Positions 1 to 64,000 of a stretch of DNA of 64,000 nt are shown here, piece after piece. This DNA comes from Tritonibacter scottomollicae. Its GTDB lineage: Bacteria; Pseudomonadota; Alphaproteobacteria; Rhodobacterales; Rhodobacteraceae. A program made the translations under genes and the position numbers. The stretch spans positions 124,001 to 188,000 of the forward strand of contig NZ_PVUF01000005.1 of NCBI RefSeq assembly GCF_003003215.1, written 5' to 3'. The notes beneath the pieces were generated by a model that saw nothing but the letters and a program-made list of their open reading frames with translations, was not told the DNA's origin and searched no databases. Each line of letters starts with the position of its first letter. Within the stretch, counting starts at the first letter, position 1.

Positions 1-2
1 CG

Positions 3-1640
3 GCACGTACCCCGGCGCGGGTCCGGGTCTCCCTGATGCAAGGCACGGCGCCGGCGCCCGGGGACTGGGTCATGACAACGGCGCATCTATCCCCGCCGCA
101 AGGGCCAGCGGAACCCGGTGGGTTTGATTTTCGTCGCCATGCCTGGTTTCTGCAGCTCGGCGCTGTCGGATATACTCGCGTGCCGGTGCTGCGCACGCAG
201 AGGCCGGAGGCGTTACCCATCGCAACGCTGCGCACACAGGTGTCTGAGTGGGTGCGCAGTGCCATGCCCGACCGGACCGGCGGTGTCGGTGCGGCGCTGA
301 TCACTGGTGATCGAGCCCATGTGCCGCGTGCTGTCACGGATGCGTTGCGCGCCAGCAATCTGGCGCATCTGCTCGCAATATCCGGCCTTCATATGGGACT
401 GTTCGCCGGGGTGATCTTTGCCAGTCTGCGCCGCGCTTTTGCATTGTCGCCGATCATCGCACTCCGTTGGCCAATCAAGAAAATCGCAGCTCTTTTTGCG
501 TTGGTGGCGAGTTTTGGCTATTTGCTGCTGTCTGGCGCGAATATCGCGACCGAGCGGGCCTTTCTCATGGTCGCCGTCATGTTGGTCGCAGTGGTACTGG
601 ACCGCCGCGCCATTTCGGTACGGGCGGTGGCACTGGCAGCGATTCTGGTGCTCTTGCGTCGACCGGAGAGTCTGCTGAGCGCCGGGTTTCAGATGAGTTT
701 CTCAGCAACCTTGGCGCTTGTCGTGGTGTTCAGGGGAGTGCAACCGCTCTTTGCGGCGCGACGCGGCGGCTCATGGACGACCTTATGGCGCTGGTGTGCG
801 GGGTTGGTGCTGTCCTCGCTTGTTGCGGGACTGGCAACTGCGCCCTTTGGCGCGGCGCATTTCAACATGGTCTCGCACTATGGCTTGATTGCGAATTTGG
901 CAGCGGTGCCGTTCATGGGCGCAGTGGTGGTGCCCGGCGCGGTTCTTGCAATCTGCCTCGCGCCCATCGGGGCAAGCGGCGTTGGGTTCTGGATCATGTC
1001 GCAAGGGATCGGCTGGATCCTCACCGTGGCCGAAACAGTCGCACGATGGCCGGGGGCACGCGGCTATGTTGTGGCGCCGGATGACTGGATCCTTCCGGTT
1101 CTGATCTCAGGCGCATTGCTGGTCCTGCTGTGGCAAGGACGGCTTCGCTGGCTGGGCGTGGTGCCAGTCTGCATTGCGCTGCTGGCCTGGCCGCAGTCGC
1201 AACGCCCGCAGGTGCTGATCGCTGCGGATGGCGGCCTGATCGGAGTGATGACACAGGACGGCCGCGCCCTGTCGCGTGCGCGCGGCAAGAGCTTTGTCGC
1301 CGGGATATGGCTGGAGAATGATGGCGATGGCGTCGATCAGGAACGCGCCTTTGCGCGCGGGCAGGGTGACAGCTCCGCGCGCGTTCAGACATTTGAGTGG
1401 CAGGGGCGGCGGTTTATCCATGTGATCGGCAAGACAGGGTTGGCTCAGCTAAAGGCGACCTGTCTACGAGAGGAAGTCATCGTGCTGACAGTTGCGGCTG
1501 ATCGGCCCGAAGGTGGCTGCGACTGGCTCACTCCGGCCCAGCTACGCGCGAGCGGCAGTATTGCCTATTTCGACGGCGGGAAAATGATTGCCGCGCATCA
1601 ACAATCGCCACGTCTGTGGTCGCCGCATCGGACTAAGTGA
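3..1640 (+). CDS. comEC: ComEC/Rec2-family DNA uptake channel protein (5' end outside window)
   Basis: This is an inner-membrane channel protein of the ComEC/Rec2 family, which carries single-stranded DNA into the cytoplasm during natural transformation. The frame is open to the left edge with no stop, so the gene begins outside the window; 545 residues are visible and the family usually has about 700. The hallmark segment SNLAHLLAISGLHMGLFAG (nt about 345-405) starts the Competence domain and is followed by many hydrophobic membrane segments. The C-terminal 170 residues look soluble, like a remnant of the metallo-beta-lactamase-like part. It converges on lexA. Family assignment is firm; activity in transformation is inferred. 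Confidence 0.93.
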   Translation, partial: ARTPARVRVSLMQGTAPAPGDWVMTTAHLSPPQGPAEPGGFDFRRHAWFLQLGAVGYTRVPVLRTQRPEALPIATLRTQVSEWVRSAMPDRTGGVGAALITGDRAHVPRAVTDALRASNLAHLLAISGLHMGLFAGVIFASLRRAFALSPIIALRWPIKKIAALFALVASFGYLLLSGANIATERAFLMVAVMLVAVVLDRRAISVRAVALAAILVLLRRPESLLSAGFQMSFSATLALVVVFRGVQPLFAARRGGSWTTLWRWCAGLVLSSLVAGLATAPFGAAHFNMVSHYGLIANLAAVPFMGAVVVPGAVLAICLAPIGASGVGFWIMSQGIGWILTVAETVARWPGARGYVVAPDDWILPVLISGALLVLLWQGRLRWLGVVPVCIALLAWPQSQRPQVLIAADGGLIGVMTQDGRALSRARGKSFVAGIWLENDGDGVDQERAFARGQGDSSARVQTFEWQGRRFIHVIGKTGLAQLKATCLREEVIVLTVAADRPEGGCDWLTPAQLRASGSIAYFDGGKMIAAHQQSPRLWSPHRTK

Positions 1641-1674
1641 GAGGACATGCCGAACCAAAGGGGCCCGCAACGCA

Positions 1675-1699
1675 AAAAGGCCCCGATCAAATCGGAGCC
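1675..1699 (-). terminator. Rho-independent terminator of lexA
   Basis: A 9-bp stem with one mismatch (1679-1687 with 1691-1699, loop CAA) is followed on the minus strand by a run of five T. It lies 43 nt past the lexA stop and also faces the end of comEC. Confidence 0.7.
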
Positions 1700-1741
1700 A
1701 TTGCTTGCCTAAGACCGCACAGTACAAGCGGCCCGAGATAC

Positions 1742-2440
1742 TCAGTAAGTGCGGATCAGTCCAACGAGACGCCCCTGCACCTTCACCTGATCTTCAGCAT
1801 AGGTTTGCGTTGGGTAAGCGGGGTTGGCTGCCTGAAGCTCGATCATGCGACCACTACGCACGTAGCGTTTCAGCGTGGCTTCATGCCCTTCGACAAGCGC
1901 CACAACGATATCGCCGTTATCGGCCGCTGCGGTTTCATGAATAACCACCACGTCACCGTCATTGATGCCCGCATCAATCATCGAATCGCCACGCACTTCG
2001 AGTGCAAAATGCTCGCCCGAGCTGGACAGCATCCCGTTGGGGACCGCCACATGCGCGGAGGCTTGGCTGATCGCCTCGATCGGTACCCCGGCAGCGATAC
2101 GGCCCATGACCGCGAGCTCGGTGGCGCCGGTATTCGGGGCGGGTTTCAACTCCGGTTCTGGCGCAGAGTCCGACCTGCCGCCAGAGATCACTTGCGGTGC
2201 AAAACTGTCCTGACCGCCGCCAAGACTGTCGGGCAAGCGGATCACCTCAATCGCGCGGGCACGGTGGGCAAGGCGGCGAATAAAGCCGCGTTCCTCCAGC
2301 GCCGTGATCAGGCGGTGGATACCGGACTTGGAGCGCAAATCCAGCGCTACTTTCATTTCATCAAAGCTTGGCGGGACGCCGTCCTTTTGCAGACGCTTAT
2401 GAATGAACTCCAAAAGCTGAAGCTGTTTTTTCGTCAGCAT
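1742..2440 (-). CDS. lexA: LexA repressor, SOS-response autoprotease
   Basis: LexA represses DNA-damage genes and cleaves itself when RecA filaments form. The 232-residue protein has the N-terminal winged-helix DNA-binding domain (about residues 1-65), then a longer linker than in E. coli, then the S24 peptidase domain. The scissile Ala117-Gly118 sits in GRIAAGVP, the catalytic Ser153 in GDSMIDAG and the Lys191 in ATLKRYV. A GTTC-N7-GTTC SOS box lies 33 nt upstream of the start, so autoregulation is expected. It is the last gene downstream of the trp/moa/moe genes on this strand but has its own promoter region. Confidence 0.98.
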
Positions 2441-2472
2441 GGCTGGCCTCTCTGCACGATACCTTTAGTCAT

Positions 2473-2487
2473 GTTCTATTCATGTTC
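2473..2487 (-). promoter_or_regulatory. Alphaproteobacterial SOS box upstream of lexA
   Basis: The sequence reads GTTC-TATTCAT-GTTC on the plus strand, a perfect match to the direct-repeat LexA site of alphaproteobacteria (GTTC-N7-GTTC). It lies 33 nt upstream of the lexA start, as expected for autoregulation. Confidence 0.92.
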
Positions 2488-2577
2488 TCGTTTTGTGTCA
2501 ACGGGTCGGATCATAAGGGGAACATAAAAAGCCCTGGCAAGTCGTGCCGCCAACAGGATTTTCGCGGGAGTGCTCCC

Positions 2578-3750
2578 TTAGAGGGGCAGGTATTCCACTT
2601 GGTCCGCGATGTTGCGCGCGGGGTCATGAGGCGGGCGCACGATCAGTGCGTCGGCCTGCGCCAGAACCGACAAGAGCGAACTGTCCTGGCTGTCAAAGGC
2701 CTGCAATCCCTGATCGGTCCAGGTCGCACGCATATAATGCTGGCGTGGCCCATTGGCGGGGAGTGCCACCGCAAGCGACGCTTGCGCGGGTGCCTCTTCT
2801 GCAGTCGACAGGCCGAGCATGGCCTGCAGCATCGATACCACGAAGACCCGACCGCAGATCATCGCCGAGACTGGATTGCCCGGCAGGCCCACCATGGCGC
2901 CTGTGCCAAAACGACCGGCCATCAGCGGTTTGCCGGGGCGCATGGCCACCTTGTAGAAAGCGCGCTGCAACCCGAGGCTTTCGGCAACGCCCGCCACCAG
3001 ATCGTGATCACCCACCGAGGCCCCGCCGATGGTCACCACTAGATCCGCATCCGCCGCAAGACCAAAGGCGGTGCGCAGCGAGGCGTCGGTGTCGCGGGCG
3101 ATCGGCAGCATGCGGACCTCGGCGCCGTGCTCTTCGAACATCGCCTTCAGGCCGAAGGTATTGGAGACAATGATCTGATCCGGACCGGGAACCTCTCCGG
3201 GCATGACCAGCTCATCCCCGGTGGACATCAGTGCCACTACGGGACGGCGGCGCACAGGGACTTCGGCTATGTTCATGGCCGCAAGAAGCGCGATATCCGC
3301 AGGGCGCAGGCGGCGCGGGGCGTCGACCGTCTGACCTGCGCGAAAGTCGCGGCCCTGATCGCGGATATTGGCGCTATCGCCCGGATCGTAGCTGATCGTG
3401 ATGAGGTCGCCCTTGCGTACTACATCCTCTTGAATGACCACAAAATCGGCGCCGTCCGGCACCGGCGCGCCGGTAAAGATCCGCACCGCTTGCCCAGCAC
3501 CGACACTGCCCTCAAAACCATGCCCGGCCGCAGCCTCGCCAATGACCTTGAACATCGCGTGAAGCTCAACTTCGGCGGCGTTCACGGCATAGCCATCCAT
3601 GGCGGAGGCATCAAAGGGCGGCTGATCACGACGGGCAGTGACAGGCTCTGCCAGCACCCGGCCCGCCGCCTGCGCCAATGGAATAGTTTCAACCTCGACG
3701 GGAGAGACCAGATCAAGCAGGGCGGCGCGGGCCTCGGCGACGGAGATCAT
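2578..3750 (-). CDS. moeA: Molybdopterin molybdenumtransferase MoeA
   Basis: MoeA inserts molybdate into adenylated molybdopterin in the last step of molybdenum cofactor synthesis. The 390-residue length fits the family (about 400). Visible motifs are the N-terminal FDASAMDGYAV segment, the central domain with MSTGDEL and TIGGASVGDHD (molybdate/nucleotide-binding), and GLPGNPVSAM near residue 290, followed by the small C-terminal beta domain. Only 2 nt separate its start from the moaC stop, so the two genes are cotranscribed. Confidence 0.97.
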   Translation of the reverse strand: MISVAEARAALLDLVSPVEVETIPLAQAAGRVLAEPVTARRDQPPFDASAMDGYAVNAAEVELHAMFKVIGEAAAGHGFEGSVGAGQAVRIFTGAPVPDGADFVVIQEDVVRKGDLITISYDPGDSANIRDQGRDFRAGQTVDAPRRLRPADIALLAAMNIAEVPVRRRPVVALMSTGDELVMPGEVPGPDQIIVSNTFGLKAMFEEHGAEVRMLPIARDTDASLRTAFGLAADADLVVTIGGASVGDHDLVAGVAESLGLQRAFYKVAMRPGKPLMAGRFGTGAMVGLPGNPVSAMICGRVFVVSMLQAMLGLSTAEEAPAQASLAVALPANGPRQHYMRATWTDQGLQAFDSQDSSLLSVLAQADALIVRPPHDPARNIADQVEYLPL

Positions 3751-3752
3751 GA

Positions 3753-4223
3753 TCAGGCCTCGTAGCGGCCGGACTTGCCGCCGTCCTTCAGCAGCACGCG
3801 GATGCCGCCGATTTCCATGGCCTTGTCCACCGCCTTGGCCATGTCATAGACCGTGAGGCAAGCGGTGGAGACCGCTGTCAGCGCCTCCATCTCGACGCCG
3901 GTCTGGCCGGTGGTCTTGACCGTGCCTTCGACACGTACACCGGGCAGATCAGGGTCGAGCGTCAACTCGACCGTGACTTTGGTGATGGGCAGCGGATGGC
4001 ATAGCGGGATCAGCTCGGAGGTCTTCTTGGCACCCATGATGCCAGCGAGCCGCGCAACCGACAAGACATCGCCCTTCTTGGCGCGCCCTTCCGTAATGAT
4101 ATCAAATGTCTCGCGCGCCATCTTGATGTGACCCTCGGCCACGGCAATGCGTGCGGTCACATCCTTGTCGGAGACATCCACCATATGGGCGTCGCCCTTC
4201 TGGTCAAAATGTGTGAGCGACAT
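3753..4223 (-). CDS. moaC: Cyclic pyranopterin monophosphate synthase MoaC
   Basis: MoaC converts the MoaA product (3',8-cyclo-GTP) to cyclic pyranopterin monophosphate, the first stable intermediate of molybdenum cofactor. The 156-residue protein carries AHMVDVSDK near the N terminus, the [13 protein letters not shown] motif and the C-terminal segment [19 protein letters not shown]. The start with [18 protein letters not shown] aligns with the E. coli protein. It lies between trpC (12 nt) and moeA (2 nt) in one minus-strand run, joining tryptophan and Moco genes in a single transcription unit. Confidence 0.97.
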
Positions 4224-4235
4224 GGGCAGGCCTCC

Positions 4236-5045
4236 TCAGACGCCGGGAACAAGCGGGTTGGCGAGCAGCGCTCGGGTGGCGGCGGTCACATCGTCCTGAC
4301 GCATCAGGCTCTCGCCAATCAGGAAACTGCGCGCACCATAGCGGGCCATATCTGAGAGATCCTCGGGCGTGTTCAGACCGCTCTCGCAGACGATCGCCCG
4401 CTCTGGCGGAACCAGACGCGACAGGTGGCGGGTGGTGTCCAGCGAGGTCTCAAAGGTGTTGAGATTGCGGTTGTTGATGCCCATCAGCCGTGATTTCAAA
4501 TGGCTGGCACGGTTCAACTCGTCCTCGTTATGGACTTCCAGCAGCACATCCATGTCCCATTCGATGGCACAGGCTTCCAGCTCTGCGGCCTGCTCGTCCG
4601 AGACGGATGCGAGAATGATCAGGATGCAATCGGCACCAAGCGCGCGGGCCTCGGCGACCTGATAGGTGTCATACATGAAATCCTTGCGCAGGCAGGGAAG
4701 ATCACAGGCGGCGCGGGCCTCGACAAGGAATTCCTTGGCACCCTGAAAACTCGGCGTGTCGGTGAGCACAGACAGACAGGTGGCACCGCCATCGGCATAG
4801 GCCTGCGCAAGGGTGGCAGGGTCGAAATCAGCGCGGATCAAACCCTTGGAAGGGCTGGCTTTTTTGATCTCGGCAATCAGACCGTAGCCCTCGTGTGTGG
4901 CCTGCTGCAGACGGTCGGCAAAGCCGCGCACGGGATCGGCTGCACGCGCCTCTGCCTCGACCTCCGCAAGCGGTTTGGCCGCCTTGTCGGCGGCGATCTC
5001 TTCGAGCTTATAGGCTTTGATCTTGTCCAGAATGGTCTCAGTCAT
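4236..5045 (-). CDS. trpC: Indole-3-glycerol phosphate synthase TrpC
   Basis: TrpC closes the indole ring from carboxyphenylamino-deoxyribulose phosphate. The 269-residue TIM barrel shows [44 protein letters not shown] and FLIGESLM in the expected order. I chose the ATG at 5045 ([13 protein letters not shown]); the frame is open another 34 codons upstream, but those residues do not look like TrpC and overlap ung. The start lies 8 nt inside the end of ung, suggesting translational coupling. It is monofunctional, not fused to TrpF. Confidence 0.96.
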
Positions 5046-5742
5046 CAGCGGGGCTCCCTGAATAGGTCCGTGGGGCTGTCCACGAGATGGGCGGCTCGCC
5101 GCGGGCGGAGAGCCAGTCATTGATCCGTGTAAACGGACGCGATCCAAAAAAGCCGCGCCGCGCCGACAGGGGCGAAGGATGGGCCGTCTTCAGGATCAGG
5201 TGATCGCCGGGACGGATGTGTTTTTCAAGCGCCTGCGCCTGGTTGCCCCAGAGGACATAGGCCGTCGGGCGGCGAGAGCTATGATCGAGCACCTGATGCG
5301 CAAGCGCCTGCCAGCCCAGTTTTTTATGGCCATTGGCATCACCCGCAGGCACCGACAGCACCGTATTGAGCAGGAGCACGCCTTGTTCAGCCCATGGGCG
5401 CAGATCGCCGGTTTCAGGGCTGCTGCCGATGTCGTCGCGCATCTCCTGAAAAATATTGCGCAGGGATCGGGGTAGGGGTGTCACATCCGGTTCAACCGAG
5501 AATGACAGCCCATGGGCGTGCCCCGGTGTGGGATAGGGGTCCTGGCCGAGGATTACCACGCGGGTGGCTTCTGGCGAGGTCAGATCCAGCGCCGCAAAGC
5601 GCTGGTGTGCTGGCGGTAGGATCTCACGCGCCTCAGCTGCGAGCTTTGCTTCGATATCAGGCCAGTGTGTGTCAAAGAACGGCAGGTCCGCCCAGCCCCC
5701 GACGGCGGGTCGGGGGTCTGTGTGGAGGTCTCGCGCGGCCAT
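5038..5742 (-). CDS. ung: Uracil-DNA glycosylase, family 1
   Basis: Ung removes uracil from DNA to start base-excision repair. The 234-residue protein has the family-1 motif GQDPYP (catalytic Asp68), the LLNTVLSV segment and the DNA-intercalation loop [11 protein letters not shown]. It sits inside the trp gene run: its ATG overlaps the trpD TAA in a TAATG junction, and its end overlaps the trpC start by 8 nt. It is therefore probably translated along with the tryptophan genes although it has no role in that pathway. Confidence 0.96.
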
Positions 5743-6764
5743 TAGCTGGCCTCCGAGGTGATCCGTGCAACCGCCGTGACCTTACCAAGGGCCGCACCGC
5801 TGTCGATGCTTTCGGCGGCGCGCTCGGCCCCTTCCTTGAGCGAGGACACGGTGCCCGCCACCACCTGTGCGGCAGCGGAGTTCAACAGCACGGCGTCGCG
5901 ATAGGCGGAGGGTTCGCCGTTCAAAAGCGCGCGAAACGCCTCGGCATTCTCAGCAGGGGTGCCGCCCACGATCGCCTCGAAGGGATGTTCGGGCAGGCCG
6001 GCTTCTTCCGGGTGGACCTCGAATTCGGAAATGCTGCCGTCTTCATTGAGGCCTGCAACCCAGCTGACGCCGGTGATGGTCAGCTCGTCGGTGCCGTCAG
6101 ACCCATGCACCAGCCATGCCTTCTCCGAACCGAGCTGTTGCAGGGTTTCTGCCATCGGGCGGATCAGGTCGCGGGTGAACGCCCCCGTCAGTTGGCGTTT
6201 GACATCCGCCGGATTGGTCAGGGGGCCGAGAATGTTGAAGATCGTCCGTGTGCCGAGCTCTTGGCGGGTGGGCATCACATGGGCAATCGCCGGGTGATGC
6301 ATCGGCGCCATCATGAAGCAGATGCCCGCTTCTTTCAGTGATTTTTCAACCACTTTCGGGCCGACCATGACCTGAATGCCCATCTCGGTCAGCGCATCTG
6401 CCGCACCGGATTTGGACGACAGGTTGCGATTGCCGTGTTTGGCCACAGGCACGCCCGTGCCCGCCACCACGAAGGCCGTCGCGGTCGAGATATTGAGCGT
6501 GCCCTTGCCATCACCGCCGGTGCCGACAATGTCCATCGACCCTGCAGGCGCGGTGACCTTGTTGCATTTGGCGCGCATCACGGCGGCAGCGGCGGCATAT
6601 TCATCCACTGTCTCGCCCCGGGTGCGCAGGGCCATCAGAAGGCCGCCGATCTGGCTTGGCGTGGCCTCGCCATTGAACAGCGCGGCAAAGGCGGTTTCGG
6701 CTTCGGTACGGGTCAGGGCGCGATCTGCGGCCAGACCGATCAGAGGTTTCAGCGCATCACTCAT
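5742..6764 (-). CDS. trpD: Anthranilate phosphoribosyltransferase TrpD
   Basis: TrpD attaches phosphoribose from PRPP to anthranilate. The 340-residue length is typical. The glycine-rich PRPP site [14 protein letters not shown], the [17 protein letters not shown] segment and the [10 protein letters not shown] motif are all present in order. Its ATG overlaps the trpG stop in an ATGA junction, and its stop overlaps the ung start (TAATG). It is not fused to TrpG. Confidence 0.98.
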
Positions 6765-7342
6765 GCCGGGACCTTCATCTCATTCAGGAAGTTCTGCAGG
6801 AGCGCATGCCCATGCTCGGAGGCGATGGATTCCGGGTGGAACTGAACGCCGTGGATGGGCAGCTCTTTGTGCTGCAGGCCCATGATGGTGCCGTCTTCCA
6901 GCTCTGCGGTGATCTCCAGACACTCCGGAAAGCTCTCGCGCTCCACCACCAGCGAGTGATAGCGGGTGGCATCGAACGGCGAAGGCAGCCCCTTGAAGAG
7001 GCCCTTGTCGGTGTGATGCATCTTGCCCATCTTGCCGTGCACGATCTCATGACAACGCACCACCTTGCCGCCAAAGGACTGACCGATGGTCTGATGACCA
7101 AGGCAAACGCCCAACAGCGGCGTGCGAGTCTCGGCGGCCGCTTCGGTCAGCGCGAGGCAGATGCCCGCCTGATCGGGATCGCAGGGGCCGGGGCTCAGCA
7201 GGATGCCGGCGGGCTTCATCGCCATGGCTTGCTGCACATCCAACGCATCGTTTCGCCAGACCTCGATCTCGGCGCCCAGCTCGCCAAGATAATGCACGAG
7301 GTTGTAGGTGAAGGAGTCGTAGTTGTCGATTAGCAGCAACAT
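6761..7342 (-). CDS. trpG: Anthranilate synthase component II (glutamine amidotransferase)
   Basis: This is the class I glutamine amidotransferase subunit that feeds ammonia to TrpE (or PabB). The 193-residue protein starts [19 protein letters not shown], with the nucleophile Cys80 in [10 protein letters not shown] and the His-Glu pair in VQFHPESI. I chose the ATG at 7342; the 21 codons open upstream do not look like the family. It heads the trpG-trpD-ung-trpC-moaC-moeA run, while trpE lies 1.8 kb away beyond a plus-strand gene. It may serve both tryptophan and folate synthesis; no second amidotransferase is in the window. Confidence 0.95.
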
Positions 7343-7536
7343 CTTGGGACGCTCTTTTATGGGTGGCGGGCGGGGGCCGCGCCGCAGTATAGTGTGACGG
7401 ACCATACATGTTCAGGGATGCGCGGCAGCGTCAAGGGCACATCCGGATTGCCAGGTGGCATGAGGGGCAGATGTTCAGCGTTCAGGCGTCTCACAGAAGG
7501 TCAGACCACGGGCACAGGACAGAGGGCGAAACAGGC

Positions 7537-9048
7537 ATGCGAGGATTTCTGGGAGGCGTAAGCGTGGGGGCGCTGGTCGCGGTTGCAGGGGCGGCGGTGT
7601 GGTCGTTGTCGAGACCATTGCCGCAGGTGGTGCATGTCTCGGATCAGACACCGGAAACGATCCTTGCCAAACGGGTCGAACCCACGCCGCCACAGGACAC
7701 CCCCGGCAGTGATGCGGATCTGGTCGAGACCGCGCCCGAGGCGCCGGCTCAGGATGCGGGCCTGCTCGATGATGCGCCGGACCAGATCGACACGCAGTCC
7801 GCAGCGCGCCCCGAGGTGACGGTTCCAGATGAGGACGCGGCACAGATCAGCCCTGATGAGGGCGCCGGGACAACGCCGGATGTTCAGGTCGCATCTGATG
7901 CATCCGTGGAGACCACGCCCGGTGGCGATGGGCTGGATACGCCGACGGCGGATGTGTCGCCCGATGTGGTCGAGGACAGCGCGCAGCCACCCGCCCCAAC
8001 ACCCACTGAGGAGCCCGTGCTTGCGGCTCCCGATGTGGAGCTTGATGTTCCTGCTGTGGACGGCGCCTCCGGCAACAGTGAGGCACCGCTTCAGCTTGAC
8101 GAGGCAGCGATCCAGCCGCCCACGATCAACGCGGCACCAGAAATCACCGCGCCGCCCAGCGTGATGACACCGCAGCCAACGCCCACACCGCAGGTCGGCA
8201 GCGACGAGAATGCGTCCGACGACGAAGACCTCGACCTCAGCATTTCAGAGCTGCCGCAGGCCGGAACCGACACAGCCGAGGACGAAGGCCCCAGCATTGG
8301 CACCCGCGTCCTGCCGCTGACCGAGCGGGACGCGGCGCAGGAAACTGCAACGGCTGATCAGGAGCCGCCGTTCCGGCGCAATGCGGAACCGGCTGATCCC
8401 GCACCGGGATTGCCGCTGATGTCCATCATTCTGATTGAGGAAGAGGGCGCAGTGGGGGCCGAGGCCTTAGAGGCCTTTCCCTATCCGCTGACATTTGCCA
8501 TCGATCCCAGCGATCCGCAGGCCGAGGAGCGCATGGCCGCCCGGCGCGCCGCAGGGTTTGAGGTGCTTGTATTGGCGGATCTGTCCCGTGATGCGACTCC
8601 GCAGGACGCCGAAGTTGCCCTGCCGGTCTGGTTTGATCGCCTGCCTGAAGTGGTCGGTGTGCTGGAAGGCAACGACGGCGGGGTGCAGGGCAACCGGCCA
8701 CTTGCCGATCAGGTGGCCACCATCGCCGCCGATCTCGGCTATGGGTTGGTGCTGCAGGACAACGGTCTGAACACGGTGCAGAAGATGGCGCTGCGCGATG
8801 GGAACCCTGCCGGTGTGGTGTTCCGCGACTTTGACGGCGCAGGGCAGGATCCGCGCGCCATGCGCAGGTTCCTCGATCAGGCCGCGTTTCGGTCCGGACA
8901 GGAAGGCGCGGTGATCATGCTGGGCCGACTGAAACCCGACACTATCTCTGCTCTGTTGATCTGGGGGCTGCAGGACCGCGCCAGCAGGGTGGAGCTGGTG
9001 CCCGTGTCCACCAGCCTGAAACGCCTTCTGGACCCGATCTCGCAGTAA
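7537..9048 (+). CDS. Divergent polysaccharide deacetylase (YibQ/DUF610-like), membrane-anchored
   Basis: The 503-residue protein has an N-terminal membrane anchor or signal (FLGGVSVGALVAVAGAAVWS), then about 250 residues of acidic, Pro/Thr-rich low-complexity linker, then a C-terminal domain of about 220 residues resembling the divergent polysaccharide deacetylase family (YibQ, DUF610), for example FPYPLTFAIDPSDPQAEERM and LVLQDNGLNT. Activity of this family is not settled and the full metal-binding triad of classical NodB domains is not obvious. The ATG at 7537 follows a purine-rich stretch. It is divergent from trpG and convergent with trpE. Confidence 0.8.
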   Translation: MRGFLGGVSVGALVAVAGAAVWSLSRPLPQVVHVSDQTPETILAKRVEPTPPQDTPGSDADLVETAPEAPAQDAGLLDDAPDQIDTQSAARPEVTVPDEDAAQISPDEGAGTTPDVQVASDASVETTPGGDGLDTPTADVSPDVVEDSAQPPAPTPTEEPVLAAPDVELDVPAVDGASGNSEAPLQLDEAAIQPPTINAAPEITAPPSVMTPQPTPTPQVGSDENASDDEDLDLSISELPQAGTDTAEDEGPSIGTRVLPLTERDAAQETATADQEPPFRRNAEPADPAPGLPLMSIILIEEEGAVGAEALEAFPYPLTFAIDPSDPQAEERMAARRAAGFEVLVLADLSRDATPQDAEVALPVWFDRLPEVVGVLEGNDGGVQGNRPLADQVATIAADLGYGLVLQDNGLNTVQKMALRDGNPAGVVFRDFDGAGQDPRAMRRFLDQAAFRSGQEGAVIMLGRLKPDTISALLIWGLQDRASRVELVPVSTSLKRLLDPISQ

Positions 9049-9074
9049 TCAGCACCTGCTATTCATGATAAAAC

Positions 9075-9112
9075 AAAAAACGCTCCGCGGAGATTTCCGG
9101 GAGCGTTTTTTT
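9075..9112. terminator. Bidirectional terminator between the deacetylase gene and trpE
   Basis: A 6-bp GC core (9081-9086 with 9100-9105) is flanked by six A on the left and seven T on the right, so it can end transcription from both convergent genes. Confidence 0.88.
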
Positions 9113-9132
9113 GTCTGGAATGTCTAATCAGA

Positions 9133-10644
9133 TCAACGATTTCCGTTGCCGGTGAAGCGTGCCGCATCCGCGGCCGCGCGCCGGATCGCATTGGATTTAT
9201 GCACGGTCTCCATATACTCAGATTCCGGGTCGCTGTCGTAGACCACGCCGCCGCCTGCCTGAATATAAAGCTTCTGATCCTGCACGATCGCAGTGCGCAG
9301 GGCGATACACATATCCATGTCGCCCCCGGCACTGAAATAGCCGACACCGCCGCCATATATGCCGCGCTTTTCCGGTTCCAGCTCGTCGATGATCTCCATT
9401 GCGCGCACCTTGGGCGCACCAGAGACGGTGCCCGCTGGCATGCCGGCGAAAAACGCATCCAGCACGTCTTTGTCCTCGTGCAGCTCGCCGACAACATTGG
9501 AGACGATATGCATCACATGGCTGTAACGCTCGATGATGAACTCTTCGGTGGGGCGCACTGTGCCGATCTTGGCGACGCGGCCCACGTCATTGCGGCCCAG
9601 ATCCAGGAGCATCAGATGCTCGGCCAGCTCTTTCTTGTCAGCCAGCAGATCCTGTTCCAGCGCCTTGTCTTCTTCTGGGGTGGCTCCGCGCGGACGGGTC
9701 CCTGCGATGGGGCGAATGGTGACCTCATCGCCAAAGACCCGCACGAGGATCTCTGGGCTGGCGCCGATCACCTGGAAACCGCCGAAATTGAAGTAGAACA
9801 TGAACGGCGAGGGGTTGGTGCGCCGGAGCGAGCGATAAAGCGCAAAGGGTGGCTGCGGGAAATCCTGCGTCCAGCGCTGCGCGGGCACCACCTGAAAGAT
9901 GTCCCCGGCGCGGATGTAATCCTTGGCCTTCTCCACGGCGGCCATATAGCCGTCCTTGGTGAAATTCGACACCGGCGGGCCGACCTCCAGCGCCTCGCCC
10001 AGATCGCGGGTTTCGGCGGGCATGGCGCGTTCCAGATCGCGCACCGCATCCATTACCCGTTCGGCGGCCTGCGCATAGGCTGCGCGCGCCGATTGCCCGT
10101 CGCTGACCCATGCGGGAGAGACCACCGTGACCTCGCCCTTGACCCCGTCCAGAACTGCCACCGCAGAGGGGCGGATCATCACCGCATCCGGCAGGCCAAG
10201 CGGGTCGGGATTCACATTGGGCAGATGCTCCACATGACGGATCATGTCATAGCCCAGATAGCCGAACAGCCCTGCGGCTGCCTGCGGCAGATCATCCGGC
10301 AGGTCGATCCGGCTTTCGGCCAGAAGCGCGCGCAAAGTGTCGAGCGGATTGCCCGTCAGGGGTTCAAACCCCTCCGGGTCAAACCGGGCCGCCCGGTTCA
10401 GCTCTGCCTGTTCGCCCCGCGCACGCCAGATCAGGTCCGGCTTCATGCCGATGATGGAATAGCGCCCGCGCACCTCGCCGCCGGTCACCGATTCCAGCAT
10501 GAAGGCATCCTTCTGCGCGCCGGTGAGTTTCAGCATCAGAGACACGGGCGTATCCAGATCGGCTGCAAGCCGCGTGTAGACCACCTGGTTTTCGCCCGCC
10601 TCATAGGCTTTGGCGAATGTGTCGAAGTCGGGGATCAGAGCCAT
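9133..10644 (-). CDS. trpE: Anthranilate synthase component I TrpE
   Basis: TrpE makes anthranilate from chorismate with ammonia from TrpG. The 503-residue protein has the N-terminal region with the inhibitor-binding LLESVTGG-type segment (MLESVTGGEVRGRYS) and the chorismate-binding domain with PIAGTRPRG, DLGRNDVGRV, SNVVGELHE and PAGTVSGAPKVRAMEII. It starts 26 nt after the ppiD stop and may be read through from it. I saw no Trp-rich leader peptide directly upstream. The subunit gene trpG is separated by the deacetylase gene. Confidence 0.98.
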   Translation of the reverse strand: MALIPDFDTFAKAYEAGENQVVYTRLAADLDTPVSLMLKLTGAQKDAFMLESVTGGEVRGRYSIIGMKPDLIWRARGEQAELNRAARFDPEGFEPLTGNPLDTLRALLAESRIDLPDDLPQAAAGLFGYLGYDMIRHVEHLPNVNPDPLGLPDAVMIRPSAVAVLDGVKGEVTVVSPAWVSDGQSARAAYAQAAERVMDAVRDLERAMPAETRDLGEALEVGPPVSNFTKDGYMAAVEKAKDYIRAGDIFQVVPAQRWTQDFPQPPFALYRSLRRTNPSPFMFYFNFGGFQVIGASPEILVRVFGDEVTIRPIAGTRPRGATPEEDKALEQDLLADKKELAEHLMLLDLGRNDVGRVAKIGTVRPTEEFIIERYSHVMHIVSNVVGELHEDKDVLDAFFAGMPAGTVSGAPKVRAMEIIDELEPEKRGIYGGGVGYFSAGGDMDMCIALRTAIVQDQKLYIQAGGGVVYDSDPESEYMETVHKSNAIRRAAADAARFTGNGNR

Positions 10645-10670
10645 GAGAGCATGCGCCTCGAACTTAGGAG

Positions 10671-12506
10671 TTACTGGAAAGTGGCGTGAACTGCATTCAC
10701 CGCCTGTTGGTTGACCTGCGGACGTGCGCGGGTCTGAACCGCCTGCATGTAGATCTGGAAGATCTCGTTCGACAGGGACTGATCGAGCTGTTCGCTCAGC
10801 GCCTGTGTCAGGAACTGCATGTCGTCGCTGTCGTCCGGCGGCAGCATGTCGTCGAGGCGCACAACAACCGTACCCTCCGCATCGGACACCACGCGGACTT
10901 CGCCAACTTCCATTTCAAAGACCTCGTTCATCAGGTCAACCGGGGTCTGGTCGAGATAGGCAGTCCGTGTCAGGCCGGTTTGCTCGGTGACGTCGCGATC
11001 TTCCGGGAACTGGCCGTCATTGGCTTCGATCACAGCTTTCAGCTCATCTGCTTGTGCCTTCAGCGCCTTGGCAACACGGTCTGCCTTGAACGCCTCGGTC
11101 ACCGCTGGACGGGCACTGTCGAACGGTTCGGGACGCGGCTCCAACACCTCGTCAAGGCGCAGCGCAAAGACACTGCCGTCGTCGAGGTAATCAACAGTCG
11201 GAAAATCCTCGACGCTGACCGCCTCGGCCGCAGTGCGGAAGGTGTCATAGGCGGCAATGCCATCGGTGGTATCGGCGGTCCAGTCGATGCGACCCACGGC
11301 AAGACCGTTCTCTTCCGCGGCCAGTTCTTCGAGCGTGGCACCGCTGGCCAGAAGATCGTCAATTCCTTCGGCGCGCGACTCGATCACCCGGCGGGCACGG
11401 TCAAGCGCCAGCTCTTCGCGCAGAGCGGGCAGTGCGTCCTCAAAACTGGTGAAGCTTGCTTCCAGCAGGCCGTTCACACGGTAGAGCGCGGGGCCAAGAT
11501 CGGAGGGCAGTGGCCCGGCCACGTCGCCCATCTCAACCGCGAACACCGCTTCGCCGGCGACACCAAGGTCGTCCTGTGCCACGTCGCCCATGTCGATGTC
11601 GGACAGGCTCAGGCCGCGGTCCTGTACCAGTGTCTCAAAGGTGGTTCCGCCAACGTCCAGCTGCGCTTTGGCCGTGTCTGCGGCGTCCTGATCGGCAAAG
11701 ACCAGACGCTCAACCAGGCGACGCTCCGGGACATTGAACTCTGCGTCGCGTTCCTCATAAAGCGCGCGCAGGGCGGTCTCGTCCACTTCGACCTCGTCGA
11801 CCAGAGCATCGGGGCGCAGGGCCACATAGGTGATGACTTTGGTCTCGGGCAGGGTGAAGGCGTCGGTGTTGGCCTCGTAATAGGCACGCAGCTCTTCCTC
11901 GGTCGGTTCGACCGCCGTCAGGACCGCATCCTCTGCCGAAAGCCGCACATAGGCAAAGCTGCGGCGCGCTCCGATATAATCGGTCAGCGTTTCGCCCAGT
12001 GCCGCAGGCATGCGCGTGCCGCCGACGATGGCCCCTTGCAGCAACGTACGGGCGGTCTCGGCACGCATGTCCTCTTCAAACTCGGGTTCGGAGAGGCCGG
12101 CGTTTTCAAGCGCAAAGCGATAGTTGTCACGGCTGAACGCACCGTCAGAACCCTGGAACGCCTGAATTTGGGTGATTTCCTTCAGCAAGGTCTCATCCCC
12201 GACGGAAATCCCGAGCGTTTGCATCTCGTTGTCCAAAGCGGCGGATGTGACAAGGCCAGAAAGCACACCGCGATCCACGCCCATGGAAATCAGCTGCGAC
12301 AGCGGTACCGATTGGCCGGACTGAGCCTGAATGGCGCGTTGTTCCTGCTGCAGCGCACGGGCGTAGTCGTCAACGCTGACGTCGGTCTCGCCCACGGTGG
12401 CCAGCGTGCGCGTGGTGCCGGACACGTTGATCGCGCCAAAGCCGGCAAGCCCCACGAACAACAGACCCATGAGGATCCAAACGAAGGTCTTGGAAAGGTG
12501 TTTCAT
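10671..12506 (-). CDS. ppiD: PpiD/SurA-type periplasmic peptidyl-prolyl isomerase or chaperone
   Basis: The 611-residue protein begins with a cytoplasmic stub and one membrane segment (FVWILMGLLFVGLAGFG), then a SurA_N-like chaperone region (about 35-160), a central parvulin-type region and a long C-terminal helical part, the order found in PpiD. These proteins assist folding of exported proteins at the Sec translocon. The parvulin domain looks degenerate, so isomerase activity is uncertain. It precedes trpE by 26 nt and follows the aminotransferase gene by 181 nt. Confidence 0.85.
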   Translation of the reverse strand: MKHLSKTFVWILMGLLFVGLAGFGAINVSGTTRTLATVGETDVSVDDYARALQQEQRAIQAQSGQSVPLSQLISMGVDRGVLSGLVTSAALDNEMQTLGISVGDETLLKEITQIQAFQGSDGAFSRDNYRFALENAGLSEPEFEEDMRAETARTLLQGAIVGGTRMPAALGETLTDYIGARRSFAYVRLSAEDAVLTAVEPTEEELRAYYEANTDAFTLPETKVITYVALRPDALVDEVEVDETALRALYEERDAEFNVPERRLVERLVFADQDAADTAKAQLDVGGTTFETLVQDRGLSLSDIDMGDVAQDDLGVAGEAVFAVEMGDVAGPLPSDLGPALYRVNGLLEASFTSFEDALPALREELALDRARRVIESRAEGIDDLLASGATLEELAAEENGLAVGRIDWTADTTDGIAAYDTFRTAAEAVSVEDFPTVDYLDDGSVFALRLDEVLEPRPEPFDSARPAVTEAFKADRVAKALKAQADELKAVIEANDGQFPEDRDVTEQTGLTRTAYLDQTPVDLMNEVFEMEVGEVRVVSDAEGTVVVRLDDMLPPDDSDDMQFLTQALSEQLDQSLSNEIFQIYMQAVQTRARPQVNQQAVNAVHATFQ

Positions 12507-12687
12507 GCCTGCGGCCCTTTATGTCGTCTTTTGGTGGCGCGCCGCAGCGTTGAAGCCGGGCGGCCAAATTGCGCCGACTGGGTCGGCGGTCTCCTGTTGC
12601 TGCCCTGAATACGCGTCTGCCCCGGCAGGGGCAAGCATAGAGGGCAACGTGCACATGGGGATGCACGGGGATGTCAGTCCGCGTCTG

Positions 12688-13863
12688 TCATCCGTCGAAA
12701 TTAGCGAGGCGCGAGATCATGTCCGCAATGCCTGCACGGTCGACATTTGCAAAGGCAATGCGGAACTGGCGGTGGCCTTCGGGCGCCTCGGTGGGGGTGA
12801 ACATGGTGCCGGGGAGCAGCAGCATCCCGGCCTCGCGCAGAAGCCTCTGCGCAAGAACATCGGAACTCTCCTCATAGGGATGCGCCACATAGGCGAAATA
12901 GGCGCCAAGGCCGAGAAGTTGCCAGCCCTTCGCCGCCAGAGGGGCAAAGCCGTCCTGAATTGCGGCGCGACGATCCAGGATTTCGGCTCGCTCCCCCGCC
13001 AGCCACTGGCCCAGATTCTCGATGCCCCATTTTGCCCCGATCTGCCCCAGCTGTGCCGGGCAGATGGTGACGGTGTCGAGGAATTTCTCCATTTCGGACA
13101 GGCGATCAGGACCGGCGGCGATGGCGCCAACGCGATGCCCCGTGAGGCGATACGCCTTGGAGAAGGAATAGAGGTGGACAAGGGTGTCCTGCCAGTCCTC
13201 GCGCTGCAACAGACGATGCGGTGCGCCGCTGCGACTGTCGAAATCGCGATAGGTTTCATCAACGATCAGGGTCAGCCCATGACGCTGCGCGAGGTCAAAG
13301 AACGCAGCCAATAGCGCTGCCGGATATTCAACGCCGCAGGGGTTGTTTGGAGTGACCAAGGCGATGGCGCGGGTGCGATCCGTTATCAGCGCCTCCGCCT
13401 GTGCGACCTCCGGCAGCATCCCCTCGCCGACAGGCAAGGGCAGGGTCGTGACCCCCTGCATGTCCAGCCACATCTTGTGATTGAAGTACCACGGCGTCGG
13501 CAGAATCACCGCATCCCCCTCGGCACAGAGGCTCTGGATCGTGGCGGCAAAGGCCTGATTGCAGCCTGAGGTGATGGCGATATTGGATGGGGCAATCGGA
13601 GCGTCGTAGTGACGGCTCATCTGATCCGCCAGCGCCGCGCGCAGATCCTCATTCCCAAGCACCGGACCGTATAGATGCGCACTGGTCTGGTTCAGAACAG
13701 CCTCTGCCATCGCCTGTCGCAGCCCCTCAGGCGGTGCGTCTGCAGGGGCGGCCTGACTGAGGTTCAACAAGGGCTGATCGTCAGGAAAGGTCACACCCGC
13801 GAGCCACCGGCGCGATTCCACGATCGGAGAGACGAAGGTGGCTTGGGTTCGGGCGGTCTTCAT
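12688..13863 (-). CDS. PLP-dependent class I/II aminotransferase
   Basis: This fold-type I aminotransferase has 391 residues from the ATG at 13863 (MKTARTQATF); an upstream in-frame ATG at 13935 would add residues unlike the family. The motifs are SGCNQAFAATI (cofactor phosphate region), LVTPNNPCGVEYP, VDETYRDF and the PLP-lysine motif YSFSKAYRLTGHRVG. Substrate cannot be read from the sequence; relatives are annotated as aspartate or aromatic aminotransferases. It lies downstream of gpt, from which a terminator separates it. Confidence 0.88.
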   Translation of the reverse strand: MKTARTQATFVSPIVESRRWLAGVTFPDDQPLLNLSQAAPADAPPEGLRQAMAEAVLNQTSAHLYGPVLGNEDLRAALADQMSRHYDAPIAPSNIAITSGCNQAFAATIQSLCAEGDAVILPTPWYFNHKMWLDMQGVTTLPLPVGEGMLPEVAQAEALITDRTRAIALVTPNNPCGVEYPAALLAAFFDLAQRHGLTLIVDETYRDFDSRSGAPHRLLQREDWQDTLVHLYSFSKAYRLTGHRVGAIAAGPDRLSEMEKFLDTVTICPAQLGQIGAKWGIENLGQWLAGERAEILDRRAAIQDGFAPLAAKGWQLLGLGAYFAYVAHPYEESSDVLAQRLLREAGMLLLPGTMFTPTEAPEGHRQFRIAFANVDRAGIADMISRLANFDG

Positions 13864-13960
13864 CGGCAGCTTCCTGTGTTGGTCATGGCGTCGAGGCGCA
13901 GGCGGCATTAGGGCGATTTCAACTCCCGGACGCAAGAGGTTGAAAGCAGACGCAGAACAG

Positions 13961-13992
13961 AAAAAAGGCGCACCGGGCAGGGCGCGCCTTTT
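13961..13992 (-). terminator. Rho-independent terminator after gpt
   Basis: A 9-bp stem AAAAGGCGC / GCGCCTTTT (13963-13971 with 13984-13992) is followed on the minus strand by a T-rich tail. It is 25 nt past the gpt stop and ends the fabI-gpt unit. Confidence 0.82.
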
Positions 13993-14017
13993 GAAACTTT
14001 CAACCTAATCGCGCGGA

Positions 14018-14548
14018 TCAGTCGGTGCCGCGATAGGGTTCGACATATTGCAGCGCCATGTCCCACGGAAAGAAAATCCATGTGTCCTGGCTGACGCCGG
14101 TGATGAACGTGTCCACCTGCGGCTCACCCTGAGGTTTGGCGTAGACAGTCGCCAGATGGGCCTTCGGATAGAGGTCACGCACCAGTTCGAGCGTTTTGCC
14201 GGAATCGACAAGATCATCGACAATCAGAATTCCGGTGCCGTCGCCCATCATGTCGGCATCCGGGCTTTTCAGCACTTCGGCCTCGCGCCGCTGATCGGCC
14301 TTGCCGCCGCCAGAGTGATAGGATTTCACACTGATTGTATCGACAGTGCGAATGTCCAGCTCACGCGCGACGATCATTGCGGGGGCCATGCCGCCCCGGG
14401 TGATCGCCACAACGGCGCGCCAGTGACCCTCGTCGGGCCCGAGCCCGTCCAGACGCCACGCCAGCGCGCGGCTGTCGCGATGGATCTGGTCCCATGAGAT
14501 GTGAAACCCCTTCTCATGGGGCAGGCGGTTCGGGTCCTTGGTGGTCAT
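14018..14548 (-). CDS. gpt: Xanthine phosphoribosyltransferase
   Basis: Gpt salvages xanthine and guanine with PRPP. The 176-residue protein matches E. coli Gpt in layout: [18 protein letters not shown] near the N terminus, [17 protein letters not shown] and the PRPP-binding loop [17 protein letters not shown], ending with [12 protein letters not shown]. It begins 6 nt after the fabI stop, so the two are cotranscribed. Confidence 0.95.
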
Positions 14549-14554
14549 CTGGGA

Positions 14555-15361
14555 TTAGCCTTTCTCGATATCCGGTGCGTCCACGGCCTTCATGCCGACC
14601 ACGTGATAGCCCGCATCCACGTGCAGGTTCTCGCCAGTCACGCCAGAGGCCAGATCCGACAGAAGATAAAGCGCGGATTTACCCACGTCATCAGTGGTCA
14701 CGTTGCGACGCAGGGGCGAATTGTACTCGTTCCACTTCATGATGTAGCGGAAATCACCAATGCCGGAGGCCGCCAGTGTCTTGATCGGGCCGGCAGAGAT
14801 CGCGTTGACGCGGATGCCGTCCTTGCCCAGATCCTCCGCCAGGTATTTGACCGATGCCTCCAGCGCCGCCTTGGCCACGCCCATCACATTATAATGTGGC
14901 ATCACCTGTTCGGCGCCATAGTATGTCAGCGTCAGCATGGAGCCACCCGCATCCATCATCTTCTCCGCGCGCTTGGCAACGGCGGTGAAGGAATAAACCG
15001 AGATATCCATGGTCATCTGGAAGTTCGCGCGGCTGGTGTCGACATAGCGGCCGCGCAGCTCGCTCTTGTCCGAAAAGCCGATCGCGTGGACGATGAAATC
15101 CAGCTTGCCCCATTTTTCCTCAAGCGCGGCGAACAGCGCATCGATCGAGGCTTCGTCGCCAACATCGCAGGGCAGCACGATATCGCTGCCCAGTTGCTCC
15201 GCGAGCGGGCCGACACGCTTCTTGAGCGCATCCCCCTGGTAGGAGAACGCAAGCTCCGCCCCGGCCTCGGCGCAGGCTTTTGCAATGCCCCACGCGATGG
15301 ATTTATCATTGGCCAGGCCCATAATCAGGCCACGTTTTCCGGCCATCAGTTGACTAGACAT
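14555..15361 (-). CDS. fabI: Enoyl-[acyl-carrier-protein] reductase (NADH) FabI
   Basis: FabI carries out the last reduction of each fatty-acid elongation cycle. The 268-residue short-chain dehydrogenase has the FabI-type nucleotide site GLANDKSIAWGIA, the VHAIGFSDKSELRG segment, Tyr147/Tyr148 in LTYYGAEQ and the Tyr157-X6-Lys164 catalytic pair in HYNVMGVAK. Length and motifs fit well. It is divergent from pdxH with 146 nt between them and leads the fabI-gpt pair. Confidence 0.97.
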   Translation of the reverse strand: MSSQLMAGKRGLIMGLANDKSIAWGIAKACAEAGAELAFSYQGDALKKRVGPLAEQLGSDIVLPCDVGDEASIDALFAALEEKWGKLDFIVHAIGFSDKSELRGRYVDTSRANFQMTMDISVYSFTAVAKRAEKMMDAGGSMLTLTYYGAEQVMPHYNVMGVAKAALEASVKYLAEDLGKDGIRVNAISAGPIKTLAASGIGDFRYIMKWNEYNSPLRRNVTTDDVGKSALYLLSDLASGVTGENLHVDAGYHVVGMKAVDAPDIEKG

Positions 15362-15507
15362 GCAGGTTCTCCGCCTGTGATCAGTATAATAGAATGTCCT
15401 TTAGCCCGCTGCGACACTTGCATCAAGGGTGTACACCGATGCCCAGTCTTTCAATCGGGCACAAAGGTCACTAAGGTCTGCCTCAACAAGCAAGGACAAG
15501 GTACAGA

Positions 15508-16113
15508 ATGTCGGACCGAGAAGGACTGTTCGCGGGAGATGACCCGTTCGAAATCGCGCGCCAGTGGCTGACGGAAGCTGAGGCCACGGAACCCAATGAC
15601 CCCAATGCCATCGCGCTGGCGACCGTGGATGCCTCCGGCATGCCCAATAGCCGCATGGTATTGCTGAAGGAAATTGAAAACGCCGCCTTCGTTTTCTATA
15701 CCAACTACGAGAGCGCAAAGGCCCAGGAACTTGACGCCAGCGGCACGGCATCCTTCGTGATGCATTGGAAATCGCTGCGCCGGCAAATCCGGGTCCGCGG
15801 CCATATCGAGCGCGAAGACGGACCGCAGGCGGATGCCTATTTCGAATCCCGCTCCCTGAAGAGCCGTCTTGGGGCCTGGGCCTCCCAGCAATCCCGGCCT
15901 CTGTCGTCCAGAAATGCACTGCTGGCCGAGGTCGCCAAGGTGACAGCGACCAAGGGCACGAATCCCAAACGTCCCCATTTCTGGGGAGGGTACCGCCTGA
16001 TGCCGATCGAGATCGAATTCTGGGCAGATGGTGCGTTCAGGCTGCATGACCGCTTTGTCTGGCGGCGGGGAAGTGCAGAGGATGATTGGACAATTACGCG
16101 CCTTAGCCCGTAA
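15508..16113 (+). CDS. pdxH: Pyridoxamine 5'-phosphate oxidase
   Basis: PdxH makes pyridoxal phosphate from pyridoxamine or pyridoxine phosphate with FMN. The 201-residue protein has the typical [22 protein letters not shown] start of the flavin fold, the [13 protein letters not shown] segment, FHW-type [30 protein letters not shown], and the C-terminal [14 protein letters not shown] followed by a short tail ending TITRLSP. Start ATG at 15508 has AGGACAAGG upstream. Confidence 0.97.
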
Positions 16114-16240
16114 GTTCACGCTACGTCACATTTTCTTATATCCAACATTTTCCGACTATTTTGCTCTTGAAACTTCATGCGAAAATCGCGCAGTTAGGCG
16201 AGCAACACGGAAATAACAAACGAACCGGTGGAATTCGCAA

Positions 16241-16783
16241 ATGGCCGAAGACTTGAGCAGTTTGCAGCATGTCCGTGGACTAGTGAAGTGGTTTGACCCT
16301 GCAAAAGGCTATGGATTTATCGTCTGTCCTGACGATGGTCCGGACATCCTTTTGCATGTAAATGTCCTGCGCAATTTCGGTCAGAGCTCCATCGCGGATG
16401 GGGCCGGGATCGAGGTTGTCACCCATCGCACTGATCGCGGTGTGCAAGCGGTCGAAGTGATTGCGATCACGCCGCCGGAACGCGAGGACACACCTGTCCT
16501 CAGCGACCTTGCAGAGATGAACGCGGACGAAATCAGCAGCACGCCGCTGGAGCCTGCGCGTGTTAAATGGTTCGACAAGGCCAAGGGCTTTGGCTTTGCC
16601 AACATATTCGGCCGCGACGAGGATGTTTTCCTGCACGTCGAGGTTCTGCGTCAGTCCGGCCTGTCAGATGTACAATCCGGCGAGGCGCTGGCGATGCGCG
16701 TCATTGATGGCAAACGCGGTCACATGGCCGTGGAAGTCCTGGCTTGGGAGGCCGCCATGGGCGACCCGGAGCATAGAAGCTAA
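16241..16783 (+). CDS. Tandem cold-shock-domain protein
   Basis: The 180-residue protein holds two cold-shock domains that bind single-stranded RNA or DNA: CSD1 at about residues 10-75 (GLVKWFDPAKGYGFIVCPD, ILLHVNVLR) and CSD2 at about 107-172 (RVKWFDKAKGFGFANIFG, VFLHVEVLR). The second has the more canonical RNP1 motif. Double-domain versions are common in alphaproteobacteria, where single-domain CspA is about 70 residues. The DUF192 gene starts directly at the next base after its stop, so the two are cotranscribed. Confidence 0.94.
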   Translation: MAEDLSSLQHVRGLVKWFDPAKGYGFIVCPDDGPDILLHVNVLRNFGQSSIADGAGIEVVTHRTDRGVQAVEVIAITPPEREDTPVLSDLAEMNADEISSTPLEPARVKWFDKAKGFGFANIFGRDEDVFLHVEVLRQSGLSDVQSGEALAMRVIDGKRGHMAVEVLAWEAAMGDPEHRS

Positions 16784-17257
16784 ATGCGCAAGGCGGTGGC
16801 GACATATCTCGGCGCCGCCCTGGTATGGCTGGCAGCCACAAGCGCCAGCGCCACCTGCGCGCGCGATCATGTCGACCTGCGCGGTCCGTGGGGGCAGGCG
16901 CGGTTTTCCGTAGAAATCGCTGATACACCGGACAGCCGGGCAACGGGGTTGATGCATCGCGCTGAAATGCCCGCGCGTTCCGGTATGTTGTTCGTCTATG
17001 ACCGACCGCAGCGCGTGGCCTTTTGGATGAAGAACACCCTGATCCCGCTCGACATGATTTTTGTTGGCGCGGATGGTGTCGTGAGTAGTATCCATGAGAA
17101 TGCTGTGCCGGGCGATCTGACCTCCATTTTCGGTGGAGATCAGGTGTTTGTGGTGCTCGAAGTCAACGCTGGCATCGTCGAGTCCTATGGCATCTCCGTC
17201 GGTAGCGAGATGCGGCATGAAGTTTTTTCGCCTGAAACTGCAAAATGGTCCTGTTAG
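16784..17257 (+). CDS. DUF192 family exported protein
   Basis: The 157-residue protein has a signal peptide (about residues 1-23, ending ATSASA) and a DUF192 domain with VEIADTPDSRATGLMHRAEM, MLFVYDRPQRVAFWMKNTLIPLDMIFV and LEVNAGIVESYGI. The function of the family is unknown; it is a small beta-barrel thought to lie in the periplasm. Its ATG directly abuts the stop of the cold-shock gene. Confidence 0.92.
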   Translation: MRKAVATYLGAALVWLAATSASATCARDHVDLRGPWGQARFSVEIADTPDSRATGLMHRAEMPARSGMLFVYDRPQRVAFWMKNTLIPLDMIFVGADGVVSSIHENAVPGDLTSIFGGDQVFVVLEVNAGIVESYGISVGSEMRHEVFSPETAKWSC

Positions 17258-17300
17258 GGCTTTTCAATCCCAAACTTCACAGCTAGGAAGACGCACGGTC

Positions 17301-17377
17301 CGGGGCGTGGCGCAGTCTGGTAGCGCACCTGTTTTGGGTACAGGGGGTCGTGAGTTCGAATCTCGCCGCCCCGACCA
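17301..17377 (+). tRNA. tRNA-Pro (anticodon TGG)
   Basis: The acceptor stem CGGGGCG pairs with CGCCCCG. The anticodon stem CCTGT/ACAGG encloses loop TTTGGGT with anticodon TGG at 17335-17337. The T arm contains GTTCGAATC, and the 3' CCA is encoded (17375-17377). It reads codon CCA and, by wobble, others. Confidence 0.98.
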
Positions 17378-18199
17378 CTTCTTCCTCTCTTGTAAGAAAT
17401 CCCTGTCCCTTGGTTCACGAAAGTGAACCGAGCCGCCTCCGGGGGAGAGCGCGCGTCGCACGCACCCCTAGGGTCTGGCCGTGTCTAAAGGCAGGGTGTC
17501 GGTTCATCACCAGAATCAAAGAATCACACCAAGGCTTGCGGACGCGTCGTCACGCTGCGGGCACATCTGGTATTTACCTTTCGTTTAGAAGTTGACGCGA
17601 CAGAGCATCAAATTGACCTGCCGGACGCGTGATGAACGCACGAAAAATTTGCGATCTGCGGCCACCGACTGACAAGCGTTGCAAAAGGACCGCAACTTGT
17701 CGGCGTAGCCGATTATGAGGCGTGGCATGCGGGTTTCCGGAGCCGCCGAAACCCGTCGCGGCATTCAGGTGGATGACCTCGTTACAGCAACCCCCTCGCA
17801 ATGCGTGAGTTTTCAGCTTTCGTTAACCAAACGGTCAAGCGGGGATTGCGGCAGCCGGGGATGTGGATGAATCATATCGCAGTGGCGACCCTCCAAACCG
17901 TTAAACTGGTCAACTCAATTGTGCCCCGTAAAATTTGAATTTTCACGTTGACCACCTTGGGTGACTTACGCGACATTGTATGTGCCGCTAGGGGGCGCCA
18001 CTAAATCTTGATGTGATTGAGCAGCCGCTCCCATCCGCAGTGCTAAGTGTAAAACCGTTAAATTCAGACCAGCACATGGTCTGCGCGCGTTGGAACAGCC
18101 GACGCCGCCCGAGAGGTTTTCTCTGCGCATTGCGTGGCATTTGATGCAGGCGTAACAGCGCCGAAACCGCAAGCCGGACTATTTGGGACAGGTGTAACC
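17378..18199. other. 822-bp gap upstream of nrdJ, no gene recognised
   Basis: No convincing coding frame is seen between tRNA-Pro and nrdJ. It holds a perfect 10-bp hairpin capped by a GAAA tetraloop at 17409-17432 (no T run), and AT-richer sequence at about 17880-18070 that could hold the nrdJ promoter. I did not find a cobalamin riboswitch core, although NrdJ is B12-dependent, nor a convincing NrdR-box pair. Confidence 0.6.
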
Positions 18200-21100
18200 A
18201 TGAAGATCGAACGTCGTTTCACAGAAGCAGGGCAGGATGCTTACGCGTCTTTGGATTTCATCGGGGCGACGTCCGAAATCCGCAATCCGGATGGCTCCAT
18301 CGTGTTCCGTCTCGAGGGCATCGAAGTGCCCGCGTCCTGGAGCCAGGTGGCCAGCGATGTCATTGCACAGAAGTACTTCCGCAAGGCCGGTGTCCCGTCC
18401 CGCCTGAAGAAGGTTCGCGAGAAAGGCGTTCCGGAATTCCTGTGGCGCTCGGTTCCGGCGGATGACGACGTTGAGATGGGTGGCGAGACCTCTTCCAAAC
18501 AGGTGTTTGACCGTCTGGCCGGCGCCTGGACCTATTGGGGCTGGAAGGGCGGCTATTTCACCACCGAAGAGGACGCCCGCGCCTATTTCGACGAGATGCG
18601 TCACATGCTGGCAAGCCAACGCGCGGCGCCCAACAGCCCGCAGTGGTTCAACACCGGCCTGCACTGGGCCTATGGCATCGACGGCCCGGCACAGGGGCAC
18701 CATTATGTCGACTACAAGACCGGCAAGCTGACCAAATCCGACAGTGCGTATGAGCATCCGCAACCGCATGCCTGCTTCATCCAGTCCGTCTCGGACGATC
18801 TGGTGCAAGATGGTGGCATCATGGATCTCTGGGTGCGCGAGGCGCGCCTGTTCAAATATGGCTCCGGTACCGGCACCAACTTCAGCCATCTGCGGGCCGA
18901 GGGCGAAACGCTCTCTGGCGGTGGCAAGTCCTCGGGCCTCATGGGATTTCTAAAGATCGGAGACCGGGCCGCCGGCGCGATCAAATCAGGCGGCACAACC
19001 CGTCGAGCAGCGAAGATGGTGATCGTGGACGCCGATCACCCCGATATCGAACAGTTCATCGACTGGAAGGTGATTGAGGAGCAAAAAGTCGCCTCCATCG
19101 TGGCCGGTTCGAAAATGCACGAGAAGATGCTGAACGGCATCTTTGCAGCCCTCCGGAGCTGGGACGGTCTGGCAGAGGACGCCTATGATCCTGCCGAGAA
19201 CACGGCCCTGAAGCAAGCGATCCGCGAAGCCAAGAAGGTCGCGATTCCGGAGACTTACATCAAACGCGTGCTGGATTACGCCCGTCAGGGCTATGACAGT
19301 ATCGAGTTCCCGACCTACGACACCGATTGGGACTCCGAGGCCTATTCCTCGGTCTCCGGCCAGAACTCCAACAACTCCATCCGGGTCACCAATGCATTCC
19401 TGCATGCGGTTGAAAAGGATGCCGATTGGGAGTTGATCAACCGGACCGACGGACGTGTCGCGCGGACCGTGAAAGCACGGGATCTGTGGGAGAAGGTTGG
19501 CCATGCCGCCTGGGCCTGCGCCGATCCGGGCATCCAGTTCCACGACACCGTCAACGAGTGGCACACCTGCCCCGAAGATGGCGAGATCCGCGGCTCGAAC
19601 CCCTGTTCGGAGTATATGTTCCTCGACGACACCGCCTGCAACCTGGCGTCGCTGAACCTGCTGACCTTCTATAAGGGCGGCGTGTTTCAGGCCGAGGACT
19701 TCATGCATGCCAGCCGTCTGTGGACGCTGACGCTGGAAATCTCGGTAATGATGGCGCAGTTCCCGTCCAAGGAAATCGCGCAGCTGTCCTATGACTTCCG
19801 CACGCTGGGTCTGGGCTATGCCAACATCGGCGGCCTGTTGATGAATATGGGCTACAGCTATGACAGCGACGAGGGGCGCGCACTCTGCGGTTCGCTCACC
19901 GCGATCATGACCGGTGTGGCCTATGCGACCTCGGCCGAGATCGCATCCGAACTGGGGCCGTTCCCGAGCTACGCGCGCAACGCCGATCACATGCTGCGGG
20001 TAATGCGCAACCACCGCACCGCTGCCTACGGTGCCACCGAGGGCTATGATAAGCTCACCGTGAAGCCGGTGCCGCTGGACCTGCAAAACTGCCCCGATGC
20101 ACGGCTGACGGAACTGGCGATGAGCGCCTGGGACGAGGCGGTGTCCTTAGGTGAGAAACACGGCTATCGAAACGCGCAATCGACCGTGATCGCGCCCACT
20201 GGCACCATCGGTCTGGTGATGGACTGCGACACCACCGGGATCGAGCCGGACTTTGCATTGGTGAAGTTCAAGAAACTCGCAGGCGGCGGCTATTTCAAGA
20301 TCATCAACCGCTCGGTGCCCTCGGCGCTGGAAGGGCTCGGCTATTCCTCCGCGCAGATCGAAGAGATCGTGTCTTATGCGGTCGGCCATGGCTCCATTGG
20401 CAACGCGCCGGGGATCAATCACACCTCGCTGACCGGACATGGCTTTGGCCCCAATGAGCTGGCAAAGGTCGACGCCGCGCTGGAAAGCGCCTTCGACATC
20501 CGGTTCGTGTTCAACCAATGGACCCTGGGCGAAGAGTTCTGCACCGGTGTCCTCGGCATTCCAGCGGACAAGCTGAACGATGCCGCCTTTGATCTGTTGC
20601 GCCATCTGGGCTTTACCAAGGCGGACATCGACGCGGCCAACGATCATGTCTGCGGCACCATGACCCTGGAGGGCGCGCCGCACCTCAAGGAAGAGCATTA
20701 CTCGATCTTCGATTGTGCCAACCCTTGCGGCAAAAAAGGCAAGCGTTATCTGGGCGTTGACAGCCACATCAAGATGATGGCCGCCGCACAGAGCTTTATC
20801 TCCGGTGCGATCTCCAAGACCATCAACATGCCCAATGATGCCACCATCGAGGATTGTCAGAAGGCCTATGAGCTGAGCTGGTCGCTCGGCGTGAAGGCCA
20901 ATGCGCTCTATCGTGATGGGTCCAAGCTGAGCCAACCGCTGGCCGCCGCATTGGTGGAAGATGACGACGAGGCCGCCGAGATCCTCGAGAGCGGATCGGT
21001 GCCGGAAAAGGCAGCGACGCTCGCCGAGAAGATCGTCGAGAAAGTTGTCATCAAGGAAATCATGAAGTCGCATCGCACCAAGATGCCGCAGCGCCGCAAG

Positions 21101-21853
21101 GGCTATACGCAGAAGGCGGTTGTTGGCGGGCACAAGGTCTATCTGCGCACCGGCGAGTATGAGGACGGCAACCTTGGCGAGATCTTCATCGACATGCACA
21201 AGGAAGGCGCGGGCTTCCGGGCGATGATGAACAACTTCGCCATCGCCGTGTCGGTCGGGCTGCAATACGGGGTTCCGCTGGAGGAGTTTGTCGATGCCTT
21301 CACCTTCACCAAATTCGAACCCGCCGGCATGGTGCAGGGCAACGACTCGATCAAGAACGCCACCTCGATCCTCGACTATGTGTTCCGCGAACTGGCGGTG
21401 AGCTACCTCGACCGCACCGATTTGGCGCATGTGAAGCCCGAGGGCGCAAGTTTTGATGATCTGGGCCGGGGCGAAGCGGAAGAAGGGGTCTCCAACCTCT
21501 CCGAGCTGAGCGACGGCGCGGCCTCGAAATCGCTGGAGGTGCTGAAGCAGATTTCCTCCAGCGGCTATCTGCGCAAACGCCTGCCGCAGGAGCTGGTGGT
21601 GCTGCAGGGTGGCCAGACCAGCATCGCGGTGACCGCGCTTGACGGCAGCAAGGATCCGGTTTCGGCACTGCAGACCTTGGTGCCGGAAACCTCCGAAGCG
21701 CCTGCGATGGCGGGCGGCATGGATGCGCGCACCAAGGCCAGAATGCAGGGCTACGAGGGCGATCCCTGCGGCGACTGTGGCAACTACACACTGGTGCGCA
21801 ACGGCACCTGCATGAAATGCAACACCTGCGGCTCCACCTCGGGCTGCAGCTGA
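18200..21853 (+). CDS. nrdJ: Adenosylcobalamin-dependent ribonucleotide reductase (class II)
   Basis: NrdJ reduces ribonucleotides to deoxyribonucleotides with adenosylcobalamin and does not need oxygen. The 1217-residue length fits the long alphaproteobacterial form. Motifs are [47 protein letters not shown] in the barrel, [20 protein letters not shown], and a C-terminal cysteine cluster [20 protein letters not shown] for re-reduction and metal binding. I chose ATG 18200 ([15 protein letters not shown]); 22 more open codons lie upstream but do not resemble the family. An inverted repeat at 21862-21882 follows the stop. Confidence 0.97.
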
Positions 21854-22416
21854 CGAGATCTCCCGGCGCGACCTGCGCCGGGGCTGCGAACCGCATCCGA
21901 AGGCACACCACCTTGGGCGATGCGTAGGGGAGTGGGAGGCCCGTTTGGGCGTCACATCCCCGACGAAACAGGAAGCGGCGTTCCAAGCGCCCTTTCGCAT
22001 GGATCAAAGGCACCCGACCCGGGCCTTTGACACCTGTCTGGAGTGGGTGCGCTCACTCCATACGCCGAGAAGGACCAGGCAAGAAAAAAACACCGGGCGG
22101 TCAACGAAACGAGCCTGATCGGCGAACCTGACCTCCTCTGTTTCAGAGGGGGTCTTTTTGTGTGTTGTCATGTGCTTACAGGGGGAGATGAATGCCGCGC
22201 TGGGTGCTGTTGTCTGGACTGGTGTCCGGGGGAGAGAGGCTCAGAGCGCAGCAAGTGGTCTGAGCGTTAAATTGTTCTCGCCAACGCGTAACTTGAACGA
22301 AGTGTTAAGCATAATGGACGACTGTGCTGATGGGGGGACGCGGTCGTCTTCTGCATCCCACTCGCATTGACAACACTCCCGCAAAACGCCGGCGCTGCCA
22401 GATGAAAGGCACTCCC
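21854..22416. other. 563-bp gap downstream of nrdJ, possible transcribed RNA
   Basis: No gene is recognised. The segment has an 8-bp perfect hairpin without T run at 21862-21882, a conspicuous GAGTGG...CCACTC-like dyad region near 22039-22062 and a strong terminator at 22130-22159. The terminator lies about 275 nt past the nrdJ stop, so either nrdJ has a long structured 3' UTR or a separate small RNA ends here. Confidence 0.5.
22130..22159 (+). terminator. Strong Rho-independent terminator
   Basis: A 10-bp stem (22130-22139 with 22145-22154, one G-U) with a 5-nt loop is followed by TTTTT. It probably ends the nrdJ transcript or a small RNA between 21.9 and 22.1 kb. Confidence 0.88.
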
Positions 22417-22968
22417 ATGATGTCCCTCCCGCTCTTGATCTCGCCGCTCTGCTCGATCCGGTCTGGGCTGGCGTTTGGGTTCGGCGTCGGATCGCTTGTT
22501 CTGTCCGTCAGCGCGCTTTGGGCCGGAGAGGTGGAGCATGATTGGTCAGGTCGTTTTCTCGGCGCGATCGCCGTACCGCCACAGATGGCGCTGCAGCCAC
22601 CAACGGCCCTTATGAAGATCCGCGATATGCCGTCCACAGCTGCCGAGCCGCGCGCTTTCCCGCAGCATCAGGCAAGCGGCACGCCGGGCGGTGGCTCGAA
22701 TCTGTGGCAGGGCGGCGCACGGCGTTCGCCAGCTGCGGAGAGACAGGTCCACACCACGCCGCCCTTCCGCAGCGGATTGCAAATTGTTCAGCCGAGGATC
22801 GGAGCTGCCGGACTGGCGCCGGGTGCGCTGGGGCTTGGGTGGGGTGTGGAAGTGTCATCGCAGGTCTACCTGCGGGGCAGCGTGTTTGGACGTGAGGATG
22901 GCGAGGGCGGCTATTCGCTGTCACCGGAGAACCGGCAGCTCGCCCTCACAGCGTCGTTCCGTTTTTGA
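22417..22968 (+). CDS. Hypothetical exported protein, possible outer-membrane link
   Basis: I do not recognise the family. The 183-residue frame has a hydrophobic N-terminal segment (GLAFGFGVGSLVLSVSALWAG) that looks like a signal peptide, a Pro/Gln/Gly-rich middle, and a C terminus QLALTASFRF ending in Phe, as outer-membrane beta-strands do. ATG 22417 has AAAGG seven nt upstream; an in-frame ATG at 22402 and a GTG at 22324 are alternatives. The length and the clean C terminus support a real gene, but no homologue is known to me. Confidence 0.6.
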   Translation: MMSLPLLISPLCSIRSGLAFGFGVGSLVLSVSALWAGEVEHDWSGRFLGAIAVPPQMALQPPTALMKIRDMPSTAAEPRAFPQHQASGTPGGGSNLWQGGARRSPAAERQVHTTPPFRSGLQIVQPRIGAAGLAPGALGLGWGVEVSSQVYLRGSVFGREDGEGGYSLSPENRQLALTASFRF

Positions 22969-23045
22969 CCCGCGCGCCGGTAACGCATCTCCTTGCTTCG
23001 CAGAAATGCTTGGCGGATCGCACTGGCTGTGCTACGCCCACAGTC

Positions 23046-23090
23046 ATGGCACGATTTGAAACCCTGATTATCATCTGTATTGCCTGCTGA
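23046..23090 (+). CDS. Putative 14-residue leader peptide for cysS-cimA
   Basis: A 14-codon frame (MARFETLIIICIAC, stop TGA) ends 128 nt before cysS. It holds four Ile and two Cys codons in its last seven positions, matching the genes downstream: cysS charges tRNA-Cys and cimA begins an isoleucine pathway. Its last codons and stop lie in one arm of a hairpin (23083-23089 with 23095-23101). No Shine-Dalgarno sequence precedes it; a weak TTGGCG/GCTACG promoter at 23010-23036 would place the transcript start next to the ATG, so it could be leaderless. Reading it as an attenuation leader is inference. Confidence 0.5.
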   Translation: MARFETLIIICIAC

Positions 23091-23160
23091 TTTTCAGCGG
23101 GCTGGTTTCTGTCGTTCCCTTCCATATGACAAGTTGCTAAGCCCGCGCTGCGCGCAGCGC
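23083..23160 (+). promoter_or_regulatory. Putative attenuator structures upstream of cysS
   Basis: Four segments can pair in mutually exclusive ways: 1 (23083-23089) with 2 (23095-23101); 2 (23095-23103) with 3 (23140-23150, with a 2-nt bulge); 3 (23145-23150) with 4 (23155-23160). This is the 1:2, 2:3, 3:4 plan of ribosome-controlled attenuators. The 3:4 stem has no T run, so an intrinsic terminator is not evident; Rho or translation effects would be needed. Confidence 0.4.
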
Positions 23161-23218
23161 TGTGGGGGAGCCGTATCCCGCCGTGCTGCTGGGCCGACTT
23201 GTTGTCGAAGGAGCTGAC

Positions 23219-24592
23219 ATGACGACGATCAAACTGCACAACACCAAGAGCCGGTCGAAAGAGGCCTTTGCGCCGATCGATCCCCAGAACGTGCGGATGT
23301 ATGTCTGCGGCCCGACCGTCTATGACCGGGCCCATCTCGGCAATGCGCGGCCCGTGGTTGTGTTCGACGTGCTGTTCCGGCTGCTGCGCCATGTCTACGG
23401 CGCGGATCACGTGACCTATGCGCGCAACTTCACCGACGTGGATGACAAGATCAACGCCCGCGCCGCCGAAAGTGGCCGCGAGATCGGTGAGATCACCGCC
23501 GAGACCACCCAGTGGTTCCTCGACGACATGGGCGCGCTTGGCGCGTTGGAGCCGACGCATATGCCGCGTGCGACGCAGTATATCCCGCAGATGGTTGCGA
23601 TGATTGCGGATCTGATCGACCGCGGCCATGCCTATGCTGCCGAAGGCCATGTCCTGTTTGCGGTGGACTCCTGGCGCGAGGGGTATGGTCAGCTTTCGGG
23701 CCGGTCGGTCGATGACATGATCGCGGGGGCGCGGGTGGAAGTGGCGCCTTACAAGAAAAACCCGATGGATTTTGTGCTGTGGAAACCCTCGGATGCGGAA
23801 CAGCCGGGGTGGGAGAGCCCCTGGGGACGGGGGCGTCCGGGCTGGCATATCGAATGCTCGGCGATGAGCCATGATCTCTTGGGCGAGAGTTTCGACATTC
23901 ACGGTGGCGGCAATGATCTGATGTTCCCGCATCATGAGAACGAGATCGCCCAAAGCTGCTGCGCCAACCCCAAGGGGGAGTTCGCGCGCTACTGGCTGCA
24001 CAACGAGATGCTGCAGGTCGAGGGCAAGAAGATGTCCAAGTCCCTGGGCAATTTCTTTACCGTGCGTGATTTGCTGGACAAGGGTGTGCCGGGTGAGGTC
24101 GTGCGGTTTGTGTTCCTGCAGACCCATTATCGCAAGCCGATGGACTGGACCGAGAAGAAGGCCGCGGTGGCCGAGGCGACGTTGCGCAAGTGGCGGGCAC
24201 TGACGGCGGGCATCGAGCCCACCGCCAGCGCTGCTGCCGCGGTCGTTGACGCGCTGGCGGATGATCTCAATACCGCTGGCGCCATTGCAGAGATGCACAA
24301 GCTGGCAGCTGCGGGCGATGCCGCCGGTTTGCTGGCGGCGGGACAGTTGCTGGGGCTTTTGAGCGAAGACATGGGCGCATGGGCCAAAGGGCCTGTTGTC
24401 GATCTCTCTGCGCATGAGGCACAGCTGTTTGCGGCACGCCAAGCGGCGATGGAAACCAAGGACTTTGCCGAGGTGGATCGCCTCAAGGCCGCCTATACCG
24501 AGGCGGGGCTGGAAGTGCGCATGTCAAAAACCGGTGTGGAACTTGTGCCCGGCACAGGGTTTGACGCGGCCAAGCTGGAGGGGCTGGAATGA
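23219..24592 (+). CDS. cysS: Cysteinyl-tRNA synthetase
   Basis: CysS attaches cysteine to its tRNA. The 457-residue class I synthetase shows [18 protein letters not shown] (zinc Cys30 and the HIGH-type motif at about 39-42), [43 protein letters not shown] and [15 protein letters not shown] 23219 follows the good ribosome site GAAGGAG; a GTG at 23162 is open in frame but unlikely. The stop overlaps cimA in ATGA. A putative Ile/Cys leader peptide lies upstream. Confidence 0.97.
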
Positions 24593-26217
24593 CGGAACGG
24601 CTCTACCTTTATGACACCACTCTGCGCGACGGGCAGCAGACGCAGGGGGTGCAATTCTCCACGTTAGAAAAAAAGCAGATCGCCCAGGCGCTTGACGACC
24701 TAGGTGTGGACTACATCGAGGGCGGCTGGCCCGGTGCCAACCCGACCGACAGTGCCTTTTTCGATGAGGCACCCGAGACCCGCGCGACGCTTACGGCCTT
24801 TGGCATGACCAAGCGGGCAGGGCGCTCGGCAGAGAATGACGATGTGCTGGCGGCGGTGATGAACGCGGGCACCAAGAGCGTCTGTCTGGTGGGCAAGTCG
24901 CATGACTATCATGTGACTGCTGCGCTGGGGATCACGCTTGAAGAGAACCTCGACAATATCGCCCAGTCGGTGGCGCATATCGCGGCGCAGGGACGTGAGG
25001 CGCTGTTTGATGCCGAGCATTTCTTTGACGGCTATAAGGCCAATCCAGACTATGCGCTGGCGGCCTGTCGTGCGGCGCTGGAGGCGGGCGCGCGCTGGGT
25101 TGTTCTGTGCGACACCAATGGCGGGACGCTGCCGCATGAGGTCCACCGCATCGTATCCGAGGTGATCGCTGCGGGGCTGCCGGGCGACCATTTGGGCATT
25201 CACACCCATAACGACACAGAAAACGCGGTTGGCTGTTCGCTGGCGGCGGTGGATGCGGGCGTGCGCCAGATCCAAGGCACGCTCAACGGTCTGGGCGAGC
25301 GCTGCGGCAATGCCAATCTCACCACCCTGATCCCGACTTTGTTGCTGAAAGAGCCATACGCCAGCACCTATGAGACCGGAGTGCCGCAGGGCGCGCTGGC
25401 GCGGCTGACGACGGTAAGCCGGATGCTGGACGAGATCCTCAACCGGGTGCCGCAGAAACAGGCGGCCTATGTGGGGGCCTCGGCCTTTGCACATAAAGCG
25501 GGTCTGCATGCGAGTGCGATCCTCAAGGATCCCTCGACATATGAACATATTGAGCCTGCGGTGGTCGGCAACAGCCGCATCATCCCGATGTCCAATCAGG
25601 CCGGGCAATCGAACCTGCGCCGCCGTCTGGCTGAGGCCGGTATCGAGGTCGAAAAGGGCGATCCCGCGCTGGGGCGCATTCTGGAGCGCGTGAAGGAGCG
25701 TGAAACCGAAGGTTATTCCTACGACACCGCGCAGGCCTCGTTCGAGCTGCTGGCACGGGATGAGCTGGGCCAGATGCCGCAGTTCTTTGAGGTCAAGCGC
25801 TACAAGGTCACCGTGGAGCGGCGCAAAAACAAATACGACCGCATGGTCAGCCTGTCGGAGGCCGTCGTGGTGGTCAAGGTCGACGGAGAAAAGCTGCTCT
25901 CCGTCAGCGAATCCCTCGACGAGACCGGCAGCGACCGTGGCCCGGTGAACGCGCTGGCCAAGGCGCTGCGCAAGGATTTGGGGCGCTATTCCAAGGTGTT
26001 GGACGACATGCGGCTGGTCGACTTCAAGGTGCGGATCACCCAGGGCGGCACCGAGGCTGTGACCCGCGTCATCATCGACAGCGAAGACGGCAAAGGGCGG
26101 CGCTGGTCGACGGTTGGCGTCAGCCCGAACATATTGGATGCGTCTTTCGATGCGCTGCTGGATGCGATGAACTGGAAGCTTCTGCGCGATGCGGCCGAGG
26201 TGGTGGATGCAGTTTGA
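24589..26217 (+). CDS. cimA: (R)-citramalate synthase
   Basis: CimA condenses pyruvate with acetyl-CoA to citramalate, a threonine-independent route to 2-ketobutyrate and isoleucine. The 542-residue protein has the DRE-TIM barrel ([74 protein letters not shown]) and a C-terminal LeuA-type allosteric dimer domain. The length and the FFDGYK segment favour citramalate synthase over 2-isopropylmalate synthase. It is coupled to cysS by ATGA and overlaps the next gene by 11 nt. Confidence 0.92.
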
Positions 26218-26983
26218 CGATGATCTGATCGCCTGCGCCGAAGCGGTTCAGAAAGGCGATCCGGATCGCTTTATGGCCGCTATGGCCGCACCGGTTGAGG
26301 CGCGGCCGCTGCTGTTTGCGCTCTATGCCTTTAACATCGAGATGTCGCGCGCGCCCTGGGCCAGTCAGGAGAGCATGATTGCCGAGATGCGTGTGCAATG
26401 GTGGCGCGATGTCGGGGCGGAGATCGCATCCGGTGGGCAGGTGCGCCGGCATTATGTTTCGACACCGCTGGCGCGGCTGGTCAACCACGAGGCGGCGCAG
26501 GTCATTGATGCGATGGCGGAGGCGCGGCGCTGGGATATCTACCGCGATCCGTTCGAGGATGAGGCGGCGTTTGACGCTTATATCCACGCCACCGCGGGCG
26601 GCCTGATGTGGATGGCGGCGGCCTCGCTGGGGGAGGCCGAAGAGCGCGTGGTGCGCGACTACGCCTATGCGGCGGGGCTTGCGGCCTATCTGCGCGCTAT
26701 TCCTGAGCTGGAGGCGCAGAAACGCGTGCCCTTGTTGGATGGCACGACCGCCGGGATTGTCCGTCTGGCCGAGCGTGGATTGGACCGGCTTGCCGCCGCC
26801 AGACGCGATCGGCGGGCAATCTCCGCCGCGGCAAGCGCAGCCTTGCTGCCCGGTTGGCAAGCGGAAGCCCTACTGAAGCAGATTCGAGCGGAGCCGGAGC
26901 GGGTGGGCGCAGGCGCGCTTGGTGTCAGTGAGTTTCGCAGACGGGTGTCCTTGATGTGGCAGGCCGGCACCGGGCGCTGGTAA
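26207..26983 (+). CDS. Squalene/phytoene synthase-like protein, NDUFAF6 type
   Basis: The 258-residue protein belongs to the squalene/phytoene synthase fold: ALYAFNIEMSRA, MRVQWWRDV, RRWDIYRDPF and YAAGLAAYLRAIPELEAQKRVPL follow the usual helices. The two Asp-rich DxxxD metal sites of true prenyl synthases are not visible, and RVQWWRD resembles the mitochondrial complex I assembly factor NDUFAF6 and its alphaproteobacterial relatives. A role in respiratory complex assembly is therefore more likely than carotenoid synthesis, but that is inference. The start lies inside the cimA end (11-nt overlap), so it is in the same operon. Confidence 0.78.
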   Translation: MQFDDDLIACAEAVQKGDPDRFMAAMAAPVEARPLLFALYAFNIEMSRAPWASQESMIAEMRVQWWRDVGAEIASGGQVRRHYVSTPLARLVNHEAAQVIDAMAEARRWDIYRDPFEDEAAFDAYIHATAGGLMWMAAASLGEAEERVVRDYAYAAGLAAYLRAIPELEAQKRVPLLDGTTAGIVRLAERGLDRLAAARRDRRAISAAASAALLPGWQAEALLKQIRAEPERVGAGALGVSEFRRRVSLMWQAGTGRW

Positions 26984-27006
26984 CACGCCCCCGGTGCAAA
27001 CTGCGA

Positions 27007-28230
27007 TCAGGCGGTGGCGGATTTGGGTTTGAGCACCAACCAGATCAACGCGCCACCCGCCAGCACCAGGAAGGGCGCCATCGCCATGTTGACGGCGGCC
27101 CAGCCCTCGACCGGGTTGCCGCCAGAGCAGTTCATCAACCCGCCAGAGGCCACAGAGGCGACGGTCACGCCACCAAACACCATCAGGTCGTTGAGACCCT
27201 GCATGCGACCGCGCTCATGGGCCTCATGTGCGCCCGCCAGCATAGTGGTCGCGCCGATGAAGCCAAAGTTCCAGCCCACACCCAGCAGGATCAGCGCGAT
27301 AAAGAAGTTGCCCAGCTCGACCCCTTGCAACGCAACCGCACCGGCGCCCGCAAGGATCACCAGCCCGGCGCCCACGATCTTCTCAACGCCGAACCGTGCA
27401 ATCAGGTGGCCGGTAAAGAAGGACGGCACATACATCGCCAGAACATGCCAGGTCACGACGTCCGCCGCCGTGTTCTGACTGAAACCGCAACCGACCACTG
27501 CGAGCGGTGTTGAGGTCATCACCAAGTTCATCAACGCGTAAGAGACCATGGCACAGATCACCGCCACGGCGATCGTCGGCGTTTTCAGCAGTTCCAACCG
27601 GCTGCGCCCTGCAGGGGCGTCTTCCTTGGGGGCTTCGGGGCGAGGAATGCGGAGGAAAGCAAAGAGCCCAACGCCCAGCACATTCACCGCGATCACCGCC
27701 ATATAAGTGCCGAGGAAGGGAATGACGAAGGCATCGCTGGTGGCTTTCACCAGTTGCGGGCCGACGATGGCGGACAACAGACCACCGGCCATGACGTAGG
27801 AGATCGCCTTTGGACGGAAGCTGTCTGACGCAGTGTCGGCGGCGGCAAAGCGGTAAAAGCCCTGCGCACTCATATAGATACCGGTGAGGGCGCTGCCCAC
27901 GAGGAACACCGGGAAGGACCCGAGGTAGAGACCGTAGCCGCCAATCAAGCCACCCAGCGCGCCGCCCGTGGCGCCAATGGCAAATCCGGCGCGGCGCCCG
28001 AAGCGCTGCATGATCGCCGAGATTGGCGTGGCCGAGAGCATCGAGCCTGCGACGATCAGCGAAATCGGCAGCGTCGCAAGACAGGGGTTGGTCGCAAGCG
28101 ATTGACCAGCCAGACCGCCGACGATGAAAATCATCGGCATCTGCGCGCCCAGAAAGGCCTGTGCGAGCACAAGAATCAGGACATTGCGCTTTGCAATATG
28201 GTCGTCGGGGGCAGGAGCGGTCATAGTCAT
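27007..28230 (-). CDS. Major facilitator superfamily transporter
   Basis: A 407-residue polytopic membrane protein with about 12 hydrophobic segments in two halves. The A-motif-like MQRFGRRAGFAIGATGGAL lies after the second segment, as in MFS exporters, and MSAQGFYRFAAADTAS is characteristic of a subgroup found in proteobacteria. Substrate is unknown. I chose ATG 28230 (MTMTAPAPDDHIAKRN); the frame is open further upstream. It converges on the phytoene-synthase-like gene and is divergent from the glycosylase gene. Confidence 0.85.
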   Translation of the reverse strand: MTMTAPAPDDHIAKRNVLILVLAQAFLGAQMPMIFIVGGLAGQSLATNPCLATLPISLIVAGSMLSATPISAIMQRFGRRAGFAIGATGGALGGLIGGYGLYLGSFPVFLVGSALTGIYMSAQGFYRFAAADTASDSFRPKAISYVMAGGLLSAIVGPQLVKATSDAFVIPFLGTYMAVIAVNVLGVGLFAFLRIPRPEAPKEDAPAGRSRLELLKTPTIAVAVICAMVSYALMNLVMTSTPLAVVGCGFSQNTAADVVTWHVLAMYVPSFFTGHLIARFGVEKIVGAGLVILAGAGAVALQGVELGNFFIALILLGVGWNFGFIGATTMLAGAHEAHERGRMQGLNDLMVFGGVTVASVASGGLMNCSGGNPVEGWAAVNMAMAPFLVLAGGALIWLVLKPKSATA

Positions 28231-28308
28231 GGCAATTGCGTAGCCCTGAACAGGTGAAGGAACAAGCAGCGTGATATGCACCAATACAATTTTGGCGAGA
28301 CCCTCCAT

Positions 28309-28941
28309 ATGACGGTTGGTCGCATTATCGAAACACCCGCTTGTGTGGCTGAGGGGGCCGCATGGCTGGCAGCGCGGGATCCGCGCTTTGCGCAGGCGCT
28401 TTCGGTGACCGGGCCATTGCCGCTCAGACGTAAGCCCGATGGGTTTGCGCAGCTTCTGAGCGCCATTGTCAGCCAGCAGGTCTCAGTGGCGTCGGCCAAT
28501 GCGATCTGGAACCGCCTGCGGGATGCAAAGCTCACGGGCCCGCGCAAGATCCTCTGGGCAACGGATGACGATCTGCGTGCCGTCGGCCTCAGCCGCCAGA
28601 AGATCCGATACGCCCGCGCACTGGCGGAGGCGCGCATTGATTTCAATGCGTTACGCGGCATCCCTACAGCGGATGTGATCGCAGAGCTGACGCAAGTTTC
28701 GGGCATTGGTGTCTGGACAGCAGAGATTTACGCGATGTTCTCCTTGGGACGTGCGGATGTCTTTGCGCCGGGTGATTTGGCCCTGCAGGAAAGCGCGCGG
28801 CTGTTGTTTGATCTGCCCGAACGCCCGAAGGAACGTGCCCTGCGAGACATGGCCGACGCGTGGTCGCCGTGGCGATCGGTTGCGGCGCGGCTATTGTGGG
28901 CCTATTACCATGTGGCAAAGGACAGGGAAGGGATCCGATGA
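28309..28941 (+). CDS. DNA-3-methyladenine glycosylase II (AlkA-type HhH-GPD protein)
   Basis: This base-excision repair enzyme of 210 residues has the HhH-GPD fold: FAQLLSAIVSQQVSVASANAI near residue 50, then the helix-hairpin-helix LTQVSGIGVWTAEIYAMF and the catalytic Asp in APGDLALQ. It lacks the N-terminal AlkA_N domain, like the shorter bacterial glycosylases. ATG 28309 is preferred over an upstream ATG at 28276. The stop overlaps the esterase start in ATGA. Confidence 0.9.
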   Translation: MTVGRIIETPACVAEGAAWLAARDPRFAQALSVTGPLPLRRKPDGFAQLLSAIVSQQVSVASANAIWNRLRDAKLTGPRKILWATDDDLRAVGLSRQKIRYARALAEARIDFNALRGIPTADVIAELTQVSGIGVWTAEIYAMFSLGRADVFAPGDLALQESARLLFDLPERPKERALRDMADAWSPWRSVAARLLWAYYHVAKDREGIR

Positions 28942-29603
28942 CACGCGTTTTGACTGCCGGCCGCAAAGAGCCGCTCTCTGGTGACACACGTTCTGCGGTG
29001 GTATTTCTGCATGGCTATGGTGCCAATGGGGCGGATCTCCTCGGGCTCGCCGACCCTCTGGCCGAACATTTGCCGGACACATTGTTTGTCGCCCCCGATG
29101 CGCCGGAGGCCTGCGCTGGGGCACCGATGGGGTTTCAGTGGTTCCCGATCCCGTGGATCGACGGCTCCTCGGAAGAAGAATCCATGCGCGGCATGTCGGC
29201 AGCAGTGGATGACCTCAACGCCTTTCTCGATGCATTCATGGTCGACGAGGATTTGCTGCCAGAACAGGTGGTTCTGCTGGGCTTCTCGCAAGGCACCATG
29301 ATGGCGCTGCATGTGGCACCGCGCCGCGAAGATCCGGTGGCGGGGATTGTTGCCTTCTCCGGTCGCCTGCTGTCGCCGGACACCTTCAGCGATGAGGTCG
29401 TGAGCCGGATGCCGGTGCTTCTGGTGCATGGCGATGAGGATGACGTGGTGCCGCCGCAATCACTGCCACAGGCGGCCGAAGCGCTGCAGGAAGCAGGCTT
29501 TCAGGATGTGTTTGCCCATGTGATGAAGGGCACCGGTCATGGGATCGCGCCCGATGGGCTGAGCGTGGCCTTGGCCTTCATGCGCGACAAGTTGAGCCTC
29601 TGA
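28938..29603 (+). CDS. Carboxylesterase/phospholipase of the alpha/beta-hydrolase fold
   Basis: The 221-residue alpha/beta hydrolase resembles the carboxylesterase/acyl-protein thioesterase-like family: VVFLHGYGANGADLLGL (oxyanion region), nucleophile Ser in LLGFSQGTMMALH, Asp in LLVHGDEDDVVPPQ and His in MKGTGHGIAPDGL. It acts on small esters or lysophospholipids; the substrate is not known. It starts in the ATGA junction with the glycosylase gene. Confidence 0.9.
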   Translation: MTRVLTAGRKEPLSGDTRSAVVFLHGYGANGADLLGLADPLAEHLPDTLFVAPDAPEACAGAPMGFQWFPIPWIDGSSEEESMRGMSAAVDDLNAFLDAFMVDEDLLPEQVVLLGFSQGTMMALHVAPRREDPVAGIVAFSGRLLSPDTFSDEVVSRMPVLLVHGDEDDVVPPQSLPQAAEALQEAGFQDVFAHVMKGTGHGIAPDGLSVALAFMRDKLSL

Positions 29604-29605
29604 CC

Positions 29606-30289
29606 CTAGCGCGTTGATTTGGATCGTGGTTTGCGGCGCTTTGAGGGAGGCCTTGAAGCGCCGTTTTCCGTATCTCGTGGCTCTGGCTTTCGGCGCGGTG
29701 GTTTTTGCGAGGGCTTTGGCGGGCCCGGAACGCGCGGCGGATCCAGGTCATCCCATGTGCCCTGCGCCAGCCCGTCCAGGGTCCAGGCGCCGATCGCATA
29801 GCGGATCAGCCGCAAGGTCGGGTATCCGACAGCTGCGGTCATGCGGCGGACTTGTCGGTTCTTGCCCTCGGTGATCTTCAACTCCAGCCAGGAGGTGGGC
29901 ACGGATTTGCGTTCCCGGATCGGCGGGGTACGGGCCCAGAGCCCAGGCGGTTCGCTCATCAGACGCGCTTTCGCAGAGCGGGTCATTCCATCCTTTAGTT
30001 CAACACCTTGGCGGAGGCACTTGATGTCGTCGTCCGACGGTTGCCCTTCGACCTGAACCCAATAGGTCTTCTCCATCTTGTGCTTGGGATCGCTGATCCA
30101 AGCCTGCAGCCGACCTGTGTCGGTCAGCAACATCAACCCCTCGCTGTCGCGATCCAACCGTCCCGCGGGATAGACACCGGGACACTCTATATAGGTGCTT
30201 AGCGTCGGGCGGGCGGCGCCTTCAGTGCCGCGATCAGTGAATTGCGGCAGAACATCAAAGGGCTTGTTGAAGCGGATCAATCGGGTCAT
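29606..30289 (-). CDS. 23S rRNA pseudouridine synthase, RluE/RsuA family
   Basis: The 227-residue protein makes pseudouridine in rRNA. It has the catalytic-Asp motif [16 protein letters not shown] and later [22 protein letters not shown], both typical of the RsuA/RluB/RluE family. There is no S4 domain, and the size fits RluE (position 2457 in E. coli numbering). The basic Pro/Arg-rich tail of about 40 residues is an extension. I chose ATG 30289 ([14 protein letters not shown]); 105 codons upstream are open but unlike the family. Confidence 0.9.
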
Positions 30290-30380
30290 GGGCCTGGTCC
30301 TACGCCGCACAGCAGAGCCGCGCAAGCACGCGGTGCCGCGACCGGTAGATGCCGCTTTGCGGAATGACGGATTTTTGGGC

Positions 30381-30472
30381 TGTGGATAACTGTCACGCAT
30401 CTGTAACGGAATCATCTTATTCCACGCGATATCTGGTGTATCGTTGGGGCTTGTCAGGTCCCCGCCACGATA
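30381..30472 (+). promoter_or_regulatory. Structured leader upstream of the HNH gene
   Basis: Two dyads follow each other: GGAAT/ATTCC (30408-30423) and a longer hairpin TATCGT...GGGG / CCCC...ACGATA (30439-30472). A single exact DnaA-box 9-mer (TGTGGATAA) at 30381-30389 may be chance. They lie 75-165 nt before the HNH start, where regulatory sequence is expected; no function is shown. Confidence 0.35.
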
Positions 30473-30547
30473 TATAGTCAAACATATGCTGGGGCGGGTT
30501 CCCCGCTCTGGTGCCGTATCGAGGCAAGCAGGGCGAGGAAGACGTTG

Positions 30548-31132
30548 ATGGACGGAGACTTCAGGACAGAATTCGTAAGGGAGCCAGGCGCTCTGAAGCA
30601 GCATCCGGCGTTGGTGCTCAATGCGGATTATCGTCCTTTGTCATACTATCCTCTGTCACTCTGGCCGTGGCAGGATGCCGTGAAAGCCGCCTGGCTGGAT
30701 CGGGTCGCCATCGTGGCCGAGTATGACGAGGTCGTGCGCAGTCCGAGTACCGAGATCCGAATACCTTCGGTTGTTGTGCTCAAAGACTATGTAAAACCCC
30801 AAAAGCGCGTGGCCTTCACGCGCTTTAATTTATTCTTGAGGGATGAATTTCACTGCCAGTACTGCGGCGCAAGGGGCGATCTGACCTTTGACCATGTGGT
30901 GCCGCGTGCCGCCGGTGGGGTCACCAGCTGGGAGAATGTGGTTGCAGCCTGTTCGAGCTGCAATCTGAAAAAGGGGTCAAAGTCGCTGCATCGCGCCGGC
31001 ATGTCCCTGCGCAAACCGCCGCGCCGTCCGGGCGCAGAGGAGCTGCGTAACACGGGCCGCAAGTTTCCGCCCGGGTATCTGCATGAAAGCTGGATGGACT
31101 ATCTGTATTGGGACAGCGAGCTGGAAGCTTGA
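30548..31132 (+). CDS. HNH endonuclease domain protein
   Basis: The 194-residue protein has an N-terminal region with [20 protein letters not shown], a family signature of chromosomal HNH proteins, and a C-terminal HNH/McrA-type domain with two CxxC pairs (CQYCGA and CSSCNLKK) around the [10 protein letters not shown] motif. These conserved proteins are widespread and their biological role is not established. The ATG at 30548 is preceded by GAGGAAGACG. A shared terminator separates it from the convergent ocd gene. Confidence 0.93.
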
Positions 31133-31149
31133 TCCCGTTGTTTTGAAAC

Positions 31150-31179
31150 ACAAAGCGCGCCTCGCAAGGCGCGCTTTGT
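31150..31179. terminator. Bidirectional terminator between HNH gene and ocd
   Basis: A perfect 12-bp stem (31150-31161 with 31168-31179, loop TCGCAA) lies 17 nt past the HNH stop and 10 nt past the ocd stop. The T run is short, but the position between convergent genes is typical. Confidence 0.8.
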
Positions 31180-31189
31180 CATGCGCGCG

Positions 31190-32236
31190 TCAGATCTTGG
31201 CGCGCTGCACCATGCCAAAGAGATCACGCGGATCATCCGGGTCGGCCAGCATGTCGAGGTCGATGTAGAAATCCGTGCTCTTGATGCGGTCGCGAATGTA
31301 GCGCAGAGCGGAAAAATCCTCGATCGCAAAGCCGACGCTGTCAAACAGGGTGATCTGACGGTCGCCGGTGCGGCCCGGCTTGGTGCCGGAAATCACTTCC
31401 CACAGCTCGGTGACAGCAAAATCCTCGGGCATCTGTTGGATCTCGCCTTCGACGCGGGTCTGGGGCGGGTACTCCACAAATACGTCCGAGCGGCTGAGGA
31501 TGCCGGCGGCCAGCTCTGTCTTGCCCGGGCAGTCGCCGCCGATGGCGTTGATATGCACGCCGCTGCCGACCATGTTGTCGCTGAGGATGGTGGCGCATTG
31601 CTTGTCGGCGGTGCAGGTGGTGAGGATCTGCGCCCCCTCGATGGCCTGTTCCGGCGTGCTGCAGATTGTGACATCAACGCCCAGACCGGAGAGGTTCTGC
31701 GCGCATTTCTCGCTGGCCTTGGGGTCGGTGTCATACAGGCGCACAGCCTTGAGCCCGAGGATCGCCTTCATCGCGAGGGTCTGGAATTCCGACTGCGCAC
31801 CATTGCCGATCATCGCCATGGTATCCGAGCCCTTGGGCGCCAAGTGTTTGGCCACCATCGCCGAGGTCGCCGCAGTGCGCAGCGCGGTGAGGATGGTCAT
31901 CTCGGTAAAGAGCACCGGATAGCCGGTGTAGACATCCGCCAGAAGACCAAATGCGGTCACGGTCTGGAGCCCCTCGGAGGTGTTCTTCGGGTGACCGTTG
32001 ACGTATTTGAAGCCATAGGCCTCACCATCGGAGGTCGGCATCAGCTCGATCACGCCCACATCGGAATGGCTGGCCACGCGAGGGGTCTTGTCGAACAGTT
32101 CCCAGCGTTTGAAGTCGGCCTCGATATAGTCGGCAAGATCGCGCAGCATATCCTCGATGCCTACATGATGAATGAGACGCATCATGTTGTCGACGCTGAC
32201 AAAAGGAACAAGGGCCTTGTCGGAGGGTTGGGTCAT
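31190..32236 (-). CDS. ocd: Ornithine cyclodeaminase
   Basis: This enzyme turns ornithine into proline and ammonia with NAD. The 348-residue protein has the ornithine cyclodeaminase/mu-crystallin fold: KYVNGHPKN, TEMTILTALRTAATSAMVAKHL, the nucleotide loop MIGNGAQSEFQ, and NAIGGDCPGKTELA. It is the third gene of the rocF-ctlX-ocd operon; its start overlaps the ctlX stop by 4 nt (ATGA). The context supports arginine or citrulline catabolism to proline. Confidence 0.95.
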   Translation of the reverse strand: MTQPSDKALVPFVSVDNMMRLIHHVGIEDMLRDLADYIEADFKRWELFDKTPRVASHSDVGVIELMPTSDGEAYGFKYVNGHPKNTSEGLQTVTAFGLLADVYTGYPVLFTEMTILTALRTAATSAMVAKHLAPKGSDTMAMIGNGAQSEFQTLAMKAILGLKAVRLYDTDPKASEKCAQNLSGLGVDVTICSTPEQAIEGAQILTTCTADKQCATILSDNMVGSGVHINAIGGDCPGKTELAAGILSRSDVFVEYPPQTRVEGEIQQMPEDFAVTELWEVISGTKPGRTGDRQITLFDSVGFAIEDFSALRYIRDRIKSTDFYIDLDMLADPDDPRDLFGMVQRAKI

Positions 32237-33162
32237 TTCGATGTCCTTTCGCGGGGGCTGAGGTGGATGCCGGCCAGCATGCAGCGCACCGAACCACCGG
32301 CCGTTTCAAGTGTTGGGATGGAGAGCGGCAACAGCTCTGCCGAGCGTTCGATCACCGCTCGCTGCTCGGGGCGCAGCGCCTCCATGGCGCGCGCTGACAG
32401 GGCCAGCAGGCGTCGGTGGCCGGTCAGTTCCAGCGTATTGCCGAGGAATTCTGCGATCTGCTCCGGGGTCAGGTCGATGACGCTGCGCCCGCTTTCCTCC
32501 AGCCGCCGGGTGACTTCGGCCCGACGGGCGGGGTCGGGGATCATCTGCAGGCAGATCAGCGCATAGTCGGTGCCGATGCCCATCAGAACATTGGTGTGAT
32601 AGACATCGCGCCCTTCGGCGTCCTTTGCCTCGAAGACCATTGGTTCAAAGTTGAAATGGGTGCAGAAACGTTCCAGAAGCACCGGATCGGCGCGGTTGGA
32701 TTTGACTGTATAGGCGATGCGCCCGATGTGGTCGAGCACCATGGCGCCGGTGCCTTCCAGCGCCAGATCATCCTGCTCCAGCCCGGAATAGTCGATCACG
32801 TCCTGCACGCGGTAGTCGCGTTTCAGCATCTCGATCACGTCCCAGCGCCGCTCCTTACGCCGGTTGCCGGCAAACATCGGATAGACCGCCACATGACCGC
32901 CAGCGTGTGTGGAAAACCAATTGTTCGGAAACACCGAATCTGGTGTCTCCTGTCCGGCATCATCAAACACATGCACAGTGACACCTGCCGCGCGCAGGGC
33001 CGCAACTGCAGCGTCGAACTCTGCCAGAGCCCGGGCTGCGATATTGTCCGCGCTCGCGTCCGAGAGGGTCTGGAACGCATTGTCGTCGCGGGTTTCCGGG
33101 TTCGAGGTGAAGTGATGCGGGCGGACCATGACCACCGCCGCTGGGGCCTGAAGCGTCGTCAT
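32233..33162 (-). CDS. ctlX: Citrulline utilization hydrolase, CtlX type
   Basis: The 309-residue amidinotransferase-fold protein has VMVRPHHFTSNPETRDDNAFQ at the N terminus, PDSVFPNNWFSTHAGG, ALEGTGAMVLDH and a C-terminal ETAGGSVRCMLAG with the nucleophile Cys. These match CtlX, which hydrolyses citrulline to ornithine, more than classical arginine deiminase. It is coupled to rocF on one side and ocd on the other by ATGA overlaps, so its product ornithine would feed cyclodeamination. Exact substrate is inferred from family. Confidence 0.88.
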   Translation of the reverse strand: MTTLQAPAAVVMVRPHHFTSNPETRDDNAFQTLSDASADNIAARALAEFDAAVAALRAAGVTVHVFDDAGQETPDSVFPNNWFSTHAGGHVAVYPMFAGNRRKERRWDVIEMLKRDYRVQDVIDYSGLEQDDLALEGTGAMVLDHIGRIAYTVKSNRADPVLLERFCTHFNFEPMVFEAKDAEGRDVYHTNVLMGIGTDYALICLQMIPDPARRAEVTRRLEESGRSVIDLTPEQIAEFLGNTLELTGHRRLLALSARAMEALRPEQRAVIERSAELLPLSIPTLETAGGSVRCMLAGIHLSPRERTSK

Positions 33163-34088
33163 GTATTGTAGCTCCGTGTCGGGCGATCAAATACGCGACG
33201 GCCCATGGCAGAGGCACAGAGGTCCACCATCAGATGCGCGGTGCGGCCGCGCTCGTCCAGGAAGGGGTTCAGCTCCACCAGATCCATCGAGGTCATCAGG
33301 CCGCTGTCGTGCAGGATTTCGCAGACCAGATGGCCTTCGCGCACGGTGGCGCCGCCGGGGACAGTGGTGCCGACGGCGGGCGCGACGGAAGGATCAAGGA
33401 AATCCACGTCGAGCGAGACATGCAACATGCCGTTCTGCGCCGCGACCTTGTCCAGAAATGCGGTCAGCGGGCGGGCTATGCCGTTCTCGTCGATATCGCG
33501 CATGTCATGGCGTTGAATGCCGACCTGCTCCATTGCCTCGCGTTCAGCCGTGTCGACGGAGCGCAGTCCGATCATGCAGACGTTTTCCGGTGGCACCGGA
33601 TGCGGCACTGGCGGAAACCCATCGAACTGCGCCTGATTGGTGAAGTAGCGCACCGGGCAGCCGTGCAGATTGCCCGAGTCGCTGCTGTCGAGTGAATGAT
33701 AGTCGCTATGTGCATCCAGCCAGAGCACAAACAACGGGCGGCCTTCACTCGCAGCATGATTGGCAACACCGCGCACGGTGCCCAGGGCCAGCGCGTGATC
33801 TCCGCCGAGAAAGATCGGCAGGCCGCGCGCCATGGCGGCCTCGGCGGCCTCCGACAGGCTCTCGGTCCAGGCGCGGGTCAGGTTCGGCTCGTGCAGCGGG
33901 CCGGTGCCGTCATCGGGCGCATGCGGGGCAGGGGTGACGTTGCCGATATCCTCAACCGTGTGGTCAAGGCTCTCCAACGCGGCGGCGAGACCAGCGGTGC
34001 GATAGGCATCCGGCCCCATCAGACAGCCGGTGCGACGCTTGCCGCTGTCGACGGGCGCGCCTACGAGAATACAGTGGCGAGAAGACAT
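33159..34088 (-). CDS. rocF: Arginase
   Basis: Arginase splits arginine into ornithine and urea at a two-manganese centre. The 309-residue protein has the metal motifs GGDHALALG (95-98), DAHSDYHS (125-129) and SLDVDFLDPSVAP, plus the N-terminal VGAPVDSGKRRTGCLMGP. ATG 34088 (MSSRHCILVG) is chosen; the frame is open 31 more codons with non-family sequence. It heads the rocF-ctlX-ocd operon and is divergent from an Lrp-type regulator with 108 nt between the starts. Confidence 0.95.
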   Translation of the reverse strand: MSSRHCILVGAPVDSGKRRTGCLMGPDAYRTAGLAAALESLDHTVEDIGNVTPAPHAPDDGTGPLHEPNLTRAWTESLSEAAEAAMARGLPIFLGGDHALALGTVRGVANHAASEGRPLFVLWLDAHSDYHSLDSSDSGNLHGCPVRYFTNQAQFDGFPPVPHPVPPENVCMIGLRSVDTAEREAMEQVGIQRHDMRDIDENGIARPLTAFLDKVAAQNGMLHVSLDVDFLDPSVAPAVGTTVPGGATVREGHLVCEILHDSGLMTSMDLVELNPFLDERGRTAHLMVDLCASAMGRRVFDRPTRSYNT

Positions 34089-34109
34089 GCAGGATCTCCT
34101 TGATTTGGG

Positions 34110-34154
34110 TTGCCCTTGATATTTCTCCGATTTGAGGTGGAAAACAGAGGGCAA
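34110..34154. promoter_or_regulatory. Candidate Lrp-type operator between rocF and its regulator
   Basis: An inverted repeat TTGCCCT / AGGGCAA (34110-34116 and 34148-34154) and a looser GATATTTCTC / GAGAAGAGATATC pair flank an AT-rich centre in the 108-bp gap. Position fits autoregulation by the Lrp-type protein and control of rocF. No motif model was tested. Confidence 0.4.
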
Positions 34155-34196
34155 ATTGCTCATAAAGAGAAGAGATATCACAAAACGGAGGCCCTT

Positions 34197-34628
34197 ATGG
34201 ACAAAACGGATGAGCGACTAATCTCGGCACTGCGCCATGATGCGCGCGCTTCACTCTCCGATCTGGCCATGCAGCTGGAACTGTCGCGCACCACGGTGCG
34301 CACCCGGATCGAGCGGCTTCAGTCGCGGGGCGACATCCTCGGGTTCACCGTGGTGCTGAAGGAAGATGTGCTACGAGATCCCGTGCGCGGCCTGATGATG
34401 ATCGGCATCGAAGGCCGCGGCACGTCGCGCATCACGCGGCAGCTGCAGGGCTTGCCGGAGGTGCGCGCGGTCCACACCACCAACGGGCGTTGGGATCTGA
34501 TCGTGGAGCTGGGCACCGCCACGCTGGAAACGCTCGACGAGGCGCTGGCCAAGATCCGCATGTTCGACGGGGTGGTGTCCAGCGAGACCAATCTGCTCTT
34601 GGCCACCAAGAAGGACAGCCGCGCCTAA
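34197..34628 (+). CDS. Lrp/AsnC family transcriptional regulator
   Basis: The 143-residue protein has the N-terminal winged helix of the Lrp/AsnC family (LISALRHDARASLSDLAMQLELSRTTVRTRIERLQSR, in pieces) and the C-terminal RAM/ligand-binding domain (VRAVHTTNGRWDLIVELG). ATG 34197 has ACGGAGG upstream. It is divergent from rocF-ctlX-ocd, the usual arrangement for a local activator that senses arginine or ornithine; the ligand is inferred. Confidence 0.93.
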   Translation: MDKTDERLISALRHDARASLSDLAMQLELSRTTVRTRIERLQSRGDILGFTVVLKEDVLRDPVRGLMMIGIEGRGTSRITRQLQGLPEVRAVHTTNGRWDLIVELGTATLETLDEALAKIRMFDGVVSSETNLLLATKKDSRA

Positions 34629-34631
34629 GCC

Positions 34632-35096
34632 TCAGCGGGTGTGACGGGCGGCGGCAAACCAGAGCGCGGCCAGCCCCAGCGAGATCACAGCGTTCCAGCC
34701 CGCCATCGACAGGCCCAGCATTTCCCAAGGGATATCATCGCAACGCACCAGCGGCGCCGACATGATCTGGCTCATCAGGTCATCGGCGCTGAGCCCGTCG
34801 ATCGCACCGGAGGTGCAAGTGGTCGGACCTTCCCACCAGCCCTGTTCGACACCGGCATGAAAGGCACCGATGGCAGATGTCGCCAGTGCGGCCAGCGCTC
34901 CGAGATAGGGCAGGACGGCGCCGGGGATCAGCATCGCCAGAACACCTATGCCGACGGCTGCCCCATGGGGATAGCGCTGCCAGATGCACATCTTGCAGGG
35001 CGCAAGCTCGCCAATGTACTGAAACCCGAACGCGCCCAAAAGTAGCGCAGCGGAGCCGCCAGCGGCGAGCAGAATGAGAAAACGACTGAAGGTCAT
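34632..35096 (-). CDS. dsbB: Disulfide bond formation protein B
   Basis: DsbB reoxidises DsbA using quinone. The 154-residue membrane protein has four hydrophobic segments, the first redox pair in ELAPCKMCIWQRYPH and a second pair further on (TTCTSG and VRCDDIPW). Its start overlaps the stop of the DedA-like gene by 4 nt (ATGA). The stop lies 4 nt from the convergent lrp stop. Confidence 0.92.
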   Translation of the reverse strand: MTFSRFLILLAAGGSAALLLGAFGFQYIGELAPCKMCIWQRYPHGAAVGIGVLAMLIPGAVLPYLGALAALATSAIGAFHAGVEQGWWEGPTTCTSGAIDGLSADDLMSQIMSAPLVRCDDIPWEMLGLSMAGWNAVISLGLAALWFAAARHTR

Positions 35097-35671
35097 AGAT
35101 ACCTCAAGGCAAAGAAGCCGCCGAAGAGCAGCAGGCAGAAAACGGTGAACACTAGGCCAAGGCGCTTTTCAATGAAGTTGCGCACCGGCGCGCCGAATTG
35201 CCACAGCAACCCCGCCACGAGAAAGAACCGAAGCGCCCGCGCGAGGATCGAGGTTGCCACAAACGTCAGGATCGGCATGCCGGTCCACCCGGACATGATG
35301 GTAATGACCTTGTAGGGAAACGGCGTGACACCCGCGATCAGCACAGCCCAGAAGCCGAAGTCATTGAAACGGGTATTGAACTCGGCCATCTTGTCAGCCT
35401 TGCCCATCGCCTCCAGCACTGGCTGACCGACGCTGTCGTAGAAAAAGGCACCGATGGCATAGCCCAGGAGCCCGCCAGCAACCGAGGCCACCAGCGCAAC
35501 CAAGGCAATCAGCCAAGCGCGAGATGGACGCGCCAAAATCATCGGGATCATCAGCACATCTGGCGGGATCGGAAACACCGAACTTTCGATGAATGCGACT
35601 GCCGCCAAGCACCAGAGCGCGCGCGGATGGTCAGCCAGCGCCATGGTCCGATCATAAAGTGGACGCAACAT
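35093..35671 (-). CDS. YqaA/DedA-type membrane protein (VTT domain)
   Basis: The 192-residue polytopic protein of the DedA/SNARE-associated (VTT) superfamily has FIESSVFPIPPDVLMIPMIL, the re-entrant-loop motif typical of the group, then GGLLGYAIGAFFYD and FPYKVITIMSGWTGM. Family members are lipid or polyisoprenyl-phosphate transporters or affect the proton-motive force. I chose ATG 35671 (MLRPLYDRTMALADHP); a start at 35755 would add 28 non-conserved residues. It is cotranscribed with dsbB. Confidence 0.88.
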   Translation of the reverse strand: MLRPLYDRTMALADHPRALWCLAAVAFIESSVFPIPPDVLMIPMILARPSRAWLIALVALVASVAGGLLGYAIGAFFYDSVGQPVLEAMGKADKMAEFNTRFNDFGFWAVLIAGVTPFPYKVITIMSGWTGMPILTFVATSILARALRFFLVAGLLWQFGAPVRNFIEKRLGLVFTVFCLLLFGGFFALRYL

Positions 35672-35838
35672 TTGAAAGAGCAAAACCTTGTTGGGTGAAG
35701 TCAGAGCCGACGTCGCACGCGGTCGCCAAAGCGTCAACTCAACAGTTTGCGACATGTGAGAAAACCATCAGATTTATGGCGCTACGATCAAATTTGCCTC
35801 TGGACCTCAATAAAAAGTGGCGATAGGAAACGTCACAT

Positions 35839-35924
35839 GCCCAAGTGGCGGAATGGTAGACGCAGGGGATTCAAAATCCCCCGACTTAACGGTCGTGCCG
35901 GTTCGAGTCCGGCCTTGGGTACCA
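35839..35924 (+). tRNA. tRNA-Leu (anticodon CAA)
   Basis: Acceptor GCCCAAG pairs with CTTGGGT (first pair G-U). The anticodon stem GGGGA/TCCCC has loop TTCAAAA with anticodon CAA at 35872-35874. A long variable arm (class II tRNA), T-arm GGTTCGAGTCC and encoded CCA (35922-35924) are present. tRNA-Leu genes are frequent integration sites, and an accessory block follows. Confidence 0.97.
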
Positions 35925-36170
35925 CCTTGATTTTTCAAGGTTCTCCGTGAAAATGACGCGTAAAGTTAGCCTTTTTGGCTCCTCGTGTGTTTATCCGCTT
36001 TGTTCACGCATTCTGCTCAAACCTCGCGCGCGTGCCGCAGCCTGCTCCCACGGTTGATCTATGACGCCCCAGTCTGCCGCTTTGGCATCTCTCCGGTCTG
36101 GAGCGAGGGGCTCCGCCGACAGTGGGAGTGTGCGCGCTCAGGCACGATGTGTTTTCCGCTGCATTTTTAT

Positions 36171-36185
36171 CTGCGAAAATCGCAA
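36171..36185. promoter_or_regulatory. Operator site A1 (CTGCG-AAAAT-CGCAA)
   Basis: One-mismatch match to the palindrome TTGCG-N5-CGCAA, with a perfect inner TGCGA/TCGCA dyad. It is 33 bp upstream of site A2 and about 105 bp upstream of the GNAT-like gene. Confidence 0.65.
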
Positions 36186-36203
36186 CATTTGATCGTCTAG
36201 GTA

Positions 36204-36218
36204 TTGCTGTAATCGCAA
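36204..36218. promoter_or_regulatory. Operator site A2 (TTGCT-GTAAT-CGCAA)
   Basis: Second copy of the TTGCG-N5-CGCAA palindrome with one left-arm mismatch. The centre-to-centre distance to A1 is exactly 33 bp, the same as between B1 and B2 at the HTH gene. Confidence 0.6.
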
Positions 36219-36289
36219 TTTTAGTCCCGATAAACGCCGCCGCTCAGGGGGTAGGGATAGTTTTTAAGTTGCGATATGGAACGGTGTTC

Positions 36290-37042
36290 ATGATTGATGC
36301 TTGCGTAAGGCGAGCAGAAAGAAACACAAAATGCCTGAGGTGTATATTGCAAGAGCACAATCTATTAACGCTATCACATAACTGCCTTGCGGGCCTGTCT
36401 GCAAGCTCAGTTGAATTGTTGCCAGTTCCGTCAATTATTGATTTCGAACGTAGAATGGCGGCTCTTGGGAAGCCACCAAACCACCCGATGATGTCTCCGA
36501 AATGGCATGACATGAGCCCTGTTGATAGCTTTGCGATCATGTTCGAGGTGGACGGACAGGAGATCGGAGGCGTCGCCGCGCGGTGTTTGGATCTGGGTGA
36601 GGATGCGCTCGCAAAGCACTGGCAGGAAACGTATTCCAGAATGTACACGAACGGAGAAACATCACCTGTCTCGGGGTTTTCTGGGGCTGCAAGTCGAGAA
36701 ATTCGGGGAAGGGTCGTTTACCTGGGCGAGCTGTTCCTGGCAGAAGGCTGGCGAAAAGGCGTGGTGGATTGGCGCTTGGTGTTCCACTATTTGTTCGCCC
36801 TGTCATACCTGAAATGGCGCTCCGACTGGATCTATGGGTTTGTGCGCCAACAAGATGTTATGAGGGGCAAGGCCAGTCGATACGGATTTACGCGGCAATA
36901 TGTGGGGCCGCAAACTTGGACAAAATGCGTTGAGCGGCGCAGCAGTCAGGAATATCTTGTTGCAATCTCCCGTCAGGACCTATTCGACGCGGCAGCTTTC
37001 TATTCTGCCTCACCCGAAGATCTAAGGTCGCCCGCCACTTAA
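36290..37042 (+). CDS. GNAT-like acyltransferase, unknown function (accessory)
   Basis: I do not recognise a named family. The 250-residue protein has a GNAT-like order in its second half: EVDGQEIGGVAARCLDLG (about 86-103), then VVYLGELFLAEGWRKG (142-157, resembling the acetyl/acyl-CoA beta4-loop) and YGFVRQQDVMRGKASRYGF (182-200, motif-B-like). The first 70 residues are not assignable. ATG 36290 is preceded by GGAACGG; a GTG at 36122 would run through the operator sites. It is AT-richer than its neighbours, carries paired operators upstream and converges on the larger HTH gene with 2 nt between stops. A LuxI-type synthase is possible but its key residues are not evident. Confidence 0.65.
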   Translation: MIDACVRRAERNTKCLRCILQEHNLLTLSHNCLAGLSASSVELLPVPSIIDFERRMAALGKPPNHPMMSPKWHDMSPVDSFAIMFEVDGQEIGGVAARCLDLGEDALAKHWQETYSRMYTNGETSPVSGFSGAASREIRGRVVYLGELFLAEGWRKGVVDWRLVFHYLFALSYLKWRSDWIYGFVRQQDVMRGKASRYGFTRQYVGPQTWTKCVERRSSQEYLVAISRQDLFDAAAFYSASPEDLRSPAT

Positions 37043-37044
37043 GC

Positions 37045-37797
37045 TCAGACGGGAAAGCAGTATGACAGTACAAATTTGTCCCCGCTCGGTGCAACCACAG
37101 GTAGTTGCAGTCGAAAATATTCTACATGTATTGATTTGGCGTCATGAGGTGTCGTTATCCGAGCCGAGATTGGCGCCGAGAGGGCGGGGCGTCCGCTGTC
37201 AGAGACTTCCCGATAGCTAGAAATCAACCGCTCTTGCGACTCTCGATCAAAGGTTCTGACGAGTTGGAGGAGCGCGTCAGCGGAGTCTGTTCCCAGCATC
37301 TGCGCGGCAAGGCTCCGGGCGCCGACTTTCGCAGGTGTTACGATTTTATCTCCGGTCTCCGGTGCTTTGATGATATCAAAGCGGTCGGCCAGCATATCGT
37401 GACCAATCAGGCAGCCTCTTTGATCGTGCCACCACTGCAAGAGAAGCGGCAAAGTCGAATTTGATGCAGCGGTGGCTTCGTGTCCATATTTTTGTAACCG
37501 ATTGTGAGCCACGCGAAAAACATCTGATAGAACCTTGGATGCTTGCTGGTTTACCTGTTCGGAGTAACAGGAGTCCGATGACAGGGAAATCGCCCCTTCC
37601 TCTTCGAGCAGCTCGTGGATCGGAACGCGGAGTTCTCTCGCCAAGGCCATCACGGTGAAGGCGCCGGGGTCTCGTCCGGGCTTCAGCGTGTTGTACCAGG
37701 AACGATCCTTGTTGATCGCTCTGCAAATTTCGGCGATCGACCTTGGATCTTCGGCGATAAGTTGTCGCCATTTGGCGACCAGCCCCTCTGTCAGCAT
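37045..37797 (-). CDS. HTH regulator with unknown C-terminal domain (accessory)
   Basis: The protein has an N-terminal Cro/CI-type helix-turn-helix (DPRSIAEICRAINKDRSWYN followed by FTVMALARELRVPIHELL) and about 170 residues of unassigned C-terminal sequence that may sense a ligand or oligomerise. I chose ATG 37797 (MLTEGLVAKW, 250 residues): AAGGG lies 6 nt upstream and a TTGACA-N17-CTACAA promoter fits just before it. An upstream in-frame ATG at 37875 would cover that promoter. It is convergent with the GNAT-like gene and lies 194 nt downstream of the small HTH gene. Confidence 0.68.
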   Translation of the reverse strand: MLTEGLVAKWRQLIAEDPRSIAEICRAINKDRSWYNTLKPGRDPGAFTVMALARELRVPIHELLEEEGAISLSSDSCYSEQVNQQASKVLSDVFRVAHNRLQKYGHEATAASNSTLPLLLQWWHDQRGCLIGHDMLADRFDIIKAPETGDKIVTPAKVGARSLAAQMLGTDSADALLQLVRTFDRESQERLISSYREVSDSGRPALSAPISARITTPHDAKSIHVEYFRLQLPVVAPSGDKFVLSYCFPV

Positions 37798-37830
37798 CCA
37801 CAGCCCTTGAATATCTTCAACAATTTTGAG

Positions 37831-37859
37831 TTGTAGTTGACGATGTCGCGCGGTGTCAA
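37831..37859 (-). promoter_or_regulatory. Sigma-70-type promoter of the larger HTH gene with dyad
   Basis: On the minus strand TTGACA (37859-37854), a 17-nt spacer and CTACAA (37836-37831) form a good promoter, 34 nt before the chosen start. An inverted repeat GTTGAC/GTCAAC (37836-37841 and 37855-37860) brackets the spacer and may be an operator. Confidence 0.6.
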
Positions 37860-37991
37860 CACAGTCATCTGGCACTGAAGCGTGTTGCTAGATCTTTTGG
37901 ACTTTGTACAGGATGCATGACTGCAAAACGACACAGAACGATGTCATTGAAAAACAACTGACTTCTGAGCTGAGCGCTGCGGTCTTTGTTT

Positions 37992-38309
37992 TTATTCTTC
38001 TGGAGGATGAGCGCCCGGACTTTGAGAGAGAAGGCCTTTTGCAGATCTTATCAAAAAATCCTGCTCTTCCGGTCTTAATTGAGACCATATGTCCAGGAGT
38101 GATCGGCGTCGATCTTCTTCGAACTTCACCCCCTGAGCCTGAAAATACTTGAACAGCTTTGGCGCTTCATCTGCCTGAACCCGCCGTGTGCCGTTGAGAA
38201 TCTTGGCAAGTTTATCGGTAGAAATGCCTGTGACACTCGACATTCTTGCCTGCTCACCGCGTTCTCCCGTTAGGCGCTCTCGAATCCATTTTCTGTTTAT
38301 CTCGTCCAT
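37992..38309 (-). CDS. Small Cro/CI-type HTH repressor-like protein (accessory)
   Basis: The 105-residue protein has a helix-turn-helix at about residues 6-58 (MSSVTGISTDKLAKILNGTR, then QADEAPKLFKYFQAQG) and a short C-terminal helix LRPEEQDFLIRSAKGLL like those of phage-type repressors. ATG 38309 follows GAGGG. Its upstream region carries two TTGCG-N5-CGCAA sites 33 bp apart, the nearer one 37 bp before the ATG over an AT-rich stretch, so autorepression is likely. The same pair stands before the GNAT-like gene. Confidence 0.8.
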   Translation of the reverse strand: MDEINRKWIRERLTGERGEQARMSSVTGISTDKLAKILNGTRRVQADEAPKLFKYFQAQGVKFEEDRRRSLLDIWSQLRPEEQDFLIRSAKGLLSQSPGAHPPEE

Positions 38310-38345
38310 GAGCCCTCTTATGCGATATCACGTCTTCTTTCCTTA

Positions 38346-38360
38346 TATCGTATATCGCAA
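38346..38360. promoter_or_regulatory. Operator site B1 (TATCG-TATAT-CGCAA)
   Basis: Degenerate copy of the TTGCG-N5-CGCAA palindrome with an intact right arm. It is the promoter-proximal site of the small HTH gene, 37 bp before its ATG. Confidence 0.55.
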
Positions 38361-38378
38361 TCATCTGACTCTCTAAAG

Positions 38379-38393
38379 TTGCGATTATCGCAT
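38379..38393. promoter_or_regulatory. Operator site B2 (TTGCG-ATTAT-CGCAT)
   Basis: Near-perfect copy of the palindrome (one mismatch), 33 bp centre-to-centre from B1, the same spacing as between A1 and A2. Confidence 0.65.
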
Positions 38394-38530
38394 TGTTGGT
38401 TGTTATATTGATGCTCGGGCCAACGTTGCTCAATTGCCGCCACAGGCACCTCGGCCTGATGGCTGTCGCGGTTGAATTCGACGCGCAGCCCCGATGGCCC
38501 GTCTTCGAATACTCTTGGATAGCACAACAA

Positions 38531-38558
38531 ATGGGCCGGAGTGTCATATCCGGCCCAT
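38531..38558 (-). terminator. Terminator after ugpC
   Basis: A perfect 10-bp stem ATGGGCCGGA/TCCGGCCCAT (38531-38540 with 38549-38558) lies 19 nt past the ugpC stop and is followed on the minus strand by TTGTTG, a short T-rich tail. Confidence 0.8.
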
Positions 38559-38577
38559 GCCTTTTAGGTCATCGATC

Positions 38578-39627
38578 TCAGATACGGCTGCCGCGCTCTG
38601 GGTGGAAAAAATGCACACGATCCCGCGGCAGAGTGATGGGCTGCGGGCCTGTTGCGGCCTGCTCATCCTTGCCTACGCTGAGCGAGAAGGGCTGCCCGCC
38701 CAATGTGCCATGCAGCAGGCGATGAGCGCCCAGTTCCTCGACAATCTCGACTTGCAGCACAACGGACCCATCACCGCCAAGGCGAACATCCTCGGGGCGG
38801 TAGCCAACCAGGACAGTCTCCAGCGCTATGGCCGGCGGGTCGAGCGGCAGCACGGTTTCCTCATTGAGCTGCAGTCGGCCTGCCGCGATCTGCGCGGTCA
38901 TCAGGTTCATCGGCGGCGCGCCCATGAAGCCTGCCACAAAGGTCGAAGCGGGCTGTTCGTAGATCTCGGTCGGGGTTCCAACCTGTTCGACCCGGCCGGC
39001 ATTCAGGACGATGATACGGTCGGCCATGGTCATCGCCTCGACCTGATCGTGGGTCACGTAGACCGAGGTCACCCCGAGGCGCTGCTGCAACGCCCGGATC
39101 TCAATCCGCATCTGGTTGCGCAGTTTCGCATCGAGATTTGACAGTGGTTCATCAAACAGGAACAGCTCCGGATCCCGCACGATGGCACGGCCCATGGCAA
39201 CACGCTGACGCTGACCACCTGAAAGCTGGCTCGGACGGCGCTCCAGATACTCGCCGAGGTTCAGAATACGTGCGGCCTCCTGCACTTTTGCATCGATTTC
39301 TGTCTTGGAGGCGCCGCGGTTCTTCAGCCCGTAGCCCATGTTTTTTGCCACGGACATATGCGGATAGAGCGCGTAGTTCTGGAACACCATGGCGATGTTG
39401 CGATCCGCGGGGTCCTTGTCGTTCACCACATTGGCGCCGATCATCAGCTCCCCATCGGTGATATCCTCCAAACCGGCAATCATGCGCAGCAGCGTGGACT
39501 TGCCACAGCCGGAGGGCCCGACAAGGACGACAAGTTCACCGTCAGGGATTTCGATAGAGCAGGGGTGAACAGCCTGATGGCCGTTGGGATAGGTTTTGCG
39601 AACTTGCTTCAGGGTGACCTGTGCCAT
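38578..39627 (-). CDS. ugpC: Glycerol-3-phosphate ABC transporter ATP-binding protein UgpC
   Basis: The 349-residue ATPase has Walker [10 protein letters not shown], the Q-loop, the signature [14 protein letters not shown], Walker [13 protein letters not shown], the switch His in [12 protein letters not shown] and a C-terminal regulatory (TOBE-like) domain from about 240. It energises UgpA/UgpE. I prefer ATG 39627 ([13 protein letters not shown]), which has AAGGA at good spacing, over the ATG at 39636. It is the last gene of ugpB-A-E-C; the ATPase type also serves other sugars, but context points to glycerol-3-phosphate. Confidence 0.93.
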
Positions 39628-39639
39628 TGGTTTCATTCC

Positions 39640-40548
39640 TTATTTATCGGATTCCGTCAGGCCCTTGACGAACCAGCTCTGGAAGAAGATGACGATGGCT
39701 ACGGGCGGGATCATTGCGATCAAAGACAGCGCCAGCGCCTTGCCGTATTCAGGGATCATTGCGCCTGTCTGGCCCAGGACCTGCACGATCTGTTTGATGC
39801 CGCGCACCAGGGTGAACATGCTTTCATCCGTGGTGATCAGGGTGGGCCAAAGGTACTGGTTCCAGCCATAGACAAACATGATGATGAAGATCGCCGCGAT
39901 CATGGTCTTGCTCAGAGGCACCAGAATATCGATGAAGAATTTCACTGGCCCCGCGCCATCGATACGGGCGGCCTCTACCAATTCTTCGGGGATTGAGCGG
40001 AAGAACTGGCGAAAGAAGAAGGTGCCGGTGGCCGAGGCGATCAGCGGAACAATCAGCCCGGTGTAGGTATTGGCGAGCCCGAGGCTCTGGATCGCCTCAT
40101 ATGAGGGCAGAATACGCACCTCCAACGGCAGCAGCAGCGTGGTGAAGATGATCCAGAAGGCAAAGGTCGCAAACCGCAGGCGAAAGTAGACGATCGCATA
40201 GGCGGCCATCATCGAGATCGCGATCTTGCCAATGGCAAAGCCGAAGCCAAGGATCAACGAATTGATCAGCATCTTAGTGCCGGTAATCGATTTGCTGAAA
40301 CCGGAGGCTTCGAACATTGCCGCCTCGAAGTTCTCCAGCATCTTGCCCTCAAGGCCGACCTGAAGGCCGTTCTTGACGATATCAACGTCTTCGAAACTGG
40401 TGGTCATCAGCACCAGAGCAACCGGAAAGACCATGAACAGCGCGCCTGCGATCAGCACCGCGTGATCTACGATATGGCGCAGCTTGATGGGCTTGCGGGG
40501 GCGTGGGGCCGTCGGGGAGAGGGCGCCGGTGTGGGTCATGTCAGCCAT
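39640..40548 (-). CDS. ugpE: Glycerol-3-phosphate ABC transporter permease UgpE
   Basis: The 302-residue inner-membrane permease of the MalG type has six hydrophobic segments and the EAA loop EELVEAARIDGAGPVKFF that docks the ATPase. The N-terminal 20 residues form a Pro-rich cytoplasmic stretch. Its stop is 12 nt before ugpC and its start 13 nt after ugpA. Confidence 0.93.
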   Translation of the reverse strand: MADMTHTGALSPTAPRPRKPIKLRHIVDHAVLIAGALFMVFPVALVLMTTSFEDVDIVKNGLQVGLEGKMLENFEAAMFEASGFSKSITGTKMLINSLILGFGFAIGKIAISMMAAYAIVYFRLRFATFAFWIIFTTLLLPLEVRILPSYEAIQSLGLANTYTGLIVPLIASATGTFFFRQFFRSIPEELVEAARIDGAGPVKFFIDILVPLSKTMIAAIFIIMFVYGWNQYLWPTLITTDESMFTLVRGIKQIVQVLGQTGAMIPEYGKALALSLIAMIPPVAIVIFFQSWFVKGLTESDK

Positions 40549-40561
40549 TTTCGTCTCCCTC

Positions 40562-41443
40562 TCAGGTATAATGGATCCGGCGTTCGATAAGCCGGAACTG
40601 GAACACGGTGAGCGCCAGAACGAGGATCATCAGGATCACCGATTGCGCGGAAGAGCCGCCCAGATCATTGCCGCGGAACCCATCGACAAAGACCTTGTAG
40701 ACCAGTGTCACCGGGTTGTTGCCGGGCTCGGACCGCACCAGCGTGTCGATGATGCCGAAGGTGTCAAAGAGCGCATAGGTGATGTTGATGATCAGCAGGA
40801 AGAAGGCGGTCGGCGCGAGCAGCGGAAAGGTCACATCCCAGAACCGACCGGAGGCAGAGCGGTTGTCGATCAGGGCCGCCTCGCGCACCGATTTGGGAAT
40901 CGACTGCAGGCCGGAGAGGAAGAAGATGAAATTGACCGGGATCTGCTTCCACACCGCAACGATCACCATGGCGGTGGCGGTGGAGTTGTAATCCGCACCC
41001 AGGCGGAAGTCCCAGCCGAAGAACTGGAACATCTCGGTCAGCGGGCCGTTGCGTTGGTCGAAGAACATCAGCCCGAGAAAACCGGCGACCGGCGGCGCGA
41101 TGGCATAGACCCACATCAGCAGCGTGCGATAGGATTTCGCGCCCTTGATGACCGCATCCGCCTTCACCGCCAGCAGCAACGCCAGCGCCAGAGAGAAGAA
41201 TGTGACAAGCGCTGTGTAAATGAGAGTGAAGCGCGCCACCTTGGCGTATTCGATATTGGTCATCAGGTCGGTGTAGTTCTCGACCCCCACGAAGGTGGAT
41301 CCGAACCCGAAGGGATCCTGAAGGTAGAAAGATGACTGAACCGCCCAGGCAGCCGGCCAATAGAAGAAGATCGCGATGATCATCAACTGAGGCAGCAGCA
41401 GCGCAACGGGCAGCCAGACAGTGGTAAATCCGGCACGTTTCAT
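40562..41443 (-). CDS. ugpA: Glycerol-3-phosphate ABC transporter permease UgpA
   Basis: The 293-residue permease of the MalF/UgpA type has six hydrophobic segments and the EAA loop SVREAALIDNRSASGRFWDV. ATG 41443 (MKRAGFTTVWLPVALLLPQL) starts with a first membrane helix; a longer frame at 41491 overlaps the intercistronic hairpin and is less likely. A 12-bp hairpin lies between ugpB and this gene. Confidence 0.92.
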   Translation of the reverse strand: MKRAGFTTVWLPVALLLPQLMIIAIFFYWPAAWAVQSSFYLQDPFGFGSTFVGVENYTDLMTNIEYAKVARFTLIYTALVTFFSLALALLLAVKADAVIKGAKSYRTLLMWVYAIAPPVAGFLGLMFFDQRNGPLTEMFQFFGWDFRLGADYNSTATAMVIVAVWKQIPVNFIFFLSGLQSIPKSVREAALIDNRSASGRFWDVTFPLLAPTAFFLLIINITYALFDTFGIIDTLVRSEPGNNPVTLVYKVFVDGFRGNDLGGSSAQSVILMILVLALTVFQFRLIERRIHYT

Positions 41444-41472
41444 GAGGGGTATTCCATGGGCAAAAAGAATGA

Positions 41473-41503
41473 GGGCAATCCACGCGATCAACGTGGATTG
41501 CCC
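41473..41503 (-). other. Intercistronic hairpin between ugpB and ugpA
   Basis: A perfect 12-bp stem (41473-41484 with 41492-41503, loop CGATCAA) follows the ugpB stop without a long T run. Such hairpins stabilise or partly terminate mRNA so that the binding protein is made in excess over the permeases. Confidence 0.75.
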
Positions 41504-41520
41504 CGAAGGTTGGAGAGTGC

Positions 41521-42828
41521 TTAGCCTTGGGTCTTGGCGAAGCGGGCCAGCAGGTCGTTGGCCTCGTTCTCGATGTTGCTGAAGGCGTCTTCGACCGAGG
41601 TTTCACCGGACAGGATGCGGCCGTATTCGCGGTTCATCACGTCACGGATCTGCACGTAAAAGCCCATGCGGTAGCCTTTGGTGTTGTCGCCACCGGGCAG
41701 GGACAGCTGCTGGATGCCGACTTCGGCAGCCGGGAAACGGTCATAGTGGCCGTCTTCCTTGGCCAACTCATAGGCGGCTTCGGTGATCGGCACATAGCCG
41801 GTTTCCTGGTGCCAGAAATACTGAACCTCGGGGGAGGTCAGATACTTGAAGAACTCTGCCGCAGCTTCGTTTTCTTCGGCGTCATGACCGGACATTGCAA
41901 ACAGCGACGCGCCACCGATGAAGGTCTGCTTCGGCTCGCTGGTCACACCTTCCCAATAGGGCAGCACGGTGGCGGAGAACTCAAAGCCGAGATCCTTGGA
42001 CATCAACCCGCCGAAGGAGCCGGAAGAGCCGAGCCAGATTGCGACATCACCGTCCTCGAAGGGCTGCTGGTTGTCGCCCCAGCCAGTGCCATACCATTCA
42101 AACAGGCCATTTTCCTTCCACTCGGTCAGAGCGGTGAAATGGGCCTTGATGGCGTCATTGTTGACCAAGATCTTGGTGTCTTCGGCGCCGTCATAGCCGT
42201 TGTTGTTGGTGGCAAACGGCAGGTTGTGACGGCTATGGAAGTTCTCGGTAAAGATCCAAGGCAGATGCGACTGCGACAGCGCGATGTAGCCTGCGTCCTT
42301 CAGGGCAGGCGCGGTCACGGTCTGGAACTCTTCCCAGGTTTTTGGTGCGGAGACGCCAGCTTTTTCCAGCGCATCAACGTTGAAATACATGATCGGCGAG
42401 GAGGAGTTGAACGGCATGCCGATCATCTTGCCATCGCTGTCGGCGTAGAAGTAGCGCACGCCGGAGATATAGTCGTTGATGTCGAAGTCGACGCCATTGT
42501 CGGTCAGCAGATCCTGCACCGGGATGGTCGCGCCCTTGGCACCGATCACGGTTGCGGCGCCGGCATCGAATACCTGCATGATGTTGGGCTGTTCACCGGC
42601 GCGGAAGGCGGCGATACCTGCGGTCAGGGTCTCTTCATAAGAGCCTTTGAACACAGGCGTGATCTGGTAGTCATCCTGAGACGCGTTGAAATCCTCGGCG
42701 ATCTGGTTGACCGTCTCGCCCAGCTGGCCGCCCATTGCGTGCCAGAGCGTGATTTCGGTTTCGGCGAAGGCCGCGGTGGCCGAGATGGCAACAGCGGCAT
42801 TCATCGCTGCAATTTTCCAAAATGTCAT
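41521..42828 (-). CDS. ugpB: Glycerol-3-phosphate ABC transporter binding protein UgpB
   Basis: This periplasmic binding protein of 435 residues has a signal peptide (MTFWKIAAMNAAVAISATAA...FAE) and the UgpB hallmarks ITLWHAMGGQLGETVNQIAE, FKGSYEETLTAGIAAFRAG, MQVFDAGAATVIGA and NSSSPIMYFNVDAL. I prefer ATG 42828 because GGAG lies 6 nt upstream; an ATG two codons earlier (42834) has no room for a ribosome site. It is divergent from a TAXI-type gene. A Pho-box-like sequence lies about 200 nt upstream. Confidence 0.94.
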   Translation of the reverse strand: MTFWKIAAMNAAVAISATAAFAETEITLWHAMGGQLGETVNQIAEDFNASQDDYQITPVFKGSYEETLTAGIAAFRAGEQPNIMQVFDAGAATVIGAKGATIPVQDLLTDNGVDFDINDYISGVRYFYADSDGKMIGMPFNSSSPIMYFNVDALEKAGVSAPKTWEEFQTVTAPALKDAGYIALSQSHLPWIFTENFHSRHNLPFATNNNGYDGAEDTKILVNNDAIKAHFTALTEWKENGLFEWYGTGWGDNQQPFEDGDVAIWLGSSGSFGGLMSKDLGFEFSATVLPYWEGVTSEPKQTFIGGASLFAMSGHDAEENEAAAEFFKYLTSPEVQYFWHQETGYVPITEAAYELAKEDGHYDRFPAAEVGIQQLSLPGGDNTKGYRMGFYVQIRDVMNREYGRILSGETSVEDAFSNIENEANDLLARFAKTQG

Positions 42829-43186
42829 CGACATCTCCAAGTCTGTGCCCCGTGAGCGGAGCTTGTTTTGGTGTTCAAACATCGAGAAGCTGGCAGCATT
42901 CCAGAAAAGAGAATGTTGCAGCATCGCACTCGTTTTCGCCGGTTCAGCCAATGGCGCACGTGCGAGCGTTTTGGCTCGAATGCGGCGCCGGAGTTGATTC
43001 CGGAGATACGAGTGCTCAGCTACAAGTCTTCATTAACGCTTTTATGACGGGCGCTAACATCGCGTCGCGTCAGTGCTGGAGTGAAGGCGCACACTGGCGG
43101 GGCGAATTAAACATGGCGCACCAATAGCATTGACAGAATTTGACACATTTGAAAGTTTGCGCGCGAAGATCGGGGTGGGGGACGGC
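42829..43186. other. 358-bp divergent gap, ugpB and TAXI-type gene
   Basis: No gene is recognised. It should hold the two divergent promoters. The only candidate control site I see is the Pho-box-like sequence listed separately. Confidence 0.5.
43031..43050 (-). promoter_or_regulatory. Weak PHO-box-like site upstream of ugpB
   Basis: On the minus strand CCGTCATAAAAGCGTTAATG shows CGTCAT and CGTTAA 11 nt apart around an A-rich spacer, near the PhoB direct-repeat pattern. The second half is poor. ugp operons are often phosphate-regulated, which motivates the call. Confidence 0.28.
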
Positions 43187-44173
43187 ATGAATGTGATCGG
43201 CAAGGCGACGGCGCTGCTGGCGGCAATGGTCATCGCGACTGCTGGAAGCACCCCGCAACATGCGCATGCCGAGGATTACATCACGATTGGAACCGGGTCT
43301 GTTTCGGGGCTGTATTATCCTTTGGGAACAGCGATTTGCCGTCAACTCAACAAGGATCGCCCACGCCATGGCATTCGGTGCACCGCCGAGGTGAGCAATG
43401 GCTCGGTCGCCAATCTACAGGCCTTGCGGGATGGGCGCGTGGATTTTGCGATCGTGCAATCGGACTGGCAGGCCTTGGCCTATGAGGGGACGCCGTCGCT
43501 GTGGCGTGGCCTTCCATTTTCCGACATGCGCGCGGTATTTTCCATGCACGAGGAAATATTCACCGTTGTAGCGCGCGCGGATGCGGGGATCAGCACCTTT
43601 TCCGATTTGCGTGGAATGCGGGTCAATATCGGCAATCCCGGGTCCGGTCAGCGGGCGACAATGCTGGCTTTGATGAATTCACTCGGCTGGACCTTCGATA
43701 GTTTTTCCGAAGTTTATGAGCTTTCTGCCGCACAGCAATCCGCCGGTCTGTGCGCGGGTGAATTTGATGCAATGGTATTTGCCGTTGGTCATCCGTCCGC
43801 TTCTGTCGAGGAGGCGACGACGGCTTGTGATTCCGTGCTGATTCCATTGGACGAGCCGGAGATTCGTGCGGTGATTGCCGGGAACAAGTTTTTCAACTTC
43901 ACGCAAATTCCCGCAAATCTCTATCGTGGAAATCCGCTGCCGGTAAAATCGTTCGGCTTTGCGGCGACGTTGGTCACCACGCGGCAAAAACGTCTGAAGG
44001 TCGTGCATGAACTGGTCCGGTCGGTATTTTCCGAGCTGGACATGCTGCGCCGTGCCCATCCCGCGTTCTATCAGCTAAAGGCCCCGGCAATGGTGGGGGA
44101 GTACCAGGCTGCACCACATCACAGAGCCGCGCGCGCCTACTACCGTGCCGAGGAACTGCTGCCGCGGAACTAG
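43187..44173 (+). CDS. TAXI-family TRAP-type solute-binding protein (orphan)
   Basis: The 328-residue exported protein has a signal peptide ending near HAHAED and the TAXI-family opening ITIGTGSVSGLYYPLGTAIC, then SNGSVANLQALRDGRVDFAIVQSD and VNIGNPGSGQRATMLALMNSLG. These proteins bind glutamate-like or other acids for TRAP transporters. No TRAP permease gene is in the window, so its partner is elsewhere or it has another role. ATG 43187 is preceded by a G-rich stretch. Its stop codon overlaps the convergent gene's stop in CTAG. Confidence 0.88.
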   Translation: MNVIGKATALLAAMVIATAGSTPQHAHAEDYITIGTGSVSGLYYPLGTAICRQLNKDRPRHGIRCTAEVSNGSVANLQALRDGRVDFAIVQSDWQALAYEGTPSLWRGLPFSDMRAVFSMHEEIFTVVARADAGISTFSDLRGMRVNIGNPGSGQRATMLALMNSLGWTFDSFSEVYELSAAQQSAGLCAGEFDAMVFAVGHPSASVEEATTACDSVLIPLDEPEIRAVIAGNKFFNFTQIPANLYRGNPLPVKSFGFAATLVTTRQKRLKVVHELVRSVFSELDMLRRAHPAFYQLKAPAMVGEYQAAPHHRAARAYYRAEELLPRN

Positions 44174-45231
44174 TCATCGTAGCCGGTCATTTCGAGATAA
44201 CCGGTCCCATTATGGCTGCCGGTGACCCGCACAGGTCCTTCCCAATAGGAAAACGTCGTCCCCATCCAGGCTTGCGGGTTGAGCGCCTCTACCGTGACAG
44301 ACAGGTCGCGGGCGGGCAGGGAGACACGCCATGCTGTCGGGATGTCACGCCCGCCCACATCCGACCACCGCTGCGGTACCGCCGCAAACTGGCCGGGCGC
44401 CAATGGCTCTGCTTCGCCCTCTGCTGAAATCCAGGTGCCGGAGGTGAAATCCGCACGTGCGCCGCGCAAGACAAATCCCATGAGTTTCGTATCGTCATCA
44501 AAACGCAGGGAAAACCAATCCCAGCCATCCTGATCAGGGGCCAGCGGCTGGCTCGACCATTCGCGGTCCAGCCAGGCATCCCCGGTTACCTCGACCGGAC
44601 CGTCCGGCAGCGTCACGGTTCCGGTCACGGAATAGGCAGGCTGAGCATAGTAGAAGCTGGCCTGACCATCCGCTGATTTCACCGAATACCCTTGCTCACC
44701 ATGCAGGACCAGCGGGCCGTGCGCGTTGAGTTGCAGATCGTAAGAGAATGCATCCGCACGCGCCTTCAGCCGGAGGCGATCCAATGTTGCGTCTGTCGAG
44801 GACATTTCCCAATCGTCGATCCAGGCAGAAAAGGGGGCCGTGCGTGCACCCGCCTGACCAATGCCCCCGCGTGCGATCCGCTCGGCAAAGAGATGATCGT
44901 CTTCGGTTGTCACCGCAGCGTGCCCCATCCAGACCTGCGGGCTTTGCCAGCCCGCTGTGTTCTCGGGCGCAAGTGCGGAGCGAAACAAGGTCCACTGGAT
45001 GCCCAGATCCTCGCCAGAATTGGTGCGCAGGTTCGACGTCAGATACCACCATTCGATACGGTAGTCCGGGTGCGCCGCATGATCCGCTGGAAAGGACAAA
45101 GTGCCATTTGGGCTGGGCACGGCAAACCCCTCGGCCTCACTGCCAAGATTGGCATAGCCCTGCGCCACAGCGAGGGTTGGCAGGGACAAAAGCGCGACGA
45201 GCGTGCGCAGCAGATTGGATCTATCTGTCAC
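44170..45231 (-). CDS. AttH/CrtC-like lipocalin-domain protein, exported
   Basis: The 353-residue protein has a signal peptide (LLRTLVALLSLPTLAVAQ) and the CrtC/AttH-type lipocalin fold: DYRIEWWYLTSNL, FHE-type QWTLFRSALAP, WMGHAAVT, AWLDREWSSQPLAPDQDGWDW and a matching second repeat. Despite the CrtC resemblance, it sits in an operon with an FtsX permease and ATPase, the AttFGH-like setting, so carotenoid hydration is unlikely. The start is a GTG at 45231 that overlaps the permease stop by 11 nt. The substrate is not known. Confidence 0.82.
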   Translation of the reverse strand: MTDRSNLLRTLVALLSLPTLAVAQGYANLGSEAEGFAVPSPNGTLSFPADHAAHPDYRIEWWYLTSNLRTNSGEDLGIQWTLFRSALAPENTAGWQSPQVWMGHAAVTTEDDHLFAERIARGGIGQAGARTAPFSAWIDDWEMSSTDATLDRLRLKARADAFSYDLQLNAHGPLVLHGEQGYSVKSADGQASFYYAQPAYSVTGTVTLPDGPVEVTGDAWLDREWSSQPLAPDQDGWDWFSLRFDDDTKLMGFVLRGARADFTSGTWISAEGEAEPLAPGQFAAVPQRWSDVGGRDIPTAWRVSLPARDLSVTVEALNPQAWMGTTFSYWEGPVRVTGSHNGTGYLEMTGYDD

Positions 45232-47626
45232 CGGCAAATACTCCCAGCAAAGTGGCAGGGGACAGCCGTAGCAACCTGACGACCGGCACCAATGCGGCAA
45301 GCGCGGCCGCCACGCCGGTGAGCAGAAACAGCCGCCCCCAGTCGGATGGAAACAGGAACATCGGCAAGCGCCATCCAAAGGCCTCCAGATTGATGATATT
45401 GAGCAGCACCCATGCCAGAAACAGACCAAGCGGGAGGGCGAGCAGGAATGTCAGCACGGCAAAGCTCAGGCTGCGCAGCAGTTCGAATTGCGCCAACTGG
45501 CGGCGTGTGACGCCCATCGCCCAGACCGGCGCGAGCTGCGGTAGCCGCCGGTTCCATTGGCTGAGGAAGCTGGTCAACATTGCAAACCCCGCAACAGCCA
45601 GTGTCAGGATATTCAGCGCGCCGGTCACCACGAAGGTCCGGTCAAAAATACCGATGGAGGCCGACCGCACCGTATTCTTCTCCACCACCGCACGGGCGGG
45701 CAGGTTGAGGTCGCGCCGCAGGGAACCTGCAAGCGCGCCTAGGCTGACGCCGGGTGGAGAGACCAGCCCGATCTGCGTGACCGCGATCTGGCTGGCCCTG
45801 TCTTGCAGAGTGGCAAGGGCGACAGTGGCTTGTCCGTCCGGGTTGCCGTAGTCGGAATAGATCCCGGCAATTCTGGCGGTCCATGTTGGGGTGAGCGCCA
45901 CCTCATCACCGATGCGCAGCGCCTCTCGGTGGGCGAGTTGTTCATTGATCAGCACTTGGCCCTGCTCATAGACGCGGTGCCAGGAATTCCCATCCCCGCG
46001 CACCATTGGCCAATTGTCTCGATAGAGGGGATCATCCACGACGCCGTAAATCCGCAGTGGAGCCGTTGCCGTCCGGCTGTCACTGCGAAATTGTGGCAAC
46101 GCCCTTGCACCATTGCGATCTGCCCAGTTCAGAACCCGCTCTGCTTGCTTAGGTGTTTCAACCTGCACATATATCTCGGCCGCCAGCCTTTGATCGATCC
46201 ATTCGACAAACGTCAGTCTGAAACTGGACACCATCGTGCCGACCCCGATGTTGGTGGCAACCGCGAGCAGCAGCGCCATCAGCGACAGCGACAGACCCGG
46301 CAGCTGCAGGCGACTGTCTGCCACCATCCAGCGCAGCAATGGGGCGCGTGTCAGGCGCAAGAGGCCGCTGCTCAAGCCATAGAAAACCAGCGACAACGGC
46401 AAAGCCGCACCCAGCATCAGTCCCGCAAGGAACATGAAGCCACCCAACAGGCCCTGCACCAGATTGAGCGCAGCCCAGCCTGTGGCGATCAGCAAAACAG
46501 AGGCCGCCCCGCACATGGCATATGTCCGCCCCGCGCTACGCGTCACCGCGGCGTCGGACAAATTGCGTGTCATCCGGCGCAGCGCGATGAAGGCCTGCAA
46601 GCTGGCGATACAGGTGCCGAGTACAGCCATCGCCAGGCCGGACAGAACCCAAGACAGGCGCAGCGTCAGGCTGCCCTCGACCGGCGCGCCGTATAGACCA
46701 CGCAGCGTGGCGCTGACGTCCGGCAACAACAGCGCCGCAAGCCCGTAGCCGATCACCAGACCGACGGCCCCCGCCAGCAGCGCAAGGAGGATCAATTCCA
46801 GAAAAAGCGCCTGCATCAACGTGGCCGCCGATACCCCAAGGCACCGTAATGTGCGAATGCTGCCGCGTCGCTGCTCTACGCTGAGGGTGACGCTGCCCTG
46901 AACGATGAACAGGCCCACGCAAAACGACAGCAGACCAAAAGCAGTTAGGTTCAGGTGAAAGCTGCGCGTCAGGCGTTCCGGGTCTGCCATGGCACTGTCG
47001 GAAGCGGCATTTTGCTGCAATTCGGGCACGATCTGATCGAGCGGCGGCAGGCTTGCCGGTTGATCCGGCAAAATCACAATGCGAGAGAGGCGCCCTACAT
47101 CGTCCAGCAGACGTTCTGCCAGGGAAATGTCGGTCAGCACAACGCCCGGTGGCAGCTGTTCCATTGGCAGCAGATGATAGGGTCCGTCGAGATCGGGCAG
47201 GGTCTCTGGATGCGCGAACAGCACACCGGGCGGACGCAGAAGTGCGAGCAGGTCCAGATCGTTGTCTTCGGCGGCGCGCGACATTTCAGGCGCTCCGGGG
47301 TAGCTCAGCGGATCGACCCCCAGCACTGTCACAGCCTCTGACCCGCTTTGCCATTGGCCTTCCAGAACCGGGCTCACTTGCCAACCGGCACGCCGCAGCC
47401 GCACATAGTGATCCAGTGAGATCGTCGCCTCAGGCGCGGTCAACACCGGCAGGTCTCTGGCGCCGAGTTCGTCAACTGCGCGTGCGTAGGAGGCACGCGC
47501 TTCCGTATTTATCGCCTGGACCGCGGACCAAAGCGCAGTCGCCAGCGCCAGCCCGGCCAGCAGCAACACCAGTTGAAACGGCGCACGCTGCCAATGGCGC
47601 AGGAAACTGTGCAGGGTCACGTTCAT
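45221..47626 (-). CDS. FtsX-like ABC transporter permease
   Basis: An 801-residue inner-membrane permease with a first membrane segment near residues 15-35, a large periplasmic MacB/FtsX-type domain, then two groups of membrane segments with a second periplasmic domain (about 470-640), like LolC/E-type two-domain permeases. It should pair with the ATPase upstream and the AttH-like protein downstream. It starts 4 nt before the ATPase stop (ATGA-type overlap). The function could be lipoprotein or lipid handling, by analogy only. Confidence 0.87.
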   Translation of the reverse strand: MNVTLHSFLRHWQRAPFQLVLLLAGLALATALWSAVQAINTEARASYARAVDELGARDLPVLTAPEATISLDHYVRLRRAGWQVSPVLEGQWQSGSEAVTVLGVDPLSYPGAPEMSRAAEDNDLDLLALLRPPGVLFAHPETLPDLDGPYHLLPMEQLPPGVVLTDISLAERLLDDVGRLSRIVILPDQPASLPPLDQIVPELQQNAASDSAMADPERLTRSFHLNLTAFGLLSFCVGLFIVQGSVTLSVEQRRGSIRTLRCLGVSAATLMQALFLELILLALLAGAVGLVIGYGLAALLLPDVSATLRGLYGAPVEGSLTLRLSWVLSGLAMAVLGTCIASLQAFIALRRMTRNLSDAAVTRSAGRTYAMCGAASVLLIATGWAALNLVQGLLGGFMFLAGLMLGAALPLSLVFYGLSSGLLRLTRAPLLRWMVADSRLQLPGLSLSLMALLLAVATNIGVGTMVSSFRLTFVEWIDQRLAAEIYVQVETPKQAERVLNWADRNGARALPQFRSDSRTATAPLRIYGVVDDPLYRDNWPMVRGDGNSWHRVYEQGQVLINEQLAHREALRIGDEVALTPTWTARIAGIYSDYGNPDGQATVALATLQDRASQIAVTQIGLVSPPGVSLGALAGSLRRDLNLPARAVVEKNTVRSASIGIFDRTFVVTGALNILTLAVAGFAMLTSFLSQWNRRLPQLAPVWAMGVTRRQLAQFELLRSLSFAVLTFLLALPLGLFLAWVLLNIINLEAFGWRLPMFLFPSDWGRLFLLTGVAAALAALVPVVRLLRLSPATLLGVFAGDR

Positions 47627-48285
47627 CCGGCTGCCGCCTCAACGCGGCCACCGCTCAGATGAAGGTGTCGCGCGCATCGCGCTGCGATGTCATGCGAATG
47701 CGTGACGAGAAACAGCGCGCTTCCTGCCTCCGAGACCAGCTCCAGCATCAGCCGCAGCACCTCGGCACTGGCGGTTTCATCGAGGTTCCCGCTCGGCTCA
47801 TCCGCCAGCAACAGATCCGGGCGGACCGCCAGCGCGCGTCCGATCGCCACCCTTTGCTGCTGACCGCCGGAAATCTGCTCCGGGTAGCGATCCGCGAGAT
47901 CCGACAGTCCAAGACGATCACTAAGCTCTTTGGTCCAATCGGGATCGTAGCGTTTGCCCAGACGGGCATGTAGCGCCAGATTTTCCGCGACGGTGAGGGC
48001 AGGGACCAGATTGAACTGCTGGAAGACCAAGGCGATCCGCCGTCGTCTCAGGTCCGAGGCGGCCTTGTCGGTCAGACCGGCGATGTCATTGCCATCAAAC
48101 ATGATGCGTCCGCCGTCCGGCCGATCCAATGCGGCCAGCATGTGCAGCAGCGTGCTCTTGCCAGATCCGCTGTCTCCGGTGAGGGCCACACTCTCTCCAC
48201 GCGCCAGATCAAAGGACGCGCCGCGCAGGACATTCCTGTTCTGTCCCGGATAACACCGGGTCAGACCGTCAACCGACAAAAGCAT
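47623..48285 (-). CDS. LolD/MacB-type ABC transporter ATP-binding protein
   Basis: The 220-residue ATPase has Walker A GDSGSGKST, signature ISGGQQQRVAIGRA, Walker B LLLADEPSGNLD and the switch His in FLVTHSHD, and VFQQFNLVPALTV typical of LolD/FtsE/MacB. It is the first gene of the ATPase-permease-AttH operon, with 126 nt to the divergent K+ channel gene. Confidence 0.93.
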   Translation of the reverse strand: MLLSVDGLTRCYPGQNRNVLRGASFDLARGESVALTGDSGSGKSTLLHMLAALDRPDGGRIMFDGNDIAGLTDKAASDLRRRRIALVFQQFNLVPALTVAENLALHARLGKRYDPDWTKELSDRLGLSDLADRYPEQISGGQQQRVAIGRALAVRPDLLLADEPSGNLDETASAEVLRLMLELVSEAGSALFLVTHSHDIAARCARHLHLSGGRVEAAAG

Positions 48286-48411
48286 GAGGACGCCCCTTGA
48301 ACCAAGATCTTGTCTTATGGATGTAATGCAGACGTTGCATGTTCAAGCCCCAATTTCTAAGTTGCGACAACGCATACGCCTCTGGACCGAGCGGAAAGTG
48401 AATACCCTGTC

Positions 48412-48858
48412 ATGACATTGATCCAGCAGATTTTTTGGGGCAGCTTGTTCCTTGGCCTTTGTCTGGTTCTCGAAACCATCATGCTGTTGTGGTGTGGAGA
48501 TACCCTGCGCCGCCACAAGGCGCGTTTCGGTCAGCGACGCGGCAACATGCAGCAGCTTGTCACGCTACTCATTTCCATCGGGTTTGTGGTTGGGGCGCAC
48601 ACGGCACAGATCTGGATCTGGTCGGCGGCTCTGATCCTGAAGGCGCAGACATTCGAAACATGGAACGCTGCCGTTTATTTCTCCATCGCCACCTACACAA
48701 CGCTTGGCTACGGCGACATTGTGCTTGATGCTGAGCATCGGATCTTTGCCTCTTTCGCCGCCATGACCGGGATGTTGGCGTTTGGCATAAGCACCGCGTT
48801 TCTGGTCGCCGTCATGCGACCTGGACGGCCAGACAGTCCCTTTCGAAGCCACACATAA
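48412..48858 (+). CDS. Two-helix potassium channel
   Basis: The 148-residue protein has several hydrophobic segments and one pore loop with the selectivity filter TYTTLGYGDIVL (TLGYGD at about 97-102), so it belongs to the ion-channel 2 family. It would assemble as a tetramer. No ligand domain is attached. It precedes the YihY gene by 33 nt. Confidence 0.87.
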   Translation: MTLIQQIFWGSLFLGLCLVLETIMLLWCGDTLRRHKARFGQRRGNMQQLVTLLISIGFVVGAHTAQIWIWSAALILKAQTFETWNAAVYFSIATYTTLGYGDIVLDAEHRIFASFAAMTGMLAFGISTAFLVAVMRPGRPDSPFRSHT

Positions 48859-48891
48859 GTCTCTTCTCAATTCAACGCTCAGGAGTTCAAC

Positions 48892-49755
48892 ATGGCAGCA
48901 GGACGGCGATCTATGCAGGCCTTTAAGATCCTGCGCCGCGCGGTGGCGCGGTTCAACAACAAGAACGCCTGGGTCTTGAGCAGCCATATTGCCATGTCGA
49001 TGATGATGGCACTGTTCCCCTTTGTCCTGTTCACAGTCGCCCTCAGCGGTGCGATCGCCAGTCTGTTTTCGCATAGAGTGGTCGTCGGGGACGTCGTGGA
49101 TCTCGTCTTTGGCAGCTGGCCACCATCCGTGGCAGAGCCAATCACGCGCGAGGTCTATGCGGTGTTGGAAACCTCCGGCACCGGCTTGATGACGCTCGGC
49201 GGGGTATTTGCGCTCTACTTTGCCTCGAATGGTGTCGATGCGATCAGGGTATCGTTGCTGCGTGCCTATGGTCAGGATGAGACGCGGCCGTTCTGGAAAC
49301 ACCGGCTGATTTCGCTGGGGCTGGTTGTCATGGGCGGGGCAGGGCTGCTGCTCGCGGCAGTGTTCGAGCTGTTCCTGCCGCTGGGTGCCCGTTTTGTGGC
49401 ACGGTTCTTTCCCGATCTCGACTTTCTTCGCGGCTGGGAGAATGGCACCAACGGGTTGGTGGTTGCCGTGGTGCCGGTTGCGGCGGTGTTTCTTTATCAC
49501 CTCGTCTTGCTGCCACGCCGCGCGTCGTTGCTTCATATCATGCCCGGAGCGGTTTTCACGTTGCTCCTGTGGTGGGGAGCAGGCGCGGGATTTGCGCTCT
49601 ATGTGTCCAGCTTCGCCAGCTACTCTGCCACCTATGCCGGCTTGGCCGGGGCGATGGCCGCGCTGATCTTCCTCTACCTGAATGCCGCGATCCTGATCCT
49701 TGGCGCGGAGATCAATGGCGTTCTGCAAACCGACCGATACGCCGACAAGGGATGA
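48892..49755 (+). CDS. YihY/BrkB family membrane protein
   Basis: The 287-residue polytopic protein shows the YihY/virulence-factor BrkB profile: NNKNAWVLSSHIAMSMMMALFPF at the N terminus, TLGGVFALYFASNGVDAIR, PGAVFTLLLWWGAGAGFALYV and GLAGAMAALIFLYLNAAILILGAEIN. BrkB was named for serum resistance in Bordetella; the general role of the family is not known. Start ATG 48892 lies after AGGAG. Confidence 0.92.
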   Translation: MAAGRRSMQAFKILRRAVARFNNKNAWVLSSHIAMSMMMALFPFVLFTVALSGAIASLFSHRVVVGDVVDLVFGSWPPSVAEPITREVYAVLETSGTGLMTLGGVFALYFASNGVDAIRVSLLRAYGQDETRPFWKHRLISLGLVVMGGAGLLLAAVFELFLPLGARFVARFFPDLDFLRGWENGTNGLVVAVVPVAAVFLYHLVLLPRRASLLHIMPGAVFTLLLWWGAGAGFALYVSSFASYSATYAGLAGAMAALIFLYLNAAILILGAEINGVLQTDRYADKG

Positions 49756-49868
49756 CGCCAACTCCGTAACAATTGTCCGCAAGCACGCCGGTTTCGCCCC
49801 ATTTCGACCACGGCTGCGTCGCGGTTCGCCATCATGCCTTGGTGGTGCGATTGAAACGGGGCGTGGTT

Positions 49869-50069
49869 ATGAAAAAGACATCATCAGAACAGGGCCGGCA
49901 GAAGCTGCTGAAGCTGGCGCGGCTCTCTGCCTGCCCGGCGGGGCAGGCGCTGCGCAATGAAACGTCGTCCCAGCGGGCGTCCAAATCCGAAACACAGGCA
50001 ATCAACAGCTTGAAAGATCAGGCGATCCGCTCTTTGCGTAAGCCGGGCTTTCGATTCATGCCGCGCTGA
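49869..50069 (+). CDS. Possible small basic protein (66 residues)
   Basis: A 66-codon frame from ATG 49869 (MKKTSSEQGRQKLLKLARLS) is rich in Lys, Arg and Ser and has GC-biased third positions like its neighbours. It ends 2 nt before the convergent rlmE stop. I do not recognise it, and the ribosome site is weak, so the call is tentative. Confidence 0.38.
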   Translation: MKKTSSEQGRQKLLKLARLSACPAGQALRNETSSQRASKSETQAINSLKDQAIRSLRKPGFRFMPR

Positions 50070-50071
50070 GG

Positions 50072-50788
50072 TCAGCCCCGAAATCCGGTAGCGACGACAA
50101 ATTTCTCAGAGCTGTCTGCGCGCGATGAGGGGGGTTTTACGTTCGCGACCGCCTTGAACTTCTGCTTCAGAAGCTTTTGCAAGTCTCCTTCGGCACCACC
50201 GGCCAGAACCTTCGCCACAAAGGTGCCGCCCTCGGTCAATACGTCAAAGGCGAAATAGGCAGCGGTTTCACACAGCGACATGATGCGCAGGTGGTCCGTC
50301 TGTTTGTGACCAGAGCTGGAGGCGGCCATGTCGGACATGACCACATCGGCCTTGCCGCCAAGCCATTCCTTGACCTGATCGTCTGCACCCTCATCCATGA
50401 AATCGAGCTGATGGAATTCTGCGCCCGCAAGGGGTTCAAGCTCCTGCAGGTCGATGCCGACGATGCGCCCGACCGCCTTGCCGGATTTCTCTCCCAGCGC
50501 ATTCACGCGGGGCACCGCCACCTGCGCCCAGCCACCGGGGGCACAGCCAAGGTCCACAACCAACGCACCGGGCACAAGAAAGCGGTACTTGTCGTCGAGT
50601 TCCATGATCTTGAACGCCGCACGTCCACGATAGCCTTCGATCTGCGCACGTTTCACGTAAGGGTCGTTCAATTGCCGTTGCAGCCAGCGAGTCGAGCTGA
50701 GCCTACGTCCGCGCGCAGTCTTGACCTTCACGGTCAGATCGCGCTGCCCGCGGCCAGACGTGTTCTTTCCAGTCGGTTTCTTCGCCAT
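50072..50788 (-). CDS. rlmE: 23S rRNA 2'-O-ribose U2552 methyltransferase RlmE
   Basis: RlmE (FtsJ/RrmJ) methylates the ribose of U2552 in 23S rRNA. The 238-residue protein has the Rossmann-type SAM site [16 protein letters not shown], the K-D-K-E tetrad elements ([26 protein letters not shown] and FVAKVLAGG) and a basic N terminus. ATG 50788 ([17 protein letters not shown]) is chosen. It follows ppx by 108 nt in the same direction. Confidence 0.95.
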
Positions 50789-50896
50789 CAACTCAGCCTC
50801 CAAAGGATGGGTGCAGATAACGGTTCGCGCGCCGGGGATCAAGTACGGTGCGGGGCCTTTGCCAGTGTCAATACAGACCAAGGGGCTACAAAGCGT

Positions 50897-52009
50897 TCAG
50901 AAAGGGCCGTCTTCCAGAACGCCATCGGCGCTCATTTGGGCATAGAGCAGCCCCTCGCGCAAACCTCGATCTGCAACCGACAATCGGTCCGTCGGCCAGC
51001 AGCGCAGCAACGCCTGCAAGATTGCGGCACCGGACATGATCAGCGCCTGCCGGTCCTCCCCAAGGCGGGGATCCCGGCGACGGCCTTGCGGGCCAAGCTC
51101 CAGGTAGCTGCGGATCACCTTGTCGATCTGATCTGACGTCATGCGCAGCCCGTCAACCTTCGTCCGGTCATAGCGTTTGAGGCCAAGATGCGAGGCTGCG
51201 ACCGTGGTGACGGTGCCTGAGGTCCCGACAATCTGGAACCCTTCACGGGCCTGCTCATCCTTGTAGGGGGCAAAATCAGCGAGGTTTTCCTCGAAAAACC
51301 AGCTCATCAACGCGAACCGGGCCGCGTCATCTTCTACATCGTTGAATTGATCCCTGAGCGTGGCCACACCAAGGGGCACTGAAATCCAGTCCACTACCTT
51401 GGCCGCCGGAAAGGGGCTGTCCGACGTGTGGAACCCTGCATGCAACCGCATGATGGCAGAAGGACGATCCCGGCGCGCGATGGAGGAAATGTCGATCCAT
51501 ACCAATTCGGTCGAGCCACCGCCGATATCCACCACCAAGAGCTGTTCGGTCTTGGTTGAGACCAGCGGAGCGCAGGAGATCACTGCCAGACGCGCTTCTT
51601 CCTCGGGCTGGATGATATCCATGGACAGGCCAGTTTCGCGTTTGATCTGACGCATGAAGTCGCGCCCGTTCTTGGCACGTCGACAGGCCTCTGTCGCGAC
51701 AAGGCGCATGCGCTTTACGCGGTTGCGAGAGATTTTCTGCTGACAGATGCGCAGCGCCTGAATGGTGCGCGCCATGGACGAGCGCGACAAGCGCCCAGTC
51801 TTCTCCAGGCCGGAGCCAAGCTGCACCGACTTCGAGAAACTGTCGACCACATGAAAGCCGCTGCCCTTTGGCTGGGCAATCAGCATCCTGCAGCTATTCG
51901 TACCAAGATCCAGCGCCGCATAGAGCGCATCCGGATCCGGCCGGGCTGGTACAGGGGTTTCTACCGCTTTGGGAAACGCTCCTGTACCTTTGGAACGCCT
52001 GGGCGCCAT
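50897..52009 (-). CDS. Ppx/GppA family phosphatase
   Basis: The 370-residue protein of the ASKHA fold has ALDLGTNSCRMLIAQ at the N terminus (phosphate 1), VATEACRRAKNGRDF, and VVDIGGGSTELVW (phosphate 2), as in exopolyphosphatase and pppGpp phosphatase. It is at the short end of the family, without the extra C-terminal HD-like domain of E. coli Ppx. It lies upstream of rlmE, a common alphaproteobacterial pairing. Whether it prefers polyphosphate or pppGpp cannot be read. Confidence 0.9.
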   Translation of the reverse strand: MAPRRSKGTGAFPKAVETPVPARPDPDALYAALDLGTNSCRMLIAQPKGSGFHVVDSFSKSVQLGSGLEKTGRLSRSSMARTIQALRICQQKISRNRVKRMRLVATEACRRAKNGRDFMRQIKRETGLSMDIIQPEEEARLAVISCAPLVSTKTEQLLVVDIGGGSTELVWIDISSIARRDRPSAIMRLHAGFHTSDSPFPAAKVVDWISVPLGVATLRDQFNDVEDDAARFALMSWFFEENLADFAPYKDEQAREGFQIVGTSGTVTTVAASHLGLKRYDRTKVDGLRMTSDQIDKVIRSYLELGPQGRRRDPRLGEDRQALIMSGAAILQALLRCWPTDRLSVADRGLREGLLYAQMSADGVLEDGPF

Positions 52010-52306
52010 GATTCACGCCCTCCGATTATCGTGTTAGCCCAACAGTACGTTCGCAGTGACAACTCTGCAAGGGACTGTGAAACGGCGCGCTGTTGAAATC
52101 GTGAAGAAAACGGCAACCGCAGCGCGAGCGTGTTCACAATTTTGTTGAGAATTTTTAAGCGGCCAAGCGGTATTCCGTGTTCTGATGGAACTCGTTTAGA
52201 AGTGGAAAGGTCGCTGATCCCACCTTTGTTGTCGAAATCCGACGTACCTGGCGACCTGCGGCGGATTAGAAACACGGTACGACAGGCGTATCGGAAAGGA
52301 ACGGCA
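52010..52306. other. 297-bp divergent gap upstream of the one-carbon cluster
   Basis: No gene and no recognised riboswitch is seen. It should carry promoters for ppx and for the cluster at 52307. The segment is AT-richer near 52100-52210. Confidence 0.4.
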
Positions 52307-52603
52307 ATGCCAGACGTCACCATCGTATATTGGCGCGACATCCCGGCTCAGGTCATCGTGGGCAAGGGGCGACGCGGCGCGAAACGTCAGCTCGAGGAAC
52401 GGTTCGAGCAGGCCATTGATCGCGCGGCCATGAAGGTGAACGCCAAGGACAGCGATGCCTACCTTGCGGAATGGCGCAAGGCCAAACCTTTCAGTGTGGA
52501 GGGGGAGCCCGGCGATGTTGCCGAGGCCGAAGCCGCCCGTCTGGAGCAGGACTACGACCAGGACCGCCTGAAGGACCTGATCGCGAACGACGGCTGGGCA
52601 TGA
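52307..52603 (+). CDS. Small 'virulence factor' domain protein
   Basis: The 98-residue protein matches the uncharacterised Virulence_fact family: MPDVTIVYWRDIPAQVIVGKG at the start, then AKRQLEERFEQAIDRAA and AYLAEWRKAKP. Despite the family name, it is here with folate genes, 29 nt before a methylenetetrahydrofolate reductase. ATG 52307 has GGAAAGGA upstream. A role in one-carbon metabolism is inferred from context only. Confidence 0.82.
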   Translation: MPDVTIVYWRDIPAQVIVGKGRRGAKRQLEERFEQAIDRAAMKVNAKDSDAYLAEWRKAKPFSVEGEPGDVAEAEAARLEQDYDQDRLKDLIANDGWA

Positions 52604-52632
52604 CAGCCCTCACTTCACTATGGGAGGCCGCC

Positions 52633-53565
52633 ATGGCTTTGCTGAACTTCAAGAAACGCGCATCCGAGACCGAATTCACCGTCAACCCGCAGGTCGAAAG
52701 CTTCCTGCAGGACTATTCGATCGAGGTCATGCCGCGCACCGCACAGAAGGTCGAGGATTTCCGCGAGCTGCTGCCCGCCGGAACGCGCGTCTATATCGCC
52801 CATATCGAAGGCACCCCGATCGAGGAAATGGTCGCGACCGCCAAACGCCTGAACGACGACGGCTTCCCGGTGATGCCGCATTTCCCGGCACGGATCATCA
52901 AGGACGAAGCCACTCTGGCCGACTGGATCGCGCGCTACCAGGGCGAGGCGGACGTCAAGCAGGCGCTGATGCTGGCGGGCGGCGTGGCGACACCGCATGG
53001 TGATTTCGACAGCTCCATGCAGCTGCTGGAAACCGGCCTCTTCGACAAGGCGGGCTTTACCAATCTGCATGTGGCGGGCCACCCGGAAGGCAACAAGGAC
53101 ATCGACCCCGATGGCTCGATGAAAAACGTCTCCGAAGCGCTGTCCTGGAAACAGAAATTCTCCGAGCGCACGGATGCCAAGATGGCACTGGCGACGCAGT
53201 TCGCCTTTGAGGCGAAGCCAATCATCGCCTGGGCCAATGGCCTGAAGGACGCGGGCATCGATCTGCCGATCCACATCGGCATCGCCGGTCCCGCCAAGCT
53301 GCAAACTCTGATCAAATTCGCCATCGCTTGTGGCGTCGGCCCGTCGCTGAAAGTGCTGCAGAAACGTGCGATGGATGTCACCAAGCTGATGCTGCCTTAC
53401 GAGCCCACCGAGGTGCTGACCGAACTTGCGGCCTACAAGGCGGCGAACCCGGATTTCAACATCACCAATGTGCATTTCTTCCCCCTGGGTGGCATCAAGA
53501 CCAATGCCACCTGGGCCATCAACAATGGCGGCGAGTCCACGCAGCCTGTCAAACAGCAAGGATAA
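52633..53565 (+). CDS. Methylenetetrahydrofolate reductase-like protein
   Basis: The 310-residue TIM-barrel protein belongs to the MTHFR family: EVMPRTAQKVEDFRELLPAG, the motif VYIAHIEGTPIEEMVATAK, LMLAGGVATPHGDF, VAGHPEGNKDIDP and TQFAFEAKPIIAW. It would interconvert methylene- and methyl-tetrahydrofolate. Its sequence differs from standard MetF, and it is always found in such clusters with the next gene. ATG 52633 follows GGGAGG. It is 4 nt before the methyltransferase gene. Confidence 0.85.
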   Translation: MALLNFKKRASETEFTVNPQVESFLQDYSIEVMPRTAQKVEDFRELLPAGTRVYIAHIEGTPIEEMVATAKRLNDDGFPVMPHFPARIIKDEATLADWIARYQGEADVKQALMLAGGVATPHGDFDSSMQLLETGLFDKAGFTNLHVAGHPEGNKDIDPDGSMKNVSEALSWKQKFSERTDAKMALATQFAFEAKPIIAWANGLKDAGIDLPIHIGIAGPAKLQTLIKFAIACGVGPSLKVLQKRAMDVTKLMLPYEPTEVLTELAAYKAANPDFNITNVHFFPLGGIKTNATWAINNGGESTQPVKQQG

Positions 53566-53568
53566 TCA

Positions 53569-54630
53569 ATGACCCGTACTGTCGTAGAATCTAAGTCAAA
53601 AACCGCCATTCTGGGCTTTGACCAGCCGTTCTGCGTGATCGGTGAGCGGATCAATCCCACCGGCCGCAAGAAGCTGGCTGCGGAGCTGGAAGCAGGCGAT
53701 TTCTCCACCGTGGAGAAAGACGCGCTCGCACAGGTGATGGCGGGGGCCAACATCCTCGATATCAACGCGGGCGTGGTCTACAATTCCAACCCGAACCCCA
53801 ATGAGACCGAGCCGCCGCTGATGACCAAGATCATCGAGCTGGTGCAAGGTCTGACCGACACGCCGCTGTGCATCGACTCCTCTGTTCCCGCCGCACTTGA
53901 GGCTGGTCTGCAGGCCGCCGAAGGCCGTCCGCTGCTGAACTCCGTCACCGGCGAAGAAGAACGTCTAGAACACGTGCTGCCGCTGGTGAAGAAGTACAAT
54001 GTTCCTGTGGTGGCCATTTCCAACGACGACACCGGCATTTCCGAGGATCCCGAAGTCCGCTTTGAAGTGGCCCGCAAGATCGTGCAGCGCGCCGCTGACT
54101 TTGGCATTCCGGCGCATGACATCGTGGTTGACCCGTTGGTGATGCCGATCGGCGCGATGGCGACCGCGGGCCAGCAGGTCTTTGCCCTGGTGCGGAAACT
54201 GCGTGAGGAACTCGGCGTGAACACCACCTGCGGGGCGTCCAACGTTTCCTTCGGCCTGCCGAACCGTCACGGCATCAACAACGCCTTCCTGCCGATGGCC
54301 ATGGGCGCGGGCATGACATCTGCGATCATGAACCCGGTCGCGCTGCCTGTGAACCAGAAGGCGATCGCCGAGAAAAAGGAACAGGTTGCAGCCGCTGGCA
54401 TCATCCTGCCCGAAGACATCGATGACGAGACCTTTGTGAGCCTGTTCGGCCTCGGCTCCACCAAGCCGCGTGCGGGCAAGGAGATGGAGGCGATCCGTGC
54501 TGCCAACCTGCTGACCAACAACGACCCGCATGGTGGCGACTGGATCAAGTTCAACAAGGCCCCAGTCAAAGAGGGCGAGGAAGTCCGTGGTCGTGGTGGT
54601 CGCGGTGGCGGTCGTCGCCGTCGCGCCTGA
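53569..54630 (+). CDS. Methyltetrahydrofolate:cobalamin methyltransferase
   Basis: The 353-residue pterin-binding (DHPS-like) protein transfers methyl between methyltetrahydrofolate and a corrinoid. It has VIGERINPTGRKKL, ANILDINAG, LCIDSSVPAALEAGL, DIVVDPLVMPIG and GASNVSFGLPNRHGIN. The C terminus carries an unusual Arg/Gly-rich tail (RGRGGRGGGRRRRA, about 340-353) not expected in the family. A terminator follows 22 nt after the stop. Together with the reductase it may oxidise methyl groups, for example from DMSP or betaine demethylation; that is inference. Confidence 0.88.
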   Translation: MTRTVVESKSKTAILGFDQPFCVIGERINPTGRKKLAAELEAGDFSTVEKDALAQVMAGANILDINAGVVYNSNPNPNETEPPLMTKIIELVQGLTDTPLCIDSSVPAALEAGLQAAEGRPLLNSVTGEEERLEHVLPLVKKYNVPVVAISNDDTGISEDPEVRFEVARKIVQRAADFGIPAHDIVVDPLVMPIGAMATAGQQVFALVRKLREELGVNTTCGASNVSFGLPNRHGINNAFLPMAMGAGMTSAIMNPVALPVNQKAIAEKKEQVAAAGIILPEDIDDETFVSLFGLGSTKPRAGKEMEAIRAANLLTNNDPHGGDWIKFNKAPVKEGEEVRGRGGRGGGRRRRA

Positions 54631-54651
54631 TCCGCAGCCTTTGAGATATGC

Positions 54652-54681
54652 AAAAAGCCGGGTGACAAACCCGGCTTTTTC
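54652..54681 (+). terminator. Terminator of the one-carbon cluster
   Basis: A perfect 12-bp stem AAAAAGCCGGGT/ACCCGGCTTTTT (54652-54663 with 54669-54680) with loop GACAA and a T run. Nothing further is recognised from here to the tRNA-Ser gene. Confidence 0.93.
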
Positions 54682-54897
54682 TATTGTGGTTCATTCTCGC
54701 GTTGTGGAGACCGCCGCGCGTTCCAGATTTTGCAAACAATGCAGTGCGATCAAGGCCGCGGAGCAAATCGAGACGCGCGAGACTCTAAGTCGTCGCGCGT
54801 AGGATTCAGGTCGAGTTATCTGCTGAGACATGTCTGTGACGTGCCCGCACGCTACTCAGTGAAGCTCACAACTCACTTTGAATATCGTGGGGAATAA

Positions 54898-54987
54898 TGG
54901 CGGAGAGACAGGGATTCGAACCCTGGGAACCCGTGAAGGCTCAACGGTTTTCGAGACCGCCCCGTTCGACCACTCCGGCACCTCTCC
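54898..54987 (-). tRNA. tRNA-Ser (anticodon CGA)
   Basis: On the minus strand the gene reads GGAGAGG at the acceptor, anticodon loop CTCGAAA with CGA (54951-54953), a long variable arm typical of class II tRNAs, T-arm GGTTCGAATCC and an encoded CCA at 54898-54900. It decodes TCG. Confidence 0.97.
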
Positions 54988-55108
54988 GCGGGGGGTGTGA
55001 GGGCGTTTAAAGGTGATTTTCACCACGTGCAAGGGGCGAAATCACAGTTACTTCAAGAAAGTGGGATTTTGTTTTGCGCCGGCGAAGCAAGCCCCTACAT
55101 TCTCCACT

Positions 55109-55984
55109 ATGATCATCACTCGCACAGCGTTCCGCCGCCCCGCCACCCGTGTCGCGCCTCTCTTGCGCAGTCTCTGCGCGCTTGCCGCGTGTCTCGTTCT
55201 CTTTCAGCCCAATCCGGCGCGCGCTGCGGAGCGGGATCAGATCAAAGCCTTCCTCGAGGTGACGGGCTTTGACGTCGCACTCGAGAGCATTGCCCAATCC
55301 GCCAGCGATGCACCGGCGATGCTGGGTGCGGATGCTGGCGACTTCGGTCTGGAGTGGGAGCGCCTGACGCAGGAGGTCTTTGCTCCGGATCTGATGCAGA
55401 CGATGGCGCTGGATATACTTGAGGACACGCTGTCCTCGGAGGCGCTGTTCCACGCAGCGGAATTCTACGCCTCGGACCTCGGTCAGCGGCTGGTTGTCGC
55501 GGAGAATGCATCCCATCAAAACCAGGACGCCACCGCCGCGCGTGAGGCGGGTGAGCAGCTGATCAGCGACCTGGTAGAGAACAGTGACCCGCGAGTCGCC
55601 CTCTATCGGGACATGAACACTGCGATCGGGGGCACTGACACGGCAATCCGGGCGGTGCAGGAGATCCAGTTCCGCTTTCTGATGGCAGCCTCGGCAGCGG
55701 GTGTGATTGACATGCGGATCGATGCGGATGGGTTGCGCGCGCTGATGAAGGCACAGGAAGGCGAGATGCGCCGCAGCATGGCCGCGTCCAGCCTTGCGAA
55801 CTCTGCTTATACCTATAGGGACTTTTCGGCCGACGAGGTCGCAGCCTACGTAGATGCGCTGGAGGACCCGTTGATGCAGGAGGTCTACGAGCTTCTCAAT
55901 GCGATCCAATATGAGATTCAGGCCAACCGCTTTGAAGAACTTGCCCACCGCATGCGGGAGCTGCAACCGGTTCAGGATCTGTGA
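55109..55984 (+). CDS. DUF2059 domain exported protein
   Basis: The 291-residue protein has a signal peptide (LLRSLCALAACLVLFQPNPARA) and two helical DUF2059-like repeats, for example ALFHAAEFYASDLGQRLVVAENA and EVAAYVDALEDPLMQEVYELL. The function of DUF2059 is unknown. ATG 55109 (MIITRTAFRRP) is chosen over an open frame upstream. It lies between tRNA-Ser and rplU with its own context. Confidence 0.82.
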   Translation: MIITRTAFRRPATRVAPLLRSLCALAACLVLFQPNPARAAERDQIKAFLEVTGFDVALESIAQSASDAPAMLGADAGDFGLEWERLTQEVFAPDLMQTMALDILEDTLSSEALFHAAEFYASDLGQRLVVAENASHQNQDATAAREAGEQLISDLVENSDPRVALYRDMNTAIGGTDTAIRAVQEIQFRFLMAASAAGVIDMRIDADGLRALMKAQEGEMRRSMAASSLANSAYTYRDFSADEVAAYVDALEDPLMQEVYELLNAIQYEIQANRFEELAHRMRELQPVQDL

Positions 55985-56219
55985 TCAAGGGCCGGGCATG
56001 GCGGCTGCCCCCTTTTTACGTATGCGCTGTGGATAACGGGTTGACTTAGGGCTGCATCAAGGTCAAAAGCCCGCATCCCGGCCCGGAGTCTCCGCGCCGG
56101 GGTTTATTGTCATACCGCCCCGATCAAGGGGCGCGCTGTTCGAGGTGAGAGGGCACGGCCCTGTCGCAAACACCCCGAAAGGGGGACCGAAGGACGCGGT
56201 GAGAAAAGGAAAGACTGAA

Positions 56220-56822
56220 ATGTTCGCAGTCCTGAAGACTGGCGGCAAGCAGTACAAAGTTCAGGCGGGCGATATGCTCCGCGTAGAAAAATTGTCTGCA
56301 GACGCTGGCGAAACCGTACAATTCAATGACGTTCTGATGATCGGTGGCGACAGCCCCGTTGTCGGCGCTCCGCTCGTGTCCGGCGCTGCCGTTCAGGCGG
56401 AAGTGGTCGATCAGATCAAGGGTGACAAGGTCATCAACTTCGTCAAACGTCGTCGTAAGCACTCCTCCAAGCGGACTGTCGGTCACCGTCAGAAGCTGAC
56501 CCTGGTCAAGATCACCGAGATCCTGGCCTCTGGTGCGGATGCCTCCGGCGTCAAAGCGGCCACTGGTAAAGGCGACGCGGCTCCGGCTGCCAAAGCGCCC
56601 AAAGCCAAGGCTGCCAAAGCTGCTGCGCCCGCAGCCGCTGGTTCCGACGACTTGACCCAGCTGACCGGTGTTGGTCCCGCTGCTGCCACGAAGTTGCAGG
56701 CCGCCGGCCTCACCACCTTCGCTCAGATCGCAGCCTTGTCCGAAGACGACATTGCTGGTATCGAGGCCGTCAAGATCAAACCCGAGTGGGTTGAGCAGGC
56801 CAAAGAGCTGGCTCAAGGCTAA
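56220..56822 (+). CDS. rplU: Ribosomal protein L21 with C-terminal helix-hairpin-helix extension
   Basis: Residues 1-103 are the standard large-subunit protein L21 (MFAVLKTGGKQYKVQAGD, FVKRRRKHSSKRTVGHRQKLT). Residues 104-142 are an Ala/Lys-rich linker and 143-199 a helix-hairpin-helix-type domain (DDLTQLTGVGPAAATKLQAAG). Normal L21 is about 103 residues, so the gene is a fusion, as in several alphaproteobacteria. ATG 56220 has AAGGAAAG upstream. rpmA follows by 12 nt. Confidence 0.95.
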   Translation: MFAVLKTGGKQYKVQAGDMLRVEKLSADAGETVQFNDVLMIGGDSPVVGAPLVSGAAVQAEVVDQIKGDKVINFVKRRRKHSSKRTVGHRQKLTLVKITEILASGADASGVKAATGKGDAAPAAKAPKAKAAKAAAPAAAGSDDLTQLTGVGPAAATKLQAAGLTTFAQIAALSEDDIAGIEAVKIKPEWVEQAKELAQG

Positions 56823-56834
56823 GGAGAGACAAGA

Positions 56835-57104
56835 ATGGCACATAAAAAAGCAGGCGGTTCGTCCCGTAACGGTCGCGACTCCGCAGGTCGCCGTCTTGGC
56901 GTGAAACTGTATGGTGGTCAGTCGGCCATCTCCGGTAACATCATCGTGCGTCAGCGCGGCACCAAGTTTTGGCCGGGCGAAGGCGTTGGCATCGGCAAAG
57001 ATCACACCATCTTTGCAATCGCCAACGGCAACGTGACCTTCCACAAAGGCCTCAAGGGCCGCACCTTTATTTCGGTTCTCCCGGCGGCGGAGGCCGCTGA
57101 GTAA
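56835..57104 (+). CDS. rpmA: Ribosomal protein L27
   Basis: L27 lies near the peptidyl-transferase centre. The 89-residue protein starts [20 protein letters not shown] and contains [21 protein letters not shown] and [11 protein letters not shown], as expected. No N-terminal cleavable extension of the Firmicute type is present. It is cotranscribed with rplU and followed by a terminator. Confidence 0.98.
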
Positions 57105-57132
57105 GCCGAACCTAAGGGTAGTAAAAACTTCA

Positions 57133-57164
57133 GGGGGATCGGTTATACGACCGGTCCCTCTTTT
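57133..57164 (+). terminator. Terminator after rpmA
   Basis: An 11-bp stem (57133-57143 with 57150-57160, two G-U pairs) with loop TATACG is followed by TTTT, 28 nt past the rpmA stop. Confidence 0.85.
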
Positions 57165-57314
57165 CGTTTTTGATGGGAATTTTCAAAGCTGCGAGAGACC
57201 TGAGGCACGGCCTGCCTTGTTTCTTGAACCGGCGCGTCCCATTTCATCGGCAACGGGATGGAGGAGCAAGTCCTTGTTCTGCCGATATTATGAGTATTGA
57301 GGAGGATCGAGGTC

Positions 57315-57851
57315 ATGGATTTGGATCAACTGGATCAACAGGCCATAATCAACGCAGATCGGTTTGACCTGCGCCCCCTGCGTCCGTCGGATGCCGGGTT
57401 GATTGCCTATTATGCAGGGGACGCGCGGGTTGCCAAGATGACCGCTCCGATCCCGCACCCCTATCCGCCTGGCGCCGCCGAAGCCTATGTGAAGCGCGCG
57501 ATGGAAGCGGAGAAGGGGGAATTCACCTGGGCCATTGACGGCACCAAAGATGACAACGCCGAGCTGATGGGGGTGATCTCCCTGAAATCCATGGATCGCA
57601 ACCAGTCGGAGGTTGGCTATTGGGTGGCACCGCCGTTCTGGAACACCGGCTTGGCGTCTATGGCTGTTCAGTTGCTGGTGGAAACCAACCCCCTGGGCGA
57701 TGCCGCCATGTTCGCAAGCGTGTTTCAAGATAATCCTGCCTCGGCACGGGTTCTGACCCATTGCGGGTTTGAGTATCTGGGCGATGCGGAGGATTTCTCC
57801 GTTGCGCGCGATGCAAACGTGCCGACCTGGACCTACAGCCGCAAGCTGTAA
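57315..57851 (+). CDS. GNAT family N-acetyltransferase, RimJ/RimL-like
   Basis: The 178-residue protein has FDLRPLRPSDAGLIAYYAGD, LMGVISLKS, VGYWVAPPFWNTGLASMAV and FQDNPASARVLTHCGFEYLG, the RimJ/RimL-type order for acetylating amino groups. The target is unknown. ATG 57315 has GAGGAGG upstream. It lies between rpmA and obgE, a conserved location in related genomes. Confidence 0.9.
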   Translation: MDLDQLDQQAIINADRFDLRPLRPSDAGLIAYYAGDARVAKMTAPIPHPYPPGAAEAYVKRAMEAEKGEFTWAIDGTKDDNAELMGVISLKSMDRNQSEVGYWVAPPFWNTGLASMAVQLLVETNPLGDAAMFASVFQDNPASARVLTHCGFEYLGDAEDFSVARDANVPTWTYSRKL

Positions 57852-58016
57852 GGCCAAAAGACCCAAATCAACGCGGGCGCGTCAGGCGGCGGGCTCGCGT
57901 GTTTGATCCATGGCCTGACCCGCGCGAGGCGCGCCACAGCCATGCACAGACATCAATAGACGCAGGGTTGAGCCATCCCCTGAATTCAAGTATTGGCGAT
58001 CCAGCTCTAACACTGA

Positions 58017-60166
<2,150 letters not shown>

Positions 60167-60258
60167 TCCTGTCATTCTAAGGACAGCGAGAATTTTCTCC
60201 GGCGCATGACGTGGCGGAGAGTCTCGAACCCCGCCTGGGAAAGAAAAGGGCATATGAC

Positions 60259-61524
60259 ATGAAAGATCTCGACAACATCCCCGCGCTGATGGCGGAGATC
60301 GGCAGGCGTGCGAAACAGGCGGCACAACATCTCGCTACCGCAAGCGGTGCGCAGAAGGAACAGGCACTGAACGCCGCCGCAGAGGCCGTCTGGGCCGCGC
60401 GCGCCGACATCATTGCCGCCAACGCCCGGGACTTGGAGTTTGGCCGCGACAAGGGGCTGTCCGCGGCGATGATGGACCGGCTGATGCTGGACGAGGCGCG
60501 TATTCAGGGCATCGTTGATGGACTTCGGGCCGTGGCTGCACAGGAGGATCCGGTTGGTGCCGTCCTAGAGGAATGGACCCAGCCCACGGGCCTGCGCATT
60601 CAACGGGTGCGCACACCGCTTGGCGTCATCGGCGTGATCTACGAGAGCCGCCCGAACGTGACAGCAGATGCGGGTGCGCTTTGCCTCAAGTCCGGCAATG
60701 CGGTGATCCTGCGCGGTGGCTCCGAGAGCCTGCATTCGGCGCAGGCGATCCATTCCTGCCTTGTCACAGGTCTGCGCACGGCCGGGCTACCGGAAGACGC
60801 GGTGCAGCTGGTGCCGACCCGGGATCGCGCGGCGGTGCAGGAACTGCTGACCATGACCGATCATGTGGACGTGATTGTACCGCGTGGCGGCAAGGGGCTG
60901 GTCGGGCTGGTGCAGCGCGAAGCCCGCGTGCCGGTCTTTGCCCACCTCGAGGGCATCGTGCATATCTACATCGATAAACACGCGGATCGCAAAAAGGCCA
61001 TCGACGTGGTCCTGAACGCCAAGACCCGCCGGACCGGTATCTGCGGCGCGGCTGAATGCCTGCTGATCCATCAGGATGTGGCAGAGAGCATCGGCAAGGA
61101 CGTGCTGGACCTGCTGGCGATGGGCGGGGTGGAAATCCACGCCGAGGAAGGTCTGCCCGGTCCCGACGATATGCAGATCGCCACGGCAGAGGATTGGGGC
61201 AAGGAATACCTGGATGCGATTATCGCCGCCAAGAAGGTTGCCGACATCGACGCGGCGATCGCTCATATTCGCACCCATCACTCGGCCCATACCGATTGCA
61301 TCATCACCGAGGATGACGCGGCGGTGGCGCAGTTCTTTACCGAGCTTGATAGCGCGATCCTGATGCACAACGCCTCCACCCAGTTTGCAGATGGGGGCGA
61401 GTTCGGCATGGGGGCAGAGATCGGAATTGCCACTGGCAAGATGCATGCGCGCGGTCCGGTGGGGGCTGCGCAGCTCACCAGTTTCAAATACCTTGTGCGC
61501 GGTGACGGTACAGTTCGCACCTAA
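60259..61524 (+). CDS. proA: Gamma-glutamyl phosphate reductase
   Basis: ProA reduces gamma-glutamyl phosphate to the semialdehyde. The 421-residue aldehyde-dehydrogenase-family protein has [44 protein letters not shown], the catalytic Cys in [15 protein letters not shown] and a C-terminal [22 protein letters not shown] 60259 is chosen. A terminator follows at 61551. Confidence 0.97.
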
Positions 61525-61550
61525 AGCCAAGCAAATACGCCGAAACCAAA

Positions 61551-61577
61551 AAACGCCGCTGGAATTCAGCGGCGTTT
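61551..61577. terminator. Bidirectional terminator between proA and chpT
   Basis: An 11-bp stem AAACGCCGCTG/CAGCGGCGTTT (61551-61561 with 61567-61577) with loop GAATT is flanked by A and T runs, so it serves both convergent genes. Confidence 0.9.
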
Positions 61578-61598
61578 CTTATTGTATCAGCGAGGGCT

Positions 61599-62195
61599 TC
61601 AGAAGCTGATCGAAATCTTCTCAAGGCTCTGATTGAATGACAATTGCCTGTCTGCCTCGCGCGCCGCAGCCGGCAACAGAGCGAACTGCACGAGGGCCGG
61701 GGTAATCTCCACCTCGGCAGCGTCGGTTGTGAGGCTGGCCCACAGGTTTTCGTCAACATTGATTTTGCGACCTTCTCCGGTCACGGTCCAGCCATCCGTG
61801 CTGCGAAGGATCTGGATTGTTCCGCCATAGGGCAGGGCGCTTTCCAGGCACAGACCAGCGAGAAACGCCATCCGCACATCACGCCGTGCTGCAGCCTCCT
61901 GCGAGGACCAGTTGTAGTTGATACGCGCGCCTTTGCTGACATCGCCGAGCACGCTTGCGATCTCCATGCGGCCCAGTTCCTGCTCACCGGCGGCACCGAA
62001 GGCGACGCGAAAAAACCGAATGCGAGCATTGGCATTGTTGACGCTGTCGGAGATCAGCTCCAGTTCCGGCCCCTCGAGCGAATTGGACATGCCCAAAAGC
62101 TCCAGACCGTTGTTGATCGCCCCAACCGGGCTGATCAGATCGTGACAGATCCGTGAACCTACCAATGCGGCCAAATTGGCGCTATCTACACCCAT
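61599..62195 (-). CDS. chpT: Histidine phosphotransferase ChpT
   Basis: ChpT passes phosphate from CckA to CtrA and CpdR in the alphaproteobacterial cell-cycle relay. The 198-residue protein has the phosphorylated His18 in SRICHDLISPVGAINNGLEL and a degenerate ATPase-like C-terminal domain, as in Caulobacter ChpT. ATG 62195 is preceded by GGAGGAA. In Roseobacters the pathway controls motility and gene-transfer agents. Its start is only 29 nt from that of the divergent DUF3553 gene. Confidence 0.92.
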   Translation of the reverse strand: MGVDSANLAALVGSRICHDLISPVGAINNGLELLGMSNSLEGPELELISDSVNNANARIRFFRVAFGAAGEQELGRMEIASVLGDVSKGARINYNWSSQEAAARRDVRMAFLAGLCLESALPYGGTIQILRSTDGWTVTGEGRKINVDENLWASLTTDAAEVEITPALVQFALLPAAAREADRQLSFNQSLEKISISF

Positions 62196-62224
62196 AACAT
62201 TCCTCCAATAGGGCCATTCAAAAC

Positions 62225-62407
62225 ATGAACGACCTGAATACCATCTTCGCACCCGGCATGTTTGCCCGACACCCCGACCACCCGGAATGGGGGCTGGGGC
62301 AGGTGCAGTCAAACGTGGGCGGCAAGATTACTGTCAACTTTCCCGACCAGGGCAAGGTCGTTTTCGATGGCGCGCGCATTGCCCTTGTTCCAGTCTTTGA
62401 TCCGTAA
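62225..62407 (+). CDS. DUF3553 family small protein
   Basis: The 60-residue protein belongs to DUF3553: FAPGMFARHPDHPEWGLGQVQ then GGKITVNFPDQGKVVFDG. The fold may be a small beta-barrel that binds nucleic acid, like related CarD/KOW-type domains, but no function is known. ATG 62225 starts 29 nt from chpT; no strong ribosome site is visible. Confidence 0.88.
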   Translation: MNDLNTIFAPGMFARHPDHPEWGLGQVQSNVGGKITVNFPDQGKVVFDGARIALVPVFDP

Positions 62408-62515
62408 AAACGGTTTATGAAACGTTAACCAAACGCATACAAGTGTGCATATATCTTGCGCGCGAATATGCCTATGCGCTATTTGCCCGCCAAAAAGTAA
62501 GGATAAAGCAGAGCC

Positions 62516-63277
62516 ATGCAGGACGGCGCGCCAGAGTTTTCCGTGAGAATTGCCGAAACTGAGCAGGACCTGCGAGCCGCGCAGGCCCTACGCTACGAGG
62601 TCTTCGTGCGTGAGTTGGGCGGCAGTGGTGCGATGGTGGACCATGAGGCCGGATTGGAGCGGGACAAGTTTGACCCGTACTTCGACCATATGCTTGTCAG
62701 CGATGACCGCTTGGGCGAAGTGGTGGGAGTTTACCGCCTGCTGCGCAGCGATCAGGCCCAAAAGCTGGGCCAGTTCTACTCCGAAGATGAATATGATCTG
62801 TCGGCATTGCGCAGCTCCGGGCGCAAACTTCTTGAGCTGGGCCGATCCTGTCTGCATGCCGAGTATCGCGGCGGTATGGCGATGTTTCACCTCTGGAACG
62901 GGCTGGCCGCTTATGTCGCGGATCACCAGATCGACGTTCTGTTCGGGGTTGCCTCTTTTCACGGCACCGATCCGCAGGCCCTGGCGCAACCCCTGTCGCT
63001 GCTGCATGCCAATCATCTGGCGCCCGAAGATTTGCGCGTACGTTCAAGAGCCTACCAGCCGATGAACCTGGTGGACGGGGATCAGATTGATCGCCGCGCC
63101 GCGATGGTGGACACACCCGCGTTGATCAAGGCCTACCTGCGGCTCGGTGGATTTGTGGGGGATGGGGCCTATGTGGATCACGCGTTCAACACCACTGACG
63201 TCTGCCTGATCCTCGACACTGCGCGGATGAACGAACGTCAAAGCCGCCTCTATACGCGCGGGACCGCCGCTGAATGA
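62516..63277 (+). CDS. olsB: Ornithine-acyl-ACP N-acyltransferase OlsB
   Basis: OlsB attaches a 3-hydroxy fatty acid to ornithine in the first step of ornithine lipid synthesis. The 253-residue GNAT-like protein has QALRYEVFVRELGGSG, FDPYFDHMLVSDD, LELGRSCLHAEYRGGMAMFHLWN and DVLFGVASFHGTDP. Its stop overlaps the olsA start (ATGA). Ornithine lipids are frequent in Roseobacters. Confidence 0.92.
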   Translation: MQDGAPEFSVRIAETEQDLRAAQALRYEVFVRELGGSGAMVDHEAGLERDKFDPYFDHMLVSDDRLGEVVGVYRLLRSDQAQKLGQFYSEDEYDLSALRSSGRKLLELGRSCLHAEYRGGMAMFHLWNGLAAYVADHQIDVLFGVASFHGTDPQALAQPLSLLHANHLAPEDLRVRSRAYQPMNLVDGDQIDRRAAMVDTPALIKAYLRLGGFVGDGAYVDHAFNTTDVCLILDTARMNERQSRLYTRGTAAE

Positions 63278-64000
63278 CCGTCAGCTGGAAGAGTGAGACA
63301 CCGCCGGAACAGGTTCGGATTACGCCGATGGGATGGCTGCGGGTCGGTCTGCGTGGCACCGCGTTGGCGATACTGGTCTTTGGTTGCCTGTTGCTCTTGC
63401 TATTGGTGCGTCTGATTGAACGTCCCATTTGTGGGGTGCAGCGGCCGGTCACGCCCTTCATCACCATGTTTGTCTGCCGCAATGCATTTCGCATCCTGAG
63501 CTTGCGCTTTGACACCAAGGGCGCGCGGATGCATCACCCCGGTATCATTGTCGCGAACCATACGTCATGGCTCGATATTTTTGCCCTCAACGCACGCAAA
63601 CGGATCTATTTCGTGTCCAAGTCCGAAGTGGCGGCATGGCCCGGCATTGGCTGGCTGGCGCGCGCCACCGGCACGGTATTCATCGAACGTGATCGCAAGA
63701 AATCCAACGAGCAGAAGGCGCTGTTCGCACAGCGTCTGAAAGCAGGACATAAGTTGCTGTTCTTCCCGGAAGGCACCTCAACCGACGGTCTGCGGGTGCT
63801 ACCGTTCAAGACGACCCTGTTTGCTTCACTGTTTGAGCCAGAGTTGCGTGATATCCTGTATGTGCAGCCGGTTTCGGTGGTGTTTCATGCCCCAAAGGGC
63901 GCCGAGCGCCGGTTTTACGGCTGGTGGGGAGATATGGATTTTGGCAGCCACCTGCTGAAGGTGCTCGCGACCCAGCCGCAGGGCAGGGTGGAGCTCACCT
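63274..64000 (+). CDS. olsA: Lyso-ornithine lipid acyltransferase OlsA (3' end outside window)
   Basis: OlsA acylates lyso-ornithine lipid, and may also act on lysophosphatidate. The first 242 residues are visible and the frame is open to the right edge. A membrane segment (ALAILVFGCLLLLLLVRL) is followed by the acyltransferase motifs NHTSWLD (95-101) and FPEGTSTDG (164-172). It starts in the ATGA junction with olsB, which supports OlsA over a general PlsC. Confidence 0.9.
   Translation, partial: MTVSWKSETPPEQVRITPMGWLRVGLRGTALAILVFGCLLLLLLVRLIERPICGVQRPVTPFITMFVCRNAFRILSLRFDTKGARMHHPGIIVANHTSWLDIFALNARKRIYFVSKSEVAAWPGIGWLARATGTVFIERDRKKSNEQKALFAQRLKAGHKLLFFPEGTSTDGLRVLPFKTTLFASLFEPELRDILYVQPVSVVFHAPKGAERRFYGWWGDMDFGSHLLKVLATQPQGRVELT

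What the first reader, a model, noticed from the sequence alone, without database searches (positions are those of the whole stretch)
23040..23222. Candidate Ile/Cys-rich leader peptide and attenuator controlling cysS-cimA
A 14-codon frame (MARFETLIIICIAC) ends just upstream of cysteinyl-tRNA synthetase and citramalate synthase. Its last seven residues hold three Ile in a row, another Ile and two Cys, the two amino acids linked to the genes downstream. Its end forms one arm of a hairpin, and four segments can pair 1:2, 2:3 and 3:4 in exclusive ways, as in classical attenuators. No Shine-Dalgarno precedes it, so it might be leaderless. I know of no described attenuator that senses both Ile and Cys. 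Against it: the 3:4 stem lacks a T run.
Basis: partly seen in the sequence, partly recalled or inferred. Interest (0 to 1): 0.75.

Follow-up and report, generated by a model that had tools for sequence, protein, structure and literature searches.

The report
Isoleucine–cysteine sensing leader before cysS-cimA
A tiny gene of 14 codons in front of the genes for cysteine tRNA charging and isoleucine synthesis is conserved across a family of bacteria and looks like one switch that turns the pair on when either amino acid runs short; its cysteine half was already published, its isoleucine half seems new.

Summary
The frame MARFETLIIICIAC (23046-23090) is real and belongs to a family-wide leader: at least 89 of 96 distinct cysS loci carry such a uORF. 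Codons -5 to -3 before the stop are Ile or Cys in 92-94% of 126 leaders counted as cimA-linked, and Ile and Cys swap at the same positions. A promoter-like -10 ends 5-8 nt before the uORF ATG in 129 of 130 leaders and no SD is seen, so the uORF is probably leaderless.

The motif is published as uORFC-8-2, a Cys attenuator before cysS (Brewer 2021), whose text names neither isoleucine nor cimA. Apparently new: Ile as second sensed amino acid matching cimA; four leaders in genomes without detectable cimA keep Cys but one Ile (about two lineages); in one genus segment 3 pairs with a G run at the cysS SD in 31 of 37 leaders, so output there is probably translational; a promoter-like block overlapping segment 3 persists in 9 of 13 loci without a uORF. 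Regulation was not tested.

The parts
23010..23015 (+). P1 promoter -35 (TTGGCG)
   Evidence: best promoter match before the window's uORF, spacer 17. The consensus scan does not list it
23033..23038 (+). P1 promoter -10 (TACGCC, a poor match to TATAAT), ends 7 nt before the uORF ATG
   Evidence: -10 ends 5-8 nt before ATG in 129 of 130 leaders
23046..23090 (+). probably leaderless uORF MARFETLIIICIAC with stop TGA
23082..23102 (+). hairpin 1:2 (GCCTGCTGA / TCAGCGGGC), last codons and stop in the 5' arm
   Evidence: -15.5 kcal/mol, z -5.6; the one terminator-like site found (0.5, sd 0.8, in shuffles)
23097..23102 (+). segment 2, GCGGGC, shared by 1:2 and 2:3
23097..23146 (+). hairpin 2:3 (GCGGGC with GCCCGC 23141-23146)
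   Evidence: -22.2 kcal/mol, z -3.9; 91.8% of cells paired, 3 of 7 pairs with both-side changes
23115..23143 (+). P2, promoter-like block: TTCCCT, 17 nt, (TGC)TAAGCC; overlaps segment 3
   Evidence: pattern in 72 of 85 leader loci and 9 of 13 loci without a uORF, shuffle rate 0.002-0.005; in the 64 kb once on + and twice on -
23208..23213 (+). cysS Shine-Dalgarno AAGGAG
   Evidence: by eye
23219..24592 (+). cysS, cysteinyl-tRNA synthetase
   Evidence: TIGR00435, 423.7 bits, cut-off 340
24589..26217 (+). cimA, citramalate synthase (isoleucine synthesis)
   Evidence: TIGR00977, 612 bits, cut-off 450

Best explanation
It is a ribosome-mediated attenuator in front of the cysS-cimA operon that acts as an OR gate for two amino acids. 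P1 transcripts begin at or within a few nt of the uORF ATG, and ribosomes start there without an SD. If charged tRNA-Cys or tRNA-Ile is short, the ribosome waits at codons -6 to -3, covers segment 1 (the last two codons and the stop), leaves segment 2 free, and 2:3 forms: cysS-cimA is on. If both are plentiful, the ribosome finishes and leaves, 1:2 forms and 2:3 cannot: the operon is off. How off is read out probably differs by clade. In the unnamed genus g7 the freed segment 3 pairs with the cysS SD, so translation is blocked. In the window's clade it may be the 1:2 hairpin with its U-rich tail acting as a weak terminator; this is open. Shown by sequence: uORF, Ile/Cys constraint, promoter-like spacing, competing stems, gene order. 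Inferred: stalling, the switch, both outputs, response to Ile.
For: At least 89 of 96 distinct cysS loci carry the uORF. Ile+Cys at codons -5, -4, -3 is 92, 94, 92% of 126 leaders; every one of the 126 has at least one Ile and one Cys. ATT and ATC both occur at most Ile positions, and Ile and Cys (2-3 base changes apart) replace each other at -8 to -4. In 124 of 124 genomes where both positions were printed (lists capped at 150 each, of 166 genomes with a leader and 184 with cimA) the leader lies 1.38-1.96 kb before cimA on the same strand. Leaders in genomes without detectable cimA (G178, G194, L087, L071) keep 2-3 Cys and have one Ile each, against one Ile in 3 of 126 linked leaders, or 4 of 130 with the four leaders recognised late. 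1:2 and 2:3 fold better than all 200 shuffles in the window. Pairs at -1, +1 and +2 beside the 2:3 core and the pair beside UGA:UCA in 1:2 exceed all 2000 permutations. In g7, 37 of 37 leaders pair segment-3 C's with downstream G's, and in 31 these G's lie 5-10 nt before the cysS ATG.
Against: No expression, ribosome or RNA-end data. Only about two lineages show Ile loss without cimA, and one of them (L071) is a 2.6 Mb MAG of unknown completeness. Permutations ignore relatedness; the +3 pair is at chance (16 of 124 against a mean of 17.4), the +2 pair is canonical in only 48 of 124, and UCA stands close before segment 2 in only 68 of 117 leaders. Slid by +2 the 2:3 stem has a higher covariation score than in register (0.095 against 0.064). 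On the g7 tree the leader needs 2 changes and cimA 5, so their joint absence is not independent evidence. An equilibrium folding model gives only a weak effect of stalling on SD access: 82 of 130 leaders rise, median +0.014. Mean z of the g7 SD hairpin is only -1.2. The consensus scan finds neither P1 nor P2. The Ile at -3 is ATT in 112 of 116, so a base-level constraint adds to or partly replaces an amino-acid one there. The window itself has no tandem Cys codons.
Confidence: 0.72

Rival explanations
1. Cys-only attenuator with intrinsic terminator, as published: the 1:2 hairpin with its U-rich tail ends transcription; only Cys codons matter and Ile codons are there for another reason (slow or spacer codons).
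For: Published model for uORFC-8-2 (passages). One search finds the 1:2 hairpin with tail TGGTTTCTGT as the one terminator-like site in the window region. T after segment 2 is 5.75 of 10 in the window's genus.
Against: One site against 0.5 (sd 0.8) in shuffles. T after segment 2 is 3.2 of 10 in g7 and 4.3 in the other leaders. Ile is about as conserved as Cys and drops to one where cimA is absent. Part of the T stretch belongs to the P2 block.
Confidence: 0.2
2. P1 transcripts are only a minor route: the conserved promoter-like block P2 at segment 3 drives cysS, and the leader with its hairpins mainly tunes or insulates P2.
For: P2 pattern in 9 of 13 loci without a uORF, shuffle rate about 0.002; T at -23/-22 in 62 and 63 of 63, low conservation at -16 to -8, TG before the -10.
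Against: Does not explain Ile/Cys codons, the start at P1 or 2:3 pairing. P2 pattern absent in 37 g7 leader loci, 22 g7 loci without leader and 5 g37 loci. Positions -7 to -5 (AAG) are also conserved, which a plain spacer does not ask for. A P2 transcript would start after segment 3, so the two can coexist.
Confidence: 0.08

Closest known systems
uORFC-8-2 motif (Brewer et al. 2021, PMC8632094; passages read)
   Same: Upstream of cysS in Rhodobacterales, AUG uORF with Cys codons near its end, two stems, proposed ribosome-mediated attenuation. Almost surely the same element.
   Different: They name only tandem Cys codons and an intrinsic terminator; a search of the main text finds no occurrence of isoleucine, citramalate, cimA or leaderless. 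Here: Ile codons, cimA link, probable leaderless start, SD pairing in g7, P2 block.
Leaderless polycysteine uORFs of mycobacteria (Canestrari et al. 2020; paper not held; known from citing passages and from recall)
   Same: Leaderless short ORF with Cys codons; ribosome speed controls translation of the downstream gene.
   Different: Cys only, other phylum, cys metabolic operons; no sequence relation shown.
thrL and ilvGMEDA type attenuators (recalled)
   Same: One leader with codons for more than one amino acid, each relevant to the operon.
   Different: Those amino acids belong to one pathway; Cys-tRNA charging and Ile synthesis do not. Classical U-run terminators.

Membership tests
uORFC-8-2 motif | Lies upstream of cysS in Rhodobacterales | tested here: met
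   class-wide sample: 4 of 289 genomes match, all four in the window's family (family of 265 unmatched genomes not listed)
uORFC-8-2 motif | Two tandem Cys codons near the uORF end | tested here: inconclusive
   Common in relatives (CC at -5/-4), but the window has C at -4 and -1, not in tandem
uORFC-8-2 motif | Match to their covariance model | not testable with these tools
Classical transcription attenuator | Leader peptide with regulatory codons for the operon's amino acids | tested here: met
Classical transcription attenuator | Mutually exclusive stems | tested here: met
   1:2 and 2:3 share segment 2, beat shuffles and covary in part
Classical transcription attenuator | Terminator hairpin with U run | tested here: inconclusive
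   3:4 at chance and no T run; 1:2 terminator-like once against 0.5 expected
Leaderless uORF translational attenuator | uORF starts at the mRNA 5' end | tested here: inconclusive
   Promoter spacing fits, start codons partly chosen by hand; no 5' end data
Leaderless uORF translational attenuator | Downstream SD sequestered in the alternative fold | tested here: inconclusive
   g7: 31 of 37 pair a G run 5-10 nt before the ATG; window: not seen as a 3:4 hairpin
Any of these | Induction by shortage of the amino acid | not testable with these tools
   needs experiment

The most novel reading that the evidence does not exclude
A single leaderless uORF acts as an OR gate for two unrelated amino acids, Ile and Cys, because its operon joins an aminoacyl-tRNA synthetase for one with an early enzyme of synthesis of the other; the Ile codons fade when cimA is lost. 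Across the family the output device has shifted: an SD-masking hairpin in one genus, a terminator and/or a bypass promoter laid over the same segment in others.
Probability: 0.5. Interest if true: 0.72.

Novelty: new variant of a known kind. Interest (0 to 1): 0.58.

Why it matters
It would show that attenuator codons follow operon content, so that gene neighbours of different pathways share one ribosome-based sensor, and it offers a natural series (cimA kept or lost, SD hairpin or not, P2 or not) for testing how attenuators change output device. It also marks a directly testable small ORF in well over a hundred genomes.

Tried and rejected
Rfam over the window and over the region at E<=10: no family other than three tRNAs. 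Plasmid collection, distant mode: no match. Further R1 matches in G054, G107, G154, G178 and G209: six were read; they look like coding sequence or gene ends, and none has an Ile/Cys uORF of this kind (L125 has a 9-residue frame MVSIRCISS), so chance. Leader/cimA co-loss in g7 as independent evidence: rejected, few events; in that tree G224b, a second cysS of a genome that has cimA elsewhere, was labelled cimA-negative. R1 as proof of absence: rejected, it missed real leaders in g37, G143, G023, G259, G294, G178 and G194. Equilibrium SD-access model: weak, kept as evidence against; its SD positions were picked by a simple match and some are wrong. RNAalifold on the ungapped 2:3 groups returned only the 6-pair core, almost invariant.

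Rows dropped: L020 and L025 (copies of L010 and L009). Eleven loci set aside as without uORF; the re-check shows that four of these do hold one (L015 MDNRRPNTFVCRISR, L030 MMTIETHIICCC, L094 MTTMTAQIGPICR, L096 MTRAITPIPFPCIGR), which are not in the 126/130 counts and were removed from the no-uORF set (so P2 went from 12 of 17 to 9 of 13); seven remain without (L036, L048, L060, L062, L081, L092, L093). For alignment A1 eight more of the 85 (L019, L041, L046, L053, L065, L071, L083, L087). Six of 130 leaders did not fit the seg2/seg3 pattern.

Full report
The frame. NCBIfam names the two proteins cysteine--tRNA ligase and citramalate synthase, both above the curated cut-off.

Conservation. One protein-based scan gave 80 cysS loci from named genomes (the best 80 of 581) and a genus search gave 18. 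Of 98 loci two are copies. Of the 96 left, 85 were recognised as holding an ATG-to-stop frame of 8-20 codons rich in Ile and Cys some 115-195 nt before cysS; a re-check of the other 11 found four more, less typical, so at least 89 of 96. Typical peptides are MNPMTCIIICCITC, MTRIATIICCIIR and, in the window, MARFETLIIICIAC. A model of the leader (R1, 77 leaders) matched 166 of 196 genomes of the order (77 of 87 genera, all one family) and 4 of 289 genomes of a class-wide sample, those four in the family (265 unmatched genomes are not listed, so I cannot say that no family member was among them). R1 misses divergent leaders: five g37 genomes and G143, all with cimA, have such uORFs by eye.

Which residues. 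Over 126 leaders counted as cimA-linked (three of them, L019, L076 and L077, at contig ends where cimA could not be seen) Ile+Cys make 72, 60, 92, 94 and 92% of codons -7 to -3, and 24% at -2. All 126 have at least one Ile and one Cys. In the first 85 leaders the two other frames have under 2% of either. Ile codons vary between ATT and ATC except at -3, where 112 of 116 are ATT, against 6 ATT and 28 ATC in cysS-cimA of the window. Ile and Cys replace each other at -8 to -4. This position fits a ribosome that, waiting there, covers the last codons and stop but not segment 2 (inference from usual footprint sizes, recalled).

Leaderless start. Best promoter matches before the uORF score 6.00 on average against 4.36 in shuffles; 92 of 130 exceed the 95th percentile of shuffles; the -10 ends 5-8 nt before the ATG in 129 of 130. 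SD likeness is at shuffle level for the uORF (3.10 against 3.15) and 4.17 for cysS. Twenty start codons were chosen by hand with this in view. The window's own -10, TACGCC, is poor, and the strict consensus scan lists neither P1 nor P2 but one site inside the uORF.

Structure. In the window 1:2 and 2:3 beat all 200 shuffles, 3:4 does not. Across 77 aligned leaders the 2:3 stem is paired in 91.8% of cells, with both-side changes in 3 of 7 pairs; sliding the partner by up to 3 drops pairing to 28-52%, although slid by +2 the covariation score (0.095) is higher than in register (0.064). In 124 of 130 leaders that fit the pattern, the pairs at -1, +1 and +2 of the invariant core exceed all 2000 permutations (71, 100 and 48 canonical), the pair at +3 does not (16). 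In 1:2 the pair next to stop UGA:UCA is canonical in 43 of 69 (permutation maximum 39); a UCA close before segment 2 is present in 68 of 117. Permutations ignore kinship.

Link to cimA. Where leader and cimA positions were both printed, 124 of 124 genomes have them in cis. Twelve of 196 genomes lack cimA at E<=1e-120; one of them (G206) also lacks cysS, its contig ending shortly after the leader; none of the other 11 has an R1 match, though two of these (G178, G194) carry a short leader MDWICCLCRA seen by eye. L087 (MEWICCPC; its genome gives the same place as G322) and L071 (MTETATLRCICRLR) also lie in genomes whose best match to CimA is a 30-34% identical relative, probably leuA-type. These four leaders have one Ile and two or three Cys; only 3 of 126 linked leaders have so few Ile, 4 of 130 with the late four. 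They are about two lineages, so this is suggestive. In L062 cimA lies elsewhere, with no cysS in the 2.3 kb before it, and its cysS has no leader. In genus g7, 64 of 121 genomes have cimA and 57 an R1 match, all within the 64; direct reading adds leaders in three of the other seven (G023, G259, G294), while G255, G303 and G312 have cysS-cimA but no leader, and G280, without a cysS match and with cimA at a contig end, cannot be judged. On a cysS tree of 65 g7 rows the leader needs 2 changes and cimA 5, and the pair test cannot reach significance.

Output. In g7 the uORF stop lies roughly 50-80 nt from cysS and segment 3 is closely followed by G-rich sequence. In 37 of 37 folds segment-3 C's pair with downstream G's (example GGUCCCGCAAGGGGGACUUCAUG). 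In 31 the paired G's end 5-10 nt before the cysS ATG, the place of the SD; in six (G219, G236, G242, G252, G268, G320) they lie further upstream (two of these six, G236 and G268, were scored 0 there because of a chance AUG). Mean z is -1.2, so single hairpins are not remarkable, their placement is. T in the 10 nt after segment 2 is 3.2 there, 5.75 in the window's genus, 4.3 in other leaders. The scan calls the window's 1:2 terminator-like (one found, 0.5 expected). So translational output is likely in g7 and the output is open in the window.

P2. Upstream of TAAGCC at segment 3, two T's are near invariant (62 and 63 of 63 loci) at the place of a -35 with a 17-nt spacer, positions -16 to -8 are hardly conserved, TGN precedes the -10, and AAG at -7 to -5 is conserved as well. 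The pattern occurs in 72 of 85 leader loci, 2 of 2 g79, and 0 of 64 g7 and g37 loci (37, 22 and 5); mononucleotide shuffle rates are 0-0.005. Of loci without uORF it occurs in 12 of 17 as first classed and in 9 of 13 after removing four that do hold a uORF. It looks like a leader-independent promoter of cysS. So the T stretch and TTGCTAAG cannot be taken as evidence of RNA structure; the CCGC-type sequence that pairs with segment 2 comes after it and is present in 71 of 72 leader loci with P2 against 4 of 9 without uORF.

Literature. Brewer et al. 2021 describe uORFC-8-2, 145 examples only before cysS of Rhodobacterales, with tandem Cys codons and a proposed terminator (passages); isoleucine, citramalate, cimA and leaderless are not in its main text. 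Among the rows listed (one search lists 20 of 178) no other paper is on this leader. Mycobacterial leaderless polycysteine uORFs are the nearest tested mechanism (citing passages only). Cys leaders without terminators were predicted in actinobacteria in 2005 (passages).

Verdict. A real, widely conserved dual Ile/Cys leader; a published motif with an apparently unpublished second amino acid, gene link and probable second output. Regulation by Ile is the claim to test.

Noticed in passing
window 23115-23143: Promoter-like block TTCCCT-17-(TGC)TAAGCC overlapping segment 3; kept in 9 of 13 cysS loci that have no uORF.
   Followed up: partly
window 23058-23063 with 23104-23109: uORF codons GAA ACC can pair with GGTTTC just after hairpin 1:2 (fold), which may explain the ET residues seen in many leaders of the window's genus.
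   Followed up: no
codon -3 of the uORF (window 23079-23081): Ile at -3 is ATT in 112 of 116 leaders although cysS-cimA of the window prefer ATC; a base-level constraint or a slow codon.
   Followed up: no
G256, G266, G275, G278, G308, G311: Second, diverged cysS copies 52-56% identical to the query in six g7 genomes.
   Followed up: no
L100-L102, L104, L106, L184-L202: In the g7 genomes without cimA that were read, cysS seems to follow another coding sequence directly (by eye, not annotated) and has no leader; G255, G303 and G312 look the same with cimA still present.
   Followed up: partly
window 22324-22968: 214-aa frame upstream of the leader without any NCBIfam match.
   Followed up: no
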